The notes under the pieces were generated by a model. It had not been told where the DNA came from and made no database searches. It was given only the letters and a program-made list of their open reading frames with translations. Shown piece by piece: positions 1 to 64,000 of a DNA stretch of 64,000 bases. The stretch is taken from contig NZ_LMNI01000014.1 in assembly GCF_001422925.1 (NCBI RefSeq), positions 1-64,000 on the forward strand, in the 5' to 3' direction. The position numbers and the translations under genes are program-made. How positions within the stretch are numbered: position 1 is the first letter of the stretch; each line of letters starts with the position of its first letter. The DNA comes from Microbacterium sp. Leaf288. GTDB lineage: Bacteria > Actinomycetota > Actinomycetes > Actinomycetales > Microbacteriaceae.

Positions 1-37
1 GGGGGGACCCTGTGGGAGAGTAGGACACCGCCGGACA
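1..37 (+). rRNA. rrf: 5S ribosomal RNA, 3' end (partial)
   Basis: The first bases read GGGGGGACCCTGTGGGAGAG followed by TAGGACACCGCCGGAC, the conserved 3' end of actinobacterial 5S rRNA. The rest of the gene, and presumably the 23S and 16S genes, lie left of the window. The exact 3' end is judged from the family and could be off by one or two bases. Confidence 0.88.
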
Positions 38-45
38 CCCATTCA

Positions 46-77
46 CGGAATGGCCACCCACACGGGTGGCCATTCCG
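46..77 (+). terminator. Terminator of the rRNA operon
   Basis: A perfect 14-bp stem (46-59 pairing with 64-77) closes a 4-nt ACAC loop directly after the 5S end. There is no long U tract, which is common for terminators in high-GC actinobacteria. Confidence 0.85.
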
Positions 78-202
78 CGTTAACACGATGGATTGCCGAC
101 GCAGGCCTGCGGGTCATCCGCGCCGTCGGTCGCGCGATGGCCGCGCGCCGAGCAGAATGGCCTCGACGGTCGCACGGCCGTTCGGACGAAGGAGAGGTCG
201 GC

Positions 203-505
203 GTGGCAGCTATCGACGGCAAGTGGGCGATCGAGGTCGCGACGCTTGCGGGATCCCACCATTTCGACGTCACACTGACGACGGTCGGAACCTCGCTTTC
301 AGGCACCGCGATCGGCCCCACCGGCCCGATCGCGATCCGAGGCGGCACGGCCACGGGTGACACGGCCGAGTTCACACTCGACCTCGTCGCGCCGCTGCCG
401 ATGTCGCTCGCCGTCGCGCTGCACGTGGTCGGCAACCGGCTCACGGGCACGGCCCAGGCGGGACCCTTCCCGCCGTCCACCATCGTCGGCACCCGCACCG
501 GCTGA
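203..505 (+). CDS. Small conserved hypothetical protein
   Basis: This is a 100-residue protein with no membrane segment or signal peptide. I chose the GTG at 203 because GAAGGAGAGG ends five bases upstream, and because codons further upstream translate to Arg/Ala-rich sequence running back into the rRNA terminator. The protein is rich in Gly, Thr and Val with alternating polar and hydrophobic residues, suggesting a small beta-sandwich or beta-barrel. No catalytic motif is seen and the family was not recognised. It lies between the rRNA operon and a convergent gene whose stop is six bases away. Confidence 0.7.
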   Translation: MAAIDGKWAIEVATLAGSHHFDVTLTTVGTSLSGTAIGPTGPIAIRGGTATGDTAEFTLDLVAPLPMSLAVALHVVGNRLTGTAQAGPFPPSTIVGTRTG

Positions 506-511
506 GCCGGC

Positions 512-1399
512 TCATACGAGCATCAAGACCTCGCTGATCACCCACGCACCGTCGACGAGGAGGAGCGTGTACACCCAGTACTCGTCGATGAGGAACGGCT
601 CTTCGAGCGGTTGGCCGTCGACATCGGTGAGGGAATCGTAGGTCTCGTGCACCTTGATCTCCATGGCCTGCATGGAGGGGCGCTCGATGTCGGTCGGGGT
701 GTTCTCGAAGTTCGCGACGCCTTCCGAGTATGAGCGCGCTGCGGGAGCGAAGCCCGCGCACCCGTTCACGTTGAGGTCGATCCGGAACGACTCCGTCGTG
801 GTAGCCATGTACGCGTCGCAGTCCGCATCGACCCACGCCTGGTTGTAGCTGCGGATGGTCTCGACGGCTGCGCGCTCATTCTCGTTCGACGGTTCGTCCT
901 CGGCCGCCGCTCCGTTGTCTCCCTCAGCGATGCGCCACTCGCCGTCTTCGTTCACGAGATGGTAGCGGTAGGGCGCGCCCGCCTCGTACGGCGGGTCGAT
1001 CGGCTCTCCGAACTCATCCGTCTGGAGGGTGCAGACCTCGACCACGTCGAGCATGATCTCTCCGACGTGGTCGTCGACCGCGGTGTGTGACCGGATGTCC
1101 TCCTGGTGCACGTCCATCGGACAGTACGCGTTCTGGTCGGCGATGTGCTGCTGGAAGGCGGGGCAGTCCGTCCACCCCATCTCCTCCCGATAGCCTGCCG
1201 TCGTCGACGCCAGCAGGGCGTCGCAGTCGCCGGCAGTGTATGCCGCACGCCAGTCGACCAGCATCCGTGTCACTGCCTCCTGCTCCTCCTCCGTGACCTC
1301 GCCCTCGTTGCGCCCATCGGGAAGCATGTGGACGACATCGACCTTCCACGCGCCCTCGTAGTGGACGAGGTGATAGCGGAAGTCGTACTCCGACGTCAC
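512..1399 (-). CDS. Tandem NTF2-like protein, downstream half of a split gene
   Basis: The ORF has 295 residues starting at a GTG that overlaps the TGA of the upstream ORF. It holds the tail of one NTF2-like (cystatin-like fold) domain (residues 1-25) and then two complete ones (about 35-155 and 170-295). Each full domain has the signature DC, then TT, an FR or YR, and a second Cys exactly 20 residues after the first (C-x19-C). It has no signal peptide of its own. Its first 25 residues align with the last strands of the following repeats, so the real protein is probably the fusion with the ORF at 1396-1875. Function is unknown; related actinobacterial domains are usually extracytoplasmic. Confidence 0.7.
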   Translation of the reverse strand: MTSEYDFRYHLVHYEGAWKVDVVHMLPDGRNEGEVTEEEQEAVTRMLVDWRAAYTAGDCDALLASTTAGYREEMGWTDCPAFQQHIADQNAYCPMDVHQEDIRSHTAVDDHVGEIMLDVVEVCTLQTDEFGEPIDPPYEAGAPYRYHLVNEDGEWRIAEGDNGAAAEDEPSNENERAAVETIRSYNQAWVDADCDAYMATTTESFRIDLNVNGCAGFAPAARSYSEGVANFENTPTDIERPSMQAMEIKVHETYDSLTDVDGQPLEEPFLIDEYWVYTLLLVDGAWVISEVLMLV

Positions 1400-1875
1400 G
1401 GATCCTCGGTGGCCTCCCCGTCCTCCTCCCGGTTGCTCGTGATCGTGGTGTGCACGAGCGCCGCGATCTTGGCGCGACCTCTCCCCTCGGCCGACACGGG
1501 ATCCACCACGACCGAGTCCAGCGCCTGCGCACGGCCCTGCGCGTTCCTCGTGAACGAGTCGCAGTCGGCGAGGCCGCTCCGGTCGCGGAATCTCTGCGTC
1601 GTGACCTGTTCGAAGAGGTCGCAGTCCACTTCCGCGAACGCCTCTTCGTAGTGCGCGACGGTGGCCATCGTGTCCGCCTCGTTGCCGGCCGCCGGTGAAG
1701 GCGACGGCGCGTCGAGAGCGCGTCCCCCTGATCCCCCCGGCGGGCCGGTCACAGCCGACGCCGGCGACGCGATCAGACCCGCCGCGACCAGCGTGACGAT
1801 CACGATCAGTGTTCCCGCCCGCAGGCGCGAGCAGGCACCCAGGCCACCCGTGCGCGAGCCCCCAGAGCTCCCCAT
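1396..1875 (-). CDS. Secreted NTF2-like protein, upstream half of a split gene
   Basis: The 159-residue ORF starts at ATG 1875, six bases after a TATGAT hexamer, which suggests a leaderless mRNA. Residues 20-45 form a signal peptide with likely cleavage after ASA. After a Gly/Pro linker comes the first part of an NTF2-like domain with the C-x19-C pair found in its neighbours. The domain stops abruptly at a TGA, and its missing last strands are found in the -1 frame as the start of the next ORF (GTGA overlap). Either the two are one gene joined by -1 frameshifting, or the gene carries an indel (or sequencing error), or a domain is built from two translationally coupled chains. Confidence 0.72.
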   Translation of the reverse strand: MGSSGGSRTGGLGACSRLRAGTLIVIVTLVAAGLIASPASAVTGPPGGSGGRALDAPSPSPAAGNEADTMATVAHYEEAFAEVDCDLFEQVTTQRFRDRSGLADCDSFTRNAQGRAQALDSVVVDPVSAEGRGRAKIAALVHTTITSNREEDGEATEDP

Positions 1876-1881
1876 GGCCGG

Positions 1882-1887
1882 ATCATA
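1882..1887 (-). promoter_or_regulatory. -10 hexamer TATGAT, leaderless start
   Basis: TATGAT ends six bases before the ATG at 1875, and no Shine-Dalgarno is present. The transcript is predicted to start at or next to the A of the ATG. Confidence 0.6.
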
Positions 1888-1920
1888 GTCCGCTGCCCGC
1901 GCCGGGGGCACTACCCTCGC

Positions 1921-2616
1921 TCACTCGAGGCTGTCGATGACCCAGTCGTCTCCGTCGGCGACCACCGTGTACTCCCAGTCGATGGACTCGTCGACGGGCT
2001 CGTCGAGCGGGTTTCCATCTTCGCCGACCAGCCGGCTGTACGTCTCGGTGGTGCTGACCACGATTGCCTCGTCACTGCGGCGCACGCCGGTGAGATCCAC
2101 CTCGTAGTCCTCCACGGCGAGGCCGAACCCCTCGGCCTCGGTCTCGAACGCGGAGCAGTCGGCGAGCCCTGCCTGCGCCCGGAAAGCCTCGGTGGTGGAC
2201 GCCATGAAGGCCTGGCAGTCCGCGTCCTGCCAGGCGTCGTCGTACAGCTCCACGGCTGCGACGGCCGCCTTCTGGTCGGCGTCGACGGGAGTATCCTCGC
2301 CGGCGAGCCCACCGACTCTCGAGGCAGCGAGCGTCAGCAGCGGAATCGCCACCGCCGCGCCGATCAGGGCAACGAGCACGACCGCGCCGATCACGACCCA
2401 CACGATCCACCGGCTCGACTTCGGCTCCGGCGGCGCCGCGACCGCGGTGACCGTCGCCCCATCGTGCTGGACCCCGTGGACCGCCGCGCCGGGCACCGCC
2501 GGAGACGCCGCAGGCGCGGCATCCGTCCCCGCCACACGCTCCGTCCAGCGGGTGCCGTCCCACCAGCGGTTCGCGCCGTGGCCGTCGTCGTACCATCCGG
2601 GCGGAGTCGTCGTCAT
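1921..2616 (-). CDS. DUF2510 membrane-anchored NTF2-like protein
   Basis: The 231-residue protein has three parts: an N-terminal DUF2510 motif (PPGWYDDG, then RWWDGTRWTE), a Pro/Ala linker and one strong transmembrane helix (about residues 77-105), and a C-terminal NTF2-like domain with the C-x19-C pair. The topology places the NTF2-like domain outside the membrane. The domain closely matches the repeats of the next two ORFs on the same strand, so the three form a paralogous set. I chose ATG 2616 because DUF2510 begins there and because TATCGT lies six bases upstream; the longer start at 2649 has no support. Function is unknown. Confidence 0.8.
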   Translation of the reverse strand: MTTTPPGWYDDGHGANRWWDGTRWTERVAGTDAAPAASPAVPGAAVHGVQHDGATVTAVAAPPEPKSSRWIVWVVIGAVVLVALIGAAVAIPLLTLAASRVGGLAGEDTPVDADQKAAVAAVELYDDAWQDADCQAFMASTTEAFRAQAGLADCSAFETEAEGFGLAVEDYEVDLTGVRRSDEAIVVSTTETYSRLVGEDGNPLDEPVDESIDWEYTVVADGDDWVIDSLE

Positions 2617-2622
2617 GCGAGA

Positions 2623-2628
2623 ACGATA
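2623..2628 (-). promoter_or_regulatory. -10 hexamer TATCGT, leaderless start
   Basis: The hexamer is six bases upstream of ATG 2616, and no ribosome-binding site is visible. The rest of the 2617-2846 gap shows no gene. Confidence 0.5.
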
Positions 2629-2846
2629 GACCCGAAGGGCATCGGTCATCGAGGGGCGGACGGATGCCGCGCCGCAGCGTCTTCATGCCGCTCTCCGCTG
2701 CGCTGAGCCGCTGGCGGACGGACGATACAGCGGTGGTCGTCCTCATCGACAGTGAACCGGGCGACGTGAGGGTGTACACCGGGTCGCCGTGGATGGCGGC
2801 CCAGAGCTCGTGGCCTCGACCGCGGTGATGTCGTGTCGACCCGTCC

Positions 2847-3704
2847 TCACGCGAGCGGTCGCGGGCGGGCCAGCGGCATGGTTGCCGCCATCATCCAGCG
2901 CGGCAGGCGGAACATCGGGCGGTCCTTGCCGAGCGCGTCGATGCCGGCCATCTCGGCGGGACTCAGCTCGAAGTCGAAGACGTCGATGTTCGCCGCGATG
3001 TGTGCGGGGTTGGTCGATTTCGGGATGGCCACGAACCCGCGCTGCACGTGCCAGCGCAGGATGATCTGGACCGCCGACTTCCCGTGCGCGGCCGCGGCTC
3101 CCAGGACCGCGGGCTCTGCGAGGAGTTTCGTCGACCCGTGACCGAGCGGGTACCACGCCTCGGGGATGATCGCGTGCTGGGCCAGGAAGGCGAGCAGGTC
3201 CGGCTGCTGCCAGTGCGGGTGCAGCTCGACCTGGTCCACCGCGGGCGGGATCCGCGCCGCCGGAAGCAGGCGCTCGAGATCCGACACCGCGAAGTTGCTC
3301 ACCCCGATCGCGCGCACGACGCCCTGGTCGACGGCATCCTCCATCGCCCGCCATGCGCCCTTCACGTCGCCGACGGGCTGATGCAGGAGCAGCAGGTCGA
3401 GAGCGCCGCAGTCGAGTCGTTCCAGCGCGCCGCCGATCGCGGCGCGCGCCTTGTCGTAGCTGTAGTCCGAGGGCCACAGCTTCGTCGTGAGGAAGATCTC
3501 CTCGCGGGGGACCCCGGACGAACGGATGCCGCGCCCCACCGCCCGTTCGTTGCGATAGATGGCCGCGGTGTCGATGAGCCGGTACCCCGAGTCGAGAGCG
3601 GACTTCACACTCGACTCGCACACCGCCACGTCGGTGACGAGGTAGACGCCCAGGCCGAGCTGCGGCATCCGTGTTCCACTCGAGAGCGGGATGCTGGTCA
3701 CCAT
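2847..3704 (-). CDS. Aldo/keto reductase (2,5-diketogluconate reductase type)
   Basis: The 285-residue protein is an NADPH-dependent TIM-barrel reductase of carbonyl compounds. The catalytic tetrad is visible as D45 and Y50 (LIDTAAIYRNE), K75 (TTKLW) and H108 (LLLLHQP). The C-terminal part has the IPKST phosphate-binding motif of the NADP site. The start at ATG 3704 follows a strong GGAGGAGG; a longer reading to 3737 lacks support. Length and motifs fit the AKR5 subgroup (diketogluconate and methylglyoxal reductases). The substrate cannot be read from the sequence. It is transcribed alone. Confidence 0.93.
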   Translation of the reverse strand: MVTSIPLSSGTRMPQLGLGVYLVTDVAVCESSVKSALDSGYRLIDTAAIYRNERAVGRGIRSSGVPREEIFLTTKLWPSDYSYDKARAAIGGALERLDCGALDLLLLHQPVGDVKGAWRAMEDAVDQGVVRAIGVSNFAVSDLERLLPAARIPPAVDQVELHPHWQQPDLLAFLAQHAIIPEAWYPLGHGSTKLLAEPAVLGAAAAHGKSAVQIILRWHVQRGFVAIPKSTNPAHIAANIDVFDFELSPAEMAGIDALGKDRPMFRLPRWMMAATMPLARPRPLA

Positions 3705-3815
3705 ATGTGCTGCCTCCTCCGGGGACTGGAGGCGCATCTACGCGTCCCTCATCGAACTGTAGATTCTCCGCGCCGCGATCGGGAGTCCCGGCGCGTGCCG
3801 CGCGGATCCGCCGGG

Positions 3816-3821
3816 TAGCGT
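3816..3821 (+). promoter_or_regulatory. -10 hexamer TAGCGT, leaderless start
   Basis: It is six bases upstream of GTG 3828. No Shine-Dalgarno stands between them. Confidence 0.5.
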
Positions 3822-3827
3822 GGGAGC

Positions 3828-4217
3828 GTGCGGGAATTGTCGGAGGCGGGAATCGAGTTCGTGCGCGAACGGCACATCGGCACACTCTCGACGATGGCGC
3901 CGTGGGGCGGCATCCACGCGGTCGCGGTCGGCTTCACGCTGCACGACGGGCTGCTGCGCATCATCACGTCGCGCGACTCGCAGAAAGTCCGGAACGTGCG
4001 GCGCGACGGCACCGCCACGATCAGCCAGGTGGACGGCGCACGCTGGCTCTCGTTCCAGGGCACCGCCACGGTGCATGACGATCCCGACGAGGTCGCACTC
4101 GCGGTCGGCCTCTACGCCGAGCGATACCGCCAGCCCCGCGTCAACCCCCTCCGGGTCACGATCATCCTCACGCCTTCGCGGCTGATGGGCAGCAGCGGGC
4201 TCTTTCGGCAGACGTGA
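3828..4217 (+). CDS. Pyridoxamine-5'-phosphate oxidase-like flavin/F420 split-barrel protein
   Basis: The 129-residue protein resembles the Rv1155-type split beta-barrel family. It begins with the typical helix followed by the strand HIGTLSTMAPWGGIHAVAV and has the SRDSQKVRNVRRD segment that contacts the cofactor phosphate. Members bind FMN or F420 and act as small reductases. The start GTG follows a leaderless promoter. Its stop codon abuts the stop of the convergent SRPBCC gene with no base between. Substrate is unknown. Confidence 0.82.
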   Translation: MRELSEAGIEFVRERHIGTLSTMAPWGGIHAVAVGFTLHDGLLRIITSRDSQKVRNVRRDGTATISQVDGARWLSFQGTATVHDDPDEVALAVGLYAERYRQPRVNPLRVTIILTPSRLMGSSGLFRQT

Positions 4218-4703
4218 CTACGGCCGGGCGCCACCCTCGGCCAGGGCGGCGAGCGATGCCGTAACCGCGCCCCAGCCCTCGGAGAACCCGAGCGCTTCGT
4301 GGCGTGCGCGGGCGGCGGCATCGCCGTGGCGCACCACCACGCGGTAGACGGTGCCGTCCGTGTGGTCGTCGAAGGTGATCTCGGCGGTCATCGCGACCGG
4401 CTCCGGCTTCGCCGGGTGCCAGCCGCTGTCGACGGCGTTGGTGAAGACGAGGCGGCGATGCGGCTCGACCACGAGGAAGACGGAGTCCGTGTGGGGGACG
4501 AACGGTGCGCCGTTGTCGCTCATGCTCGTGACGAAGGCGCCGCCGGGGCTGACCTCGAGTCGGTCCACGCGGGCGACGGTGGGCGCCGGCACCCACCATC
4601 GCGCGAGCAGGCTCGGTGTGGTCCAGGACTCCCAGACGGCCTCGCGAGGAGCGCGGATCACACGATCGAGGGTGAGGTCGCGCTCGGGGTCGATCGTCGT
4701 CAT
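4218..4703 (-). CDS. SRPBCC (AHSA1-like) domain protein
   Basis: The 161-residue START-fold protein has the family hallmark RVIRAPREAVWESWTTP followed by LLARWW near the N-terminus and a C-terminal amphipathic helix (EGWGAVTASLAALAEGG). Such proteins bind hydrophobic ligands. In actinobacteria they often sit beside an ArsR regulator, but none is present here. The ATG at 4703 is preceded by GGAGAAGCC. Ligand and role are unknown. Confidence 0.87.
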   Translation of the reverse strand: MTTIDPERDLTLDRVIRAPREAVWESWTTPSLLARWWVPAPTVARVDRLEVSPGGAFVTSMSDNGAPFVPHTDSVFLVVEPHRRLVFTNAVDSGWHPAKPEPVAMTAEITFDDHTDGTVYRVVVRHGDAAARARHEALGFSEGWGAVTASLAALAEGGARP

Positions 4704-4845
4704 GGCTTCTCCTCCGGATCGCCGACTCGTCGCAGACTACCTCCGGGTCGACGCCCGCGGAACTCATGCGACCCGCATGACGCGTCGAGTCGGTTCGCGG
4801 TGCCATGATGTGGCTCACATGCTTCGGTTCAGAAGGGGGCGCGAC

Positions 4846-5979
4846 ATGCACACGCTTCGCACCAGGGTGTCGGCGCGGCTGGGCGCCATCGTCGTCGCGG
4901 GCACGGTCGCGGCCGTGGTCCTCGCCGGATGCGCCGCCGAGGCCGACCCGGTCGAGCGGGCGAAGGCCCAGGTTTCGGCGAAGGAGGATGCGGTCGCCGA
5001 GGCGCAGACCGAGCTCACCACGGCGTCGGGCGCGTTCTGCGGCGCCGGCAAGGACTACATCGAGGCGCTCGACCGCTACGGCGACGTGCTCAACGACACC
5101 GCTCCGACCGTCGGCGATGTCCGCAACGCGGGCGCCGACCTCGCCGCGCCGCGGCAGGACGTGGTCGACAGCGCCGAGGCGGCCGTGACCGCGAACCAGG
5201 CGCTGCACGACGCGCAGCAGGAGCTCGTCGACGCGCAGGTCGCGCTCGCGGAGGCGGAGGCAGGTCCGACGGGCACGCCGACCGAGCCCGCGCCCGCGGC
5301 GCCGTCGAGCACGCCGCTCGCGCCGACCGCGTCGGTCGAGCGGGTGAAGCAGGCAGAATCCGAGCTCGCGTCGGCCGAGGCATCCGTCACCGATGACACG
5401 CCCCTGAAGGACGCGGCCGAGCAGTTCAACAGCGCCGCGGTCGCGCTCGAGATGGCGTGGCTCGCGCTGTTCGCGGATGCCGGCTGCCTGACCGACGAGC
5501 AGGCGGCGCAGGCCGAAGCCGCTGTCCGCGCTTACACGTCGGCGCTGCAGCAGGACCTGCTTGTCGCGGGGTATTACACGGGCACCGTCGACGGTGTCTA
5601 CGGGCCGCTGACGGTGCAGGCCGTCGAGGACCTGCAGAAGGCCGCCGGACTCCCGGTCACCGGCACCGTCGACAAGGCGACCGCCGAGGCGCTGCAGGCG
5701 AAGCTGGCCGAGCTGGGCGGCGCCGCCGCGCAGGAGTCGGTGGCGTCGACGGCTGCGCTGCAGCAGACGCTCACGCTCTCCGGCTACTGGGACGGGCCGG
5801 TCGACGGCGTGTGGACGCCGGAGCTGACCGCCGCGTTGCAGGCTTTCCAGACGGAGTTGGGCGTCGAGCCGACGGGGACGGTGGATGCCGCGACCGTCGC
5901 CGCATTCCAGAAGCACGTCTCCGATCTGCAGGCGGCGGTCCCCGCGCCGACGCCCTCGCCCTCGAGCTCGGACGGCTGA
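4846..5979 (+). CDS. Lipoprotein with two peptidoglycan-binding domains
   Basis: The 377-residue protein has a lipobox (VVLAGC, acylated Cys29), so it is exported and anchored to the outer face of the membrane. Residues 35-210 are Ala/Glu-rich and predicted coiled coil, interrupted by a Pro-rich stretch. Two PG_binding_1 repeats follow (about 230-289 and 303-360), each with the YY/YW-x-G-x-VDG-x-W/Y pattern. It probably bridges membrane and cell wall; no catalytic domain is present. I chose ATG 4846 because AGAAGGGGG precedes it and the lipoprotein signal begins there. Confidence 0.88.
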   Translation: MHTLRTRVSARLGAIVVAGTVAAVVLAGCAAEADPVERAKAQVSAKEDAVAEAQTELTTASGAFCGAGKDYIEALDRYGDVLNDTAPTVGDVRNAGADLAAPRQDVVDSAEAAVTANQALHDAQQELVDAQVALAEAEAGPTGTPTEPAPAAPSSTPLAPTASVERVKQAESELASAEASVTDDTPLKDAAEQFNSAAVALEMAWLALFADAGCLTDEQAAQAEAAVRAYTSALQQDLLVAGYYTGTVDGVYGPLTVQAVEDLQKAAGLPVTGTVDKATAEALQAKLAELGGAAAQESVASTAALQQTLTLSGYWDGPVDGVWTPELTAALQAFQTELGVEPTGTVDAATVAAFQKHVSDLQAAVPAPTPSPSSSDG

Positions 5980-6048
5980 CCCACCGGCGGCTACAGCGAC
6001 GGCCAGAGCAGCGGCACGGCGGTGCGGTGCCGGGCCATGTGCCAGCTC

Positions 6049-6054
6049 TAAGGT
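6049..6054 (+). promoter_or_regulatory. -10 hexamer TAAGGT, probable leaderless start
   Basis: It is seven bases upstream of ATG 6062. The overlapping AGGTGGG could instead serve as a weak Shine-Dalgarno, so this call is less certain. Confidence 0.4.
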
Positions 6055-6061
6055 GGGCGGC

Positions 6062-6430
6062 ATGAACGGATGGGTCCTGGCCCTCGCCCTGGTCAGCGCC
6101 GTGGTGAACGCATTCGGGATCCTCGGCGGTCTGGCCGCCGTCAAGGGCGCCCGCGCCGAGGACCATGTCGCGCGCACCACGGGCTGGTACCTCCTCATCC
6201 GATGCGCCGCTCTCGTCGTCGCGGCGCTGATCGGCGCACTCGGTGTCGGGCTCGCGTGGAGGTGGGAGGTCCGGGGCTGGGTCTTCGCCGTCGCGGCCGT
6301 CACCGTGCTGGTGCAGCTGCTCGATGTTCCCGTCTGGCTGTCGCACCCGGACAGATGGAAAGCAGGGGTCGCGCTCTCCTTCGCGCTGGTCGTCGTCGCC
6401 GTGGGGGCGGTCGCGCTGCTTGCGCCCTGA
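6062..6430 (+). CDS. Small integral membrane protein (four helices)
   Basis: The 122-residue protein is mostly hydrophobic, with four transmembrane helices at about residues 3-25, 42-64, 70-88 and 98-120. There is a short basic loop with RWE/RGW and a HPDRWK segment before the last helix. No known motif was recognised and the function is unknown. It is monocistronic, between the lipoprotein and the phosphotransferase. Confidence 0.78.
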   Translation: MNGWVLALALVSAVVNAFGILGGLAAVKGARAEDHVARTTGWYLLIRCAALVVAALIGALGVGLAWRWEVRGWVFAVAAVTVLVQLLDVPVWLSHPDRWKAGVALSFALVVVAVGAVALLAP

Positions 6431-6473
6431 CGGCTGCACGATTCCTGCGCGCGACGCGGTCGGATGTCGCGTC

Positions 6474-6479
6474 TACGCT
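6474..6479 (+). promoter_or_regulatory. -10 hexamer TACGCT, leaderless start
   Basis: It is six bases upstream of GTG 6486, with no Shine-Dalgarno. Confidence 0.5.
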
Positions 6480-6485
6480 GGGGCG

Positions 6486-7370
6486 GTGATCGTCGTCCCT
6501 CCTTCTTTCCGCGACATGCCGCGGTGGCGGTACGACGGTGAGGGACGGGAGTGGCTCGACCGGCTCCCCGATCTCGTCGACCGGCAGTGCCATCGATGGG
6601 GGCTCGTCGTCGACGGCGCCACCCTCCACGGCTCCAACGCGCTCGTCGTGCCGGTACGGCGCGGCGACGAGCGCGCGGTGCTGCGGCTCGCGCCACCGGG
6701 CGACGACGTCGCCACCGAGACCGCCGCGCTCGCGCATTGGAACGGCCGTGGCGTCGTCCTGCTGTGGGACGCCGACACCGACGCCGGCGCAACGCTCCTC
6801 GAGCGGCTCGACCACGACCGCACCCTGCAGGGCGAGCCCGTGCAGGAGGCCATCGTGATGCTGGGCGCCCTCACGAGGGTGCTCGCGATCCCCGCCGCTG
6901 CGGACGCGCGCAGCACGCGTGATATCGCGGCCGAGGCGATCGTGGCGTTCCCGGCGGAGTGGGAGGCCCTCGCCGGGCCGACCACGCCCGAGGTGCTCGA
7001 CGCGGCGGTGGCGGCAGCATCCGTGATCGCATCAGCGCCCGACGAGCCGCTCTCGGTCGACGGCGACCTCCACTTCGAGCAGGTGCTCGCCGGAGGCCGG
7101 CTGCCGTGGACCGTGGTCGATCCGGTACTGCTGCGTGGCGACCCGGAGTACGACATCGGCCGCGCGCTGTGGTCGCGGCTGGACGAGCTGGAGGCCGACG
7201 ACGACGTGTTCGCGGCGTTCGACGGATTCGTCGATGCGGCCGGGGTGCCGTCCGAGCGCGCGCGTCGCTGGGTGATCGTGCGGAGCATGTCGTACCTGCT
7301 GTGGGGGCTGCAGCGCGGCCTCACCCACGACCCGCGCCAGTGCGTGCGCCTGCTCGGGCTGTTCGCCTGA
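6486..7370 (+). CDS. Aminoglycoside/hydroxyurea phosphotransferase-family kinase
   Basis: The 294-residue protein fits the APH(6)/streptomycin 6-kinase family, which transfers phosphate from ATP to an aminoglycoside hydroxyl. The Brenner-type loop appears as VDGDLHFEQVL, with the metal-binding segment VVDPVLLRGDPEYDIGRAL downstream. The N-terminal lobe is shorter and less conserved. Chromosomal members of this family in soil actinobacteria often have unknown substrates, so the sequence does not prove streptomycin resistance. The GTG start is set by the leaderless promoter. Confidence 0.83.
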   Translation: MIVVPPSFRDMPRWRYDGEGREWLDRLPDLVDRQCHRWGLVVDGATLHGSNALVVPVRRGDERAVLRLAPPGDDVATETAALAHWNGRGVVLLWDADTDAGATLLERLDHDRTLQGEPVQEAIVMLGALTRVLAIPAAADARSTRDIAAEAIVAFPAEWEALAGPTTPEVLDAAVAAASVIASAPDEPLSVDGDLHFEQVLAGGRLPWTVVDPVLLRGDPEYDIGRALWSRLDELEADDDVFAAFDGFVDAAGVPSERARRWVIVRSMSYLLWGLQRGLTHDPRQCVRLLGLFA

Positions 7371-7417
7371 GCCGACCGTCGAACGACGACGGGGTACCGC
7401 TGCGCCCGTTCGACGCC

Positions 7418-7423
7418 TAAGGT
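7418..7423 (+). promoter_or_regulatory. -10 hexamer TAAGGT, leaderless start
   Basis: It is seven bases upstream of GTG 7431. Confidence 0.45.
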
Positions 7424-7430
7424 CGCGAGG

Positions 7431-7871
7431 GTGGGCGTCCGCAGCTTCGAGCACATCGGCCTCATCGTCGAGGATCTCGAGGCGATGGCGGGCTTCCTCG
7501 AGATGCTCGGATTCCACCACGGCGAGAAGGCCCGCGTCGGCGGCCCGTGGGCGGATCGCGTCAACGGGCTCAGCGGCACCGACGTCGAGATGGTGTTCCT
7601 CACCGCGCCCGACGGCTCGGGAGCGATCGAGCTCTCGCAGTTCCTGCGACCGGAGAGCCCGGCATCCGTCGGCGATCTCCCGTCGAACACGCTGGGCCTG
7701 CGCCACCTCGCCTACCGCGTCGACGATGTCGAGGGGGTGCTCGCCCAGGTCCGCGCCGCCGGGTACGACACCATGGCGGAGCTCGTGAACTACGAGGACG
7801 TGTGGCTCGTCTGCTACGTCCGCGGGCCGGAAGGGCTCATCATCGAACTCGGACAGCGGCTCGACGACTGA
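7431..7871 (+). CDS. VOC-family (glyoxalase/dioxygenase fold) protein
   Basis: The 146-residue protein has two beta-alpha-beta-beta-beta modules. The candidate metal ligands are H8 in the opening FEHIGLIVEDLE, a Glu in AIELSQF, H92 in LRHLAYRVDD and the Glu in LIIELGQ near the end. These match methylmalonyl-CoA epimerase and glyoxalase-like members, but the substrate is open. It is convergent with the MFS gene 40 bases away. Confidence 0.85.
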   Translation: MGVRSFEHIGLIVEDLEAMAGFLEMLGFHHGEKARVGGPWADRVNGLSGTDVEMVFLTAPDGSGAIELSQFLRPESPASVGDLPSNTLGLRHLAYRVDDVEGVLAQVRAAGYDTMAELVNYEDVWLVCYVRGPEGLIIELGQRLDD

Positions 7872-7911
7872 GCAGCGCTACGGCGACGTGCAGCGCCGGT
7901 TCGGAGCCTGA

Positions 7912-10238
<2,327 letters not shown>

Positions 10239-10248
10239 ATCATGCAGT

Positions 10249-10275
10249 TTTGCACTAAATGTATTATCGTGCAAA
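10249..10275 (-). promoter_or_regulatory. TetR operator with embedded -10 GATAAT
   Basis: A 27-bp inverted repeat has 7-bp arms TTTGCAC and GTGCAAA separated by 13 bp. On the minus strand its centre contains GATAAT (10263-10268), a good -10 element, 24 bp upstream of the tetR start. This is the layout expected for an autorepressor. Confidence 0.7.
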
Positions 10276-10311
10276 TTGGCCTGCGTTGCCGCCCTCCGGT
10301 GGTGCGTTTCA

Positions 10312-10379
10312 ACAGGTCAACCGCGCTTCCGCAGGACCGCACTGAGTTCGGAGGGCCTGCAGAGCCCCGGTTGACCTGT
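10312..10379 (-). terminator. Long inverted repeat, candidate terminator
   Basis: Twelve-base arms (10312-10323 and 10368-10379, ACAGGTCAACCG and its complement) enclose a 44-nt loop that can itself pair GCAGG with CCTGC. It follows the stop of the DeoR/LacI hybrid gene. The large loop is unusual for a simple terminator. Confidence 0.4.
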
Positions 10380-10394
10380 CGAAGAGGGGGCGGG

Positions 10395-11498
10395 TCAGTG
10401 CACGGTGCCCACAGTGGAGGCGCGCGGCAGCAGTTCGGGCAGCAGGTACACGCGCTGCACCGGGCGCCGCGCTCCCTCGCTGAGCCGGGCGACCATCGTC
10501 TCGACCGCGAGACGGCCGACCTGCTGCTTGGGCGGACGCAGCGCCGTGATGGCGGGCTCCGCGCTCTCGGCGACCTCGTCGTCGTAGGCGACGATCGCGA
10601 GGTCTTCGGGGATCGCCCAGCCGTGGTCGCGCGCCTGCTGCTGCAGCAGCACCGCCTGCGGGTCGTTGTGGATGAGGAGTGCGGTGGTGCGCGTCTCGCG
10701 GCATCGCTCGAGCACGTCGGCGATCAGCGCCTCGCGGGCGACCCCGTCCAGGGCGTCGAGCGTCGCGTCGACGTCGACGAGGCACTCGAGACCGAGCCCC
10801 TCGACGGCGCGGTCCCACCCGCGGCGCAGCTGCCATGACGTCGGGGAACCGGCAGACGTCAGGATGCCGACGCGACGGTGGCCCAGCGAGGCGAGGTGAT
10901 CGGCCGCGAGCGAGCCGCCGAAGACGTGGTCGGTGGTCACCCACTCGAGCCGCGTGAGCGCGAGCGCCGACGGCACGCGGCGCTCGGCGAGCACGACGGG
11001 GATCGGCAGAGCCTCGAGCCAGTGCAGCAGCGCGCGCCCGTCGGCGCCGAGGGTCTCGGGCGCCACGATGAGGCCGTGCAGGCTGCCGGACTCGACGAGG
11101 GAGGCGATCTGCCGGCGCTGGTCGTCGACGGCGTAAGTCGCACCCCGGAGGATCAGCTGGACGCCGAGTTCGGTCGCCGCGGCCCGCGCGCCGATCATGA
11201 TGTGGGGCCAGTAGTAGCTGAGCGACGGCACGACCATCCCGACCCGGAACCGGATGGCGGCGCCCGACGAGGCGGGGACTGTCGTGTCGAGCCGGCTGCG
11301 CAGCGTCGCCCCGCCGTGCACGCGGGTGACGAGGCCGCGGTCGGCGAGCTGGCCGATGTCACGACGGATGGTGAGCTCGGAGACCCCGAGCTCGCGCGCG
11401 AGGTCGGCCACCCGCACCGAGCCCGAGCGGCGCAGCTCGTCGAGGATGTGCTCGCGGCGGGAGAGTCCGAAGGCGGGCGGGTCGGTCGGCTGCTCCAT
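10395..11498 (-). CDS. Hybrid regulator: DeoR helix-turn-helix with LacI-type sugar-binding domain
   Basis: The 367-residue protein begins with a DeoR-type winged helix (about 12-65: RREHILDELRRSGSVRVADL, then ELTIRRDIGQLADRGLVTRV and HGGA). This is fused to a periplasmic-binding-protein-like domain of the LacI/GalR kind (85-367) ending in ALRPPKQQVGRLAVE. Such proteins sense sugars and regulate glycoside hydrolase genes. It is divergent from the large GH59-like gene and is the obvious candidate regulator. ATG 11498 lies 9 bases after TACGCT (11508-11513), so its transcript would have little or no leader. A longer reading to 11570 would translate the operator repeats and is rejected. Confidence 0.9.
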   Translation of the reverse strand: MEQPTDPPAFGLSRREHILDELRRSGSVRVADLARELGVSELTIRRDIGQLADRGLVTRVHGGATLRSRLDTTVPASSGAAIRFRVGMVVPSLSYYWPHIMIGARAAATELGVQLILRGATYAVDDQRRQIASLVESGSLHGLIVAPETLGADGRALLHWLEALPIPVVLAERRVPSALALTRLEWVTTDHVFGGSLAADHLASLGHRRVGILTSAGSPTSWQLRRGWDRAVEGLGLECLVDVDATLDALDGVAREALIADVLERCRETRTTALLIHNDPQAVLLQQQARDHGWAIPEDLAIVAYDDEVAESAEPAITALRPPKQQVGRLAVETMVARLSEGARRPVQRVYLLPELLPRASTVGTVH

Positions 11499-11515
11499 GA
11501 TCGCCTCAGCGTACA

Positions 11516-11564
11516 AGTGTGTTCGATTCGGTTCAAGACTGAACGAGTGTGTTCGTTTTGGTTC
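11516..11564. promoter_or_regulatory. Operator for the DeoR/LacI hybrid: phased direct repeats
   Basis: Two 19-bp direct repeats (11516-11534 and 11546-11564) match at 17 positions and start exactly 30 bp apart, about three helical turns, so both face the same side. Each contains GTGTGTTCG and GGTTC. They overlap the upstream region of the regulator's own -10 and precede the divergent glycosidase gene. Direct TTCG-bearing repeats are typical of DeoR-family sites. Confidence 0.65.
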
Positions 11565-11687
11565 CCGCATCCCTCCCTCTCACGAGAGGATTTCGCTGCG
11601 GGCACGCGGTCGTGCCCCATTCGTGCGTCGAGGCCGGTCCGGATCCGCGAGCGCACGGGAGAAGCCCCAGGGGAAACGGAGACTGCG

Positions 11688-14600
11688 ATGTCGCAGGGAT
11701 GGATGCCTCGTCCGAAGGACGGACGGAGACCACGACGGGTGCGCATGACGCTGGCAGCGGTGGTGACCGCTGCGGTGGTCGCGGCGCCGCTCGCCGTGCC
11801 GACCATGGCTCAGGCGGCGGGCGCTGATCCCGTCACCGTGAACGTCACGGGCGCCGACATCGCGGCGGCCGCGCAGAACAAGAACGGCCTCACGTTCAAG
11901 GGCTTCGGCGTGCTGTCGGCGAACTCGACGAGCGCGCTGCTGCTGGACTACAAGTCCCAGCACCCGGAGGCGTACTGGGAGCTCATCGAGACGCTGTTCG
12001 GCGGGGACCACCCGATCATGAACACGGTCAAGATCGAGATGGGCAACGACCGCAACACCTCGACCGGCCCGAACGCATCGACGATGCGCACGCGCGACGA
12101 GTACCCCAACGTGCTCCGCGAGCCCGGCTTCCAGCTCGCCGCCGACGCGCAGCTCGTCGCCCACGGCGACATCCACCTGAGCCTGCTCCGCTGGAACCGC
12201 CCGGCGTGGGTCGCGAATGACACCGACCAGTACATCTGGTTCAAGAACACCGTGCTCGCCGCCTACCGCGAGTTCGGGGTCATGGTCGACTCGATCAACC
12301 CCGACACGAACGAGACCTCGAGCCCCAACATCCCGCTGTACAAGAACTTCTCGAGCTGGGTGCGCGGCGACGAGAAGGGCTACGAGGGTGCGACCGCGTC
12401 CGACCCGAACAACGGGTTCGCGTCGGAGGAGGAGAAGAACCTCTACCGCGCCATCCAGACGATCGCGGCCGACACCGTCGGCACGCCGCCGGTCGCGTTC
12501 GGCAACGCGATGACCTCGGCCACCGACGCGTCGCTGCGCGACGCGGTCGACGTCGTCGGCTTCCACTACTCGAGCGCCGACGACAGCGCGGGCAACATGA
12601 AGAAGATCGCCGAGCAGCTCGACAAGGAGGTCTGGAACTCGGAGGGCCAGTCGACCTTCTCGAACTCGGCCGACCGCCCGAACAACAACGCGAGCGACGA
12701 GCAGGGCGGGTTCGGCACCCAGTTCGGCGGCACCAACAGCGCGCTCGAGATGGGCAACTGGGTCACGACCGGCTTCCACGCGTCGCGGCGCACCATGAAC
12801 ATCTTCCAGCCGGCGATCGGCTCGTTCTACGACGGATTCCAGTACTCGTCGAAGGAGCTCGTGAACGCCCGTGACCCGTGGTCGGGCTGGATGTACTACG
12901 ACGGCGGCCTGGCCGTGATCGAGCACTTCACCCAGTTCGCGAAGCTCGGGTGGGAGAACGCCGACAACACCGCCGGCATCTGGCGCGCGATCCCGAAGGC
13001 GTCGGGCAGCGAGCTCGGCACGGGCAACCCGCCGGGCGGCGCGCGTGCCGGCGGAGCGTCGTACACGACGCTCGCGGCGCCGGACGCCTCGGACTTCTCT
13101 ACCGTCATCATCAACGACTCGAAGTTCACGAAGACCTACCGGATCGTCGCCAAGGACCTGAACCTCGGCGCCGACCAGACCGGTGAGGTGTGGGAGACGC
13201 GGGCGGCCGACGGCGGCCAGGCGTACGACGCGAACTACCTCAAGCCGGTCGGCGAGGTCACCCCCGCCGCCGACGGCACGTACACCGTCACCGTCAAGCC
13301 GTGGTCGGCCGTCACGTTCACGACGCTCGATCACGCGACCGCCGGTGCGGGCGGCACGCTCACGGCGAAGGACGGCTACGGCAGCGCACTGCCGACGTCG
13401 AAGGAGTACACCGACGCCGACGGCGGCCGCGACGTGCTCGACACCGACGCGAGCGGCAACGTCAACGGCGTGACCGACGACGCGTTCCTCTACGCCGACG
13501 ACTTCGACTACACCGAGCAGGGCGCGATCAAGGGCTACGACCCCGCGACCGGTCAGCTCGTCGACACCGGCGAGTCGTTCCTCGACAGCCGCGGCAACCA
13601 GTCCAAGCCGGGCGGCACTCCCGCAGTGCAGGCCGAGGACAACGGCGCCACGCCGCGGTACACGAACGACACGAACGGCGCGTTCGAGTCGGTCGCGACC
13701 CCGGACGCCGCGCACGACCGCGTGCTCCGCCAGCAGGTCGGCCCGGGAATGGCCGGCGGTGCATGGAACGGCGGCGACCCGAAGACGACGATCGGCGACG
13801 CCCGCTGGGCGAACTACACGGTCTCGTCGGACGTGCTGTTCGAGGCATCCGGATCCCAGTACGCGACCATCGGCGCGCGCGAGCAGGGCGGCACGGCCAA
13901 CGGCCAGAGCGTCTCGGCCGCCGAGCTGAAGATCGACCCGACCGGCGCGTGGACGTTCATGCGCTTCGGCGCGACGCTCTCGACGGGCACCGTGGCGGGC
14001 AACGCCGCCGCGGCGTTCAAGACCGGCCCGGGCGTGTGGAACAACATCGCGGTGAAGGTCGCCGGCTCGGTGTACACGGCCTCCGTCAACGGCGTGGAGG
14101 TCGCGACGTACACGGATGCTGCGCCCCAGGCGACCGGTCGGATCCAGCTGGGTTCGAGCTTCAACTTCGTGCAGTTCGACAACCTGAAGATCGAGACGGT
14201 GCCCGGCTACACGCCGTACTACGACACGATGATCGACGGGATGCACCAGACCAGCTGGGCGGACCGCTCGGTGCCGGTGCTGCAATTCGACAAGAACTGG
14301 AGCCACGCGAACGGCCAGGGCATGTTCGAGTGGCAGCGCACGGCCTCCAAGAGCACGGCGAAGGGCGCGTCGATGACGTACTCCTTCGCCGGCACCGGTC
14401 TCGACATCATCGGCACCAACGCCGGCACCACGACCCTCGACGTGATCGTCGACGGCGTGCAGGTCGCCACGGCGGCGCCGACGTTCGCCGCCGGCAGCGA
14501 GCGCACCACGTTCATCCTCCGCGGCCTGTCGAACGGCCCGCACACGGTCGTCATCAAGACGGCGAACGACGCCTCGATCAACGTCGACGCCGTCGGCGTG

Positions 14601-17138
14601 GTCACCGCGACCGCCGACTCCGCGAAGGCCGACACCACGGCGCTCGCCGCGGCGGCGGACGCCGTGAAGGGCCTGGACGAGGCCGAGTACAGCGCCGAGA
14701 CGTGGGCGGTGTTCGCGGCCGTGAAGGCGAACGCGACCGCCGCGCTCGACGACCCGGCAGCCTACGGTCTCGACACCGAGGGGTCTGTGGCGATCGCGGC
14801 CCGTCTGACGGCGGCCGCGGACGGCCTCGTGCCGAAGGACGTCAGCCCCGACGTGCTCGACCTGGGCGTCGTGACCATCACATCGGCCGACCGCACGCTG
14901 CCCGCGAAGCTCGACCTCGCCGGCACGAACGCGAAGGTCACGTGGAGCCTCGCGTCGACGACGAGCGCGAAGAGCGTCGCCGAGCTGGGGACGTTCGCAG
15001 CGTCCGGCCGCTCGACCGAGAAGCTGTCGACGGGCCTGTACCAGCGCTTCAGCGCCACGGTGCTGGTCGCCCCGGCCGATCTCGACTACTTCATCGACTC
15101 GGGCGCGACGGGGGCCTCGGCCGGATCCGTGTATGCGGCGGTCAAGGCATCCACTCCGGGGCTCGTCAACGACACCAGCGACCAGAAGTGGGACGGCACG
15201 ACGGCGGGAACGACGTGGGGCTACTCGACCACGGCGACCACGATCGCGGCGGGCTCGCCGGCGGACTGGGGATCGTCGTACGTCGGCGCCGACTACAACA
15301 AGCCGGTCACGTACCACCTGACGCTTCCCGCGGGCTCGTACAACATCGTCGCCGTCCAGGCGCCGCGTGCAGGACTCACGACCAACGTCTACTCCAAGGT
15401 CAAGGTCGCGGGCGCCGAGACCACGAAGACCGCGGTGTCGACGGGATCGGCGACGCCGGTCGCGCAGACGCTGACGCTCGACGCGGACGCCGTGGTCGAC
15501 GTGGAGTTCGGCACCAACGGCACGAGCGGCTACAACGCCCGTCTCGCGCTCGTCTACGTGCAGAGCCTTCCTCGCGACCTCGGGGTGCAGGGCGCGCTGA
15601 CCGTCGACGAGGACCTTCCCGAGACGGTGACGGTCGCCGGCGCCGAGAAGGCCGTCGAATGGGATGCCGCCTCCGCCGCGCAGGCGCGCACGGTGTACGG
15701 CAAGCTCACGGTCACGGGCCGCCTGACCGACACCGATCAGGCCGTCGTCGCGGGCTACGAGATCGTCCCGCCGGCGCTGGTGTACTACATCGACTCGGGA
15801 ACGAGCGGGGCGGCCTCGCCGCAGTACACCGCGGTCGCGGGCACGGTCGCGCTGCGCAATGACAGGGTCGACCAGGTCTCCACGGCCCCCGACCAATGGG
15901 GCTACGTCGCCGACGGCATGAAGACGAAGGGCACCACCGACGTGGGCGACAAGTACTCGACGGGTCTGTACCAGGACACGACGAAGCTCGTCTACCGTCT
16001 GCCTCTCGACGCGGGCACCTACACGCTCACGGGTGGGTTCACCGAATGGTGGGGTCTGAACCGCGCGATGTACCAGACGGTGTCGGTGGGCGGTACCGAA
16101 CTCGCCAAGGGCACGGTCCCGCTGTCGGGCTCGAGCGGGCCGATCGCCGCGCCGCTCACCTTCACGCTGACGGCTCCCGCCACGGTCGACTACCTCGTCA
16201 CCAACGAGGGCGCCGGCGCCGAGAAGCCCGTCATCTCGTGGCTCGCCGTGGCCGATGAGACGCTCCCCGGTGCGCCGCAGAACGTGACCGCCTCCCTCGC
16301 GGGCGACACCTCGATCACGGTCGCGTGGGATGCGTCGACCCTCACCGGTCCGGGATTCACGGGGTACCGCGTGTACGAGGCGGGCGGCACCGACCCGGTG
16401 TGCGAGACGAGCAGCACAAGCTGCACCGTCAAGGCGCTCGAGCTCGGCACGACCCACGCGTACGAGGTCGCGGGCGTGAACGCACTCGGCGAGGGCGAGC
16501 GGTCGGCGGCGACGGCATCCGTCACCCTCCCGGAGGTCGCCTCGAACGACGGTGCGAAGACGGCGCCGGCCAAGGGCGTGCTCTCGTCGAACGACGGATG
16601 GGACACCGGCCTGAAGGACGGCACGTTCCAGCTGACGATGAACCTGTGGTGGGGCGAGAACGGCTCGCTGTTCAAGCTCTACCGCGACGGCGAGCTCGTC
16701 GCCAAGGTGCCGCTCACGATGATGACGCCCGGCGCGCAGAGCGCTGTCGTCGACATCAAGGGCCTGGTGAACGGCAGCTACGTGTTCACCGGTGAGCTGG
16801 TCAACTCGAAGGGCACGACCGCGACGCAGCCGCTCACCGTGAAGGTGACGGATGCCTCGCCCGGCAAGCCCGTCCTGTCGAGTGACGTCAAGAACGGCGC
16901 GGGCACGTACACCGTCACCGCCGACCTGTGGTGGGGCACCAACGCCACCTCCTACCGGTTCCTCGAGAACGGCGTCGAGGTCGGCGCGGGCGACCTGAAG
17001 GCGGCCACCCCGGGCGCGCAGCGCGCGACCCTGCCGGTCGCGGGCAAGGCCAAGGGGACGTACACCTACACGGTGGAGTTCACGAACGCCGCCGGCACGA
17101 CGGTGAGCGCACCGCTCAAGGTGACGGTCTCGAAGTAG
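11688..17138 (+). CDS. Secreted multidomain glycosidase, GH59 (galactosylceramidase)-like
   Basis: The 1816-residue exoenzyme has a signal peptide with cleavage near AQA (residue 45). The catalytic domain (about 50-470) carries clan GH-A features: the acid/base Glu in NPDTNET after strand 4 and the nucleophile Glu in WNSEGQ. Its opening FKGFGVLSANSTSALLLDY and NTVKIEMGND resemble galactosylceramidases. Next come a linker beta domain (470-555), a concanavalin-like domain (600-840), a sugar-binding-like module (848-975), a FIVAR helix pair (980-1048), and two copies of an Ig-like plus YxIDSG module (1055-1295 and 1300-1521). It ends with a fibronectin type III domain (1527-1615) and two WWG-containing Ig-like repeats (1625-1816). 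No sortase signal is present. A beta-galactoside-containing polymer or glycolipid is a reasonable substrate guess only. Confidence 0.85.
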   Translation: MSQGWMPRPKDGRRPRRVRMTLAAVVTAAVVAAPLAVPTMAQAAGADPVTVNVTGADIAAAAQNKNGLTFKGFGVLSANSTSALLLDYKSQHPEAYWELIETLFGGDHPIMNTVKIEMGNDRNTSTGPNASTMRTRDEYPNVLREPGFQLAADAQLVAHGDIHLSLLRWNRPAWVANDTDQYIWFKNTVLAAYREFGVMVDSINPDTNETSSPNIPLYKNFSSWVRGDEKGYEGATASDPNNGFASEEEKNLYRAIQTIAADTVGTPPVAFGNAMTSATDASLRDAVDVVGFHYSSADDSAGNMKKIAEQLDKEVWNSEGQSTFSNSADRPNNNASDEQGGFGTQFGGTNSALEMGNWVTTGFHASRRTMNIFQPAIGSFYDGFQYSSKELVNARDPWSGWMYYDGGLAVIEHFTQFAKLGWENADNTAGIWRAIPKASGSELGTGNPPGGARAGGASYTTLAAPDASDFSTVIINDSKFTKTYRIVAKDLNLGADQTGEVWETRAADGGQAYDANYLKPVGEVTPAADGTYTVTVKPWSAVTFTTLDHATAGAGGTLTAKDGYGSALPTSKEYTDADGGRDVLDTDASGNVNGVTDDAFLYADDFDYTEQGAIKGYDPATGQLVDTGESFLDSRGNQSKPGGTPAVQAEDNGATPRYTNDTNGAFESVATPDAAHDRVLRQQVGPGMAGGAWNGGDPKTTIGDARWANYTVSSDVLFEASGSQYATIGAREQGGTANGQSVSAAELKIDPTGAWTFMRFGATLSTGTVAGNAAAAFKTGPGVWNNIAVKVAGSVYTASVNGVEVATYTDAAPQATGRIQLGSSFNFVQFDNLKIETVPGYTPYYDTMIDGMHQTSWADRSVPVLQFDKNWSHANGQGMFEWQRTASKSTAKGASMTYSFAGTGLDIIGTNAGTTTLDVIVDGVQVATAAPTFAAGSERTTFILRGLSNGPHTVVIKTANDASINVDAVGVVTATADSAKADTTALAAAADAVKGLDEAEYSAETWAVFAAVKANATAALDDPAAYGLDTEGSVAIAARLTAAADGLVPKDVSPDVLDLGVVTITSADRTLPAKLDLAGTNAKVTWSLASTTSAKSVAELGTFAASGRSTEKLSTGLYQRFSATVLVAPADLDYFIDSGATGASAGSVYAAVKASTPGLVNDTSDQKWDGTTAGTTWGYSTTATTIAAGSPADWGSSYVGADYNKPVTYHLTLPAGSYNIVAVQAPRAGLTTNVYSKVKVAGAETTKTAVSTGSATPVAQTLTLDADAVVDVEFGTNGTSGYNARLALVYVQSLPRDLGVQGALTVDEDLPETVTVAGAEKAVEWDAASAAQARTVYGKLTVTGRLTDTDQAVVAGYEIVPPALVYYIDSGTSGAASPQYTAVAGTVALRNDRVDQVSTAPDQWGYVADGMKTKGTTDVGDKYSTGLYQDTTKLVYRLPLDAGTYTLTGGFTEWWGLNRAMYQTVSVGGTELAKGTVPLSGSSGPIAAPLTFTLTAPATVDYLVTNEGAGAEKPVISWLAVADETLPGAPQNVTASLAGDTSITVAWDASTLTGPGFTGYRVYEAGGTDPVCETSSTSCTVKALELGTTHAYEVAGVNALGEGERSAATASVTLPEVASNDGAKTAPAKGVLSSNDGWDTGLKDGTFQLTMNLWWGENGSLFKLYRDGELVAKVPLTMMTPGAQSAVVDIKGLVNGSYVFTGELVNSKGTTATQPLTVKVTDASPGKPVLSSDVKNGAGTYTVTADLWWGTNATSYRFLENGVEVGAGDLKAATPGAQRATLPVAGKAKGTYTYTVEFTNAAGTTVSAPLKVTVSK

Positions 17139-17166
17139 CCGGCCCAGCCGGCGCGGCACCGCAGCA

Positions 17167-17202
17167 GCGTCCGGCCTCCGCCTCGTGGCGGAGGCCGGAC
17201 GC
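17167..17202. terminator. Bidirectional terminator between the glycosidase and TerC genes
   Basis: A perfect 16-bp stem closes a TCGT loop (loop 17183-17186). It lies 28 bases after the glycosidase stop and 27 bases after the convergent TerC stop, so it can serve both. Confidence 0.85.
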
Positions 17203-17229
17203 CGCTCTGCGCCGGTGGGGATCACCAGG

Positions 17230-18315
17230 TCAAGAGAGTTCCTTCTCTGGGTGGGCCGTAGACGTGTGATCTGCGGCGGGGATGGTCGGGTGCGACGTCG
17301 CGGCGCGGCCGCCGCGGGTGTTGATGAGGCTCGCCGTCGTCGCGACAGCGATCGTCGCGGCGATGAACAGCAGTGAGAACCAGATGGGGATCTCGGGCGC
17401 CCACAGCATCGGCTCGCCGCCGTTGATGAAGGGCAGCTCGTTCACGTGCATCGCGTGAAGGACGAGCTTCACGCCGATGAAGGCGAGGATCACGGCGAGG
17501 CCCTGCGCCAGGTAGACCAGGCGCTCGAGCAGACCGCCGATCAGGAAGTACAGCTGCCGCAGGCCCATGAGCGCGAACGCGTTCGCGGTGAACACGATGT
17601 ACGCCTCTTCGGTCAGCCCGTAGATCGCCGGGATGGAGTCGACGGCGAAGATCAGGTCCACGAAGCCGATCGCGACGATCACGAGGAGCATCGGCGTCAC
17701 GAAGCGACGACCCGCCTTCACGACGGTGAGACGGTCACCGTTGTAGTCGTCGCTGACGGGCAGGCGGCGGCGGACGAATCGCATGAATCGGCCCTGCGAG
17801 GGATCCGCCTCACCGTGCGTGAAGGCCTGCCGATAGGCGAGGAAGAGCAGCAGCGCTCCGAAGAGGTAGAAGATCCACGAGAAGTTCTCGATCAGCGTGG
17901 CGCCGACCGCGATGAAGACGCCCCGGAGCACCAGCGCGATCACGATGCCGATCATCAGCACCTTCTGCTGGTAGATCTTCGGAACGGCGAATCCCGTCAT
18001 CACGATGAGGAAGACGAAGAGGTTGTCGATCGACAGCGCCTTCTCGGTGAGGTAGCCCGCGAAGTACTCGCCGCCGTAGGTCCAGCCGGAGACGACGCCG
18101 ACCCCGATGCCGAACAGCAGCGCCAGGCCGATGTAGAACGCGGACCAGCGGGCCGACTCGCCGATCGTCGGCTCGTGGGGCTTGCGGACGTGCGCGAAGA
18201 ACTCGTAGACGAAGAACGCGATGGTGATCGCGATGGTGATGACCCAGACGAGCGGGGTGATGTTCAAGGAGGCTCCAACCGTGGCGTGACTGATCGACGC
18301 CAAGGTCTTCTCCAT
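17230..18315 (-). CDS. TerC/Alx-family membrane metal exporter
   Basis: The 361-residue protein has about nine transmembrane helices. The family signature acidic motifs are present: EKALSIDNLFVF in one helix and DLIFAVDSIPAI in the symmetric half. Members export Mn2+ or act on metals at the Sec translocon. The C-terminal 40 residues are a His/Thr/Ser-rich tail that could bind metal. The start ATG 18315 follows CGAGG. A probable Mn2+-sensing leader precedes it, which supports a manganese role. Confidence 0.92.
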   Translation of the reverse strand: MEKTLASISHATVGASLNITPLVWVITIAITIAFFVYEFFAHVRKPHEPTIGESARWSAFYIGLALLFGIGVGVVSGWTYGGEYFAGYLTEKALSIDNLFVFLIVMTGFAVPKIYQQKVLMIGIVIALVLRGVFIAVGATLIENFSWIFYLFGALLLFLAYRQAFTHGEADPSQGRFMRFVRRRLPVSDDYNGDRLTVVKAGRRFVTPMLLVIVAIGFVDLIFAVDSIPAIYGLTEEAYIVFTANAFALMGLRQLYFLIGGLLERLVYLAQGLAVILAFIGVKLVLHAMHVNELPFINGGEPMLWAPEIPIWFSLLFIAATIAVATTASLINTRGGRAATSHPTIPAADHTSTAHPEKELS

Positions 18316-18412
18316 CCTCGAGATCGAGGACCGATGACCCGGGATGCACCATGCATCCGTAGTGACGAGCCGATCGTGGTGGAGTACTCCCCTTGGGGTT
18401 GCGAGCCTACGG
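18316..18412 (-). ncRNA. Probable yybP-ykoY (Mn2+) riboswitch leader of the TerC gene
   Basis: Reading the minus strand, the leader contains CCAAGGGGAGTACTCC, the conserved GGGGAGTA core of the yybP-ykoY element. It is followed by CGTCACTACGG, a hairpin with 7-bp arms GGATGCA/TGCATCC (18343-18358), and CCGGGTCATCGGTCC before the start codon. The class is known to control TerC/Alx genes. The call rests on motif and context; no covariance search was possible. A TAGGCT hexamer at 18404-18409 is a possible -10. Confidence 0.68.
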
Positions 18413-18529
18413 AGCGTTCCCCGGCTCTTCCTGGGAGCAAGCCGAGTGCGCCCGACGACGGCCGCCCTCTTTTCCGGCAGGATGGCGGAAAGCGCCCGCG
18501 ATCGCTGCGGGCGAGGATGAGGGTCGACG

Positions 18530-20242
18530 GTGACGCTGCGCAGCTCCCACTGGTATTCAGGCGACGACCGGAACGCCTACATCCATCGGGCGTGGATGCG
18601 TCGCGGTGTTCCGGATTCGGCCTTCGCGGGGCGCCCGCAGATCGCGATCGCGAACACCGCATCGGACCTGACACCGTGCAACGCGCACCTCGACGAGGTC
18701 GCGCGGTCGGTGAAGAACGGCGTCTACGAGGCCGGCGGCATCCCGCTGGAGCTGCCGGTGGTGTCGCTGGGGGAGACGAACGTGCGGCCGACGGCGATGC
18801 TGTGGCGCAACATGGCCGCGATGGCGACCGAGGAGATGCTCCGGGCGAACCCGATCGACGGGGTCGTGCTGCTCGGCGGCTGCGACAAGACGATCCCGTC
18901 GCTGCTGATGGCCGCGGCATCCGTCGATCTTCCCGCCGTCGTCGTCCCCGGGGGCCCGATGCTCACCGGCCACTTCCGGGGCGAGGCGCTCGGCTGCGGC
19001 ACGGATGTGTGGCGGCTGTCCGAGGAGGTGCGAGCGGGGACGCTGAGCGAGGCGATGTTCCGGGGGAGCGAGTCGTCGATGATCCGCTCCAAGGGGCACT
19101 GCAACACGATGGGAACCGCCTCGACCATGGCGCTCGTCGCCGAAGCCCTCGGCGTCGTGGTGCCCGGCGTCGCGGGGACGCCCGCGCCGGACGCCCGCCT
19201 GCTCGAGGCCGCCCACCTCACCGGCGCTCTCGCCGTGGCGCTGGTCGCGGAGGACCGCCGACCGTCGACGTTCCTCACGAAGGCGAACTTCCACAACGCG
19301 ATCGTCGCGCTCGCCGCCATCGGCGGCTCCACCAACGCGGTCGTGCACCTGCTCGCGATCACCGGGCGCCTGGGCATCGACCTCACCATCGACGACTTCG
19401 ACCGCATCGGCGCCGAGGTGCCGCTGCTGGTCAACCTGCAGCCCGCAGGCCAGTACCTGATGGACGACCTCTTCCGCGCGGGCGGGTTCCTCGCGGTGAT
19501 GCGCGAGGTGCGCGACCTGCTCGACCCCGATGCGCTCACCATCACGGGTCGCCCGTTCGTGGAGTACCTCGACGACGCGCGCATCTGGGACGCGGACGTG
19601 ATCACCCCGCGCGACACCCCGCTGCAGCCGCACGCCGGCATCTCCGTGCTGCGCGGCTCGCTCGCTCCGGGCGGTGCGCTGATCAAGCCTGCGGCGGCAT
19701 CGCCGCACCTGCTGAAGCACCGGGGTCGGGCGGTGGTGTTCGACTCCATCGAGGACTTCCACGCCCGCGTCGACGACCCCGACCTCGACATCGACGAGAA
19801 CTCGGTGATGGTGCTGCGCGGCTGCGGACCGAAGGGATATCCCGGCATGCCCGAGGTGTCGAACATGCCGCTTCCGACCAAGCTCCTCGAGCGCGGCATC
19901 CGTGACATCGTCCGCATCTGCGACGGCCGCATGTCGGGCACCGCGTACGGCACGGTCGTGCTGCACGTCACCCCCGAGGCCGCCGCCGGGGGACCGCTCG
20001 CCCTCGTGAGGACCGGCGACTGGATCGAACTCGACGTGCGCGACCGCCGCCTCGACCTCGACGTGCCGGCCGACGAACTGGCGAGCCGGATGCCGAACCA
20101 GGCCACCGTCGACGGCTACGCGAACCCGCGGCGCGGGTGGGAGCGGCTCTACGTCGACCACGTGATGCAGGCCGACCGCGGCGCCGACCTCGACTTCCTC
20201 GTCGGAGCGTCGGGTTCGGAGGTGACGCGTGAGTCCCATTGA
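18530..20242 (+). CDS. IlvD/Edd-family sugar-acid dehydratase (L-arabinonate dehydratase-like)
   Basis: The 570-residue protein dehydrates an aldonic acid or dihydroxy acid using an iron-sulfur cluster. Three candidate cluster cysteines are visible: C50 (ASDLTPCN), C118 (GGCDKT) and C191 (KGHCNTMGTAST). The spacing follows the sugar-acid branch rather than biosynthetic IlvD. The GTG start follows GAGGATGAGGG. A zinc dehydrogenase follows 69 bases downstream, suggesting a sugar or sugar-acid oxidation pathway. The exact substrate (arabinonate, xylonate, fuconate) is not determinable here. Confidence 0.87.
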   Translation: MTLRSSHWYSGDDRNAYIHRAWMRRGVPDSAFAGRPQIAIANTASDLTPCNAHLDEVARSVKNGVYEAGGIPLELPVVSLGETNVRPTAMLWRNMAAMATEEMLRANPIDGVVLLGGCDKTIPSLLMAAASVDLPAVVVPGGPMLTGHFRGEALGCGTDVWRLSEEVRAGTLSEAMFRGSESSMIRSKGHCNTMGTASTMALVAEALGVVVPGVAGTPAPDARLLEAAHLTGALAVALVAEDRRPSTFLTKANFHNAIVALAAIGGSTNAVVHLLAITGRLGIDLTIDDFDRIGAEVPLLVNLQPAGQYLMDDLFRAGGFLAVMREVRDLLDPDALTITGRPFVEYLDDARIWDADVITPRDTPLQPHAGISVLRGSLAPGGALIKPAAASPHLLKHRGRAVVFDSIEDFHARVDDPDLDIDENSVMVLRGCGPKGYPGMPEVSNMPLPTKLLERGIRDIVRICDGRMSGTAYGTVVLHVTPEAAAGGPLALVRTGDWIELDVRDRRLDLDVPADELASRMPNQATVDGYANPRRGWERLYVDHVMQADRGADLDFLVGASGSEVTRESH

Positions 20243-20311
20243 GCCGAGGGGCGCGGGTCCCGACCTCCGGCCGGGGGGCCGCGGCATCCGTCCCCGCGTG
20301 TGGGCGGGGAG

Positions 20312-21319
20312 ATGAGGGCTCTCGTCATCACGGCGCCGCACCGCGCCGAGATCCAGGAGGTGCCCGAACCCGAGCCGGCAGCGGGCGAGGTCGTCGTCGA
20401 CGTGCGGCGCGCCGGGATCTGCGGCACCGACATCGAGTTCTTCACCGGGGAGATGGCGTATCTGCACACCGGCCACGCCGCCTACCCGATGCGGATCGGC
20501 CACGAGTGGACGGGCATCGTCTCGGAGGTCGGCGCCGGCGTCGACCCCGCGTGGATCGGGCGACGGGTCACCGGCGACACGATGCTGGGCTGCGGCGCGT
20601 GCCGCCGCTGCGAGCACGGTCGCCGGCACGTGTGCGAGAACCGGCTCGAGCTCGGCATCCGCGGCGGGAAGGCCGGTGCCCTCGCCGAGAAGGTCGCGAC
20701 CCCCGTCTCATCGCTGCATCGACTGCCTGAAGGCGTCGACGATGCGATGGCCGCCATGGTCGAGCCCGGCGGGAACGCCTTTCGCGCCGTGCGGGGTGCG
20801 GATCTGCGCCCGGGCGATCGCTGTCTCGTGCTCGGCCCCGGCACGATCGGCCTGCTGAGCGCGATGTTCGCCCGCGCCGCCGGCGCCGAGGTGCACCTGC
20901 TCGCCCGCGACGACCGCGCCCTCGCGTTCGCGCGGTCGCTCGGCTTCGACCACATCTGGACGCAGGAACGGATGCCGCGACTGCCGTGGGACGCCGTGAT
21001 CGAGGCATCCAACGCTCCGCAGCTTCCGGCGAAGGCGCTCGAGCTCGTCGAGCCGGGCGGGCGGGTCGTCTACATCGGCCTCGCCGGCACGCCGAGCCTC
21101 ATCGACACCCGCGACCTGGCGCTGAAGGACGTGACGGCCGTCGGCGTGCTCAGCGCCTCACCTGGCCTCGCGGGCACCATCGACGCCTACGCCTCGGGCG
21201 TCGTCGATCCGCGACCTCTCATCGCCGCGACGGTCGCCCTCGAGGAGCTGCCCGCGATCCTCGCCGGCGAGCGGCCGGCGGGGGCGGGGCCGGGCCCGAA
21301 GTTCCACGTTGCGCCGTGA
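20312..21319 (+). CDS. Zinc-dependent alcohol/polyol dehydrogenase
   Basis: The 335-residue medium-chain dehydrogenase has the catalytic zinc ligands in GICGTDIEF and GHEWTG and the structural zinc cysteines in LGCGACRRCEHGRRHVC. The nucleotide-binding glycine motif is GPGTIGLL. The VEPGGNAFRAV segment fits sugar-alcohol dehydrogenases. It follows the dehydratase and probably shares its transcript. ATG 20312 follows GGGCGGGGA. Substrate is inferred only as a polyol or sugar. Confidence 0.88.
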   Translation: MRALVITAPHRAEIQEVPEPEPAAGEVVVDVRRAGICGTDIEFFTGEMAYLHTGHAAYPMRIGHEWTGIVSEVGAGVDPAWIGRRVTGDTMLGCGACRRCEHGRRHVCENRLELGIRGGKAGALAEKVATPVSSLHRLPEGVDDAMAAMVEPGGNAFRAVRGADLRPGDRCLVLGPGTIGLLSAMFARAAGAEVHLLARDDRALAFARSLGFDHIWTQERMPRLPWDAVIEASNAPQLPAKALELVEPGGRVVYIGLAGTPSLIDTRDLALKDVTAVGVLSASPGLAGTIDAYASGVVDPRPLIAATVALEELPAILAGERPAGAGPGPKFHVAP

Positions 21320-21326
21320 CGCAGAC

Positions 21327-21361
21327 GCGAACGCCCCCGGCCGCGGAGCGGGGGCGTTCGC
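21327..21361. terminator. Bidirectional terminator
   Basis: A perfect 13-bp stem (21327-21339 with 21349-21361) closes a 9-nt loop. It lies eight bases after the dehydrogenase stop and upstream of the convergent membrane-protein stop. Confidence 0.85.
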
Positions 21362-21379
21362 TCGGTCAGCGGGAGTGGC

Positions 21380-21769
21380 TCAGACGGGCTTGGTGTAGGT
21401 GTCGTTGCTGAAGCCGGTGATGAAGTAGCCGATCGGGTTGAGCAGGAACAGCAGGAAGAACGAGAACGCGCCGCCGTGGCCGAAAGCCCGGCCGTTGCGG
21501 AAGGCGACGATGATCGCGAGCACGATGTTGGCGATCGGCACGAACCACAGCAGTCCGAGCCAGGCCGAGTACCCCGCGACCTTGACGAGCACGAACAGGT
21601 TCACGATCGGGATGATCGCGAGCCATCCCGGGTAGCCGGCCTTCGTGAACGTCCTCCAGTAGGCGGCGATCGTGGCGATCCAGTAGATGAGGCCGACGAC
21701 CACGTAGCCGAAGACGGCACCGGCGGAGACGGCCTGGTTGATGGGCTCGATGTCAGAAAGCAGAGTCAT
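21380..21769 (-). CDS. DUF5684-like small membrane protein
   Basis: The 129-residue protein has three or four hydrophobic segments, with the pattern FTKAGYPGWLAIIPIVNLFVL in the first half and LLWFVPIANIVLAI after it. This is characteristic of DUF5684 proteins, often found beside signal peptidases. It ends with a short Asn/Thr-rich tail. The start is ATG 21769; an upstream reading to 22009 would overlap the next gene. Function is unknown. Confidence 0.83.
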   Translation of the reverse strand: MTLLSDIEPINQAVSAGAVFGYVVVGLIYWIATIAAYWRTFTKAGYPGWLAIIPIVNLFVLVKVAGYSAWLGLLWFVPIANIVLAIIVAFRNGRAFGHGGAFSFFLLFLLNPIGYFITGFSNDTYTKPV

Positions 21770-21775
21770 GCGCTG

Positions 21776-21781
21776 AGCGTA
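21776..21781 (-). promoter_or_regulatory. -10 hexamer TACGCT, leaderless start
   Basis: It is six bases upstream of ATG 21769, with no Shine-Dalgarno. Confidence 0.5.
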
Positions 21782-21821
21782 TGGGGTCCGGACGTACGGA
21801 CCTCGTATTGCTGCCCGTCGG

Positions 21822-22664
21822 TCAGGCGACCTTGGTGCCGATGCCCGGCTCGACCACCGATGCGGTCGGCTCGACCTTCCCTCGGATGAAGAAGAGCAGC
21901 ACGATCCCGGCGATGACCACGGCGATGTTGCCCTGAGCCGCGACGGCGGTGAGCGCGCCGTCGGCGGGGTAGGCCGACTGCAGGAAGATCGACGGATCGG
22001 TCGTCGCATGCAGCAGGATCGGCCAGATCAGGTTGCCCGTCACGCGCAGAGACAGGTACATCAGGATGCCGAAGGCGAACGTGTAGACGAGCTGGAATCC
22101 TGTGGCGAGCGGCGATTGTCCCGACAGCACGTTGCCCGAGTGCAGCAGGGCGAACAGCAGGGCCGAGACCAGCGCCACCACGATCTCGCGGTAGCCGCCC
22201 TTGCGCATGAGGTTCACCACGAAGCCACGGGTGAGCACCTCTTCGGCGAAGCCGACGAACAGGCCGGCGACGACCCAGGCCACGACCACGCCGGCGCCGG
22301 TCGCGCCGTAGTCGATCGTCGCGAACCGCAGCACGTTGAACACCAGCACCACCGCGACGGCGATCCACATCCAGCCGCGGCCGCGGATGGGCTGCGGGCC
22401 GAACAGCTCACGGAGCCAGCCCACCGACCACGCGAAGAGGACGAGCAGCACTCCGCCGAGCGCGATCGGCAGCGCCGTGCCGAACCAGATGAGAGCCGCC
22501 GGATCGTCGGTCGAGGTCACCAGCGGAAGGAACGCGAACGATCCGAGCTGGTACAGCGCGTAGTACGCGACCACCAGCAGCAGGGCACGCCACCAGCCGC
22601 CCCGCTCCCAGAAACGCCGCCATCCGTTGGTGCCGTGGCTGGATTCCGTGGCGTCGGTGTGCAT
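21822..22664 (-). CDS. CPBP-family intramembrane glutamic protease
   Basis: The 280-residue protein has about eight transmembrane helices. The CPBP/Rce1 active-site motifs are complete: E141-E142 in EEVLTRG, H175 in LLHSGN and H219 in LLHATTDP. Bacterial members cleave membrane peptides or confer self-immunity to bacteriocins; the substrate here is unknown. ATG 22664 follows AGGGGAC. A candidate TAGGGT -10 lies about 40 bases upstream. Confidence 0.9.
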   Translation of the reverse strand: MHTDATESSHGTNGWRRFWERGGWWRALLLVVAYYALYQLGSFAFLPLVTSTDDPAALIWFGTALPIALGGVLLVLFAWSVGWLRELFGPQPIRGRGWMWIAVAVVLVFNVLRFATIDYGATGAGVVVAWVVAGLFVGFAEEVLTRGFVVNLMRKGGYREIVVALVSALLFALLHSGNVLSGQSPLATGFQLVYTFAFGILMYLSLRVTGNLIWPILLHATTDPSIFLQSAYPADGALTAVAAQGNIAVVIAGIVLLFFIRGKVEPTASVVEPGIGTKVA

Positions 22665-22748
22665 CGGGTCCCCTGTCTCGTGAGTCGACCGGAGTCTCAC
22701 CCTAGCGGTGGGATGCAACGCCCTCCCTCGTCCACGCGGGAGATGAGT

Positions 22749-22919
22749 TCAGCGGCCAGCGCCCCACAGCCGATTCGTCTGGGCGTGGGCTTGCAAGAGA
22801 TCGTCACGCGCCGCTTCGAGCGCGCGCTGCGCATCGATGAAGGCATCCCGTGCCTCGATGAGCCGGACCGGGACCCCGTCCTCCAGGCTTCCGATGCTGA
22901 AGCTGTGCGTCCACGACAT
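22749..22919 (-). CDS. Small 56-residue protein, unknown
   Basis: The ORF has a good ribosome-binding site (GAGAGGAG, seven bases before ATG 22919). The N-terminal half is beta-like (MSWTHSFSIGSLEDGVPVRL) and the C-terminal half is an Ala-rich helix. No family was recognised. It is isolated between two minus-strand genes, with a perfect palindrome upstream. Confidence 0.55.
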   Translation of the reverse strand: MSWTHSFSIGSLEDGVPVRLIEARDAFIDAQRALEAARDDLLQAHAQTNRLWGAGR

Positions 22920-23077
22920 GGCGTTGCTCCTCTCGTGCGAGCCGGATCTCGGCGCGCTCCGAACCGGCCGGGGAAGTGTCTCCTCGATGCCGTGCCACGA
23001 CGCTAGACAGCGGCATCCGTCTCGTCCACGGTGCGGTGAAACACCAGGACACGGGCCGTAACGCACATCCGTCCGGG

Positions 23078-23091
23078 TGGTCGTACGACCA
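23078..23091. promoter_or_regulatory. 14-bp perfect palindrome, candidate operator
   Basis: TGGTCGTACGACCA is followed directly by a second dyad, CCATCG-TC-CGATGG (23089-23102). Both lie in the 225-bp non-coding gap upstream of the 56-residue gene. No matching regulator gene is adjacent. Confidence 0.45.
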
Positions 23092-23144
23092 TCGTCCGAT
23101 GGCGGCTCCGCCCCGTACGTGCAACCTGCAGTGACGACGGCCGC

Positions 23145-24557
23145 TCACCCGCCGATCCCGGCGAGCACTTCGCCGAGGACGCGGCCCGCGTCGGCGAATC
23201 GCCGCGGGTCTTCGCTGGAGTAGTTGAGACGGACGAAGGGGCCCGACGGCTCCGCCGGGAACCACTCGTCGCCCGCCGCGATGATGAGGCCCCGGGACTC
23301 GGCCCGGCGTACGACCAGACCTGCGTCGGTGCCGTCGGGAAGGCGCGCCCACAGGTTGAGCCCGCCAGCCGGGGTCGTGTCGATGTGCGCGGTCGGCGCG
23401 TGCTCGCGGACGCTGTCGAGCAGCAGGTCGCGGCGGCTGCGGAGCTGCCCGCGCAGGCCTCTGAGGTGCGTGCGCCACGCGGGCTGTGTGACGACGTCGA
23501 GCGCCGCCGCCTGCAGCAGCCCGCTGACGTACATCGACTCGGCGGCGCGATCGGTGAGGACGCGCTCGCGCGCCGGCCCCCGTGCGATCACGGCCGCCAC
23601 GCGCAGCGCCGGCGACACGCTCTTGGTGAGCGAGCGCAGGTAGATGACGTGGCCGTCGTCGTCGTGCGCCGCGAGGGGACGGGGGTCGGCGTCGATGGCG
23701 AGATCGTGGGCCCAGTCGTCCTCGATGAGGAACGCGCCCCTGCGCCGCACGATCTCGAGGATCGCGTCCGAGGTCGCGGACGGCCACTGCCCGCCGGTCG
23801 GGTTCGCGAACGTCGGCTGTGCATAGAACGCGCGCGCGCCGGTGCGCTCCAGCGCACGCTCGACCTCGTCGGGGTCGGGGCCGTGCGGCCCTGAGGGCAC
23901 CGGCACGAGGGTGACGCCCGCCTGCTCGGCGGCGAGCATCGCGCCCCAGTAGGTGGGCGACTCGATCACGAGCGGCCGGCCGGTTCCGACGACGGCGCGG
24001 AAGATCGACGAGAGCCCGCTCTGGCTGCCCGAGATGATCAGCACATCGCGCGCTGTCGGGGGCGTGATCCCGGCGGGTGCGGCCGCGGCGAGCTCGTGCG
24101 CGAACCAGTCCTGCAACTCCGGCATTCCGGTCACTGGCGAGCGGGTGATCGCGGCACTCGAGCGCGCCGCGCGGACGATGGCCGCGCGGACCGCACGCTC
24201 GGGGAGCAGATCGGATGCCGGGTACCCCGAGTGCAGACCGATCGCATCGGGTGCGACCGACCGCTGCGTCGACGACAGCATCGACACGCGCGCCTGCGGC
24301 GTGCCCAGCGCCGCCGTCTGCCAGCCGTAGTCGGCGGGCCGTGCGGGGCGGATCGCGCGCACGAACGTGCCGACGCCGGGGCGGCTCTCGACGAGACCGG
24401 CCTCGATGAGCCGGCGCATGGCCTTCTGCACCGTCACGGGGCTCGCCTCGTACTCCGCGACGAGTGCGCGGTTGGACGGCAGCTGCGATCCGGGCGGGGC
24501 CGCGGCGATCCAGGTGCGCAGAGCCGTCGTGATGCGGGCGGTGCTATCCTGACTCAT
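23145..24557 (-). CDS. MocR/PdxR-type regulator (GntR DNA-binding + aminotransferase fold)
   Basis: The 470-residue protein has a GntR winged helix (about 5-70: QLPSNRALVAEYEASPVTVQ, then RLIEAGLVESRPGVGTFV) joined to a class I aminotransferase-like domain. The PLP-binding lysine is K312 in YLRSLTKSVSPALR. MocR proteins sense PLP or amino compounds and usually control a divergent gene. Here the start codon overlaps that of the divergent EamA transporter, and a palindrome sits just inside the transporter's coding region. A -10-like TACTCT (24566-24571) would give a very short leader. Confidence 0.92.
   Translation of the reverse strand: MSQDSTARITTALRTWIAAAPPGSQLPSNRALVAEYEASPVTVQKAMRRLIEAGLVESRPGVGTFVRAIRPARPADYGWQTAALGTPQARVSMLSSTQRSVAPDAIGLHSGYPASDLLPERAVRAAIVRAARSSAAITRSPVTGMPELQDWFAHELAAAAPAGITPPTARDVLIISGSQSGLSSIFRAVVGTGRPLVIESPTYWGAMLAAEQAGVTLVPVPSGPHGPDPDEVERALERTGARAFYAQPTFANPTGGQWPSATSDAILEIVRRRGAFLIEDDWAHDLAIDADPRPLAAHDDDGHVIYLRSLTKSVSPALRVAAVIARGPARERVLTDRAAESMYVSGLLQAAALDVVTQPAWRTHLRGLRGQLRSRRDLLLDSVREHAPTAHIDTTPAGGLNLWARLPDGTDAGLVVRRAESRGLIIAAGDEWFPAEPSGPFVRLNYSSEDPRRFADAGRVLGEVLAGIGG
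24545..24550 (+). promoter_or_regulatory. -10 hexamer TATCCT for the EamA gene, leaderless
   Basis: It is five bases upstream of ATG 24556 and lies inside the coding start of the divergent MocR gene. Confidence 0.55.
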
Positions 24558-25497
24558 GACAGAACAGAGTAGCGCTACTCCCCTCGGTGCGACAGTGCTA
24601 CCCCGCGCCGCGGGACTCGGCTGGGGAGCCGTCGGCATCTTCGCCTTCTCGTTCACGCTCCCCTTCACGAGCATCGCGGTGGCCGGCCTGTCGCCGCTGT
24701 TCATCGGCTGCGGCCGCGCGGTCGTCGCCGCGCTGCTCGCCGTGCTGGTGCTGTCGATCGCGCGCCACCGGCGTGCCGCAGCTGTCCCGCTCCCGAGGGC
24801 AGTCCAGTGGGCGCGCCTCGCGGTCGTCGCCGCGGGTGTGGTCGTCGGCTTCCCGCTGCTCACGTCCTTCGCGCTCGTCTCGGTGCCCGCCAGTCACGCC
24901 GTCGTGGTGATCGGACTGCTTCCCGCCGCGACGGCGGTGATGGCGGTGCTGCGCGGCCACGAGCGTCCTGCCGCGGCGTTCTGGGTGTTCGCGGTGCTCG
25001 GCGCGCTCGCCGCGATGGCGTTCGCCTCCCTGCAGAACGGCGGGCTGGGCGAACTGCACGAGTCGGATCTGCTGCTGTTCGTCGCGGTGCTGCTGTGCGC
25101 GCTCGGCTACGCCGAGGGCGGCCTGCTCGCCCGCGAACTGGGCGCCTGGCAGACGGTGTCGTGGGCGCTGGTGCTCGCGTCGCCGCTCATGGTGGTCGGA
25201 GCCGCTGTGGGGTGGTTCCAGCAGCCGCCGCACGCCTCCCCGGTCGAGTGGGCCGCGTTCGCGTACCTCGGGGTCGTGAGCATGTTCCTGGGCTTCTTCG
25301 CCTGGTACCGGGGACTCGCGATCGGCCCCATCGCCCAGGTCGGCCAGGTGCAGCTCATCCAGCCCGTGCTCGGCATCCTGTGGTCCGCCCTGCTGCTCCA
25401 CGAGCGCATCGGACTGCCGACTCTCCTCGGCGGCCTCGCCGTCATCGCCTGCGCCGGATTCGCCGTGCGCACCCGCCTCACCCGGAAGGACGCCTGA
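24556..25497 (+). CDS. EamA/DMT-family transporter
   Basis: The 313-residue protein has ten predicted transmembrane helices in two EamA repeats, the RhaT/YdcZ-like drug-metabolite exporter fold. The second repeat ends with QLIQPVLGILWSALLLHERIG, typical of the family. Exporters divergent from MocR regulators commonly handle amino acids or vitamin B6-related compounds. The stop overlaps the next start (TGATG), giving an operon with the PaiB-like gene. A later GTG at 24595 is a fallback start. Confidence 0.88.
   Translation: MTEQSSATPLGATVLPRAAGLGWGAVGIFAFSFTLPFTSIAVAGLSPLFIGCGRAVVAALLAVLVLSIARHRRAAAVPLPRAVQWARLAVVAAGVVVGFPLLTSFALVSVPASHAVVVIGLLPAATAVMAVLRGHERPAAAFWVFAVLGALAAMAFASLQNGGLGELHESDLLLFVAVLLCALGYAEGGLLARELGAWQTVSWALVLASPLMVVGAAVGWFQQPPHASPVEWAAFAYLGVVSMFLGFFAWYRGLAIGPIAQVGQVQLIQPVLGILWSALLLHERIGLPTLLGGLAVIACAGFAVRTRLTRKDA
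24567..24580. promoter_or_regulatory. MocR operator candidate, 14-bp perfect palindrome
   Basis: GAGTAGCGCTACTC is a perfect palindrome 11 bases inside the EamA coding region. On the other strand it covers the predicted -10 (TACTCT) of the mocR gene. Binding there would repress mocR and could modulate the divergent leaderless promoter. Confidence 0.6.
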
Positions 25498-26099
25498 TGC
25501 GCCACACGCCCCGCTACCTCATGACCGATCCCGAGCAGGTGAAGGAGCTGATCCGTCACCACCCTTGGGCGACCTTCGTCTCGCCCGTCGGCAGGCTGGT
25601 CGCCTCGCACTACCCGGTGCTGCTCGACGAGGAGGCCGACGACATCGTCGTGTTCAGCCACTTCGGGCGCCCCGACGACGAGCTGCATGAGCTCGGCTCC
25701 CATGAGATTCTCGTCATCATCCAGGGACCCCACGACTACGTCTCGCCGAGCTGGTACGCGCCGGGCGACCTCGTGCCGACGTGGAATCACGTCACCGCCC
25801 ACCTCTACGGCACGCCCGAGGTGCTCTCCGACGACGAGAACTACGCGATGCTCTCGCGGCTGACCGACCACTTCGAGCAGGGGCATCCGCACGGGCGGAG
25901 CCTCGCCGAGGACGAGGCCGGCACCCGGCGCATCGCGAAGGGCACGGTCGGCCTGCGTGTGCAGGTCACCCGCTTCGAGGCGCGCGCGAAACTCAGCCAG
26001 AACAAGCCCGCGGAGGTGCGTGAGAACATCACGGCCCACATCGCCGCGCACAACCCCCCGTTGGCGCAGGCGATGCGGGCCGTGGAGGTCAGCGGCTGA
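25497..26099 (+). CDS. PaiB-like FMN-binding protein
   Basis: The 200-residue protein belongs to the family named FMN-binding negative transcriptional regulators (PaiB), a split-barrel flavin fold. It shows the family blocks HHPWATFVSP, SHYPVLLDEE, WYAPGDLVPTWNHVTAHLYG and the C-terminal KLSQNKPAEVRENI. In Bacillus PaiB relates to sporulation and protease control; biochemical function is unclear. The start overlaps the EamA stop by one base. Its 3' end overlaps the convergent aldehyde dehydrogenase gene by 11 bases. Confidence 0.88.
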   Translation: MRHTPRYLMTDPEQVKELIRHHPWATFVSPVGRLVASHYPVLLDEEADDIVVFSHFGRPDDELHELGSHEILVIIQGPHDYVSPSWYAPGDLVPTWNHVTAHLYGTPEVLSDDENYAMLSRLTDHFEQGHPHGRSLAEDEAGTRRIAKGTVGLRVQVTRFEARAKLSQNKPAEVRENITAHIAAHNPPLAQAMRAVEVSG

Positions 26100-27498
26100 T
26101 GACCTTCGGCGCGGCGACGGCCTTGAGGCCGGCGACGCCGAACTCCTGGCCGTAGCCCGAGGCCTTGGTGCCGCCGAACGGCACCACCGGGTTCAGCGCC
26201 CCGTGCTGGTTGATCCAGACGGTGCCCGCCTGCAGGCGCTGGGCGACCGCGACGGCGGCGTCGACGTCTGCCGACCACACGGAGGCGCCCAGTCCCTGTT
26301 CCGAGGCGTTCGCGCGGCGGATCGCGTCGTCGACGTCGGAGTAGCGGATCACCGGGATGGCGGGACCGAACTGCTCCTCGTCGACCAGACGCGCGCCGTC
26401 CTCGATGTCGGCGACGACCGTGGTGCGGTAGAACAGCGGGCCGAGCTCGGGCGCGGCCTCGCCGCCCACGACGACACGCGCACCGCGCTCTCGCGCGTCA
26501 TCGACGAGGTCGCGCACGACGTCGAACTGCTTCTCGTTCTGCAGCGGCCCGAGCACGTTGCCCTCGTCGAGACCACGCCCCATCGGCATCGTCTGCGCCA
26601 TGCCGGCGAGCGTGTCGACCACCTCGTCGTACACCGAGTCATGGACGTACAGGCGCTTGAGGGCCGCGCAGGTCTGGCCGGTGTTGATGAAGCAGCCCCA
26701 GAACAGGTTCTCGGCGATCGCGGCGGGGTCGGTGCCCGGCAGCACGATCCCGGCGTCGTTGCCGCCGAGCTCGAGCGTGAGCCGCGCCAGATTGCCCGCG
26801 GAAGACTCGACGATGCGACGGCCGGTCGCGGTCGAGCCCGTGAACATGATCTTGTCGATGCCGGGGTGGCCGGCGATCGCCGCGCCCACCTCACGATCGC
26901 CCGATATAACGGTCAGCACGCCTTCGGGCAGGTGCCGGTTGAAGACCTCGGCGAGAGCCAGCACCGACAGCGGGGTGAACTCGCTGGGCTTGACCACCAC
27001 GGTGTTGCCCATGCGCAGCGACGGCGCGATCTGCCACACCGTGATCATCATCGGCCAGTTCCACGGGCCGATCGCGCCCACGACGCCGAGCGCGTCGTAG
27101 TGCACTTCGGCTCGCGATTCGCCGGCCTCGAAGACCACCTCGGGCTCGAGCGGGGTGTCGGCTGCGGTGCGGGTCCACACCGCGCAGGCGCCCACCTCGA
27201 ACCGCGCGTTGGGGCCGTCGAGCGGCTTGCCCTGCTCGCGCGACAGCAGCTGCGCCAGCTCCTCGGCGTTCGCTTCGAGGTCGTCGGCGACGGCGTTCAG
27301 GATGCGGGAGCGCTCGGCGTGGCCGAGCGCGTTCCACGCCGGCTGGGCCTGGCGCGCGGCGGCGACGGCGGTGTCGAGGTCGGCCACGGTGTGCACGGGC
27401 GCGTAGCCGATCGTCTCGCGGGTGGCAGCATCCGGGATCGCCCGCCCCAGGTCTTCAGAAACGGTGATGGCGTCCAGAATCGACGTCGCGACGGTCAT
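26089..27498 (-). CDS. NAD(P)-dependent aldehyde dehydrogenase
   Basis: The 469-residue protein oxidises an aldehyde to the acid. The general base is E243 (LTLELGGND), the nucleophile is C277 (NTGQTCAALK), and the cofactor loop is FTGSTATGRR. GPWNWPMM carries the oxyanion-hole Asn. ATG 27498 follows GAGGAGGATCCC. The AraC regulator lies upstream on the same strand, with two 14-bp direct repeats between them, so regulation by that protein is likely. With the nearby permease and copper amine oxidase, an amine-derived aldehyde is a plausible substrate. Confidence 0.92.
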   Translation of the reverse strand: MTVATSILDAITVSEDLGRAIPDAATRETIGYAPVHTVADLDTAVAAARQAQPAWNALGHAERSRILNAVADDLEANAEELAQLLSREQGKPLDGPNARFEVGACAVWTRTAADTPLEPEVVFEAGESRAEVHYDALGVVGAIGPWNWPMMITVWQIAPSLRMGNTVVVKPSEFTPLSVLALAEVFNRHLPEGVLTVISGDREVGAAIAGHPGIDKIMFTGSTATGRRIVESSAGNLARLTLELGGNDAGIVLPGTDPAAIAENLFWGCFINTGQTCAALKRLYVHDSVYDEVVDTLAGMAQTMPMGRGLDEGNVLGPLQNEKQFDVVRDLVDDARERGARVVVGGEAAPELGPLFYRTTVVADIEDGARLVDEEQFGPAIPVIRYSDVDDAIRRANASEQGLGASVWSADVDAAVAVAQRLQAGTVWINQHGALNPVVPFGGTKASGYGQEFGVAGLKAVAAPKVISR

Positions 27499-27553
27499 GG
27501 GATCCTCCTCGATCGGGTCTGACTCGATTGTCGGAGGATGCTGCGCGCCGTGG

Positions 27554-27588
27554 TTGACCGCCCGCGCAGGCTGCTTGACCGCCCGCGC
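27554..27588. promoter_or_regulatory. AraC-type operator: two 14-bp direct repeats, 21-bp period
   Basis: TTGACCGCCCGCGC occurs at 27554-27567 and 27575-27588, identical in all 14 bases and exactly two helical turns apart. This is the geometry used by AraC/XylS dimers. The pair lies 55-90 bp upstream of the aldehyde dehydrogenase start. The second copy touches the last codons of the regulator gene. Confidence 0.65.
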
Positions 27589-28505
27589 TACGCCAGGCGC
27601 ACGCCGCTCGGCGGCACGCCGAAGTGCGCGCGGAAGGTGCGGCTGAAGTGGGCGGCGTCGACGAAGCCGTTCGCGAGGGCGACGTCGGTGATCGAGCGGT
27701 GCGCCTGCTGCGGGTCGACGAGGACGTCGTAGCAGCGCTCGAGGCGACGGGTGCGGATCACCGTGGAGACGGTCGTGCCCTGCTCGTTGAACAGGGCGTG
27801 CAGGTGACGCACCGAGATGAAGTGCGCCGCCGCGATCTGGCTGGGGGAGAGCTCGCTGTCGGAGAGGTGCTCGTCGATGTGGTCGAGCACCCGCCGCATG
27901 AGCGTGCCGTGCGCATCGGTGCTGGTCGCCTCGCGGCCGAGGTTCTCCTCGAGCAGCGTGCCCACCATGTCGACGGCGGTGCGGAACATGCGGCGCGCGA
28001 GGTGCGCGTCGAGCTCGCCGGCACCGCGCGCGAGCGAGGCGACGTAAGGCGCGATCATGGCGCCCACGCCGCCGGCTCCGTCGAGGCGCGTCGCGGTGAG
28101 GCGGCCGATCGTCTCAGCGGGGATGTCGAGCATGACCTTCGGGAACATCACGACCGACATCCGCATCGTCTCGTCGAAGAGGAGCGAGTACGGGCGGTCG
28201 GTGTCGTAGATCGCCATGTCGCCGGCGCGCAGCGAGGTCTCGCGGCCGTCCTGGACGATGAGCCCGCTGCCCCGCTCGATGAGCGAGAACTTGAAGTACT
28301 GCTGCGGCGCGCGCGCGATCAGGCCGGGGGTGCGGTGGACGCTGTGCCCGTCGGCGGCGATGCCGAAGACGTTGATGTCGCCCGCCACGGCGGCGTCGAG
28401 CGCGCCGCGGAAGCTCTCGTCGTGCTCGGCGTGCACGTCGAGTGCGACGACCGCGTGCGACACGGCGTGGCGGTACGCCGTGAACGACAGGGGTTCTTCT
28501 GACAT
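27588..28505 (-). CDS. AraC-family activator (FeaR/NphR-like)
   Basis: The 305-residue protein has an AraC_binding_2-like N-terminal sensor domain (20-185) and two C-terminal helix-turn-helix motifs (205-300: LSPSQIAAAHFISVRHLHAL, then ITDVALANGFVDAAHFSRTF). It ends with FGVPPSGVRLA. The sensor domain is the type found in activators of amine, nitrile or aromatic catabolism. It precedes the aldehyde dehydrogenase on the same strand and is divergent from the permease. GAGGTGAG precedes ATG 28505. Confidence 0.88.
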   Translation of the reverse strand: MSEEPLSFTAYRHAVSHAVVALDVHAEHDESFRGALDAAVAGDINVFGIAADGHSVHRTPGLIARAPQQYFKFSLIERGSGLIVQDGRETSLRAGDMAIYDTDRPYSLLFDETMRMSVVMFPKVMLDIPAETIGRLTATRLDGAGGVGAMIAPYVASLARGAGELDAHLARRMFRTAVDMVGTLLEENLGREATSTDAHGTLMRRVLDHIDEHLSDSELSPSQIAAAHFISVRHLHALFNEQGTTVSTVIRTRRLERCYDVLVDPQQAHRSITDVALANGFVDAAHFSRTFRAHFGVPPSGVRLA

Positions 28506-28524
28506 GGGCTCACCTCACTGTGGC

Positions 28525-28542
28525 CGAATCGTATACGATTCG
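28525..28542. promoter_or_regulatory. 18-bp perfect palindrome, GntR-like operator
   Basis: CGAATCGTATACGATTCG is fully symmetric and centred on GTATAC, a core seen in GntR/FadR-type operators. It lies 20 bases upstream of the araC-type start and 125 bases upstream of the permease. No typical GntR gene is adjacent. Confidence 0.6.
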
Positions 28543-28667
28543 CGAGTTTACCACGCGGAGGCCCGATGTGCCCCCACAGGCAAGGACTCTGCCCGCGGCG
28601 TCAATCCCGGGTGGTCCGGCCCCGGGACGATGATCCCGACCCGACCTGAGCATCGAAGGAGCTGCAC

Positions 28668-30191
28668 ATGGCCACCTCCGGCCCCACGACCTCGACGACC
28701 CGCACGGCAGCGCATCGCCGTCTCGGGGTCCTCGCCGTCGCATTCATGATCATCGCCGCCTCGGCGCCGTTGACCGTCGTCGCCGGCGGGGTGACCAGCG
28801 CCTACTCGGTCACGCATGTCGACGGCATCCCGTTCGGCTACATCGTGCTGGCCGCCGCGCTCGCGATCTTCGCGATCGGCTACGCCGCGATGAGTCGCTT
28901 CATCACGAACGCCGGCGCGTTCTACTCGTACGTCTCGCAGGGGATCGGCCGGCCCGCCGGCGTCGGGGCATCGGTGCTCGCGCTCATCGCCTACAACGCG
29001 ATGCAGATCGGCATCTGGGGCATGTTCGGCTTCCAGATCTCGTCGTTCATCGAGTCCAAGACCGGGTGGGCGAGCCCGTGGTGGGTCTGGGTGATCCTCG
29101 GGATCGTCGTCGTCGGCATCCTCGGCGTGAACCGCGTCGATCTCTCGGCGAAGGTGCTCGGTGTGCTCGTGGCGCTGGAGTTCCTCGCGGTCATCGTCTT
29201 CGACGTCGTGGCCTTCGTGAACCCCGCCGAGGGCTTCACCGTCGCGCCGATGACCCCGTCCGCGCTCTTCGTTCCGGGCGTCGGCGCCGTGCTCGCGTTC
29301 GGCATCGCCGCGTTCATGGGCTTCGAGTCCGCCGCGATCTACGGCGAGGAGTCGAAGGACCCCCAGCGCACGATCCCGCGCGCGACGTTCCTCGCGGTCG
29401 CCGTCATCGGTGTGTTCTACGCGATCTCGTCGTGGGCGCTCGCGCTCGCCGTCGGCCCGGCGAAGATCACCGACCCGACCGGCATCACACCGGAGGAGGC
29501 CGGCCCGCCGCTCTTCTTCAACTTCGTCGCCGAGCACCTCGGGGTGCTGTGGGTCGACCTCATGTCGATCCTCTTCATCACGAGCCTCTTCGCGGCCTTG
29601 GTCAGCTTCCACAACGCGGTCTCGCGCTACGCCTTCTCGCTGGGCCGCGAGGGCGTGCTGCCCCGCCAGCTCGGCACCGTGCGCACCTCGAGCGGCGCGC
29701 CGTGGGCGGGTTCGCTCGCGCAGTCCGTGCTGGCGCTCGTCGTCATCATCGGGTTCGCGATCGCCGAGGGCGGCTGGAACCCCGAGAACGGCCCGTACCC
29801 TGTGCTCACCCTCTTCACGTGGCTCACGAACCTCGGCGCGTTCGGCCTCGTGCTGCTCATGGTGCTGGTCTCGGCGGCCGTCATCGGGTTCTTCCGGCGG
29901 AATGCCCGTGACGTCGGTGCCGGGAGCCGGTTGGTGGCGCCGATCGTCGCCCTCGTCGCGCTCGGGATCGTGTGGATCCTCATCCTCGTGAACTGGGACG
30001 TGCTCCTCGGCCAGCCCCAGTCGACGCCGACCACGTTCATCCTTCCGGCGATCCTCCTCGTGCCCTCGATCGCCGCGGTGCTGTGGGCCTACTGGCTCCG
30101 CAAGGCCAAGCCCGACGTGTACCGCCAGATCGGCCACGGAGCCGACGAGGCGGAGGCGCCCCACCTGGGCAGCGAGCCGGTCGGCGTGTGA
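28668..30191 (+). CDS. APC-superfamily amino acid/amine permease
   Basis: The 507-residue protein has 12-14 transmembrane helices. It carries the APC signatures (the AASAPLTVVAGGVTSAY helix-1 break and GFESAAIYGEESKDPQRTIP in helix 6). It imports amino acids, polyamines or amines by H+ symport or exchange. GAAGGAGCTGCAC precedes ATG 28668. It is divergent from the AraC-type regulator, so uptake is probably co-regulated with the aldehyde dehydrogenase. Substrate is inferred from context only. Confidence 0.9.
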   Translation: MATSGPTTSTTRTAAHRRLGVLAVAFMIIAASAPLTVVAGGVTSAYSVTHVDGIPFGYIVLAAALAIFAIGYAAMSRFITNAGAFYSYVSQGIGRPAGVGASVLALIAYNAMQIGIWGMFGFQISSFIESKTGWASPWWVWVILGIVVVGILGVNRVDLSAKVLGVLVALEFLAVIVFDVVAFVNPAEGFTVAPMTPSALFVPGVGAVLAFGIAAFMGFESAAIYGEESKDPQRTIPRATFLAVAVIGVFYAISSWALALAVGPAKITDPTGITPEEAGPPLFFNFVAEHLGVLWVDLMSILFITSLFAALVSFHNAVSRYAFSLGREGVLPRQLGTVRTSSGAPWAGSLAQSVLALVVIIGFAIAEGGWNPENGPYPVLTLFTWLTNLGAFGLVLLMVLVSAAVIGFFRRNARDVGAGSRLVAPIVALVALGIVWILILVNWDVLLGQPQSTPTTFILPAILLVPSIAAVLWAYWLRKAKPDVYRQIGHGADEAEAPHLGSEPVGV

Positions 30192-30208
30192 CCCGCTGAC
30201 GCCGAGAA

Positions 30209-30244
30209 GAAGGGCGACGGATGCTGCAGCATCCGTCGCCCTTC
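30209..30244. terminator. Bidirectional terminator, 36-nt perfect palindrome
   Basis: The entire 36 bases are self-complementary and include GGATGC and GCATCC. It lies 17 bases after the permease stop and 43 bases after the convergent HNH gene stop. Confidence 0.85.
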
Positions 30245-30287
30245 CTGTCCGGGCGTGCGGGATCCCGGTGAGGCCGTCTGCCGTCGT

Positions 30288-31622
30288 TCAGAAGGGTGCT
30301 TCTGTGCCCAGCCCGTCGTCGATGCGGGGCCGGGGAGAGGGGCGCACCGTGAAGGTGGGGACTTTGCGCTCGGGTTGCACGACGTATCGACGCCCAGTCG
30401 GAGAGGTCCACGCCACAGCTCCGCCTGACCCCTCGATCTGCCGGACCTGCCAGTCGGTGTTGTCTTTCACCAGGTGGTGCCCCTTGCAGAACGGAAGGGT
30501 GTTGTCGAGGCACGTCTCGCCCTCGTCGACCCAGCGGATCTGGTGATCGATCTCGCACCGGGAAGCGGGCATCGAACAGCCGGGGCCCATGCATCGGTCG
30601 GCTCGCCATCTCACGAGTCTCTTCAACGGGGCTGGTGGCGGGTAGCTGTCGCGCCCGACCGAGAGGACCATCCCGGTCTCGGGGTGTGTGAGCACCCGCA
30701 TCCACCGGCTACCACCTCCGCACAGTTCGCGGGCCTTGGACAGCGGGATCGGGCCGATGCCCTCCACGACGGGCGGGTCACCGGCATCGGCGAACTCGTC
30801 GTCGAGAAGGGCGAGGACCGGAACGGTGACGACCACCTGCGCCCGGATGCCGGACGCGGCCGCGGGGAGGTGATCGGTAGACCCGTCGAGGAGGAGGTCG
30901 GTCGCAACGTCGGCGCGGAGCTGGTCGAGTGTGCGGGTCTCACCTTCGGCCTTGCGGATCGATTTCGCCATCTGTGTGAGCCGGCCGTGGATCGCGTGGA
31001 TCTCCACGTCGGGTGCGAAGATCCACAGCCCGGACATTCCGTCCTCTCCACGTTCTACGGCGATGCGTCGTTGCGTGACCGCACGCTGGTGACGGTCTTC
31101 CAGGGTGGCGGCCTGGGCGCTGTCGATCAGGGCGCGCAGCGCCCGACGGAAGGTGCCCACCGGCTCCGACTCTGCCGACGGCATCGCTCGCTCCAGCAGT
31201 CTGTCGCGAAGCTCCGGCGGCGCCTCGTCGAGCAGGTCGGCGATGATCTCGGCGTGCTTCTCGGTGATCCGTCCCGAACTCAGGGCGTCGAGCGCCGCGG
31301 GATACCGGCGCACCAGCGCCTCGGCCAGAGTGATCAGCCGGCCGGCAGCGTACTCCGTGACCCGCATAGCTGCTGCCAGTTCGAGCCGGATCGACCGCTC
31401 GACGATGTCCCGGACTCCGTCGCCGCGGCCACTCGCCTCGCGAAGCAGTTCGCGCCGCATCGAGTCGATCCGCGTCACCCGCTGCGCCGCGAACACCGAC
31501 ATCATCGTCGCCGTCTCGACGACCAGGTCTACCGCGTCCGGCACGTGCGGAAAGCACACTTCGCCGATGTCATCCGCCCACACATCATCCCTGCTCTCGG
31601 CGGGAAGAGACGTTTCGGGCAT
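30288..31622 (-). CDS. DUF222 (13E12)-type HNH endonuclease
   Basis: The 444-residue protein has an N-terminal DUF222 region (about 20-320) and a C-terminal HNH nuclease. The nuclease shows CMGPGCSMPASRCEIDHQIRW with FCKGHHLVKD, giving two CxxC-like metal sites and the H-N-H core. Mycobacterial 13E12 relatives are DNA-damage inducible. ATG 31622 is set by TATACT six bases upstream. An SOS-box-like palindrome overlaps that -10. It may be mobile or stress-linked; no flanking repeats were seen. Confidence 0.87.
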   Translation of the reverse strand: MPETSLPAESRDDVWADDIGEVCFPHVPDAVDLVVETATMMSVFAAQRVTRIDSMRRELLREASGRGDGVRDIVERSIRLELAAAMRVTEYAAGRLITLAEALVRRYPAALDALSSGRITEKHAEIIADLLDEAPPELRDRLLERAMPSAESEPVGTFRRALRALIDSAQAATLEDRHQRAVTQRRIAVERGEDGMSGLWIFAPDVEIHAIHGRLTQMAKSIRKAEGETRTLDQLRADVATDLLLDGSTDHLPAAASGIRAQVVVTVPVLALLDDEFADAGDPPVVEGIGPIPLSKARELCGGGSRWMRVLTHPETGMVLSVGRDSYPPPAPLKRLVRWRADRCMGPGCSMPASRCEIDHQIRWVDEGETCLDNTLPFCKGHHLVKDNTDWQVRQIEGSGGAVAWTSPTGRRYVVQPERKVPTFTVRPSPRPRIDDGLGTEAPF

Positions 31623-31628
31623 GCTTCG

Positions 31629-31634
31629 AGTATA
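31629..31634 (-). promoter_or_regulatory. -10 hexamer TATACT, leaderless start
   Basis: It is six bases upstream of ATG 31622, an excellent match to the consensus and the strongest example in the window. Confidence 0.65.
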
Positions 31635-31648
31635 GAACAAATATTCGA
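31633..31648. promoter_or_regulatory. LexA/SOS-box-like site
   Basis: TAGAAC-AAAT-ATTCGA matches the actinobacterial SOS box TCGAAC-N4-GTTCGA at 10 of 12 defined positions. It overlaps the -10 element, so LexA binding would block transcription. Confidence 0.55.
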
Positions 31649-31675
31649 ATCTCGCCATACCCGGGACCGGTCGCG

Positions 31676-32245
31676 TCAAGCCGCTGCTCGCTTCGGCCGG
31701 TACCGCAGGGCGACCGCTCCCGATCGGAAGTCATGGCGATCCACGAGCTCGAGCGGGATGCGCTCGCGAAGACCGGCGAGCAGCGTCGGCCCGTGTCCGG
31801 CGACGATCGGCTGCACCACGAACACGTACTCGTCGATGAGTCCCAGATCCGCCAGCGCGAGGGGGAGCGTCACGCCACCTACGAAGAGACCCTTGCCTGG
31901 CTCCTGTTTCAGCCGGTGAACCCCTCGCCCCAGGTCGCCTCGCAGCAATTCGGCGTTCCAGTCGACGTCGCCGAGTGTGCTCGACACGACGTACTTCTTC
32001 GCTCGGTCGATGGTCTCGGCGAACGGGATCTCCCACGCTCTCATCCAGTCCGGCCACGTGCCCGTCGTCGGCTGCCGCCACGCCGACTCCATCATCTCGT
32101 AGGTCACCCTGCCGAAGATCAGGGCGTCGGCTCGTGCCATCTCCGCGGTCCAGTAGCGCATCGACTCCTCGTCGGGGGCGAGCCCCGCCTCGTGATGGCA
32201 GCAGCCGTCGAGTGTCACGTTGATCGCATATCGAAGTGGCCTCAT
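31676..32245 (-). CDS. DHFR/RibD-C-type reductase, second gene of pair
   Basis: The 189-residue protein has the RibD C-terminal (dihydrofolate reductase-like) fold: a first strand with NVTLDG, ALIFGRVTYEMM for NADPH binding, and the KGLFVGGVTLPLAL region. It is one of many dihydrofolate-reductase-family proteins of unknown substrate. Its start overlaps the stop of the upstream homologue by four bases (ATGA), indicating translational coupling. Confidence 0.87.
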   Translation of the reverse strand: MRPLRYAINVTLDGCCHHEAGLAPDEESMRYWTAEMARADALIFGRVTYEMMESAWRQPTTGTWPDWMRAWEIPFAETIDRAKKYVVSSTLGDVDWNAELLRGDLGRGVHRLKQEPGKGLFVGGVTLPLALADLGLIDEYVFVVQPIVAGHGPTLLAGLRERIPLELVDRHDFRSGAVALRYRPKRAAA

Positions 32246-32817
32246 CTCGTTCCCCTCCTGTCGGGGTCGTGCTGCACGTCGTACCTCACGTGCGTGATTC
32301 CCTTGGACGGGATCACGCGCGTCGGCTGCAGCCGGATGGGCGTGCTCGCAAGATGATCGAACAGCTTGACGCCCGAGCCGAGAAGGACTCCCGTGATCGC
32401 GAGCTCCACCGCGTCGACCGCGTCGGCTGCAAGGAGCTGCTGTGCCACGTCAGGGCTGCCCATGATGTAGACATCGCGGTCGCCTGCCGCCTGCATGGCC
32501 CGGGCGAGCGCATCTTCCGTGGAGTCCACGAAGGTGAAAAGGGAGCCATTCCTGAAGACCGGCTCGCGCGCCTCGTGCGTGGGCACGAACACCGGCATCG
32601 GGAAGACGTCCTCGTCGCCCCAGGCGGCATCCCCCGCTCGGAGAGTGCGGGCGCCGAAGATGACCGCGCCGGCGCCCAGGAACTCGCCGCCCACCTGCGG
32701 ATGCATCTCCATCGTCGGGTCTCCGAAGGCCCATCCGTGCAGCACGGACAGATCGTCGTCGGGACCCGTGGCGAATCCGTCGAGAGACATCGACGCGTAG
32801 AGCACGACTTGCGACAT
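32242..32817 (-). CDS. DHFR/RibD-C-type reductase, first gene of pair
   Basis: The 191-residue protein is homologous in fold to the next gene (YASMSLDGFATGPDD, AVIFGARTLRAGDAAW, DVYIMGSPDVAQQLL). It probably uses NADPH; substrate is unknown. ATG 32817 is preferred to 32841 because TACATT lies six bases upstream. The two genes form a two-cistron operon of diverged paralogues. Confidence 0.86.
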   Translation of the reverse strand: MSQVVLYASMSLDGFATGPDDDLSVLHGWAFGDPTMEMHPQVGGEFLGAGAVIFGARTLRAGDAAWGDEDVFPMPVFVPTHEAREPVFRNGSLFTFVDSTEDALARAMQAAGDRDVYIMGSPDVAQQLLAADAVDAVELAITGVLLGSGVKLFDHLASTPIRLQPTRVIPSKGITHVRYDVQHDPDRRGTR

Positions 32818-32823
32818 GACGGC

Positions 32824-32829
32824 AATGTA
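32824..32829 (-). promoter_or_regulatory. -10 hexamer TACATT, leaderless start
   Basis: It is six bases upstream of ATG 32817, with no Shine-Dalgarno. Confidence 0.5.
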
Positions 32830-32871
32830 TACGCTGTCCACATTTGTGTCCAGAGCCGCGTCCGATTTTTG

Positions 32872-34944
32872 TCAGTGACCGCAGGCGCACCCCTCGCCCA
32901 TGCCGCAGCCGCCGTCGACCGCGGCTCTGGCGGCCCGGGGACCCGCCGCGCCCGCAGCCCGATGACCGACCCCGTGCGCCTGGCTCGACTCGGGGACATC
33001 CATCGCGGGGTTCACATCGAGGAAGCCGTACGGCTTGAACCAGAAGCCGGCGTAGTCGACCGGCATGATGGGCCAGTCCTCGGGACGCGGGATGTGGGTG
33101 AGGCCGAACGTGTGCCACAGCACGAGGTCCTCGCCGTCGATCGAGCGGTCGTCGGCCGTGTAGGCCGGAAGTCCCGCACCGCCTCGGTGGGCGTTCGGGT
33201 AGCGGCCGGCGGGCCAGCGCTCGTCGTGGTCGTACGCGGTGCCCCACAGGTGCTTCGTCGCGAACGCGGCGCGCGCCGCCACCGACGAGGCAGGGTCCGC
33301 CATGAGCAGCGCGGTCGGCTGGGGGAGCAGGTGGTACGCGGTCGGCTTGCCCAGGTGGTTCGTCTTCGAGGCGCTGCGCACCTCCCACACCCGGGCGACC
33401 GACGTGTCGGCGATGCGCTGGGCCTCGGCCTCGGTGCGCAGCGGGGTCTCGGTCCAGGTGAAGGCGTTGCCGAACGGGTTCGCGTCGCCCATCGGGATGC
33501 GGGCGGCGTCGATCTCGACGAGCCGATTGTCCTCGCCGTCGATCGCGACGTCGAGCCGCGCCGAGAACAGGTGCTGGTGCACCGGCGCGAACACGCCGGG
33601 CGCGATCTCGGGGGCATGCGGGTTCGTCGATCCCGGCACACCGCCGCCCACGAACACGATGCCCGTCGCCTTCGCCTCGAGCTGGATCGAGCCGTCGAGG
33701 TAGAAGTACCAGTAGAAGCCGTAGTCGTAGTTGCCGATCGTCGAGAAGTACGACACGACCAGGCGCCGCGACCGGCGCACGTGTGAGCCGACGGGACCCT
33801 GTTCGGTGTGCTTCCAGAGGATGCCGTAGTCCTCCTCGTGCATGCACACCACGTTCGGGATCCGCACGGCATGTCCGTGGTCGTCGGCGACGTGGCCGTC
33901 GAAGTACCGGATGACGCCGAGGCAGTCGCAGCCGAGCTCCAGGTGGTTGGCGTTCTTGCCGAGCAGGTACTCACCGGCGTCGAAGTAGCTGATCCAGAAG
34001 CGCGTGTTCGACGTGTCGCCGTAGGGCACGACCATCTCGGGCACGCTCGCGCGCGTCAGCACCGGACGGTCGTCGAACCGCACGTCGTGCAGCACGAGTC
34101 CCTCGCGGGCGTTGAAGTCGACGCGCATCGACCAGTTCTCCCACTCCACGCGGGACCCGGTCACGGCGAAGCTCGGGCCCTCGGGCTGAGTGATCTCGAT
34201 CGGCTTGAGGCTGGTGCGGGCAGGACCCACGGCATCCGGGGTGTACTTCCCGCTTCCCGAGGGGACGGGCACGTCCCCTTCGTCCTCGATGCCGATGACC
34301 GCGTTCGACACGAGGTCGACGTGGACGATGAGGCCCTCGACCGGGTGCGCCCAGGGGATGTCGTCCTCACTGTCGCGCAGGAATGTGAGCGAGCGGATGA
34401 CGCGGCGCCCGACCTCGTTCTCACGCCCCACGAACCCGGGCGCCAGCGGCGAGCAGAACGCGAGGTCGATGCGGTCCGCGAGGCCGCGGCGCGTCATCGC
34501 GGCGCGCCACTCGGGCGAGGTCTTCACGATCTCCGCCGCGCGGTCGTACTCCTCGAACAGGTACTGCGGCTGGCCGTACGGTGCCCGCGACGGGTCGAGC
34601 TCGCGTTTCGCGACCACCGCCTCGCGCGAGATGGACACGATCGCCTCGACGAGCGCGCCTGTCGCAGCATCCATCAGCGTCACGTCCACGCGACGGTCGA
34701 AGGGCTCGCCGGGCGACCAGGCGGCGAGCTCGTCCTTGGTCGGCTCGTCGGGCAGCAGCATCGGCACCCGCACCGTGTCGCCGAGGAGGCCCGCCGACAC
34801 GAGGATCCCGCGGGCGCCCTCGATCTCGTCGGCGGTGAGCGGATCGAGCGGATGCCGCGGCTCGGCCTTCCTCACGGCAGTCACCGGAATGAGGTCCGGG
34901 TTGTCGTGGGGCTGGGTAGGCGCGTCGTGCGTGTGCGCAGGCAT
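32872..34944 (-). CDS. Copper amine oxidase (TPQ-dependent)
   Basis: The 690-residue enzyme oxidises primary amines to aldehydes with release of NH3 and H2O2. The cofactor tyrosine Y406 is in GNYDYGF, the catalytic base D322 is in YFDAGEYLLG, and the copper ligands are H456 and H458 (VHQHLF) and H617 (GLTHIPR). No signal peptide is present, so it appears cytoplasmic as in Arthrobacter enzymes. The C-terminus ends in an unusual Cys/Gly/His-rich tail (GGCGMGEGCACGH). ATG 34944 follows GGAGGCCCC. It could supply aldehyde to the dehydrogenase at 26.1-27.5 kb. Confidence 0.95.
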   Translation of the reverse strand: MPAHTHDAPTQPHDNPDLIPVTAVRKAEPRHPLDPLTADEIEGARGILVSAGLLGDTVRVPMLLPDEPTKDELAAWSPGEPFDRRVDVTLMDAATGALVEAIVSISREAVVAKRELDPSRAPYGQPQYLFEEYDRAAEIVKTSPEWRAAMTRRGLADRIDLAFCSPLAPGFVGRENEVGRRVIRSLTFLRDSEDDIPWAHPVEGLIVHVDLVSNAVIGIEDEGDVPVPSGSGKYTPDAVGPARTSLKPIEITQPEGPSFAVTGSRVEWENWSMRVDFNAREGLVLHDVRFDDRPVLTRASVPEMVVPYGDTSNTRFWISYFDAGEYLLGKNANHLELGCDCLGVIRYFDGHVADDHGHAVRIPNVVCMHEEDYGILWKHTEQGPVGSHVRRSRRLVVSYFSTIGNYDYGFYWYFYLDGSIQLEAKATGIVFVGGGVPGSTNPHAPEIAPGVFAPVHQHLFSARLDVAIDGEDNRLVEIDAARIPMGDANPFGNAFTWTETPLRTEAEAQRIADTSVARVWEVRSASKTNHLGKPTAYHLLPQPTALLMADPASSVAARAAFATKHLWGTAYDHDERWPAGRYPNAHRGGAGLPAYTADDRSIDGEDLVLWHTFGLTHIPRPEDWPIMPVDYAGFWFKPYGFLDVNPAMDVPESSQAHGVGHRAAGAAGPRAARAAVDGGCGMGEGCACGH

Positions 34945-35015
34945 GGGGCCTCCTTCATATCCGCCCCCACTCTTCCGCTCGCGGGCGCCGGTGTCTTGAC
35001 CCGGTGCGCAGGAAG

Positions 35016-35042
35016 CGTGACTGCGGGCGCGACGGAGTCACG
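35016..35042. promoter_or_regulatory. Inverted repeat, candidate operator upstream of the nitroreductase
   Basis: CGTGACT and AGTCACG (7-bp arms, 13-bp spacer) lie 59 bp upstream of ATG 35101, in the divergent gap between the amine oxidase and the nitroreductase. No regulator gene is adjacent. Confidence 0.35.
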
Positions 35043-35100
35043 TTGCGGCGTGTTTCGGTGCGACATGAGGCGGCGGCGGCCGATGGGCGACACTCGGCGC

Positions 35101-35952
35101 ATGGCCGTCATCCCCCTCACCACAGACCCCGCGGTCATCGATGCCGCACTCATCGCGCATCGGCGCTACGGCGATGCGGACCTCGGGGTCGCGCTGCGAG
35201 TCGACGACGCGGGAGTGATCCCGCTGCTCCTCGCGCATCGGTCTGTGCGCGCGTTCGGAAGCGCGCCGCTCGACGATGCCGTGGTCGACACCCTGGTCGC
35301 CGCGGCGCAGTCCGCGTCGACGTCGTCGAACCTCCAGTCCTGGAGCGTCGTCGTCGTGCGGGATCCGGCCCATAAGGACGCCGTCGCGACGCTCGCCGGC
35401 GACCAGCAGTTCATCCGTGACGCTCCGCTGTTCCTCGTGTTCGTCGCCGACTGGGCACGCGGCGTGGGCCTCGCGCGGGGTCGGGGCGAGGCATCCGAGG
35501 GCATCGGCTTCCTCGACAGCACGCTCGTCGCGACGGTCGACGCCGCCATCGCGGCGCAGAACACGATCGTCGCGGCGGAGGCGCTCGGCCTCGGCGCGGT
35601 GTTCGTGGGAGCAGTCCGCAACAACCCGGAGGAACTCGCGGAGCTTCTGGGGCTTCCCGCGGCATCGTTCCCCGTGGTGGGCGTGGCGATCGGGGAGCCC
35701 GCGGCGGACGACACGTCTGAGATCAAGCCGCGCCTTCCGCAGGCCGTCGTACGTCACGATGAGCGGTACCGCGTGGCCGATCGCGAGGCGCTCGAGGTCT
35801 ACGACCGGACGCTCCGCGGGTTCAACGCGTCCCAGGGGCGGACGGGCGGCTGGATCGAGTCCGTCGTCGCTCGCGTGCGCAGCCGAAGCGCCCTGCACGG
35901 CCGGGATCGCCTGCGCGGCGTGCTCACCGAGCGCGGCCTGCCGTCGGACTGA
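35101..35952 (+). CDS. NfsA/FRP-type nitroreductase (NADPH:flavin oxidoreductase)
   Basis: The 283-residue protein has the FMN-binding features of this family: HRSVRAFGSAPLDD at the N-terminus, QSASTSSNLQSWSVV, and GLGAVFVGAVRNNPEELAELLGLP in the middle. The C-terminal extension of about 40 residues resembles the NfsA arm. It reduces nitro compounds, quinones or free flavin with NADPH. The ATG at 35101 is preferred over earlier in-frame codons that give an Arg-rich leader. It is monocistronic. Confidence 0.88.
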   Translation: MAVIPLTTDPAVIDAALIAHRRYGDADLGVALRVDDAGVIPLLLAHRSVRAFGSAPLDDAVVDTLVAAAQSASTSSNLQSWSVVVVRDPAHKDAVATLAGDQQFIRDAPLFLVFVADWARGVGLARGRGEASEGIGFLDSTLVATVDAAIAAQNTIVAAEALGLGAVFVGAVRNNPEELAELLGLPAASFPVVGVAIGEPAADDTSEIKPRLPQAVVRHDERYRVADREALEVYDRTLRGFNASQGRTGGWIESVVARVRSRSALHGRDRLRGVLTERGLPSD

Positions 35953-36000
35953 GGGGCCTCGACCGAGCACCCCCCGCGCAGTCGGCCCTTCGCGTCACAT

Positions 36001-36085
36001 CCGGGTTCGGACGCGGCAGCGCGGGCCGACTCGGTGCGCGGGCGCGTGTGTCGCGCCGGGTCCGGACGCGGCAGCGCGGGCCGAC
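36001..36085. repeat. Intergenic direct repeat, two 30-bp copies
   Basis: Copies at 36001-36030 and 36056-36085 differ at one position and are 55 bp apart. They sit between the convergent nitroreductase and FMN reductase genes. No open reading frame or hairpin explains them. Confidence 0.8.
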
Positions 36086-36129
36086 CGTACCGGCTCGCGC
36101 CTGGCCGACTCACGCCGGGCAGGACCGGA

Positions 36130-36660
36130 TCAGCCGACGCGCACCGGCTCGACCGGCGAGCCGAGGGCGGGAGCCAGTCGGGGCCATTCGGCCTCGAGCC
36201 ACGACGCCACGATCTCTTCGCGGCGATCGGCGTCGCCGGCGGGGAACGCGATACCGCGGGTCGGAGTCGAGGCCCCGAGCTCGACGAGCAGCGGGCGAAG
36301 CCCGTGCTCGACGGCCAGCGCGTGGCCGGGACCGCCGATCGTGAGAAGCGGCACCGCGGTCACCCCTGCGAGACCGTTCGCGCCGTAGCGGTCGAGGAAC
36401 GCCTTGAGCAGCCCGGTATAGGTCGCCTTGTAGGTGGGGCTCGCGACGATGAGCACGTCGGCGCTCGCGACCCGGTCGAGCAGCGCGTCGATCTCGGCGT
36501 CGGGGAAGCGGAAGAGCGAGCCGGCCACGTCGGCCACGTCGATCGTCGGCTCGACCACGGCACCGCCGCGGTCGGCGAGCTGGCGGGCGACCTCCTCCGC
36601 CACCAGCCGGGTGCGCGAGGCGGACTGCGGGTTGCCGACGAGGACGACGATCGATGACAT
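36130..36660 (-). CDS. NADPH-dependent FMN reductase (SsuE/MsuE-like)
   Basis: The 176-residue flavodoxin-fold protein has the phosphate-binding loop GNPQSASRTR and the SPTYKATYTGLLKAFLDRY motif of the SsuE family. It supplies reduced FMN to two-component monooxygenases such as the one encoded just upstream in the same direction (26 bases apart). GAAAGGGA precedes ATG 36660. The cluster points to organosulfur desulfurisation. Confidence 0.9.
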   Translation of the reverse strand: MSSIVVLVGNPQSASRTRLVAEEVARQLADRGGAVVEPTIDVADVAGSLFRFPDAEIDALLDRVASADVLIVASPTYKATYTGLLKAFLDRYGANGLAGVTAVPLLTIGGPGHALAVEHGLRPLLVELGASTPTRGIAFPAGDADRREEIVASWLEAEWPRLAPALGSPVEPVRVG

Positions 36661-36686
36661 GGGCGTTCCCTTTCAGAGGTGGGGGC

Positions 36687-38039
36687 TCAGAAGGCGGACA
36701 GGTTGGCGCGCAGACCGCCGTCGACGTACTCGGAGCGCAGGATTCCGCGACGGCGCAGGATCGGCACGAGCTCGTCGAGAGCGCGATGGATCGTGACGGG
36801 GTGGAGGTCGCCCGAGAAGATGACGCCGTCGTTGTCGGCGTCATCGCCGAGCGCCTCGATGACGTCGGCGATCTCGTCGGCCGTGCCGACGGTCCCGCCG
36901 ATGCCGTCGGTGACGTCGGTGACCCGGCCGAGGCGCGCCTTGCCGGTGAGGATGTCGCGCAGCGGCACGCCGTCGAACGAGTCGAACGTTCCCTGGAGGC
37001 CCCGGATGGTGCCCTTCGAGACGTGCTCGCCGAAGACCGCCGGGTCGAGCGGGCGATCGAGGTCGAGCGCCGTGAGGTCGGTCTCGAGGTCGCTCGACCA
37101 CGCTTCCGCGACCTCCCGCAGCGTCGCCTCGTCGGGCGAGGCGGACGCCGCGACGATGCGATCGGCTTCTTCCCGGCTCGCCGCGACGATGGGCTTGAAG
37201 ACGAACAGCACCTTGATGTCGGAGGGATCGCGGCCGTTCTCGGCTGCGGCGGCGTGCACGCGAGCGCGGTACGAGCGGATGCTGTCGGCATCGAGGTTCG
37301 ACAGCGCCAGCTGGATCTGCGAGTTCGCGCCGGCGAAGCCGATGCCGCGCGGCGATCCGCCGGGCGACGCGACGATCGGGTCCCCACTCTCGCCGTTCGG
37401 CCCTGACGGCAGCGGCTCGGCGTTCAGCGGCCCATCGAAGGAGAAGTACTCGCCGCGGTGCTGCACGGCGGAGATCTGGGAGCCGTCCGCGTAGATCTGC
37501 GACGCCGGGTCGGCGATGAGTGCCCCGTCGCCCCAGCTGTGCCACAGCAGGCGCAGCGCGTCCAGCCACTCCTGGGCGCGATCGTAGGCGGCGTCGTGCG
37601 ACAGGCGCTCGAGCCCGAAGTGGTGGGCGCTGCCCACGTCGGTGACCACGTTGAGTCCGAGGCGGCTCGAGCTCAGGTGCTGCAGCGACGCGAACTGTCG
37701 CGCGGCGAGATACGGCGGGTAGGCGCCGGCGTTCACGGTGGGGATGACGCCGAGGTGCCGCGTCGCCGCGAACAGGTACGGCGCGAGCGTCCACGGGTCG
37801 TGCTTCGGACCGCCGTACGCCTTGCGCACGCGCAGGTTCAGCGTCTCGGGGGTGATGCCCACCGACAGTGCGTCCTCGATGAGCACGAAGTCGAAGCCCG
37901 CTTGCTCGAGGTCGCGCGCGGACTGCTGGTAGAGGTCGGGCTTCTGCCAGGCGTAGTTCCACTCGTAGGAGGGGCGGCCCCAGCCGTGCGGGCCGAAGCC
38001 GCGCGAGAGGAACCAGCCGAAGTGCTGCTGACGGGTCAT
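36687..38039 (-). CDS. LLM-class FMN-dependent monooxygenase (NtaA/DszA-like)
   Basis: The 450-residue TIM-barrel flavin monooxygenase belongs to the NtaA/SnaA/DszA group of bacterial luciferase relatives. Recognisable blocks are the N-terminal GWFLSRGFGPHGWGRP, LSSSRLGLNVVTDVGSAHHFGL, WLDALRLLWHSWGDGA and PIVASPGGSPRGIGFA. It needs FMNH2 from a partner, encoded next door. Its ATG overlaps the stop of the sulfhydrylase-like gene (ATGA). Substrate is unknown; an organic sulfur compound is likely from context. Confidence 0.92.
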   Translation of the reverse strand: MTRQQHFGWFLSRGFGPHGWGRPSYEWNYAWQKPDLYQQSARDLEQAGFDFVLIEDALSVGITPETLNLRVRKAYGGPKHDPWTLAPYLFAATRHLGVIPTVNAGAYPPYLAARQFASLQHLSSSRLGLNVVTDVGSAHHFGLERLSHDAAYDRAQEWLDALRLLWHSWGDGALIADPASQIYADGSQISAVQHRGEYFSFDGPLNAEPLPSGPNGESGDPIVASPGGSPRGIGFAGANSQIQLALSNLDADSIRSYRARVHAAAAENGRDPSDIKVLFVFKPIVAASREEADRIVAASASPDEATLREVAEAWSSDLETDLTALDLDRPLDPAVFGEHVSKGTIRGLQGTFDSFDGVPLRDILTGKARLGRVTDVTDGIGGTVGTADEIADVIEALGDDADNDGVIFSGDLHPVTIHRALDELVPILRRRGILRSEYVDGGLRANLSAF

Positions 38040-39424
38040 GACGCTCCCACGGTGCTCAGAAGGTCGGCGGCCGCTGCGGCGGCCAGGGCGTGGTCGAGAT
38101 CGGCGATGAGGTCGTCGGCGTCTTCGAGGCCGATCGACAGGCGCAGCAGGCCGGGGCCGATGCCGCGCGCGGCGAGCTGCTCGTCGTCGCGCAGCACGTG
38201 CGTGGTGGTGGCCGGGTGCAGCACGAGCGACCGCACGTCGCCGAGGTGCGTCATCCGTGTGAACAGCCGCAGCGCGTCCGTGAACGCTCGCGCGGCCTCG
38301 CGGCCGCCGTGGAGGGTCACGGCGAACACCGATCCCTGGCCGTGCGGCAGGTAGCGCTGCGCGAGTGCGTGGTGCGGGCTCGACTCGAGTCCGCTGTAGT
38401 CGACCGACCCGACGCCGGGGTGCTGCTCGAGCCAGCGGGCGATGGTCAGCGCGGTCGCGGACTGCCGCTGCACCCGCAGCGACAGCGTCTCGACGCCCTG
38501 CAGGATCAGGAACGCATTGAGGGGCGACGGCGCGGGGCCGAATCGCATCGCGACGCGTCGGGCGAACTCCAGGAATGCGGTGCGCGGCGCCCGCTCGGCA
38601 TAGGTGAGCCCATCCCGTCCGCGTTCCCGTGCGAGTTGGGGGTACGCGTCGGCGTGCGCCGCCCACGCGAACGTGCCACCGTCGACGACCACTCCGCCGA
38701 GCACCGTGCCATGGCCCGCGAGGAACTTGCTGGCCGAGTGCACGACGATGTCGGCGCCGTGCTCGAGTGGGCGCAGCAGATACGGCGTCGCGAGCGTGTT
38801 GTCGACCACCAGCGGCACGCCGTGCCGGTGCGCCACCGCGGCGAGCCCGGCGACGTCGAGCACGTCGTTCTTCGGATTGGGGATCGACTCCGCGAACACG
38901 AGCTTCGTACGAGGACGGATGCCGCGGCCCCACGCCGCGAGGTCGTTCGGGTCGTCGACGAAATCGACGACGACGCCGAAGCGCGCGAGGTCGTCGCGCA
39001 GCAGTTCGCGAGTGCCCTCGTAGATGCTCGACGATGCCAGTACGTGGTCGCCCGCCGAGACGAGCGACAGGATCGTCGTGGTCACGGCCGCCTGACCGCT
39101 GGCGACGAGGAGCGCGCCGACGCCGGATTCGAGGTCGGCGACGCGCTGCTCGACGGCGACGTTGGTCGGGTTGCCGACCCTCGTGTAGCTGAACCCGTCG
39201 TCGGTGCCGGCGAACCTGGCATGCGCCTGGTCGAAGTCCTCGAACTCGAATCCCGCCGTCAGGTAGATCGGCGTCGCGCGCGGCCGATGCGGACCCGCCG
39301 GACGGTCGCCCGCGTGCAGCTGACGGGTCGCGAAGCCGAGGCTCGCCTGGGGCAGGCCTCCTGACCGGAACGCGTCGTCGACGGGCGCCGCAGGTTCGGG
39401 CGCGGGCGGGGCGTTCTCGGGCAT
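38036..39424 (-). CDS. O-acetylhomoserine sulfhydrylase-like PLP enzyme
   Basis: The 462-residue protein is in the Cys/Met metabolism PLP family. The Schiff-base lysine is K233 in SASKFLAGHG, and YTRVGNPTN and ASGQAA are the PLP phosphate-binding blocks. O-acetylhomoserine sulfhydrylases incorporate sulfide into homocysteine. The first 30 residues are a Pro/Ala-rich extension. The start is supported by TAGCGT six bases upstream. It is the promoter-proximal gene of a three-gene operon with the monooxygenase and FMN reductase. Confidence 0.9.
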   Translation of the reverse strand: MPENAPPAPEPAAPVDDAFRSGGLPQASLGFATRQLHAGDRPAGPHRPRATPIYLTAGFEFEDFDQAHARFAGTDDGFSYTRVGNPTNVAVEQRVADLESGVGALLVASGQAAVTTTILSLVSAGDHVLASSSIYEGTRELLRDDLARFGVVVDFVDDPNDLAAWGRGIRPRTKLVFAESIPNPKNDVLDVAGLAAVAHRHGVPLVVDNTLATPYLLRPLEHGADIVVHSASKFLAGHGTVLGGVVVDGGTFAWAAHADAYPQLARERGRDGLTYAERAPRTAFLEFARRVAMRFGPAPSPLNAFLILQGVETLSLRVQRQSATALTIARWLEQHPGVGSVDYSGLESSPHHALAQRYLPHGQGSVFAVTLHGGREAARAFTDALRLFTRMTHLGDVRSLVLHPATTTHVLRDDEQLAARGIGPGLLRLSIGLEDADDLIADLDHALAAAAAADLLSTVGAS

Positions 39425-39430
39425 GGGGTC

Positions 39431-39436
39431 ACGCTA
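39431..39436 (-). promoter_or_regulatory. -10 hexamer TAGCGT, leaderless operon start
   Basis: It is six bases upstream of ATG 39424, and no Shine-Dalgarno is present. Confidence 0.5.
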
Positions 39437-39465
39437 GGCGCATCGTTGCTCGCGCTCCCGCGTCC

Positions 39466-39541
39466 GCGTCATCCGGCGTCCCCGGACGACACGCGGCGTC
39501 ATCCGAACACCCCGCGCTGCGGCGTCATCCGAACACCCCGC
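39466..39541. repeat. Short tandem repeat, 26-bp period
   Basis: Two identical 23-bp units (39493-39515 and 39519-39541) are separated by GCT. A decayed third unit starts near 39466. The array lies upstream of the sulfhydrylase operon and ends 12 bases beyond the corA stop, so it fills the 128-bp gap. Confidence 0.75.
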
Positions 39542-39552
39542 TGATCTCTGTT

Positions 39553-40551
39553 TCAGAGCCAGTGGCGCTTGCGGAACACCCAGTAGAGGGTGAGGCTCGT
39601 CGCCGCCATCAAGCCGAGCGCCATGGGGTAGCCGAGCGGCCATGCCAGTTCCGGCATGTATTCGAAGTTCATGCCGTAGATCGTGCCGACCAGCGTCGGG
39701 CCGAACAGGATCGCGGCCCAACCGGAGATCTTCTTGACCTGCTCGTTCTGGACGAGCGCCGTATCGGTCTGGCGTTGCGTCACGATCGTCGCGTTGACGG
39801 TGAGGGCGTTGTCGAGGATCAAGCGGAACGCCGAGGCCTTGTCGATGATGCGCAGCGCGTGATCGTGCACATCACGGAGCGACCGCTGCAGCTCGAGGTC
39901 GACCTCGTACTTCGGTGCACCGCGCTGCAGCGACTCGAGCATGTCGGCGAGGGGAGTGACCGCGCGCTGGAGCATGATCACCTCGCGGGACAGGTCGTAG
40001 ATGCGCTTGGAGAGCGACACGCCCCCGTGCTCGAACAGCGCGTCCTCGATCTCGTCGATGTCGTTCTCGACGCCCTCGATGACCGGCGTGTACTCGTCGA
40101 CGACCTCGTCGAGGATCGCGTAGAGCACGGCCTCCGGCCCGAGCGCGAGCAGCTCGGGCTCCTGCTCCATCCGCCGGCGGACGCGGCTGAGATCGGGGGA
40201 CTCCGCATGCCGGATCGTCACGATGAAGTCGGGGCCGACGAACACGTGCAGCTCGCCGAAGTCGACGGTCTCGGTCTCGTCGATGTAGCGCGCGGGCCGC
40301 AGCACGACGAAGAGGATGTCGCCGTAGCGCTCCAGCTTCGCGCGCTGATGGCCGGTGAGCGCGTCCTCGACCGCGAGGGGGTGCAGGGCGAACTCGCCGG
40401 CGACCTGCGCGATCTCCTCCGGGGTCGGGCGGAACAGCCCGATCCACGCCATCCCGTGCTGGGCGCGGGTGTACTCGAAGGTCTCGGCAAGGCTCGACGG
40501 ATTCTCGATCCGCTTACCGGCGACGTACACGCCGTTGTCGACGATGGGCAT
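39553..40551 (-). CDS. corA: CorA-family Mg2+/Co2+ transporter
   Basis: The 332-residue protein has a large cytoplasmic alpha/beta domain, a long helix and two C-terminal transmembrane helices. The diagnostic YGMNFEYMPEL selectivity motif is at the end of the first helix, and the short basic tail FRKRHWL follows the second. It forms a pentameric channel for Mg2+. ATG 40551 follows GAGGAGAA; the reading to 40587 is rejected. It stands alone. Confidence 0.94.
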   Translation of the reverse strand: MPIVDNGVYVAGKRIENPSSLAETFEYTRAQHGMAWIGLFRPTPEEIAQVAGEFALHPLAVEDALTGHQRAKLERYGDILFVVLRPARYIDETETVDFGELHVFVGPDFIVTIRHAESPDLSRVRRRMEQEPELLALGPEAVLYAILDEVVDEYTPVIEGVENDIDEIEDALFEHGGVSLSKRIYDLSREVIMLQRAVTPLADMLESLQRGAPKYEVDLELQRSLRDVHDHALRIIDKASAFRLILDNALTVNATIVTQRQTDTALVQNEQVKKISGWAAILFGPTLVGTIYGMNFEYMPELAWPLGYPMALGLMAATSLTLYWVFRKRHWL

Positions 40552-40602
40552 CAGACGATTCTCCTCGGCGCGGGGCCCGGTGGGCAACGATCCTCACGAT
40601 TC

Positions 40603-40644
40603 CGTGACGAGCGTGGATGCCGCGCCGCAGCGTCCGTCGTCACG
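40603..40644 (-). terminator. Weak hairpin downstream of the PBP gene
   Basis: Eight-base arms CGTGACGA and TCGTCACG enclose a 26-nt GC-rich loop, just after the PBP stop. The stem is short for a terminator. Confidence 0.3.
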
Positions 40645-40654
40645 AGGCGTGGGA

Positions 40655-43273
40655 TCAGCCGCCGCCGCCGTTGCCGCCTCCGCTGTTCCCGTTGCCGTTG
40701 CCGTTGCCCGTCCCGCCGCTGCCGGTCCCGCCGTTGCCGGTACCGCCGTTGCCGTTGCTCTCGCCGTCGCCCGGGTCGGAGGCGGCCGGGCCGGCGCTGG
40801 GATGGATCGTGACGGTCGCCCCGGCGGCGGCCCGGCCCGCGCCGGGATCCTGGCTCGCGACGAGCCCGGCCGTGACCTCCGACTCGACGGTGTCGCCGAC
40901 CTGCACGGCGAACCCCGCCGCCTCGAGCCGGCTCCGGGCATCCGCGATGCTCAGTCCCGTGACGTCGGGGACCGTGGCCTGCGAAGTCTTGGTCAGCTGC
41001 GGGTCGGGGCTCGGGAAGGCGTCCCCTCCGTAGGCGTCGTTCGCTGCGGCCTGCACCGCCCGGCCGATGCGATAACGGATGTCCGACAGCCGGGTGCCGT
41101 CGTGCCAGGTGTTGAAGACGTCTCCGCCGCCCTCCACGTTGCCCGCCCAGGTCGCCGTGGTCACCTTGGTGCTCGACTCGATCATCCAGGTCTGCCATGC
41201 CTCGTGGGTGCCGGTCTTGCCGAGGAGAGGGGTGCCGTCGCCGGGGTTGCCGGCGGCTCCTGTTCCTCCGGAGGCCATCACGCCCTGCAGCGCGTAGGCG
41301 GCGGTCGCCGCGATGCTCGGGTCCAGGGCCTGGGTGCACGAGCGTGCGGGCTTCGCGATCTCGGTGCCCGCAGCATCCGTCACCCGATCGATGACCTGCG
41401 GCTGGCAGTAGGTGCCGCCGTTGGCGACGGTGGCGTAGGCGGCGGCCATCGCGATCGGCGAGACCTGGGCCGTGCCGATGACGGAGTTGAGGCTGTCCAT
41501 CGAGATCGGCGTGCCGTCGCTCTGGGTGACGCCGAGCTTCGCCGCCACGTTCTGGATGTCGCAGAGGTCGAGCTTCTCCGCCATCGCGAAGTATCCGGTG
41601 TTCAGCGAAGCCGCGGTGAACTGCAGGGGCGTGCCGACGCGGCCCGCCGCCTTGCCGAAGTTGTTGACGAGGGTGTTCGACGTGTTGTCCCAATCGCCGT
41701 CGCACGAGTTGGTGAGGTGCGTGAAGACCCGCAGCCGCCCGTCGAGGGTCTCATTCACCGAGTGTCCCTGCTCGAGCCAGTCGAGGAGGGTGAACAGCTT
41801 GAAGGTCGAGCCGGCGCTGAAGCCCGTGGATCCGCCCACCGAGGGATCCCCGGCGAAGACGAGCGAGGAGTAGTCGGGATCGTCATCGGCCGCCGCGTCC
41901 TCGCCGTACTTCGTGTTCTGCGCGATCGCGAGGATGCGACCCGTGGATGCCTCCATGCTCACGGTCGTGGAGCCGAAGCGTCCCGTCGACGCGCCAGGGG
42001 ACGTCGGCATGGTGGCCGAAGCGGGCGCGTACTGCGTCATCGCGGCCTCGGCGGCGGTCTGCACACGCGAGTCGAGGGTCGTGTAGACGTCCAGGCCGCC
42101 GCGCTGGAGGGTCTGCAACCGGTCGGTCGCGGTCTCGCCGAAGGCGGGGTCGCTCAGGATCACGTCCTTCACGTACTCGCAGAAGTACGCCGCCCCGCCC
42201 GCCGCGGCGCACCCCGTGACCGTCGGCGTGATGGCCGGCGTGATCGGCTCGATCGCGGCGGCGACGTACTCGTCGTGCGTGATCTTGCCGTCGTCGAGCA
42301 TGCGGTTCAGCACATAGAGCTGGCGCACCTTCGTCGAGGTGTATCCATCGGCCGCGGCGAGCTTCTGCTCTTCGGTGATCTCGCCCGACGTCACCAGCGC
42401 GTCGAGCGCCCCGAGCTTCGCGCCGTCCTCGATGGCGCCGTCCGGCGCCTTGTTGAGGGTCGTGCCGTCGGATGTCGTGATCGAGCCGGCGGGGCGATCG
42501 ATCCGGTAGCTGTTGGGGTTCTGCACCATGCCGGCGAGGGTCGCCGCCTGTGCGACGGTCAGGTTCGCGGCGGTCGTTCCGAAGTAGTAGCGCGCGGCCG
42601 CTTCGACGCCGTAGGTGGTGCCGCCGAAGTTGGCGATGTTGAGATAGCCGAGCAGGATCTCGTCCTTGGAGTACTCCTGCTCGAGCGCGATCGCGTATCG
42701 CATCTCCTGCAGCTTGCGTTCGATGCCGGCCGTGCCGGAGGACGTGGTGGCCTCGGACCAGCAGTCGTACTTGGCCTGCTGCGTCTTCGCGGTCGCCTCG
42801 CACTGCTGCACGAGGACGTTCTTGACGTACTGCTGACTGATGGTCGACCCGCCCTGGGTCTCGCCGCCGCCCTCGAGGTTCGACAGCACAGCCCGGGTCG
42901 TGCCGATGATGTCGACGCCGCCGTGGTCGTAGTAGCGCGGGTCCTCGCTCGACAGGATCGCGTCGTACATCGCCGACGAGACCTGGTCGTAGGCGACCGG
43001 CGTGCGGTCCTGCTCGAGGAACTGCGCCAACAACTGCTCCTCACCCGTGTCGGGGTCGGTGGCGTAGAAGTTGCTCGGCACCATCAGCTGGTCGATCTGG
43101 AGCGTGCTCGGCAGGTTGTCGAACAGCGTGATCGCCTGCGATGCGGCGGCGCCCGTGAGGGCGACCGCCGGGGTGACGGTGGCGGCCACGAGGACTCCGG
43201 CCAGGGCGCTGAGGCCGAGCAGCCCGGCGATACCGCCGAGGAATCCGCTCGCCCGTCTTCGGGATTCGGGCAT
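40655..43273 (-). CDS. Class A penicillin-binding protein with PASTA domain
   Basis: The 872-residue bifunctional murein synthase has an N-terminal signal anchor (about 12-45). The glycosyltransferase domain includes the catalytic Glu in ILSSEDPRYYDHGGVD and TQGGSTISQQYVKN. The transpeptidase has S489 in GSTFK, SLN and LLGKTGT. One PASTA domain (about 765-830) binds muropeptides or beta-lactams. The tail is a Gly/Asn-rich low-complexity stretch of some 45 residues. The start is ATG 43273, seven bases after TACGCT. It is a major peptidoglycan synthase of the PonA type. Confidence 0.93.
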   Translation of the reverse strand: MPESRRRASGFLGGIAGLLGLSALAGVLVAATVTPAVALTGAAASQAITLFDNLPSTLQIDQLMVPSNFYATDPDTGEEQLLAQFLEQDRTPVAYDQVSSAMYDAILSSEDPRYYDHGGVDIIGTTRAVLSNLEGGGETQGGSTISQQYVKNVLVQQCEATAKTQQAKYDCWSEATTSSGTAGIERKLQEMRYAIALEQEYSKDEILLGYLNIANFGGTTYGVEAAARYYFGTTAANLTVAQAATLAGMVQNPNSYRIDRPAGSITTSDGTTLNKAPDGAIEDGAKLGALDALVTSGEITEEQKLAAADGYTSTKVRQLYVLNRMLDDGKITHDEYVAAAIEPITPAITPTVTGCAAAGGAAYFCEYVKDVILSDPAFGETATDRLQTLQRGGLDVYTTLDSRVQTAAEAAMTQYAPASATMPTSPGASTGRFGSTTVSMEASTGRILAIAQNTKYGEDAAADDDPDYSSLVFAGDPSVGGSTGFSAGSTFKLFTLLDWLEQGHSVNETLDGRLRVFTHLTNSCDGDWDNTSNTLVNNFGKAAGRVGTPLQFTAASLNTGYFAMAEKLDLCDIQNVAAKLGVTQSDGTPISMDSLNSVIGTAQVSPIAMAAAYATVANGGTYCQPQVIDRVTDAAGTEIAKPARSCTQALDPSIAATAAYALQGVMASGGTGAAGNPGDGTPLLGKTGTHEAWQTWMIESSTKVTTATWAGNVEGGGDVFNTWHDGTRLSDIRYRIGRAVQAAANDAYGGDAFPSPDPQLTKTSQATVPDVTGLSIADARSRLEAAGFAVQVGDTVESEVTAGLVASQDPGAGRAAAGATVTIHPSAGPAASDPGDGESNGNGGTGNGGTGSGGTGNGNGNGNSGGGNGGGG

Positions 43274-43280
43274 GCGGTCG

Positions 43281-43286
43281 AGCGTA
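43281..43286 (-). promoter_or_regulatory. -10 hexamer TACGCT of the PBP gene, leaderless start
   Basis: It is seven bases upstream of ATG 43273. Confidence 0.45.
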
Positions 43287-43360
43287 GGAAGTGGGCCTGG
43301 GCGGTTCTGGTGACGAAGCTATGCGCCAGGTGGACGCCGCGGACTGTCGGCAGGTGCGAC

Positions 43361-43366
43361 TAACCT
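43361..43366 (+). promoter_or_regulatory. -10 hexamer TAACCT, leaderless start
   Basis: It is six bases upstream of ATG 43373. Confidence 0.5.
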
Positions 43367-43372
43367 GCCCGC

Positions 43373-44341
43373 ATGACCATCGATCAGGATCTGCTCGACT
43401 GGCTGCTCGACTCCGACCCGGCGCTGCGCTGGCAGGTCGAGCGCGATCTCGCCGGGGCTCCGCCCGAGGTCTGGCAGGCGACGCGCGCGCGTGTGGCGAC
43501 CGAGGGTTTCGGAGCGCGACTGCTCGCCGAGCAGGGCGCCGACGGCCAGTGGGCCGGAGGGGCGTTCTTCCCCGCGGGCTTCTTCGGCAGTGACGAACAG
43601 GACGAGCCCGGTCAGCCCTGGGTGGCGACGACCTGGGTGCTGAAGGACCTCCGCGAGTGGGGCGTCGACGCGACGGTGCTCGATGGCACCGCGGAGAAGA
43701 TCGCCGCGAACAGCCGGTGGGAGTACGAGGACCTGCCGTACTGGGGCGGCGAGGTCGACGTCTGCATCAACTCGTACACGCTGGCGAGCGGCGCGTGGCT
43801 CGGCGCCGACGTCTCGCGGCTGGTCGCCTGGTTCCCCGAGCATCGCCTGGCCGACGGCGGCTGGAACTGCGAGGCCGAGGAGGGCGACTCGGTGCGCTCG
43901 TCCTTCCACTCGACGCTCAACGCGGCGCGCGGCATCCTCGCGTACGAGCGCATCACGGGCGACACGAGCATGCGCGACGCCCGCCACGGCGGCGAGGAGT
44001 ACCTCCTCTCGCGCCACCTGATGAACCGCGCGACGACCGGTGAGGTCGTGGGCCCGTTCGTCACGCGGTTCGTGTACCCCAACCGGCACCGCTACAGCGC
44101 GCTGGTCGCCCTGGACCATTTCCGCGACGCCGGACTGCTCGAAGGCACGCCGCCCGACCCTCGTCCCGCCGACGCCGTCGAGGTCGTGCGCGCCGCCCGG
44201 CAGCCCGACGGCACGTGGCTGCAGACCACCCCGCTTCCCGGCCGCACCTGGTTCGACGTCGACGTCGCCGAGGGCGAGCCGTCGAAGTGGCTCACGCTGG
44301 TCGGCACACGGGTGCTGGATTGGTGGGATGCCTCGGCCTGA
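43373..44341 (+). CDS. Squalene-cyclase/prenyltransferase-like alpha-toroid protein
   Basis: The 322-residue protein contains repeats of the QW-like type (GADGQWAGGAFF, LADGGWNCEAEEG, QPDGTWLQTT) separated by helices, as in the alpha/alpha toroid of terpene cyclases. It is less than half the size of a real squalene-hopene cyclase and lacks the DxDD catalytic motif, so cyclase activity is unlikely. There is no signal peptide. Function is unknown. It is set off by a leaderless promoter and is monocistronic. Confidence 0.8.
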   Translation: MTIDQDLLDWLLDSDPALRWQVERDLAGAPPEVWQATRARVATEGFGARLLAEQGADGQWAGGAFFPAGFFGSDEQDEPGQPWVATTWVLKDLREWGVDATVLDGTAEKIAANSRWEYEDLPYWGGEVDVCINSYTLASGAWLGADVSRLVAWFPEHRLADGGWNCEAEEGDSVRSSFHSTLNAARGILAYERITGDTSMRDARHGGEEYLLSRHLMNRATTGEVVGPFVTRFVYPNRHRYSALVALDHFRDAGLLEGTPPDPRPADAVEVVRAARQPDGTWLQTTPLPGRTWFDVDVAEGEPSKWLTLVGTRVLDWWDASA

Positions 44342-44402
44342 CGTGCCTTCCGCCTTCGGCGAACTTCCGCCGCAGCGTCCGTGACGGGTCGACACTGGTT
44401 TC

Positions 44403-45326
44403 GTGGACGACCAGGAGGCGCTCGACGCCTACTCCTCGACGGTGATGCGCGTCGCGCAGATCGTGCTGCCGTCCGTCGCCGCGGTGAGCGTGCGCACGCG
44501 GCAGGGTGCGGGCGCGGGCAGCGCATCGGTCATCACCTCGGAGGGGCACCTGCTCACGAGTGCGCACGTCGTCGAGGGTGCGATCGGCCTGGAGGTCGCG
44601 TTTCCGGACGGCACGGTGGCGGCAGCATCCGTCATCGGCGCCGATCCGCTGTCGGACCTCGCCGTGCTGCGCGCGGACGTCGACACCCCGCCCCCGCTGA
44701 CGATGGGGGATGCCTCGAAACTGGGCGTCGGGCAGCTCGTCGTGGCGCTCGGCAACCCGCGGGGATTCTCGGGCAGTGTGACGGCGGGGATCGTGTCGGC
44801 GCTCGGCCGTTCGCTGCCGACGCGGTCGGGCCGGGTGATCGACGAGGTCATCCAGACGGACGCGGCCCTGAACCCCGGCAACAGCGGCGGAGTGCTCGCC
44901 GATAGTGCCGGCCGCATGGTGGGTGTGAACACCGCCGTCGCCGGGGTGGGACTCGGACTCGCGGTGCCGATCAACGCCACGACCCGCGAGATCATCGACA
45001 CCCTGCGGGCGTCGGGGCGCGTGCGGCGCGCCTGGCTCGGCATCGCCGGTTCGACGGTGCCGCTCGGCCCCGACGTCGCGGCGAAGGCCGGATCGCGGGT
45101 CGGGATGCAGGTGGTCTCGGTGGTGCCCGAGAGTCCGGCCGCCGTGGCCGGCGCGCGTGTCGGCGACATCGTGCTGTCGCTCGACGGCGTCACGATCGCC
45201 GACCCGACGGCGCTGCAGCGGCGCATGGTCGAGGGCGCGATCGGCCGCCGCATGGAGATGACCCTGTGGCGCAACGGCGCGCTGGTCGACGTGGTGGTGC
45301 TGCCGCAGGAACTCCGGGTGCGCTGA
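44403..45326 (+). CDS. HtrA/DegP-like trypsin-type serine protease with PDZ domain
   Basis: The 307-residue protein has the catalytic triad H55 (LLTSAHVVEG), D85 (DPLSDLAVL) and S161 (ALNPGNSGG), then a PDZ domain (about 210-300). HtrA proteases degrade or refold damaged proteins and are normally exported. This copy has no signal peptide or membrane anchor at the GTG start chosen, and no upstream codons encode one, which is unusual. A GACACT hexamer six bases upstream could be a leaderless -10. Confidence 0.9.
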   Translation: MDDQEALDAYSSTVMRVAQIVLPSVAAVSVRTRQGAGAGSASVITSEGHLLTSAHVVEGAIGLEVAFPDGTVAAASVIGADPLSDLAVLRADVDTPPPLTMGDASKLGVGQLVVALGNPRGFSGSVTAGIVSALGRSLPTRSGRVIDEVIQTDAALNPGNSGGVLADSAGRMVGVNTAVAGVGLGLAVPINATTREIIDTLRASGRVRRAWLGIAGSTVPLGPDVAAKAGSRVGMQVVSVVPESPAAVAGARVGDIVLSLDGVTIADPTALQRRMVEGAIGRRMEMTLWRNGALVDVVVLPQELRVR

Positions 45327-45370
45327 CCTGCGTGGATCTACGCTGTGACTGTCTGAGGGAAGGAGTCGCC

Positions 45371-45838
45371 GTGTCGACGTATGACGAGCACCTGTCTCAC
45401 GCCCACGTTCCGGGACCGGGTGAGTCGAGCATCCCCGAGCTCGAGTTCGACGAGACGATCCCGCCGCGCCCGGAGGAAGAAGTGGCCGACGTCGCCCGGG
45501 CGGAGCCGGACGTCGCGGACCACAGCCATCATCGGAACATCGTCCGCGTGTGGCGTGGAGTGATCCGCACGGTGGACCGCGACGAGTACGTCGACTACGT
45601 CGAGCGGACGGGCATCGAGGAGTACCGCGCACTTCCTGGGAACAAGGACGCCTGGACGCTGACGCGTGACCTCGCCGACGGCCTGACGGAGATCCTGACG
45701 GTCTCGCGATGGGACAGTCTGGACAGCATCCGAGGATTCGCGGGCGACGACGTCGACAGGGCGGTGTACTACCCGGAGGACGACCGGTTCCTCGTCGAGA
45801 GGGACGACACCGTGCGCCACTACGTGCAACGCAGCTGA
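45371..45838 (+). CDS. Protein with C-terminal antibiotic-monooxygenase-like (dimeric barrel) domain
   Basis: The 155-residue protein has an acidic, Pro-rich N-terminal half (residues 1-50) with no clear fold. The C-terminal alpha/beta ferredoxin-like domain (58-150: VRVWRGVIRTVDRDEYVDYV, then LTEILTVSRWDSLDSIRGFA) matches the ABM/stress-responsive dimeric barrel pattern. AAGGAGTCGCC precedes GTG 45371. Role is unknown. Confidence 0.72.
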   Translation: MSTYDEHLSHAHVPGPGESSIPELEFDETIPPRPEEEVADVARAEPDVADHSHHRNIVRVWRGVIRTVDRDEYVDYVERTGIEEYRALPGNKDAWTLTRDLADGLTEILTVSRWDSLDSIRGFAGDDVDRAVYYPEDDRFLVERDDTVRHYVQRS

Positions 45839-45892
45839 CCTGTCACGGCACGAGTCCAAGCGGCCGCAGTGGCGGGCGGGGTTCGCGGCGCT

Positions 45893-46756
45893 TCAGCCGT
45901 GAACGGCCTCGACGACGAAGGCCGCCGTGCGGTCCGCGCGGAAGTGATCGTCGGCGGTGATCGTCACGACCGCGTCGCCCGCGAAGATGAGCAGCTGGCC
46001 GTAGGCGCCGTGGAGGCGCCAGGCGTCGCCGGGGCCGCGCCAGCCGGCGAGGGCGTAGCCGTCGTAACCAGGGTTCTCGCCGGCGACGACCCAGTCGGAG
46101 TGCATCGCGTCGATCCACTCCGGTGACACGAGCTGCCGGCCCTCCCACCTGCCGCGCTCTCGGATGAGCCGCCCGATGCGGGCCAGTTCGTGGGTGCGCA
46201 GGGGGAGGCCGCCGCCCGCGACGATGCGACCGTTCGGGCAGCGCTCCCACTCGACGTCGGCGATGCCCAGCGGCGCGAACAGGCGCGGACCCAGATAGTC
46301 GGCGACGTCGCCCACTCGCTCGGCGAGCACGCGCATCGCCGTGTAGGTGCTGGCGTTCGAGTACTGGAACACCCTCCCGCGGGAGGGGCGCCGGAGGAAC
46401 TCCGCGGCGAGGTCGGGCCAGTCGGTCATCATCGTCTCGGACCAGGGCAGATCGATGCCGCTCGTCATCGTCAGCAGATGGCGGAGGGTGACCCCGTCGA
46501 CGCCCTCGCCGAGATCAGCAGCGGGCAGGTATGTCGCCACCGGAGCGTCGAGTGAGATCAGCCCCTCGTCGGCGGCGATGCCCGCGGCGATCACGCAGAC
46601 GCCCTTCGCGGCGGAGTGGATGTCTTCGCGCACATCAGCGGTCCACCGGTGCTCGGCGACGTCATCACCGATGAGGACATGCAGGCCATGCGCCCGGAAC
46701 CCCGAGGCGTCCGCCTCGAGCACGATGCGGTCGGCGACGGACTGGGCGCGGGTCAC
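45893..46756 (-). CDS. Class C beta-lactamase-like serine hydrolase
   Basis: The 287-residue protein has the nucleophile motif S48-A-A-K51 (IHSAAKG), the YSN motif (FQYSNAS) and LRHLLTMTSGI. It belongs to the beta-lactamase/D-aminopeptidase/esterase fold. There is no signal peptide, so it is probably a cytosolic esterase or peptidase and not a drug-resistance lactamase. The GTG start at 46756 is preceded by GGAG. It is followed by unrelated convergent genes. Confidence 0.87.
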   Translation of the reverse strand: MTRAQSVADRIVLEADASGFRAHGLHVLIGDDVAEHRWTADVREDIHSAAKGVCVIAAGIAADEGLISLDAPVATYLPAADLGEGVDGVTLRHLLTMTSGIDLPWSETMMTDWPDLAAEFLRRPSRGRVFQYSNASTYTAMRVLAERVGDVADYLGPRLFAPLGIADVEWERCPNGRIVAGGGLPLRTHELARIGRLIRERGRWEGRQLVSPEWIDAMHSDWVVAGENPGYDGYALAGWRGPGDAWRLHGAYGQLLIFAGDAVVTITADDHFRADRTAAFVVEAVHG

Positions 46757-46792
46757 GTTCTCCAGTCTGCCTGCCCACCGGTGCCTGAAGTC

Positions 46793-48094
46793 TCAGGTGC
46801 GGAGGGGCGTGAGTGCGGGGCCACGGTCTTCGCGGCCGGCGGTGGTGTATTCGTGGCCTGTGGGGCTGGTCCAGACCAGCAGCTCGTCATCGAGGCGTGC
46901 CGTCCACCGGGTGTGGTGTTTCAGGCGGTGGTGCTTCTTGCAGAGGTGGGCGAGGTTGTCGTGGTCGGTGCAGCCGCCGTGTTCCCAGGCGAGGTTGTGG
47001 TCGGTTTCGCAGCCGGTGGCGGGGGTGTCGCAGCCCGGGAACCGGCAGGTGCCGTCGCGGTCGGCGAGCCAGGTGCGGAGCGCGGCGGGGGTCTTGTAGG
47101 TGGTGCGGTCGTAGACGAGCCGGATGCCGGTGACGGGGTCGGTGAGCACACGCCGCCAGGAGGTGGCGCCGGCGGCGAGGGTCATCGCGACGTCGAGGGG
47201 GATCGGGCCGTAGCCGTCGAGCACGGCAGGCTCTTCGCTCTCACCGAGAAGACTGAGCGCGGGGACGGTGAGGGTGACGTTCACCCGGACCGGGCGCAGC
47301 GACTTCGCGGGGTCGGCGCTGTCGGGCACGCCGACAGGGCGGTCGTTGCGGAGCAGGGCGTCGATGAGCGCGTCGAAACGAAGCTGGCCCAACGTGCGGG
47401 GGTCACCGGCATCGTGTTCGTCCTTGGCGGTGCCGGTGAGCAGGGTGTGGGCCAGGTGGACCTGCATGATGGGGCCGTAGACCATGAGCCAGCCCATGCC
47501 GTCGCGGGCGGGTTGCACGGTCACGTCTCGCGACTTCACCGCCCGGTCGGCGCGTTCCTGGATGGTGTCGGGGTCGAGGTGTTCCCGGATCCGCCGCGAT
47601 CGGTGCGCGAACCGGTGCACGGTGACATCTCGCCGGCCCGCGAGCACTGCGTCCTCGAAAGCCCCGCGGTGGAGCGGGGTGAACATCTCGGCGTCCTCAA
47701 CCAGGGCCGCTGCGTGCCGGTAGGAGATCTCCCCGGAGGTGAGCGCGGTCATGGTCGCGGGAAGGTCGGCGCACAGCACCCGGGACTCTCGGAGCAGGTC
47801 TGCGGCCTGGCGCTCAGTGACGCGCAGCACGCAGGCGACCTCGGCGCGGGTCGAGCGGGCCACCCAGTCCGCAGCATCCGTCGCCGGATCCTCACCGCGC
47901 GCCGCCTTCTTCGCAGCCGGCGAGCCCGGGTCGTACGAAACGATCCGCTCCTGATGCGCCTCGCTGACCCGCCGCAGCTCGTCGAGCAGCCGGGTGCGTT
48001 CCGCCTCCAGGCCAGCCTGGGCGCGCCGCACGCGATCGAGCTCGTCCACCAGGGTGGCTGCGTCGTCGCAGTGGAGCGAATCGGTCGTGCACAT
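46793..48094 (-). CDS. DUF222 (13E12)-type HNH endonuclease, second copy
   Basis: The 433-residue protein has DUF222 (about 20-330) and a C-terminal HNH nuclease with CRFPGCDTPATGCETDHNLAW and HLCKKHHRLKHH. It shares the family with the copy at 30.3-31.6 kb but is well diverged, so it is not a recent duplication. ATG 48094 lies six bases after TAACCT and next to a degenerate SOS-like box. Confidence 0.88.
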   Translation of the reverse strand: MCTTDSLHCDDAATLVDELDRVRRAQAGLEAERTRLLDELRRVSEAHQERIVSYDPGSPAAKKAARGEDPATDAADWVARSTRAEVACVLRVTERQAADLLRESRVLCADLPATMTALTSGEISYRHAAALVEDAEMFTPLHRGAFEDAVLAGRRDVTVHRFAHRSRRIREHLDPDTIQERADRAVKSRDVTVQPARDGMGWLMVYGPIMQVHLAHTLLTGTAKDEHDAGDPRTLGQLRFDALIDALLRNDRPVGVPDSADPAKSLRPVRVNVTLTVPALSLLGESEEPAVLDGYGPIPLDVAMTLAAGATSWRRVLTDPVTGIRLVYDRTTYKTPAALRTWLADRDGTCRFPGCDTPATGCETDHNLAWEHGGCTDHDNLAHLCKKHHRLKHHTRWTARLDDELLVWTSPTGHEYTTAGREDRGPALTPLRT

Positions 48095-48100
48095 GCCCTG

Positions 48101-48106
48101 AGGTTA
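48101..48106 (-). promoter_or_regulatory. -10 hexamer TAACCT, leaderless start
   Basis: It is six bases upstream of ATG 48094. Confidence 0.5.
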
Positions 48107-48120
48107 GAACATACCTACGA
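48105..48120. promoter_or_regulatory. Degenerate SOS-box-like site
   Basis: TAGAAC-ATAC-CTACGA keeps the left half of the actinobacterial LexA box and part of the right half (9 of 12). It overlaps the -10 as in the other DUF222-HNH gene. Confidence 0.35.
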
Positions 48121-48145
48121 CATTCCGAGTGTGCGCGGAGATCCG

Positions 48146-49621
48146 TTACGGCACCGCCGGTGCCGTCAGCTCGCTCTCGGCCGGAGGGGCGGCGGGTGGC
48201 TCCGCCGTCACCGGCGGCGTCGCGGGCTCAGCAGGTGCGGAGGCCGGTTCAACGGCGGGGACGGATGCCTCTGCCTCGGGCTGCGGCGCGGGCGCGGCGT
48301 CGGCCGGTGCGGGCTCGACCGGGGCCTGCTCGACCGCAGCGGGCTCGACGCCGACGGGCTCGACGTCGGCGGGCTCGACCAGGCCGGGCACGTCCGTCAC
48401 TGTTCCCGCGGGCGCCGGTTCGGCTGCCGCAGGCTCGACCGCGCCCAGAGCGGCAACCGGGTCGGCTGATTCCAGAGCGGCGGCCTCGAGAGGGGCGACC
48501 ACGCCGGGCGGCGGCTCGGGGAAATCGAACTCGTCGTCAGGGTTGCCGGCGACCTTCGGACCGATCTGGTCGGACGTTCCCGGGGTGCCCGGTGCGCCGG
48601 TCCAATGCTCCGGCGGGACGAGGCTCTCGTCGACGGTGAACGTCAGCGGGTTGTCCCACACGATCACCTCGCCCACCACGTTCGTCGCAGGGTCCTCGGC
48701 CGCGTACGCGACGTAGCGGTGCAGCGGACGCTCGCCGCCGGGGCACTGCAGGGTGTCGGCCGCGACGCCGGTGAGCGAGAACGTCAAGGTGCGATAGAGG
48801 TCGCACTCGGGCTCCCGGTAACCACGACGCCACGGCGCCGTCACCTCGGTGACGCCGTCCTCCGCCACGGGGTGGCTCGGGTGATCGAGACCCTGGACGC
48901 CCCACTGGGTCATGGAGTAGGTGTAGCTCGCGCGGGCCTCGTCGAACGAGCCGCGGCACATGGCCACACCGGCCGAGAGCAGGACGACGTAGCGCGGCGT
49001 CTTCATGTTGAACACTCCGAAGACGGGCTCGTTCGTCAGCCGGCTGGGCGCCAGGTATGCGGCGGCCGTCTCGCAGTCCCCCGCCTCGAGATAGCCGTAC
49101 GCAGGGCCGTCGTCGAAGTTGTTCGGGCTCGTGTCGCTCTTCGGGAGGTCCCACGCGTAGACGACGATCGGCGGCTGGCCGCCGTTGCCGCCCGCACCGC
49201 CGCCCCCGCCCGAGCCCCGGCTCCCGCCGGAGCCCCCGGAGCCCCCGGACCCGCCGGAGCCGCCTCCGCCGTTCCCGCCGCCTCCGCCGTTCCCGCCGCT
49301 TCCCCCCGCACCGCCCGACCCGCCGCCCTGCCGGTTCCGCGGGGTGGTGCCCCCGCCAGGACCGGGCTGCTCAGTGTCGGTGCTCGGCGGTGACACCGGG
49401 GGCGCAGCATCCGGAATCGAATCCGGCTGTGCCGGCTCGTCCGAGTCGGTCCGATTCACGTCTTGTCGCGAGTCGTCGTCACGCTGCGTCGCGGGCGGCT
49501 GTTCCTTCTCAGGTGCGACAGGCGAGTACTCGCCGCACCCCGAGAGGCCGAGGGCGACCGCGACCGCGACCGCGGATCCGATCGCGAGCGATCGCTTCGG
49601 AGTGGTTCTTGTCGGAGACAT
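48146..49621 (-). CDS. Secreted lipoprotein with Gly-rich linker and Pro/Ala-rich tail
   Basis: The 491-residue protein starts at ATG 49621 (GAAGGAGGG upstream). A lipobox LGLSGC (Cys29) predicts membrane anchoring. A Pro/Asp/Gln stretch and an almost pure Gly/Ser tract of about 45 residues precede a folded domain (about 150-375) with paired cysteines. The last 110 residues are a Pro/Ala/Glu/Val repeat region, probably wall-spanning. The central domain was not recognised. The next upstream gene is a membrane protein on the same strand, 61 bases away. Confidence 0.75.
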   Translation of the reverse strand: MSPTRTTPKRSLAIGSAVAVAVALGLSGCGEYSPVAPEKEQPPATQRDDDSRQDVNRTDSDEPAQPDSIPDAAPPVSPPSTDTEQPGPGGGTTPRNRQGGGSGGAGGSGGNGGGGGNGGGGSGGSGGSGGSGGSRGSGGGGGAGGNGGQPPIVVYAWDLPKSDTSPNNFDDGPAYGYLEAGDCETAAAYLAPSRLTNEPVFGVFNMKTPRYVVLLSAGVAMCRGSFDEARASYTYSMTQWGVQGLDHPSHPVAEDGVTEVTAPWRRGYREPECDLYRTLTFSLTGVAADTLQCPGGERPLHRYVAYAAEDPATNVVGEVIVWDNPLTFTVDESLVPPEHWTGAPGTPGTSDQIGPKVAGNPDDEFDFPEPPPGVVAPLEAAALESADPVAALGAVEPAAAEPAPAGTVTDVPGLVEPADVEPVGVEPAAVEQAPVEPAPADAAPAPQPEAEASVPAVEPASAPAEPATPPVTAEPPAAPPAESELTAPAVP

Positions 49622-49682
49622 CGCTTCCCTCCTTCGTCGAGGATCTGCTGTTGTGGAGGGGGGAAAGGGCGGGGGAGATACC

Positions 49683-50654
49683 TCAGCCCTGCCCCGCGAC
49701 CTCGGGCTCCGGGTCGGCGCTCGCGCAGGGGCCGAAGCCCCCGGCGTCCGCGATCCCGTACACATCCCGGACGAACGTGAACCGCAGGCCGTCGCCGTCG
49801 ACCGGGAGCATGACGACCACGCCGTAGTCGAATGTCCACTCGTCCGAGATGAGGAAGTACTTCCCGCCGGTCGATTCGAGCAGGCGGAGGCCGCGATACC
49901 GGTAGCGGAGGCCCTCGCCGGATCCTGCGCACGTGACGTCGACGCCCGGCGACACGATGTCGAGCGGCGCTGCGCTGTCGACCATCACTCCGGGCAGCTT
50001 CTCGATCTGGTTCGGGAAGTCGCGGGCGAGCTCCGTGCCCTCGACCGTCGCGTAGTTCATCGCCGACCAGAACAGCCCGATCGCCACGAGGATCGCGATC
50101 GCGCCACGGAGGACGCCCTCGGTCATCGGGGCGAACCTCACCGCGTCGCGGAGCCCACCGCGCAGCATCAGCCCGTAGAGGAGCAGGAGCATTCCGCCCG
50201 CGCACACGAGGGGTGCCGCGATGTACGTGATCGCGTACCCGATCAGCCCGAGGGCGAGGCCGAGCGCGAACACGCCGACGGCGATGAGCCACATCCAGCG
50301 AGCCACCCATGTGACGATGCGATCGTCGGCTCCGAGCCGGATGCGCCGACGCCGGAGCCACTGGTCGAGCCCCACCCACGCGAGACCGGCGATCGCCGCG
50401 CAGATCGGGAGCAGCACGACCGGCTGCACGCTCCGGCGGACGTAGTCGTCGACCGTCATCCCGAGGATCGCCTCGTCGATGCCGAGCATCTTCGCCATCT
50501 GGTCGCTGCGCACCCAGCCGAAGTACACGAGCAGGGCGGTCAGCACGCCGACGTTGGCGACGACGGCGAGGAGCGAGCGCACGAGCGACCCGCGCGTCTC
50601 GCGATCCGCGGCCTCGACGGCCTCGGATGCCTCGTCTTCGACGTCTGTGCTCAC
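49683..50654 (-). CDS. Multi-pass membrane protein of unknown function
   Basis: The 323-residue protein has an acidic cytoplasmic N-terminus, five transmembrane helices (near 25-45, 78-98, 118-140, 143-160 and 182-200) and a C-terminal extracytoplasmic domain of about 110 residues with a Cys pair (CAGSGEG, GPCASAD). The GTG 50654 start is not strongly supported; no ribosome-binding site is visible. It may act with the downstream lipoprotein at the envelope. Confidence 0.72.
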   Translation of the reverse strand: MSTDVEDEASEAVEAADRETRGSLVRSLLAVVANVGVLTALLVYFGWVRSDQMAKMLGIDEAILGMTVDDYVRRSVQPVVLLPICAAIAGLAWVGLDQWLRRRRIRLGADDRIVTWVARWMWLIAVGVFALGLALGLIGYAITYIAAPLVCAGGMLLLLYGLMLRGGLRDAVRFAPMTEGVLRGAIAILVAIGLFWSAMNYATVEGTELARDFPNQIEKLPGVMVDSAAPLDIVSPGVDVTCAGSGEGLRYRYRGLRLLESTGGKYFLISDEWTFDYGVVVMLPVDGDGLRFTFVRDVYGIADAGGFGPCASADPEPEVAGQG

Positions 50655-50668
50655 ATAGGGGAGAGCGG

Positions 50669-50701
50669 CCGCGAGGCGCCGCAGATACGCGGGCGCCGCG
50701 G
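50669..50701 (-). terminator. Candidate terminator after the HelR gene
   Basis: CCGC and GGCGCC pair with GGCGCC and GCGG around a 2-nt bulge, with an 11-nt loop. It lies 17 bases past the helicase stop, separating it from the membrane-protein gene. Confidence 0.45.
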
Positions 50702-50717
50702 CATCCGTCCCCCGTCG

Positions 50718-52952
50718 CTAACCCTCGAGCACCACCAGCCGCTCGGTCGCGCGGGTCATCGCGACGTAGCGGTCGACCGCGCCCTCGATGCCCTCGCCGA
50801 ACGACGACGGCTCGACGAGCACGACGAGGTCGAACTCGAGGCCCTTCGCGAGCTCGGGGGTCAGCGACCGCACCCGCTCGCGAGGTGCGAACGAGAGGTC
50901 GCCGATGACGCACGCCACGCCCTCGCCGTGCTCCGCCAGCCACTCCGACAGGATCCGGTCACGGTCCGCCACCGCGGCGTGACGCACCGGCACACCGCTC
51001 GACCGGATCGACGTCGGCACGTTCGCATCGGGGATCGCCGCGCGGATCACCGGTTCGGCCACGGCCATCACCTCGCTCGGCGTGCGGTAGTTGATGGTGA
51101 GCGACGACACGCCCACCTCGGTCAGGCCGGCGTGCTCGAGGCGCTCCTGCCACGACTCGTGGAATCCGTGCCGCGCCTGTGCCCGATCGCCGACCACCGT
51201 GAAGCTGCGCGACGGGCAGCGGGCCAGCAGCATCCGCCATTCCGCGTCGGTGAGCTCCTGCGCCTCGTCGACGATCACGTGCGCGAACGGGCCCGAGAGG
51301 AGATCGGGGTCGACGGCGTCCAGCACCGACTCGTCGACGAGGCTGTTGCGCAGATCGTCGCCGTCCAGCCACTGCATCATCTCGTCGCCGGCCTCCTTCA
51401 GGCGGTCGACGACCTGCGCCATGTACTCACGCTCCTGCGCGAGCTTCGCCTCGCGCTCACGGCGTCGCCGCGACGCCCCCGGGTCGCCCAGCCGCCGCCG
51501 GGCCGCGTCGAGGAGCGGCAGGTCGGCGGTGGTCCAGGCCGTGGGGACCGGTCGCTGCAGCGCCTCGATCTCGTCCGGCTCGAGCCACGGCGCGCAGCGG
51601 CGCAGATACGCGGGCACGCTCCACAGATCCGAGACGAGAACGGATGCCTCGACCAGCGGCCACGCGCGACCGAAAGCGCGCGTCAGCTGTTCGTTGCGGG
51701 CCAGCGCCCGCCGCAGCTGGTGCAGCGGCACCTCTTCGCCGTCGACCTGATCGGTGAGGATGTCGAGGATCGTCTCCCACACCTGGTCGCGCGCCTCGTT
51801 GTGCGGCAGACCCGTCTCCGCCGACGCGAACGCCTCGGCCCAGTCCTGGGGATCGAGCCGCAGCTCGGCCCAGGGCGTCTCGACCACCAGGCCCACCGCG
51901 GGCGGCTCCTCGTAGAGCTGCACGGCGGCCTCGATCGCGTCGATCATGCGGGCGTCGGCCTTCAGGCGGGCGACTCGGGCATCGGGCTCCGCACCGGCGA
52001 GCCCGCCCTCGGCCACGAGGTCGCGCAGGGTGCAGGTCTGCACGCTCTCCTCGCCGAGGCTCGGGAGCACGTCCTCGACGTAGGAGAGGTACGCGGGGCT
52101 CGGACCGACGAACAGCACGCCGCCGCGCCCCTCGCCGAGGTGCGGGTCGGAGTAGACGAGGTAGGCGGCGCGGTGCAGCGCCACGACCGTCTTGCCCGTG
52201 CCCGGGCCTCCGTCGACGACGAGCGCGCCGCGCGAGCCGGCGCGGATGATCGAGTCCTGGTCGGCCTGGATCGTGCCCAGCACGTCACGCATGCGGGGCG
52301 ACCGGCTCGCGCCGAGGCTTGCGATGAACGCGGACTGGTCGTCGAGGGCGGCGTTGCGGTCGAGCCCCTCGGCGGTGAACACCTCGTCCCAGTAGTCGGT
52401 CACGCGGCCGCCGGTCCAGCGGTAGCGGCGGCGGCTCACGAGCCCCGAAGGGTGGGCGTGCGTCGCGGCGAAGAACGGCTCGGCGGCGGGCGTGCGCCAG
52501 TCGACGAGCAGGCGTCGGCCGGCAGCTGGGCCCACGCGCCCGGAGGCTCCGAGCGACGCGCCAGCGGCGCTTGGAGGGGGCGTGGGGACCGTGAGTCCGA
52601 ATCGTCCGATGTAGACGGGCTCGGAGCCGTCGGCGGGCACCATGCGGCCGAGGCACGCGTCGACGCCGAAGCGGCGCAGGACCCGCAGTCGGGCGGAGAC
52701 CCGGTGGATCTCGAGGTCGCGCTCGACCCCGGCCTGACCGTGCCCGCCGGGACGGCGGCGCAGTTCGTCGAGGCGTTCGTCGAGGCCTGCGATCGAGTGC
52801 GCGAGCGTGGCGGCGATGGCGGCGAAGTGCTGCTCGTCGCCGCCGACGAGTGCCGGGTCGGACTTGGCGGCGAGGCGCTCGGGAAGGTCGAAGGCGGTGG
52901 CGCCGACCGATCGAGAGGACGGGTGGGAATCGCTGATCAGAGGGGTGTTCAC
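50718..52952 (-). CDS. helR: HelR/HelD-type superfamily 1 helicase, RNA polymerase-recycling factor
   Basis: The 744-residue ATPase has Walker A GGPGTGKT (about residue 248-255), VIVDEAQELTDAEW (motif II), VGDRAQARHG, TINYRTPSEV and the C-terminal YVAMTRATERLVV. The N-terminal coiled-coil arm (20-90) is where HelD enters the polymerase channel. HelR proteins dislodge stalled or rifamycin-bound RNA polymerase and confer rifamycin tolerance. A rifamycin-associated element lies upstream. GTG 52952 is preferred because AGGAG precedes it; ATG 52973 is an alternative. Confidence 0.9.
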   Translation of the reverse strand: MNTPLISDSHPSSRSVGATAFDLPERLAAKSDPALVGGDEQHFAAIAATLAHSIAGLDERLDELRRRPGGHGQAGVERDLEIHRVSARLRVLRRFGVDACLGRMVPADGSEPVYIGRFGLTVPTPPPSAAGASLGASGRVGPAAGRRLLVDWRTPAAEPFFAATHAHPSGLVSRRRYRWTGGRVTDYWDEVFTAEGLDRNAALDDQSAFIASLGASRSPRMRDVLGTIQADQDSIIRAGSRGALVVDGGPGTGKTVVALHRAAYLVYSDPHLGEGRGGVLFVGPSPAYLSYVEDVLPSLGEESVQTCTLRDLVAEGGLAGAEPDARVARLKADARMIDAIEAAVQLYEEPPAVGLVVETPWAELRLDPQDWAEAFASAETGLPHNEARDQVWETILDILTDQVDGEEVPLHQLRRALARNEQLTRAFGRAWPLVEASVLVSDLWSVPAYLRRCAPWLEPDEIEALQRPVPTAWTTADLPLLDAARRRLGDPGASRRRREREAKLAQEREYMAQVVDRLKEAGDEMMQWLDGDDLRNSLVDESVLDAVDPDLLSGPFAHVIVDEAQELTDAEWRMLLARCPSRSFTVVGDRAQARHGFHESWQERLEHAGLTEVGVSSLTINYRTPSEVMAVAEPVIRAAIPDANVPTSIRSSGVPVRHAAVADRDRILSEWLAEHGEGVACVIGDLSFAPRERVRSLTPELAKGLEFDLVVLVEPSSFGEGIEGAVDRYVAMTRATERLVVLEG

Positions 52953-53035
52953 GGCATGGGCTCCTGGCGGCATCGCGACGCGGAATCGGACGGAGTAAGT
53001 CAGATGAGAGGGGCGGGGGAGCGTCGCGACCGACC

Positions 53036-53041
53036 AGTATG
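53036..53041 (-). promoter_or_regulatory. Candidate -10 (CATACT) for helR
   Basis: It lies just downstream of the rifamycin-associated element on the minus strand. A TTGCGG within that element sits 19 bp further upstream as a possible -35. Confidence 0.4.
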
Positions 53042-53048
53042 CGCGCTC

Positions 53049-53071
53049 GGGGGGCCCTTGCCGCAAGGCCC
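53049..53071. promoter_or_regulatory. Rifamycin-associated element (RAE) upstream of helR
   Basis: The 23-bp dyad contains CTTGCCGCAAGGCCC, matching the core of the actinobacterial RAE, with GGGG and CCCC outer arms. RAEs precede helR, arr, rph and rox and drive induction by rifamycins. It is about 100 bp upstream of the helR start. The rest of the 337-bp gap to 53289 holds no gene; a GATACT at 53226-53231 is a possible -10 for the sulfatase. Confidence 0.8.
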
Positions 53072-53289
53072 CCACCCCCGGATATCCTGGTAGTGGCAAG
53101 GAGGTCGCGCCTCTGCGTGCGCAGACCCCGCCCGGTCCCGGGGCCACACCGCCCCGCGTCACCCACTGTTCACCTCGCGGCGCAGTTTCACGCGATCCAA
53201 GTGATGCGGCGCGTGCATCCCCGTCGATACTGTGACACCACTGGGGGGTGGCGCTCTCGCCCGCCCGCTTCCGGGGACAGGAGATACGC

Positions 53290-55644
53290 ATGACCGCTGA
53301 TGACCGCCATTCTGTCGTAGGGACACCGCTCCCGCCCGCGCGAACGCTGCCGTTCCCGCCGAAGCCTTCCGGCAGCTACGCGGGGCGCACGCTCGCCGAG
53401 TCGACCTACTCGCCGCTGCCGCCCGAGCGGCACCTGGCCGACGACGCGCCCAACGTGCTCGTCATCCTCGTCGACGACGCCGGCCCCGCGTTGCCCGCAC
53501 CGCTGGGTGGCAAAGTCGCGACTCCGACGCTCGAGCGGATCCGCGAAGGCGGCATCGGCTACAACCGCTTCCACACCACCGCCATGTGCTCGCCGACCCG
53601 TGCCGCGCTGCTCACGGGGCGCAACCACCACCGCGTCGGGGCCGGCCAGATCGCCGAGCTCGCAGCCGATTGGGACGGCTACTCCGGTCACATCCCCAAG
53701 AGCAGCGCCACCATGGCGGAGGTGCTGCGCAACTACGGCTATTCCACGGCGGCGTGGGGCAAGTGGCACAACACCCCCGCCGAGGAGACGACCAAGGCCG
53801 GCCCGTTCGAGAACTGGCCCACGGGCAACGGCTTCGAGTACTTCTACGGCTTCCTCGCCGGCGAGGCATCGCAGTACGAGCCCAACCTCGTGCGCAACAC
53901 CACGTCGGTGCTGCCGCCGAAGTCGCCCGAGGAGGGCTACCACCTCAGCGAGGACATCGCCGACGACGCGATCTCGTGGCTCCGCGACCACAAGGCGCTC
54001 TCGCCCGACAAGCCGTTCTTCATGTACTGGGCCACCGGCGCGATCCACGGCCCGCACCACGTCCACAAGGAGTGGGCCGACAAGTACAAGGGCGTGTTCG
54101 ATGACGGGTGGGATGCTTACCGCGAGGACGCCCTCGCCGGCGCGAAGGCCGCGGGGTGGGTCCCGCGGGACGCCGCGCTGACGCCGCGCCCCGAGTCACT
54201 GCAGGGCTGGGACGACATCCCCGACCACCAGAAGCCGTTCCAGGCCCGCCTCATGGAGGTGTGCGCCGGCTTCGGCGAGCACGCCGACGTGCAGGCGGGC
54301 CGCCTCGTCGACGAGCTCGGGCGCCTCGGGTACATCGAGAACACGATCGTCGTCTACATCTGGGGCGACAACGGCTCGTCGGGGGAGGGGCAGAACGGCA
54401 CGATCAGCGAGCTGCTCGCGCAGAACATGATCCCGACCACTGTCGACCAGCACATCGCCGCCCTCGAGGAGCTCGGAGGCCTCGACGCGCTCGGAACGCC
54501 GGCGACCGACAACCAGTATCACGCGGCGTGGGCGTGGGCCGGGTCGTCGCCGTACCAGGGCATGAAGCTGATGGCCTCGCACCTGGGCGGCACCCGCAAT
54601 CCGATGTTCCTCCAGTGGCCGGCGCGCATCGCACACGACCCCGTGCCGCGCACGCAGTTCCACCACGTGATCGACCTGGCTCCCACGATCTACGAGATCC
54701 TGGGGATCTCCCATCCCGACACCGTCAACGGCGTCCCGCAGGACCCGATCGACGGCACGAGCTTCGCCTACTCGATCGACGACAAGACGGCAGACGGTCG
54801 CCACCGCGTGCAGTACTTCGAGATCATGGCCAGCCGGTCGATCTACGAGGACGGGTGGCTCGCGTCGACGACGGGTCCGCGCCTGCCCTGGGTGCCCGGC
54901 ATGCCAGCGGGCATCCAGACCTGGACGCCCGACGACGACCGATGGGAGCTGTACAACCTCGACGAGGACTGGAGCCAGTCGAAGGACCTCGCCGGCCAGC
55001 ATCCCGAGAAGCTCGCCGCATTGAGGGAGCTGTTCGCCATCGAGGCGGCGAAGAACAAGGTGCTCCCCATCGGGGGCGGACTGTGGATCGCGCCGCTGCA
55101 CCCCGAGCTGCGCATTTCTCCGCCCTACACCGAGTGGGACTTCACAGGCGACACGTTCCGGGTGCCCGAGTTCTGCGCCCCCGCCCTCGGCAACAAGCCG
55201 AACGTCGTCACCATCGAGGTGACGGTCGGCGACCGGGCCAACGGCGTTCTCTACAAGCTCGGCGGCGCGGGCGGCGGCCTCACAGCGTACGTGATCGACG
55301 GCATCCTGACGTACGAGTACAACCTCTTCCTCGTGCAGCGGACAACCATCGCGGCGGCCGAGCCGCTCGCCGCCGGCGACCACACGATCGAGATCGAGAC
55401 GTCGTACGTCGTGCCGAAGCCGGGCGGGCCGCTCGGCGTCGTGCTGCGGGTCGACGGCACGGAGGTCACGTCGGGCACGGTGCCGGTCAGCGCGCCGCTG
55501 CTGTTCTCGGCGAATGACTGCCTCGACGTGGGCCGAGCGTACGGCGGCGCCGTGTCGCGGGCGTACGCCGACAAGATGCCCTTCGCCTTCGACGGCGAGA
55601 TCGGCCGCGTGCACGTCGCCTACAAGGTGCCTGCGCAGGCGTAG
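53290..55644 (+). CDS. Arylsulfatase (type I, formylglycine-dependent)
   Basis: The 784-residue enzyme hydrolyses sulfate esters. The formylglycine signature is TAMCSPTRAALLTG, with C100 converted to formylglycine. Metal ligands are VILVDDAG at the N-terminus and WGDNGSSGEG. The length and the C-terminal beta domain match the large arylsulfatase A-like group. No signal peptide is seen, so it is probably cytoplasmic. ATG 53290 follows CAGGAGAT. The nearby organosulfur operon suggests a general sulfur-scavenging habit. Confidence 0.93.
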   Translation: MTADDRHSVVGTPLPPARTLPFPPKPSGSYAGRTLAESTYSPLPPERHLADDAPNVLVILVDDAGPALPAPLGGKVATPTLERIREGGIGYNRFHTTAMCSPTRAALLTGRNHHRVGAGQIAELAADWDGYSGHIPKSSATMAEVLRNYGYSTAAWGKWHNTPAEETTKAGPFENWPTGNGFEYFYGFLAGEASQYEPNLVRNTTSVLPPKSPEEGYHLSEDIADDAISWLRDHKALSPDKPFFMYWATGAIHGPHHVHKEWADKYKGVFDDGWDAYREDALAGAKAAGWVPRDAALTPRPESLQGWDDIPDHQKPFQARLMEVCAGFGEHADVQAGRLVDELGRLGYIENTIVVYIWGDNGSSGEGQNGTISELLAQNMIPTTVDQHIAALEELGGLDALGTPATDNQYHAAWAWAGSSPYQGMKLMASHLGGTRNPMFLQWPARIAHDPVPRTQFHHVIDLAPTIYEILGISHPDTVNGVPQDPIDGTSFAYSIDDKTADGRHRVQYFEIMASRSIYEDGWLASTTGPRLPWVPGMPAGIQTWTPDDDRWELYNLDEDWSQSKDLAGQHPEKLAALRELFAIEAAKNKVLPIGGGLWIAPLHPELRISPPYTEWDFTGDTFRVPEFCAPALGNKPNVVTIEVTVGDRANGVLYKLGGAGGGLTAYVIDGILTYEYNLFLVQRTTIAAAEPLAAGDHTIEIETSYVVPKPGGPLGVVLRVDGTEVTSGTVPVSAPLLFSANDCLDVGRAYGGAVSRAYADKMPFAFDGEIGRVHVAYKVPAQA

Positions 55645-55655
55645 CGAGCGCCCCG

Positions 55656-55690
55656 AGCGGCCCCGGACCCGCTGTGGTCTCGGGGCCGCT
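55656..55690 (+). terminator. Terminator of the arylsulfatase gene
   Basis: A 10-bp stem AGCGGCCCCG/CGGGGCCGCT continues inward with GACC/GGTC. It begins 12 bases after the stop codon. Confidence 0.7.
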
Positions 55691-55738
55691 GCGTCGTAGC
55701 ACGACGGATGCCTCGGGGCAGGTGCGGTGGGGTGGCTC

Positions 55739-55818
55739 GCGCTGTCCCAATCGGCGTTCGCGCCCGTCCCACCGCGGCGGGCTGGTTGGCGCTGTCCGAA
55801 TCGGCATTCGCGCCCGTC
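55739..55818. repeat. Intergenic direct repeat, two 30-bp copies, 50-bp period
   Basis: Copies at 55739-55768 and 55789-55818 agree at 28 of 30 positions. They lie in the 319-bp gap between the arylsulfatase and pantothenate genes. No gene is supported there. Confidence 0.8.
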
Positions 55819-55899
55819 GGGAGCAGCAGCGTTCACCGGATTCGACCGCGCGAGCGCGGCGTCATGGGACGCGCGGTCGCCGCCCCGCGTTGCGCCGGG

Positions 55900-55918
55900 T
55901 ATTTTTGAACCTGGTTCA
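55900..55918 (+). promoter_or_regulatory. Candidate promoter/operator of the pantothenate operon
   Basis: A -10-like TATTTT (55900-55905) is followed by a 13-bp dyad TGAACC-T-GGTTCA (55906-55918). The TTT-rich run stands out in this GC-rich DNA. ATG 55964 is 45 bases further on. Confidence 0.45.
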
Positions 55919-55963
55919 GCCGTCCTGGACCGGATCCATGCGCCGTGACGGGAGACGACGACG

Positions 55964-56701
55964 ATGCCGGACTCGCACCCCGCGCACGCGCTTGCCCGCG
56001 TCGCGATCGTCGGCGACGGCCGCGTCGGTCGTGCGGTCGCCGCGGCCCTCCGCCAGGCGGGCGTCGATGTGCACGGCCCCCTCGGCCGCGGGGCGACCGG
56101 CGATGACGCCGACCTCGTGCTGCTCGCGGTGCCGGATGCCGAGATCGGGCGCGCCGCCGCACTCGTCGCGCCGGATCGCCTGGTGGGGCACTTCTCGGGC
56201 GCGACAACGCTCGAGCCGCTCGCACCGCACGAGGCGCTCAGCATCCATCCGCTCACCACGGTGACCGGCGCCACCTCGTTCGCGGGCGTCCCCGCGGCCC
56301 TCGCCGGCTCGACCGTCCGCGCCCTCGCCACCGCGCACGCGCTCGCCGAGTCGCTCGGCATGGCGCCGTTCGACGTCGCCGATGAAGACCGCCCCGCGTA
56401 CCACGCGGCCGCGTCGATCGCGTCGAACTTCCTCGTGACGCTCGAGTCCTTCGCGGAGGATCTCGCCGCCACCGCGGGGGTTCCGCGAGACGCGCTGGCC
56501 CCGCTCGTGCGAGCGACCGTCGCGAACTGGGAGGCGCACGGCGCCGCGGCCCTCACCGGTCCGATCGCCCGCGGCGACGAGGCGACCCTCGCCCGCCAAC
56601 GTGACGCCGTGGCCGAGCGGCTGCCCGAACGCGCCGGACTCTTCGACGCCCTGGTCGCCGCGACGCGCGACCTCCGAGCGCGCGAGGAGGTGGGATCGTG
56701 A
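55964..56701 (+). CDS. DUF2520/Rossmann-like protein (ketopantoate reductase-like)
   Basis: The 245-residue protein has an N-terminal Rossmann domain (VAIVGDGRVGRAVAAALRQAG) and a C-terminal helical DUF2520 domain (about 120-240), the fold pair seen in ketopantoate reductase and related dehydrogenases. It is the first gene of an operon with panC and panB (GTGA overlap), and no panE is seen in the window. It may provide the ketopantoate-reducing step, but this is inference. Confidence 0.83.
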   Translation: MPDSHPAHALARVAIVGDGRVGRAVAAALRQAGVDVHGPLGRGATGDDADLVLLAVPDAEIGRAAALVAPDRLVGHFSGATTLEPLAPHEALSIHPLTTVTGATSFAGVPAALAGSTVRALATAHALAESLGMAPFDVADEDRPAYHAAASIASNFLVTLESFAEDLAATAGVPRDALAPLVRATVANWEAHGAAALTGPIARGDEATLARQRDAVAERLPERAGLFDALVAATRDLRAREEVGS

Positions 56702-57564
56702 TCGTCGTCCGCACCGTCGCCGGCCTGCGCGCCGCGCTGCGCGAACGCCGCGGCGGCAGCATCGGCCTCGTCCCCACCATGGGCGCCCTGCACGAGGGCC
56801 ACGCGACGCTGCTGCGCGCCGCGCGCAGCGCCGACGACACCGTCGTCATGACGATCTTCGTGAATCCCGCGCAGTTCAACGAGCAGTCCGACCTCGCCGC
56901 CTATCCCCGCACCGAAGAAGCCGACCTCGCTCTCGCCGAGGCCGAGGGGGTCGACGTCGTCTTCGCCCCCGACGCCTCCGAGGTCTACCCGGACGGCTTC
57001 GCGACCACCGTGAGCGTGGCGGGGCCGATCGCCGAGACCCTCGAGGGCGCCGAGCGCGGCCGCGCGCACTTCGACGGCGTGGCCACCGTCGTGACGAAGC
57101 TGCTGCTCGCCGCGCTCCCCGATCACGCGTACTTCGGCGCGAAGGATGCCCAGCAGGTCGCCGTCATCCGCCGCTTCGTCGCGGATCTCGGCATCCCCGT
57201 CACGCTCGTCGTGTGCCCGACGTCCCGCGACGCCGACGGCCTCGCCCGCTCCAGCCGCAACACCCGCCTCTCGCCCGACGAGCGCGCGCGGGCCCTCGCG
57301 ATCCCGCGAGCGCTCACCGCGGTCACGGATGCCGCAGCCGGCGGCATCCGTGAGTCCGGTGCGCTGCGCGAGCGGGCGCTGGACGTCCTCGCCGCGGCCC
57401 TCATCCAGCTCGAGTACGTCGCGTTCGTCGACCCCGAGACCTTCGCCCCGGTCTCGTCCGTGGACCGCCCGACCCTCGTCGCGATCGCCGCGCGCGTCGG
57501 CGCGACGCGTCTGATCGACAACGCGGTGATCCCACCCGTTGCCCCCACCACCGGAGGTGCATGA
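56698..57564 (+). CDS. panC: Pantothenate synthetase
   Basis: The 288-residue enzyme joins pantoate and beta-alanine with ATP. The HIGH-type motif is VPTMGALHEGHATLL, and the second nucleotide-binding site is SSRNTRLSPDER. FVNPAQFN and YFGAKDAQQV match the family. It overlaps DUF2520 upstream and panB downstream by four bases each, so the three are coupled in one operon. Confidence 0.95.
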   Translation: MIVVRTVAGLRAALRERRGGSIGLVPTMGALHEGHATLLRAARSADDTVVMTIFVNPAQFNEQSDLAAYPRTEEADLALAEAEGVDVVFAPDASEVYPDGFATTVSVAGPIAETLEGAERGRAHFDGVATVVTKLLLAALPDHAYFGAKDAQQVAVIRRFVADLGIPVTLVVCPTSRDADGLARSSRNTRLSPDERARALAIPRALTAVTDAAAGGIRESGALRERALDVLAAALIQLEYVAFVDPETFAPVSSVDRPTLVAIAARVGATRLIDNAVIPPVAPTTGGA

Positions 57565-58424
57565 TGCGCGCACAGGTGACACTGCAGGGTCTCGCCGAGA
57601 TGAAGGCCCGCCGCGAGCCGATCGTCATGGTCACGGCCTACGACTACCCGACCGCCCGTGTCGCGGAGCAGGCCGAGGTCGACATGGTGCTCGTGGGCGA
57701 TTCCGGCGCGCAGGTCGTGCTCGGCCACGACTCCACCGTCGCGGTCACCGTCGAGGAGATGCTCGTGCTCTCGGGCGCGGTCCGTCGCGGGGTCCGATCG
57801 GCATTCGTGGTCTGCGACCTGCCGTTCGGATCGACCGAGGTGTCTGACGAGCAGGCCGTCGCCACCGCGGTGCGCTTCGTGAAGGAGGCCGGCGCCGACG
57901 CCGTCAAGCTCGAGGGCGGCGGCGAGGCGCGGCTCAGCCGCATCCGGGCGATCGCCGAGGCGGGCATTCCCGTCGTCGCGCACGTGGGCCTCACCCCGCA
58001 GACCGCCGTGGCGCTGGGAGGCCTGCGCGCCCAGGGCCGCACCGCCGAGTCCGCAGCGCGCCTGGTGCGGGAGGCCCTCGCCGTGCAGGACGCCGGCGCG
58101 AGCGCGCTCGTGATCGAGGCTGTGCCCGCTGACGTCGCAGCGGTCGTGCTGCCGGCGCTCGAGATCCCCGTCATCGGCATCGGCGCAGGGCCCGCCGACG
58201 GCCAGGTGCTCGTGCTCCATGACCTGCTGGGCATCACCGAGGGCAAGACCGCGGCCTTCGTCAAGCGCTACGGCGCCATCGGCCCCGACATGGTCGCCGG
58301 CGTCGCAGCGTACGCGCGCGAGGTGCGCGGCGGCGTCTTCCCCGGGCCCGAGCACGGCTACTCCGCGACCGACGTCGCGATCGCCGCGGCGCGCGCCGAG
58401 CTCGATTCCCGCAGCGCGGACTGA
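57561..58424 (+). CDS. panB: 3-methyl-2-oxobutanoate hydroxymethyltransferase
   Basis: The 287-residue TIM-barrel enzyme makes ketopantoate from ketoisovalerate and methylene-tetrahydrofolate. Signature blocks are MVTAYDYPTARVAEQAEVDM, LVGDSGAQVVLGHDSTVAVT, AVKLEGGGE, VVAHVGLTPQ and IPVIGIGAG. ATG 57561 overlaps the panC stop. The panD gene is not in the window. Confidence 0.95.
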   Translation: MMRAQVTLQGLAEMKARREPIVMVTAYDYPTARVAEQAEVDMVLVGDSGAQVVLGHDSTVAVTVEEMLVLSGAVRRGVRSAFVVCDLPFGSTEVSDEQAVATAVRFVKEAGADAVKLEGGGEARLSRIRAIAEAGIPVVAHVGLTPQTAVALGGLRAQGRTAESAARLVREALAVQDAGASALVIEAVPADVAAVVLPALEIPVIGIGAGPADGQVLVLHDLLGITEGKTAAFVKRYGAIGPDMVAGVAAYAREVRGGVFPGPEHGYSATDVAIAAARAELDSRSAD

Positions 58425-58451
58425 ACGGATGCCGCGGGCCGCGGCATCCGT
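58425..58451. terminator. Bidirectional terminator
   Basis: A perfect 12-bp stem ACGGATGCCGCG closes a GGC loop. It begins right after the panB stop and ends five bases before the convergent LacI stop. Confidence 0.82.
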
Positions 58452-58456
58452 CCGGG

Positions 58457-59464
58457 TCAGTCGGGTGCCGGCCCGGTGGACTCGCGCCAGATGACGCGGT
58501 GAATCTGCTGGGCCTCGGTCGGCGCGCGCTCGCCGCGGAGCGCCGTGATGAGCCTGGTCATCGCGCGTGAGCCCAGGCCCTCGAGGTCGACCTCCACGCT
58601 CGTCAGCGCAGGGCTCATCAGGCGACCGAGCTGCTGGTCGTCCCATCCGGTGACGCTGAGGTCGTCGGGCACGCGCCACCCGCGATCCATCGCCGCGCGG
58701 ATCGCGCCGGCGGCCACGAGGTCGTTCGCCGCCATCACGGCGGTCGCCCTGTCGTGCTCGGGAAGTCCGCGGACCGCGGCCATCCCCGATTCGGCCGACC
58801 AATCGCCCTCGATCACGCCGGTCGACTCCAGCCCGAGCGATGCAACCGTCTCGAGATAGGTGTCGCGCCGGGCGCGCGCCGAAGCGAACTGGAGGTCTCC
58901 GGTGATGTGGAGGAACCGTCGGTGGCCGCGTTCGGCCAGGCCGCGGATCAGATCGACGAGGGCCGAGGCGTCCGCGAGCTCACCGATGCCGCGCATCTCG
59001 TCGTCGAAGTCGGCCGATGCGACGATCGGCGTCCCGCTGGAGGCCTGCAGCTCGAGCGAGGCGAGCACGGGGGCGAACGAGACGATGCCGTCGACCTGAC
59101 CGGAATCGGCCAGCTCGGCCACGCGCTCCGTTCGCTCCTCGGCGCCCCCCTCGAGGGCCAGCACCTCGACCGCGTAGCCGGCGGCGTGCGCGGCCGCGCT
59201 CGCTCCGGCGAGCATGCGCGCCGGACTGTAGGCGAGGGTCGGCACGACCACGGCGAGCCGGCCGGTGCGGCGCGTGCGCATCGAGCGGGCGACGAGGTTC
59301 GGCCGGTAGTTCAATTGGTCGACGGCGGCCTGCACGCGCGCCTTGGTGGTCGGCTTCAGTCCATCGGGAGCGCGGAAGAAGCGCGAGACGGTCTGATGCG
59401 AGACATCGGCGAGGCGGGCGACCTCCATGATCGTCGGCCGGCGGTGCGGTGCAGTGTCGGTCAC
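58457..59464 (-). CDS. LacI-family transcriptional regulator
   Basis: The 335-residue protein has a LacI helix-turn-helix (about 10-60: TIMEVARLADVSHQTVSRFF, LNYRPNLVARSM) and a sugar-binding core ending in VSVTGWDDQQLGRLMSPALT-type sequence (about 260-320). GTG 59464 is chosen because AAGGAGG ends five bases upstream; ATG 59482 is a less likely alternative. It is divergent from the solute-binding-protein operon, and three operator-like dyads lie between. Confidence 0.9.
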   Translation of the reverse strand: MTDTAPHRRPTIMEVARLADVSHQTVSRFFRAPDGLKPTTKARVQAAVDQLNYRPNLVARSMRTRRTGRLAVVVPTLAYSPARMLAGASAAAHAAGYAVEVLALEGGAEERTERVAELADSGQVDGIVSFAPVLASLELQASSGTPIVASADFDDEMRGIGELADASALVDLIRGLAERGHRRFLHITGDLQFASARARRDTYLETVASLGLESTGVIEGDWSAESGMAAVRGLPEHDRATAVMAANDLVAAGAIRAAMDRGWRVPDDLSVTGWDDQQLGRLMSPALTSVEVDLEGLGSRAMTRLITALRGERAPTEAQQIHRVIWRESTGPAPD

Positions 59465-59499
59465 GAGCGCCTCCTTCGACATCCATGTTGACACAGATT

Positions 59500-59558
59500 G
59501 TGAACCTTCACTATTCTCACTTTCCAGTCGAGTGATCGATCACTAAGTGAAGGTTCAC
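59500..59558. promoter_or_regulatory. LacI operator array
   Basis: GTGAACCTTCAC (59500-59511) and its reverse complement GTGAAGGTTCAC (59547-59558) flank a perfect 14-bp palindrome AGTGATCGATCACT (59531-59544). The outer sites are 47 bp apart, suitable for a looped tetramer. Confidence 0.7.
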
Positions 59559-59600
59559 GCGACGTCACCCGCACGCGACCAGCGTTCCGAAAGGACAAAG

Positions 59601-60914
59601 ATGTTCACACGCAGAAAGACGGGCGCCGTCGGCGCCGTGGCGATCGTCGGCCTCGCCGCGGCCCTGGCCGGCTGTGCAGGCTCCGCGCCCGCCGGCTCCC
59701 CGGCGGCCACCTATGATCCGGACGAGAAGGTGACCCTTGACTTCGCGTTCTGGGGGAACGACGTTCGCGCGGAGATGTACAACGAGGCCATCGCCGCGTT
59801 CAACGAGGACTACCCGAACATCACGGTGAACTCCACGTTCCTCTCCTGGGACGAGTACTGGGAGAAGCGCCAGACCGAGGCTGCCGGCAAGAACCTCCCT
59901 GACGTGTTCCAGATGGACATGACCTACGTCCGTCAGTACTCCGACAACGGCTTGGTGCTGGACCTCACGCCCTACGTCGGCGACATCATCGCCACCGACG
60001 GCTACGACGACGCCGTGCTCGACATCGCGTCGATCAACGACACGATCGCCGGCATGCCCGTCTCCACGAACGCGATCGGAATGTTCGAGAACGTGGTGCT
60101 GACCGAAGAGGTCGGCGTCGAGCCGTTCGAGGGCGGCGACTGGGCGGCGTACGACGAGTGGCTGCACGAAGCCCGCGATGCCGCCGAGGCCGCCGGACTC
60201 GAGGTCTGGGGCGGCGCGGACCCCACCAGCTTCATCCAGCCGTTCGAGCTCGTGCTTCGATCCGAGGGCAAGTCGGTCTTCACCGAGGAAGGTGAGGTCG
60301 GCTTCACCAAGGAAGACCTCGCCGACTTCTGGAATCGTGGCGGCGAGTTGCGGGAAGACGGCGTCGTCACCCCGCAGCAGCGGATCCAGGAGGTCACCCC
60401 CAAGGGTGCTTTCGACTCCGCCCAGGCGCTCACCGAGATCGTGTGGGACAACTTCGGCGCTCCCTACAAGGCGAACCTCGGCGACGCGTATCCCGACCTG
60501 AACCTCGTCGCGCCTCCGGTCACCGAAGACGGCGCCAAGGACCTGTACAAGAAGGCCGGCATGCTGATCTCCGCTGCGGCGAGCACGGAGCACCCCGAGG
60601 CCGCCGCCCTGTTCACCGACTTCCTGGTGAACAGCCCCGAGGTCGGCGCCATCTTCGGGACGAACCGTGGGATGCCGGCATCCCAGTCCCAGCTCGAGGG
60701 CGTGGAGCTCGACGAGACCGCCCAGCAGATCATCGACTACGAGGAGTCGATCGCCGACCGCATCGGCGACGCCCCGCCGGTTCCGATCGTGGGCTACGGC
60801 TCGGTCGAAGCGAAGTTCAAGGCCCTCGGCCAGGAGCTCGGGTTCGGCACGATCACGGTGGACGAGGCGGTCGATCAGCTCTTCGCCGAGATCGACGTCA
60901 TCGTCAACCAGTAG
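59601..60914 (+). CDS. ABC sugar-binding lipoprotein (extracellular solute-binding protein family 1)
   Basis: The 437-residue protein has a lipobox ALAGC (Cys25) and the family 1 binding-protein fold (FAFWGNDVRAEMYNEAIAAF, DVFQMDMTYVRQYSDNGLVL). It captures a sugar or polyol outside the membrane for an ABC importer. No permease or ATPase gene follows, so the importer's membrane parts must be elsewhere. AAAGGACAAAG precedes ATG 59601. The operon is likely repressed by the divergent LacI protein. Confidence 0.92.
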   Translation: MFTRRKTGAVGAVAIVGLAAALAGCAGSAPAGSPAATYDPDEKVTLDFAFWGNDVRAEMYNEAIAAFNEDYPNITVNSTFLSWDEYWEKRQTEAAGKNLPDVFQMDMTYVRQYSDNGLVLDLTPYVGDIIATDGYDDAVLDIASINDTIAGMPVSTNAIGMFENVVLTEEVGVEPFEGGDWAAYDEWLHEARDAAEAAGLEVWGGADPTSFIQPFELVLRSEGKSVFTEEGEVGFTKEDLADFWNRGGELREDGVVTPQQRIQEVTPKGAFDSAQALTEIVWDNFGAPYKANLGDAYPDLNLVAPPVTEDGAKDLYKKAGMLISAAASTEHPEAAALFTDFLVNSPEVGAIFGTNRGMPASQSQLEGVELDETAQQIIDYEESIADRIGDAPPVPIVGYGSVEAKFKALGQELGFGTITVDEAVDQLFAEIDVIVNQ

Positions 60915-61005
60915 CGCGCATGTCGGCGGGTGCGGTCCGGGATGTCCCGCGCCGCGCCCGCCGACCCGCATCACCCCACCTCCCCCTGAGAAGGAACCAC
61001 AGGTC

Positions 61006-62121
61006 ATGTCCACACCCCGCCCACCCTTCCGCGTCGGCATCATCGGCACCGGCGGCATCGCCCACGCCCACGCCGACGCCCTGAACGCGCTCTCGCCCCG
61101 CGTCGAGATCGCCGGCGTGGTCGACCTCGACCGTGCGCGTGCCATCGCCTTCGCCGAGAGCTTCGGCGTCGACCGGGTCTACGCGGACGCGGCCGATCTC
61201 TTCGCGAACGAGGAACTCGATCTCGTGCACGTGTGCACGCCGCCGCAGACGCACACGCCGCTCGCGATCCAGGCGATGCGCGCGGGCGTCGCGTCGCTCG
61301 TCGAGAAGCCCACCGCGCTCACCCTCGGCGAGGTCGACGAGCTCGAGGCGGTGCAGGCAGAGACCGGCGTGCCGGTGCTCACGGTGTTCCAGCACCGGTT
61401 CGGCGCCGCCGCCCGCCACCTCGGCGCCCTCGTCGCCGGGGGCGAGCTCGGCCGGCCCCTCGTCGCCACCTGCGAGACCCTGTGGTACCGCCCCGACGAG
61501 TACTTCGAGGTGCCGTGGCGCGGGCGATGGGATGTCGAGGGCGGCGGTCCGACCATGGGCCACGGCATCCATCAATTCGATCTGCTGTTCGCGATCTTCG
61601 GCCGCTGGTCGCAGGTGAGCGCCTTCGCGGCGCGGCAGCTGCGACCGACCGACACCGAGGACGTCTCGATGGCGCTGGTGCGTTTCGAGAACGACGCCCT
61701 CGCGACCGTCGTCAACTCGCTCGTCTCGCCGCACGAGACCTCGCGGCTGCGGTTCGACTTCGAGTTCGCGTCCGTCGAGGTGCGCCACCTGTACGGATAC
61801 ACCAGCGAGGACTGGACCTTCACCCCGGCACCCGGCCACGAGCATCTCGCGATCCGCTGGGCCGAGGGCTTGGACAGCGGGGCGACCAGCGGCCACCGCG
61901 ACCAGATCCGCGCGATCCTCGACGCCTTCGAGGCGGGCGAGGCTCCTGGGGTCGACCTCGCCGAGGCGCGGCACACGCTCGAGTTCGCCGCGGCCACCTA
62001 CGCCTCTGCGTTCCGTGGGGCTGTGGTCCAGGCGGGGGAGCTGCGCGGCGAGGATCCCTTCGTCCGCTCCATGAGCGGCGGGATCGTGCCCTGGGCTCCC
62101 GTGAAGGAGGTGCTCGCATGA
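61006..62121 (+). CDS. Gfo/Idh/MocA-family oxidoreductase
   Basis: The 371-residue NAD(P)-dependent dehydrogenase has the Rossmann motif VGIIGTGGIAHAHADAL and the catalytic lysine motif VEKPTALT (Lys at about residue 101). The C-terminal substrate domain includes GHGIHQFDLLF. It oxidises sugars or inositols. It follows the binding-protein gene by 91 bases and overlaps the DUF6807 start (ATGA), indicating an operon. Confidence 0.9.
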   Translation: MSTPRPPFRVGIIGTGGIAHAHADALNALSPRVEIAGVVDLDRARAIAFAESFGVDRVYADAADLFANEELDLVHVCTPPQTHTPLAIQAMRAGVASLVEKPTALTLGEVDELEAVQAETGVPVLTVFQHRFGAAARHLGALVAGGELGRPLVATCETLWYRPDEYFEVPWRGRWDVEGGGPTMGHGIHQFDLLFAIFGRWSQVSAFAARQLRPTDTEDVSMALVRFENDALATVVNSLVSPHETSRLRFDFEFASVEVRHLYGYTSEDWTFTPAPGHEHLAIRWAEGLDSGATSGHRDQIRAILDAFEAGEAPGVDLAEARHTLEFAAATYASAFRGAVVQAGELRGEDPFVRSMSGGIVPWAPVKEVLA

Positions 62122-63032
62122 GCGCGCTGCGCATCACGCACGACATCGGCTCCGCGGTCACGGTCCGCGACGGTGACGTCGACCTCTTCACCTACGTGTA
62201 TCAGCCCGCGACGGTGCCCGTGGAGTCGCCCAAGCCCTACCTGCACCCCATCCGCACGCGCCGCGGAGACGTCGTCAGCCTGTTCCGTCCGCACGACCAC
62301 GTGTGGCATAAGGGGATCGCCTGGGCGCTGCCGGTCGTGGGCGACGAGAACTTCTGGGGTGGGCCCACGTACGTCCACGGGCAGTTCTACGTGCAGCTGC
62401 CGAACAACGGCGTGCAGCAGCACGACGGAGCTGTCGAGCTCGAAACGGGCGAGCGTGCCACGGTCGCGCACGGGCTGCGGTGGATCACCGAGTCAGGAGA
62501 CGTGCTGTTCGCCGAGGAGCGCGCGCTGACCGCCGAGATCGTGTCGGACGAGGCCTGGGCCCTCACCTTCGACACGCAGCTGACCAACGTCTCGGGCGCA
62601 CCGATCGCCATCGGCTCCCCGACGACCAAGGGGCGCGAGAACGCCGGCTACGGCGGGCTGTTCTGGCGCGGGCCGCGCTCGTTCACCGATGGCACGCTCA
62701 TCGCGCCCGGAGCCTCCGGCGCGGGCGACGACGTGCGGGGAGCGCGCTTCGAGTGGATGGGCTTCGTCGGCCGCCACGACGACGTCGACGCCACATCTCT
62801 CGTGCTCATGCTCGACGACGCGGCCAACCCGCACCACCCGCCGCAGTGGTTCGCGCGCTCCGAGGAGTTCGCGGCGCTGAACCCCGCGCCCTTCTTCAGC
62901 GAAGAGGTCGTCGTCGCTCCCGGCGAGACGGTACGGTTCCGATACGCCGTCGGCATCGCCGATGGGGGAGCGGATGCTGCGGAGCCGCTCGCAGACGTGC
63001 TCCGAGGCATCCTCCAGCCGGTCCTCGTCTGA
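62118..63032 (+). CDS. DUF6807 (PmoA-like) protein
   Basis: The 304-residue protein matches the DUF6807 family seen in carbohydrate-utilisation clusters of actinobacteria, with the blocks KPYLHPIRTRRGD, RPHDHVWHKGI and NAGYGGLFWRGPRSF. The catalytic role is unknown. It overlaps the Gfo/Idh/MocA gene and is followed by a cupin gene 24 bases away. Confidence 0.85.
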   Translation: MSALRITHDIGSAVTVRDGDVDLFTYVYQPATVPVESPKPYLHPIRTRRGDVVSLFRPHDHVWHKGIAWALPVVGDENFWGGPTYVHGQFYVQLPNNGVQQHDGAVELETGERATVAHGLRWITESGDVLFAEERALTAEIVSDEAWALTFDTQLTNVSGAPIAIGSPTTKGRENAGYGGLFWRGPRSFTDGTLIAPGASGAGDDVRGARFEWMGFVGRHDDVDATSLVLMLDDAANPHHPPQWFARSEEFAALNPAPFFSEEVVVAPGETVRFRYAVGIADGGADAAEPLADVLRGILQPVLV

Positions 63033-63056
63033 GTCGAAGAGGGAGAGGAGCTTCTC

Positions 63057-63797
63057 GTGATCGACACCGCGCCCACGTTTCCCGGCGCCACCTCCGTGAC
63101 GCTGCTCGACGTCTACGACGACCTCGCTCCCGACGGCCTCCGCGGCGGCAGCCCGCACATGCATCTCGCGTCGACGGAGTGCTACGTGGTGATCGGCGGG
63201 CACGGCGAGCTGCACACGCTCGATCCCGGCGGACTGCGCGAGACCGAACTGCGCAAGGGCTCGGTGGTGTGGTTCACCCCCGGCACGATCCACCGTGCGG
63301 TGAACCACGGCGGGCTCGAGGTGCTCGTGGTCATGGGCAACGCGGGGCTTCCGGAGGCGGGCGACGCCGTGATGACCTTCCCGGCCGACATCGTCGCCGA
63401 CGCCGCGCGGTACGCCGCAGCCGCGGCGCTCCCCGTCGGGCCGCTCGAGGCACGTGCCGAGGCGGCGGCGCGGCGGCGCGATCTCGCGGTGGAGGGCTTC
63501 CTCGTCCTCCGCGACGCCGCGAGGGCCGGCGACCTCCGGCCCCTGCAGGAGTTCCACGCGGCCGCCGCCCGGCTGGTGCGGGGACGAGCGGAGGACTGGA
63601 CCGGCATCGTGGAGCGGGGGCCCGGCGCGCAGGCCGCGCACAGCCTCGACATCACCCGTGCGCTCGCCGCCGGCGACGCGGGGCACCTCTCGGCGGCTGC
63701 CGTCTCCCAGGCGCCGGCGCTCGTGGGTGAACGGGGATTCGGGATGTGCGGCCGGCTGCGCGCCTACGACGTGGGCGGCGACCTGGTGTCTCGCTGA
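63057..63797 (+). CDS. Cupin-domain protein
   Basis: The 246-residue protein has an N-terminal cupin (SPHMHLASTECYVVIGGHGE, VVWFTPGTIHRAVNHGG) with a likely metal site of His, His, Glu and His. The C-terminal helical domain of about 120 residues is unassigned. Such proteins in sugar clusters act as isomerases or epimerases. GAGGAG precedes GTG 63057. It is the last gene of the operon. Confidence 0.8.
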   Translation: MIDTAPTFPGATSVTLLDVYDDLAPDGLRGGSPHMHLASTECYVVIGGHGELHTLDPGGLRETELRKGSVVWFTPGTIHRAVNHGGLEVLVVMGNAGLPEAGDAVMTFPADIVADAARYAAAAALPVGPLEARAEAAARRRDLAVEGFLVLRDAARAGDLRPLQEFHAAAARLVRGRAEDWTGIVERGPGAQAAHSLDITRALAAGDAGHLSAAAVSQAPALVGERGFGMCGRLRAYDVGGDLVSR

Positions 63798-63896
63798 CCC
63801 CTGCCTCTTCCGTCCGCGCGATCGGCGCGGTAGGTTCCCGCATGACGCCACCCTCGGCGCCTCCTCCCCCAAACTCGGATACGAGGAGCACCAGTG

Positions 63897-64000
63897 ATGC
63901 ATCGAAACCGACGCCGGGCCACCGTGGCGGCGTCCGCCCTCATCATCGGCGGTCTGACCGTCGCAGCCGTCGGCGCCCCGGCGCTGGCCGCGCCCACCCC
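63897..64000 (+). CDS. Secreted protein, N-terminal fragment (cut by the window end)
   Basis: ATG 63897, preceded by GAGGAG, opens a basic start (MHRNRRRATVAAS), a hydrophobic core and a cleavage site after ALA. This is a classical signal peptide. Only about 34 residues are in the window, so the product cannot be identified. No stop occurs before the edge. Confidence 0.7.
   Translation, partial: MHRNRRRATVAASALIIGGLTVAAVGAPALAAPT

Follow-up and report, generated by a model that had tools for sequence, protein, structure and literature searches.

We analyzed the helR locus in a stretch of 64,000 nucleotides from Microbacterium sp. Leaf288 (hereafter the window). The open reading frame running from 52952 to 50718 on the minus strand encodes a full-length HelR of 744 aa and begins with GTG. 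It matched the NCBIfam model NF041254 (motor_HelR) with a score of 1196.5 bits (cut-off 750), with 705 of the 706 profile positions covered, and was the sole match to this family in the whole 4.75-Mb genome; an earlier sequence-only reading, in which the helicase had been called HelR, is borne out by this score. The mycobacterial HelD model scored 356.7 bits on the same protein, below its cut-off of 1051, and the protein aligned with M. smegmatis HelD (6yxu_H) over residues 69-742 with an E-value of 6.6e-95. Its nearest named relatives are from Microbacterium, with M. trichothecenolyticum at 89% identity. A sulfatase-like gene with weak curated matches (window positions 53290-55644) diverges from helR, and its homologue was also seen 5' of helR in L009, L010, L015 and L016. 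The features of the locus are as follows.

50718..52952, minus strand: helR, RNA polymerase recycling/rescue motor ATPase (NF041254 match; relative of 6yxu_H)
52961-52965, minus strand: AGGAG ribosome-binding site, eight bases 5' of the GTG (read from the sequence)
~53029, minus strand: predicted sense +1
53036..53041, minus strand: sense -10-like CATACT, +21 from the dyad centre ([CG]A...T in 174/174 sites)
53053..53071, no strand: rifamycin-associated element (RAE), a 19-bp dyad with the core CTTGC[GC]GCAAG at 53057-53067 and its centre at 53062
53058..53063, plus strand: antisense -35-like TTGCCG, sharing 3 bp with the sense -35 (sequence and geometry)
53061..53066, minus strand: sense -35-like TTGCGG, 19 bp 5' of the sense -10 (sequence and geometry)
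53083..53088, plus strand: antisense -10-like TATCCT, -21 from the dyad centre (TA...T in 169/174 sites)
53095..53130, plus strand: predicted antisense transcript start, +1 at ~53095, reading GGCAAGGAGG... (placed from the -10 and the hairpin offset of relatives)

The sequence CTTGCCGCAAGGCCC sits at 53057-53071 on the plus strand. When both strands of the window were searched with a 19-base RAE-like pattern, allowing at most three mismatches, one place was found, against 0.05 expected from shuffles, and CTTGCGGCAAGG without mismatch occurred exactly once in the 4.75-Mb genome. A 12-mer search of the same genome in which one mismatch was allowed gave, besides one exact site that was read on both strands, eleven places with one mismatch. 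The 53-bp module pattern, which contains both -10s, had one mismatch-free copy in the genome; the other places had 3 mismatches, and the reversed control of the pattern gave numbers similar to theirs. The identification of the dyad as RAE, made from the letters of the window, was upheld by the pattern and genome searches, and the genome search for further copies that had been proposed along with it found a single intact RAE. The placement of RAE at the -35 region agreed as well with our analysis, in which TTGCGG lies 19 bp 5' of CATACT, a geometry common to the relatives, and the 19-bp palindrome overlaps the -35 of the predicted helR promoter. The statement that no arr or rph gene lies nearby was consistent with the genome search, to which we add an Arr-family gene on another contig. 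This rifampin ADP-ribosyltransferase gene (L213, contig C12, ~221369-221764) scored 139.4 bits against a cut-off of 130, and no RAE was seen by eye in the 400 bp upstream of it; in a profile search of the genome neither rph nor rox gave a match over the cut-off. The presence of an Arr-family gene without a visible RAE indicates that HelR may not be the only basis of rifamycin tolerance.

We then compared the site with other RAE sites. RAE was carried by 76 of 81 helR loci (80 fetched and the window), the loci without it at the score cut-off being L072, L073, L080, L087 and L069, the last with 55 bp of upstream sequence. Aligned without gaps, the 76 loci were conserved far beyond 19 bp. Further sites were collected by pattern searches with the core alone, which matched 26 of 296 genomes in the phylum, 43 of 249 in the window's family, and 45 of 60 in a third set whose genus was inferred to be Mycobacterium and from which 30 loci were used. 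After removal of duplicates and four sites, 174 distinct sites were available (75 from the helR set, and 72 and 27 from the pattern sets). They were oriented according to the gene downstream; for seven HelD sites in set C the hexamers gave a first orientation, which the downstream HelD frame bore out. The duplicates were L116, L139, L168, L169, L188, L199 and L205, and the identical 90-bp sites L016 (same as L009) and L149 (same as L066) were likewise removed. The four sites left out were L109, L127 and L148, which have neither -10 and no resistance gene, and L135, which has both -10s and no gene.

At a distance of exactly 21 bp, the sense hexamer [CG]A...T followed the dyad centre in all 174 sites, and a TA...T hexamer on the opposite strand preceded it in 169 of the 174. 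With the four omitted sites put back, the counts were 175/178 and 170/178, respectively. By set, the antisense hexamer was present in 73/75 (helR) and in 69/72 and 27/27 (pattern sets), with shuffle means of 0.9/75, 0.8/72 and 0.3/27, and TA...T at any other place, at offsets 12 to 39 on either strand, never rose above 12% of a set. Among the five exceptions, L022 and L052 seem to be displaced by a single base; L129, L130 and L141 read [CG]ATAAT. The site counts are not independent, because the sites are related to one another. The two-sided rule, first met in the helR set, held in sites collected with no requirement for a -10, and it applied not just at helR but also at rox, rph, arr, rgt and helD. 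In both arms 19 bp separate the -10 from TTGC[GC]G, and within the palindrome the -35s share three bases. All ten distinct Microbacterium sites in the helR set, the window's among them, carried the intact module with both -10s and read TATCCT at the antisense -10. RAE therefore resembles a -35 region used in common by two promoters that point apart. The sequence-only reading appears incomplete in that such a promoter pair seems to be centred on RAE, and in that an Arr-family gene without RAE lies elsewhere in the genome.

The two arms differ in detail. The sense -10 began with C or G and never with T in 174/174 sites, such that the -12 T is missing; by a consensus count the antisense -10 was not clearly stronger than the sense -10. 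The antisense strand also carried [CG]A...T (as in GAGAGT) at offset 27 in 81 of the 174 sites, and hence the hexamer at -21 is not the sole hexamer-like feature on that strand.

The geometry leaves room for a reading in which RAE is an operator alone, with the upstream TA...T serving as the outer contact of an extended operator or as a spent promoter, and with no backward transcription. The dyad core and its G/C-run flanks were very strongly conserved, more than would be expected of -35 elements alone, and a factor that binds the palindrome is assumed in PMC12802891 and PMC10719064, as far as the portions of these papers used here go. On the other hand, the antisense hexamer kept the main -10 positions T1, A2 and T6 and left the middle free (TACGTT, TATCCT, TAAATT), and in many relatives a GC-rich hairpin with a U-rich tail lies behind the antisense -10. 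At one fixed score, a terminator-like hairpin with U-tract stood directly behind the hexamer, on the same strand, in 98 of 276 sites (58/174 and 40/102 further sites), and in these the backward transcript is predicted to be little more than an intrinsic terminator. The further sites came from a class-wide search requiring both -10s, and were used for terminators and the gene census alone; two sites with too short an upstream sequence are left out of the total. Shuffle controls gave 0.2-0.8 for the 174 sites and 1.2 for the 102, the sense transcript gave 0/174 and 0/104, and the same DNA in the sense direction gave 2/174 and 2/102. Hairpin starts peaked at offset 33, which is the predicted antisense +1, in 58 of the 98, and the 98 hairpins comprised 95 distinct sequences. 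When the U-tract was not required and G-T and A-C were treated alike in choosing the stems, these were found in 181/277 real versus 40/277 shuffled sequences, and their starts formed a second peak at offset 29. In the antisense stems so chosen, G-T pairs numbered 102 against 56 for A-C, an excess that fits the antisense strand as the RNA. The terminators, the hairpin offset, the distinct hairpins and the G-T excess together argue for a transcribed antisense strand, and we consider the operator-only reading unlikely.

The remaining 178 of the 276 sites had no terminator by score, and among the ten distinct Microbacterium sites of the helR set L018 was the only one with an antisense terminator. 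No U-tract terminator was recognised on the predicted antisense transcript of the window, which heads towards the sulfatase gene starting at ~53290. Antisense transcription from RAE could thus enter the sulfatase-like gene.

The stems 5' of RAE appear by eye to keep their pairing while the sequence changes (95 of the 98 hairpins are distinct), which would also fit a structured leader on the sense strand (an attenuator or riboswitch) made from a more distal promoter. An upstream sense start has been described in M. smegmatis, as given in the part of PMC10719064 drawn on here. However, no conserved sense promoter was found 5' of RAE at any offset from -100 to -26, where sense TA...T reached at most 12/174 per offset and no sense -10 recurred. 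The U-tracts lie on the antisense side, and the G-T excess likewise fits that strand. In addition, Rfam gave no match at the gathering threshold in five relatives and two sub-threshold matches alone in the window region. A sense-strand leader is thus very improbable. Two related candidates were rejected: a structured RNA at the RAE region, which had no Rfam match at the gathering threshold, and an upstream TATAGC as a sense -10, for which the last position fails and the Microbacterium sites keep the antisense hexamer alone.

To see which genes RAE precedes, we classified the genes by tblastn against representatives scanned with curated models. The pattern searches gave 104 distinct sites (77 from the phylum and the window's family, and 27 from the inferred Mycobacterium genus), and 99 of these precede helR/helD, rox, rph, arr or rgt. 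The other five were one site before an MFS efflux pump, one without a recognisable gene (L135) and three chance-like sites that have neither -10. Occurrence of the same dyad at many unrelated genes had been named as the outcome that would speak against the first interpretation of the locus; it was looked for in these sites and did not appear. In these sites, and in the window's genome with its one intact copy, RAE is not spread over unrelated genes. In the class search with the two-sided pattern, 131 of 296 genomes matched, and the reversed control had 0 among the matches listed. We read 109 class sites (29 loci returned and 80 picked among the matches listed), five of which were repeats of earlier sites or L325, a chance match that was dropped; known families followed in 103 of the 109.

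Several of the remaining genes may extend the list of rifamycin-response genes. The MFS pump gene at L136 (~1568-3016) is of the DHA2 type and matched TIGR00711 at 289.6 bits against a cut-off of 230.2; at this locus, in the window's family, the module with an antisense terminator stands before the LmrB/EmrB-like pump gene. In L255, L257 and L259, which represent three genera of one family, RAE lies directly before the ATPase gene of a DrrA-like ABC pump, with TIGR01188 scores of 325.7, 339.1 and 341.2 bits, respectively, against a cut-off of 312.45. A DrrB-like permease, checked in L255 alone, scored 183 bits, below the cut-off of 223. On the basis of their position, the DrrA-like genes behind RAE are candidate rifamycin exporters. 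The frame at L263 begins, by eye, like an FAD monooxygenase and had no tblastn match to rox, and RAE at L280 precedes an Amidase_2 gene (55.1 bits, cut-off 26); the modules at L263, L280 and L135 are possible remnants. At all 15 helR loci in which RAE is at least 500 bp upstream, an Rgt-like glycosyltransferase match lies between RAE and helR, and RAE is 0.55-1.6 kb 5' of helR (L019, L021, L023, L024, L029, L032, L035, L038, L047, L054, L059, L061, L063, L075 and L076). One RAE therefore seems to serve an rgt-helR pair, suggesting an operon. At L033 helR and RAE were observed on a Streptomyces plasmid record (AP026074.1, SNP1), indicating that the helR-RAE unit can sit on a plasmid.

Taken together, we propose that helR is rifamycin-inducible under a symmetric divergent promoter centred on RAE, with a putative dimeric regulator at the dyad, and we give this reading a probability of roughly 0.7. 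The sense arm (TTGCGG, 19 bp, CATACT) would transcribe helR, and the antisense arm (TTGCCG, 19 bp, TATCCT) would point away from it and yield a ~30-nt terminated RNA alone in about a third of the sites. With each -10 exactly 21 bp from the centre and with overlapping -35s, both arms should not be filled by RNA polymerase at the same time, and we infer that the antisense arm is transcribed and competes with the sense arm. In the presence of rifamycin, the putative dimeric regulator at the RAE dyad would most likely shift the promoter to the sense arm. The HelR thus made would bind stalled RNA polymerase and free it from DNA and drug. Induction and tolerance in the window organism would be expected by analogy with the work on Streptomyces and Mycobacterium.

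The regulator would be dispensable if RNA polymerase traffic over both promoters sensed the drug by itself, as described for helD of B. subtilis, which senses rifampicin through two convergent promoters (PMC12802891, in the portion cited here). The parts are similar: the B. subtilis system has a helD-type gene, a weaker sense promoter, an antisense promoter with a 19-bp spacer and a short terminated RNA, and the RAE sites have a predicted antisense promoter with the same spacer and, in about a third of them, a predicted short terminated RNA. In B. subtilis, however, the promoters converge and the polymerases collide, whereas the promoters here are divergent with a shared -35, and the polymerases should exclude each other; according to the same source, shortening the distance in B. 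subtilis, with steric interference, abolished induction. We also examined a five-state mutual-exclusion model, in which induction was obtained in 0 of 4000 random parameter sets, and the algebra of the model showed that the sense flux can solely fall as the drug-bound fraction rises. Occlusion by polymerase alone was accordingly rejected as the switch, and this reading is quite unlikely. The lack of induction in the model indicates that an extra component is needed, which favours a dimeric regulator, a protein on the nearly invariant dyad being the simplest candidate.

A role for the short antisense RNA itself is a bolder candidate than a dimeric protein. The antisense arm would here be the sensor: a ~30-nt RNA would be made as long as RNA polymerase extends past three nucleotides, rifamycin would abolish this terminator-only RNA first, and it would be the loss of the RNA, and not a drug-binding protein, that activates the sense arm of helR, rox, rph, arr and rgt across Actinomycetota. 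We regard this version as doubtful. A further reading takes HelR for a constitutive housekeeping recycler and RAE for a relic. Class II HelD proteins do recycle polymerase also without drug, as reported in the part of PMC10719064 considered, but the intact module with both -10s in 10/10 distinct Microbacterium sites of the helR set speaks against a relic, and we hold this reading to be highly improbable.

The divergent arrangement with a dimeric regulator can be set beside known systems. In relatives, rifampicin induces the gene, deletion of half of RAE loses the induction, and HelR gives protection, according to PMC10719064 as far as consulted. SVEN_6029 of Streptomyces venezuelae and MAB_3189c of Mycobacterium abscessus likewise have a HelR product and RAE at the -35 (PMC10719064, PMC8655204); in the portions of these papers used here both are described with the 19-bp palindrome and sense promoters, and a symmetric antisense -10 and a terminator are not mentioned. 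M. smegmatis is reported to have a second promoter, in the sense direction, that starts ~20 bp upstream of RAE (PMC10719064, same portion), which is close to the antisense start predicted here. Within the genus, Microbacterium sp. PAMC 28756 and M. hominis SJTG1 are entered as (potential) helR variants in Appendix 1 Figure A8 of PMC8655204, and that paper, in the part seen, ties this HelR group to upstream RAEs and names three exceptions, none from Microbacterium. Microbacterium helR is thus already in the RAE-linked HelR group, and the helR-RAE part of the locus is ordinary and of a known kind. On the other hand, we found no antisense promoter at RAE in the open-licence literature (most subscription papers and all preprints lie outside it), and the predicted backward promoter arm of RAE looks new.

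In its part cited here, PMC12802891 (January 2026) states that the mechanism of RAE remains to be elucidated. The symmetric divergent architecture would place a concrete structural constraint on any answer to how RAE senses the drug, and from it one would expect a start on the antisense strand, arms that exclude each other and a response to point mutations in the antisense -10. The two-sided pattern also provides a sharper genome search, one that finds candidate rifamycin-response genes such as those for DrrA-like ABC and DHA2 MFS pumps. The same portion of PMC12802891 notes that not all helD genes have two convergent promoters and that the actinobacterial ones carry RAE, possibly bound by a factor. 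The rifampicin alarm of B. subtilis helD resembles the unit proposed here as a rifampicin-responsive helD-type gene with a 19-bp-spacer antisense promoter and a short terminated RNA, of which the RAE sites show a promoter-like antisense -10 (169/174) and a terminator-like sequence (98/276, the window not among them); it differs, by that account, in having convergent promoters, no RAE and a class I HelD. Convergent, non-overlapping promoters of the B. subtilis type do not occur at the locus analyzed here, where two predicted divergent arms are arranged on one dyad, the -10s point apart and the -35 region is shared.
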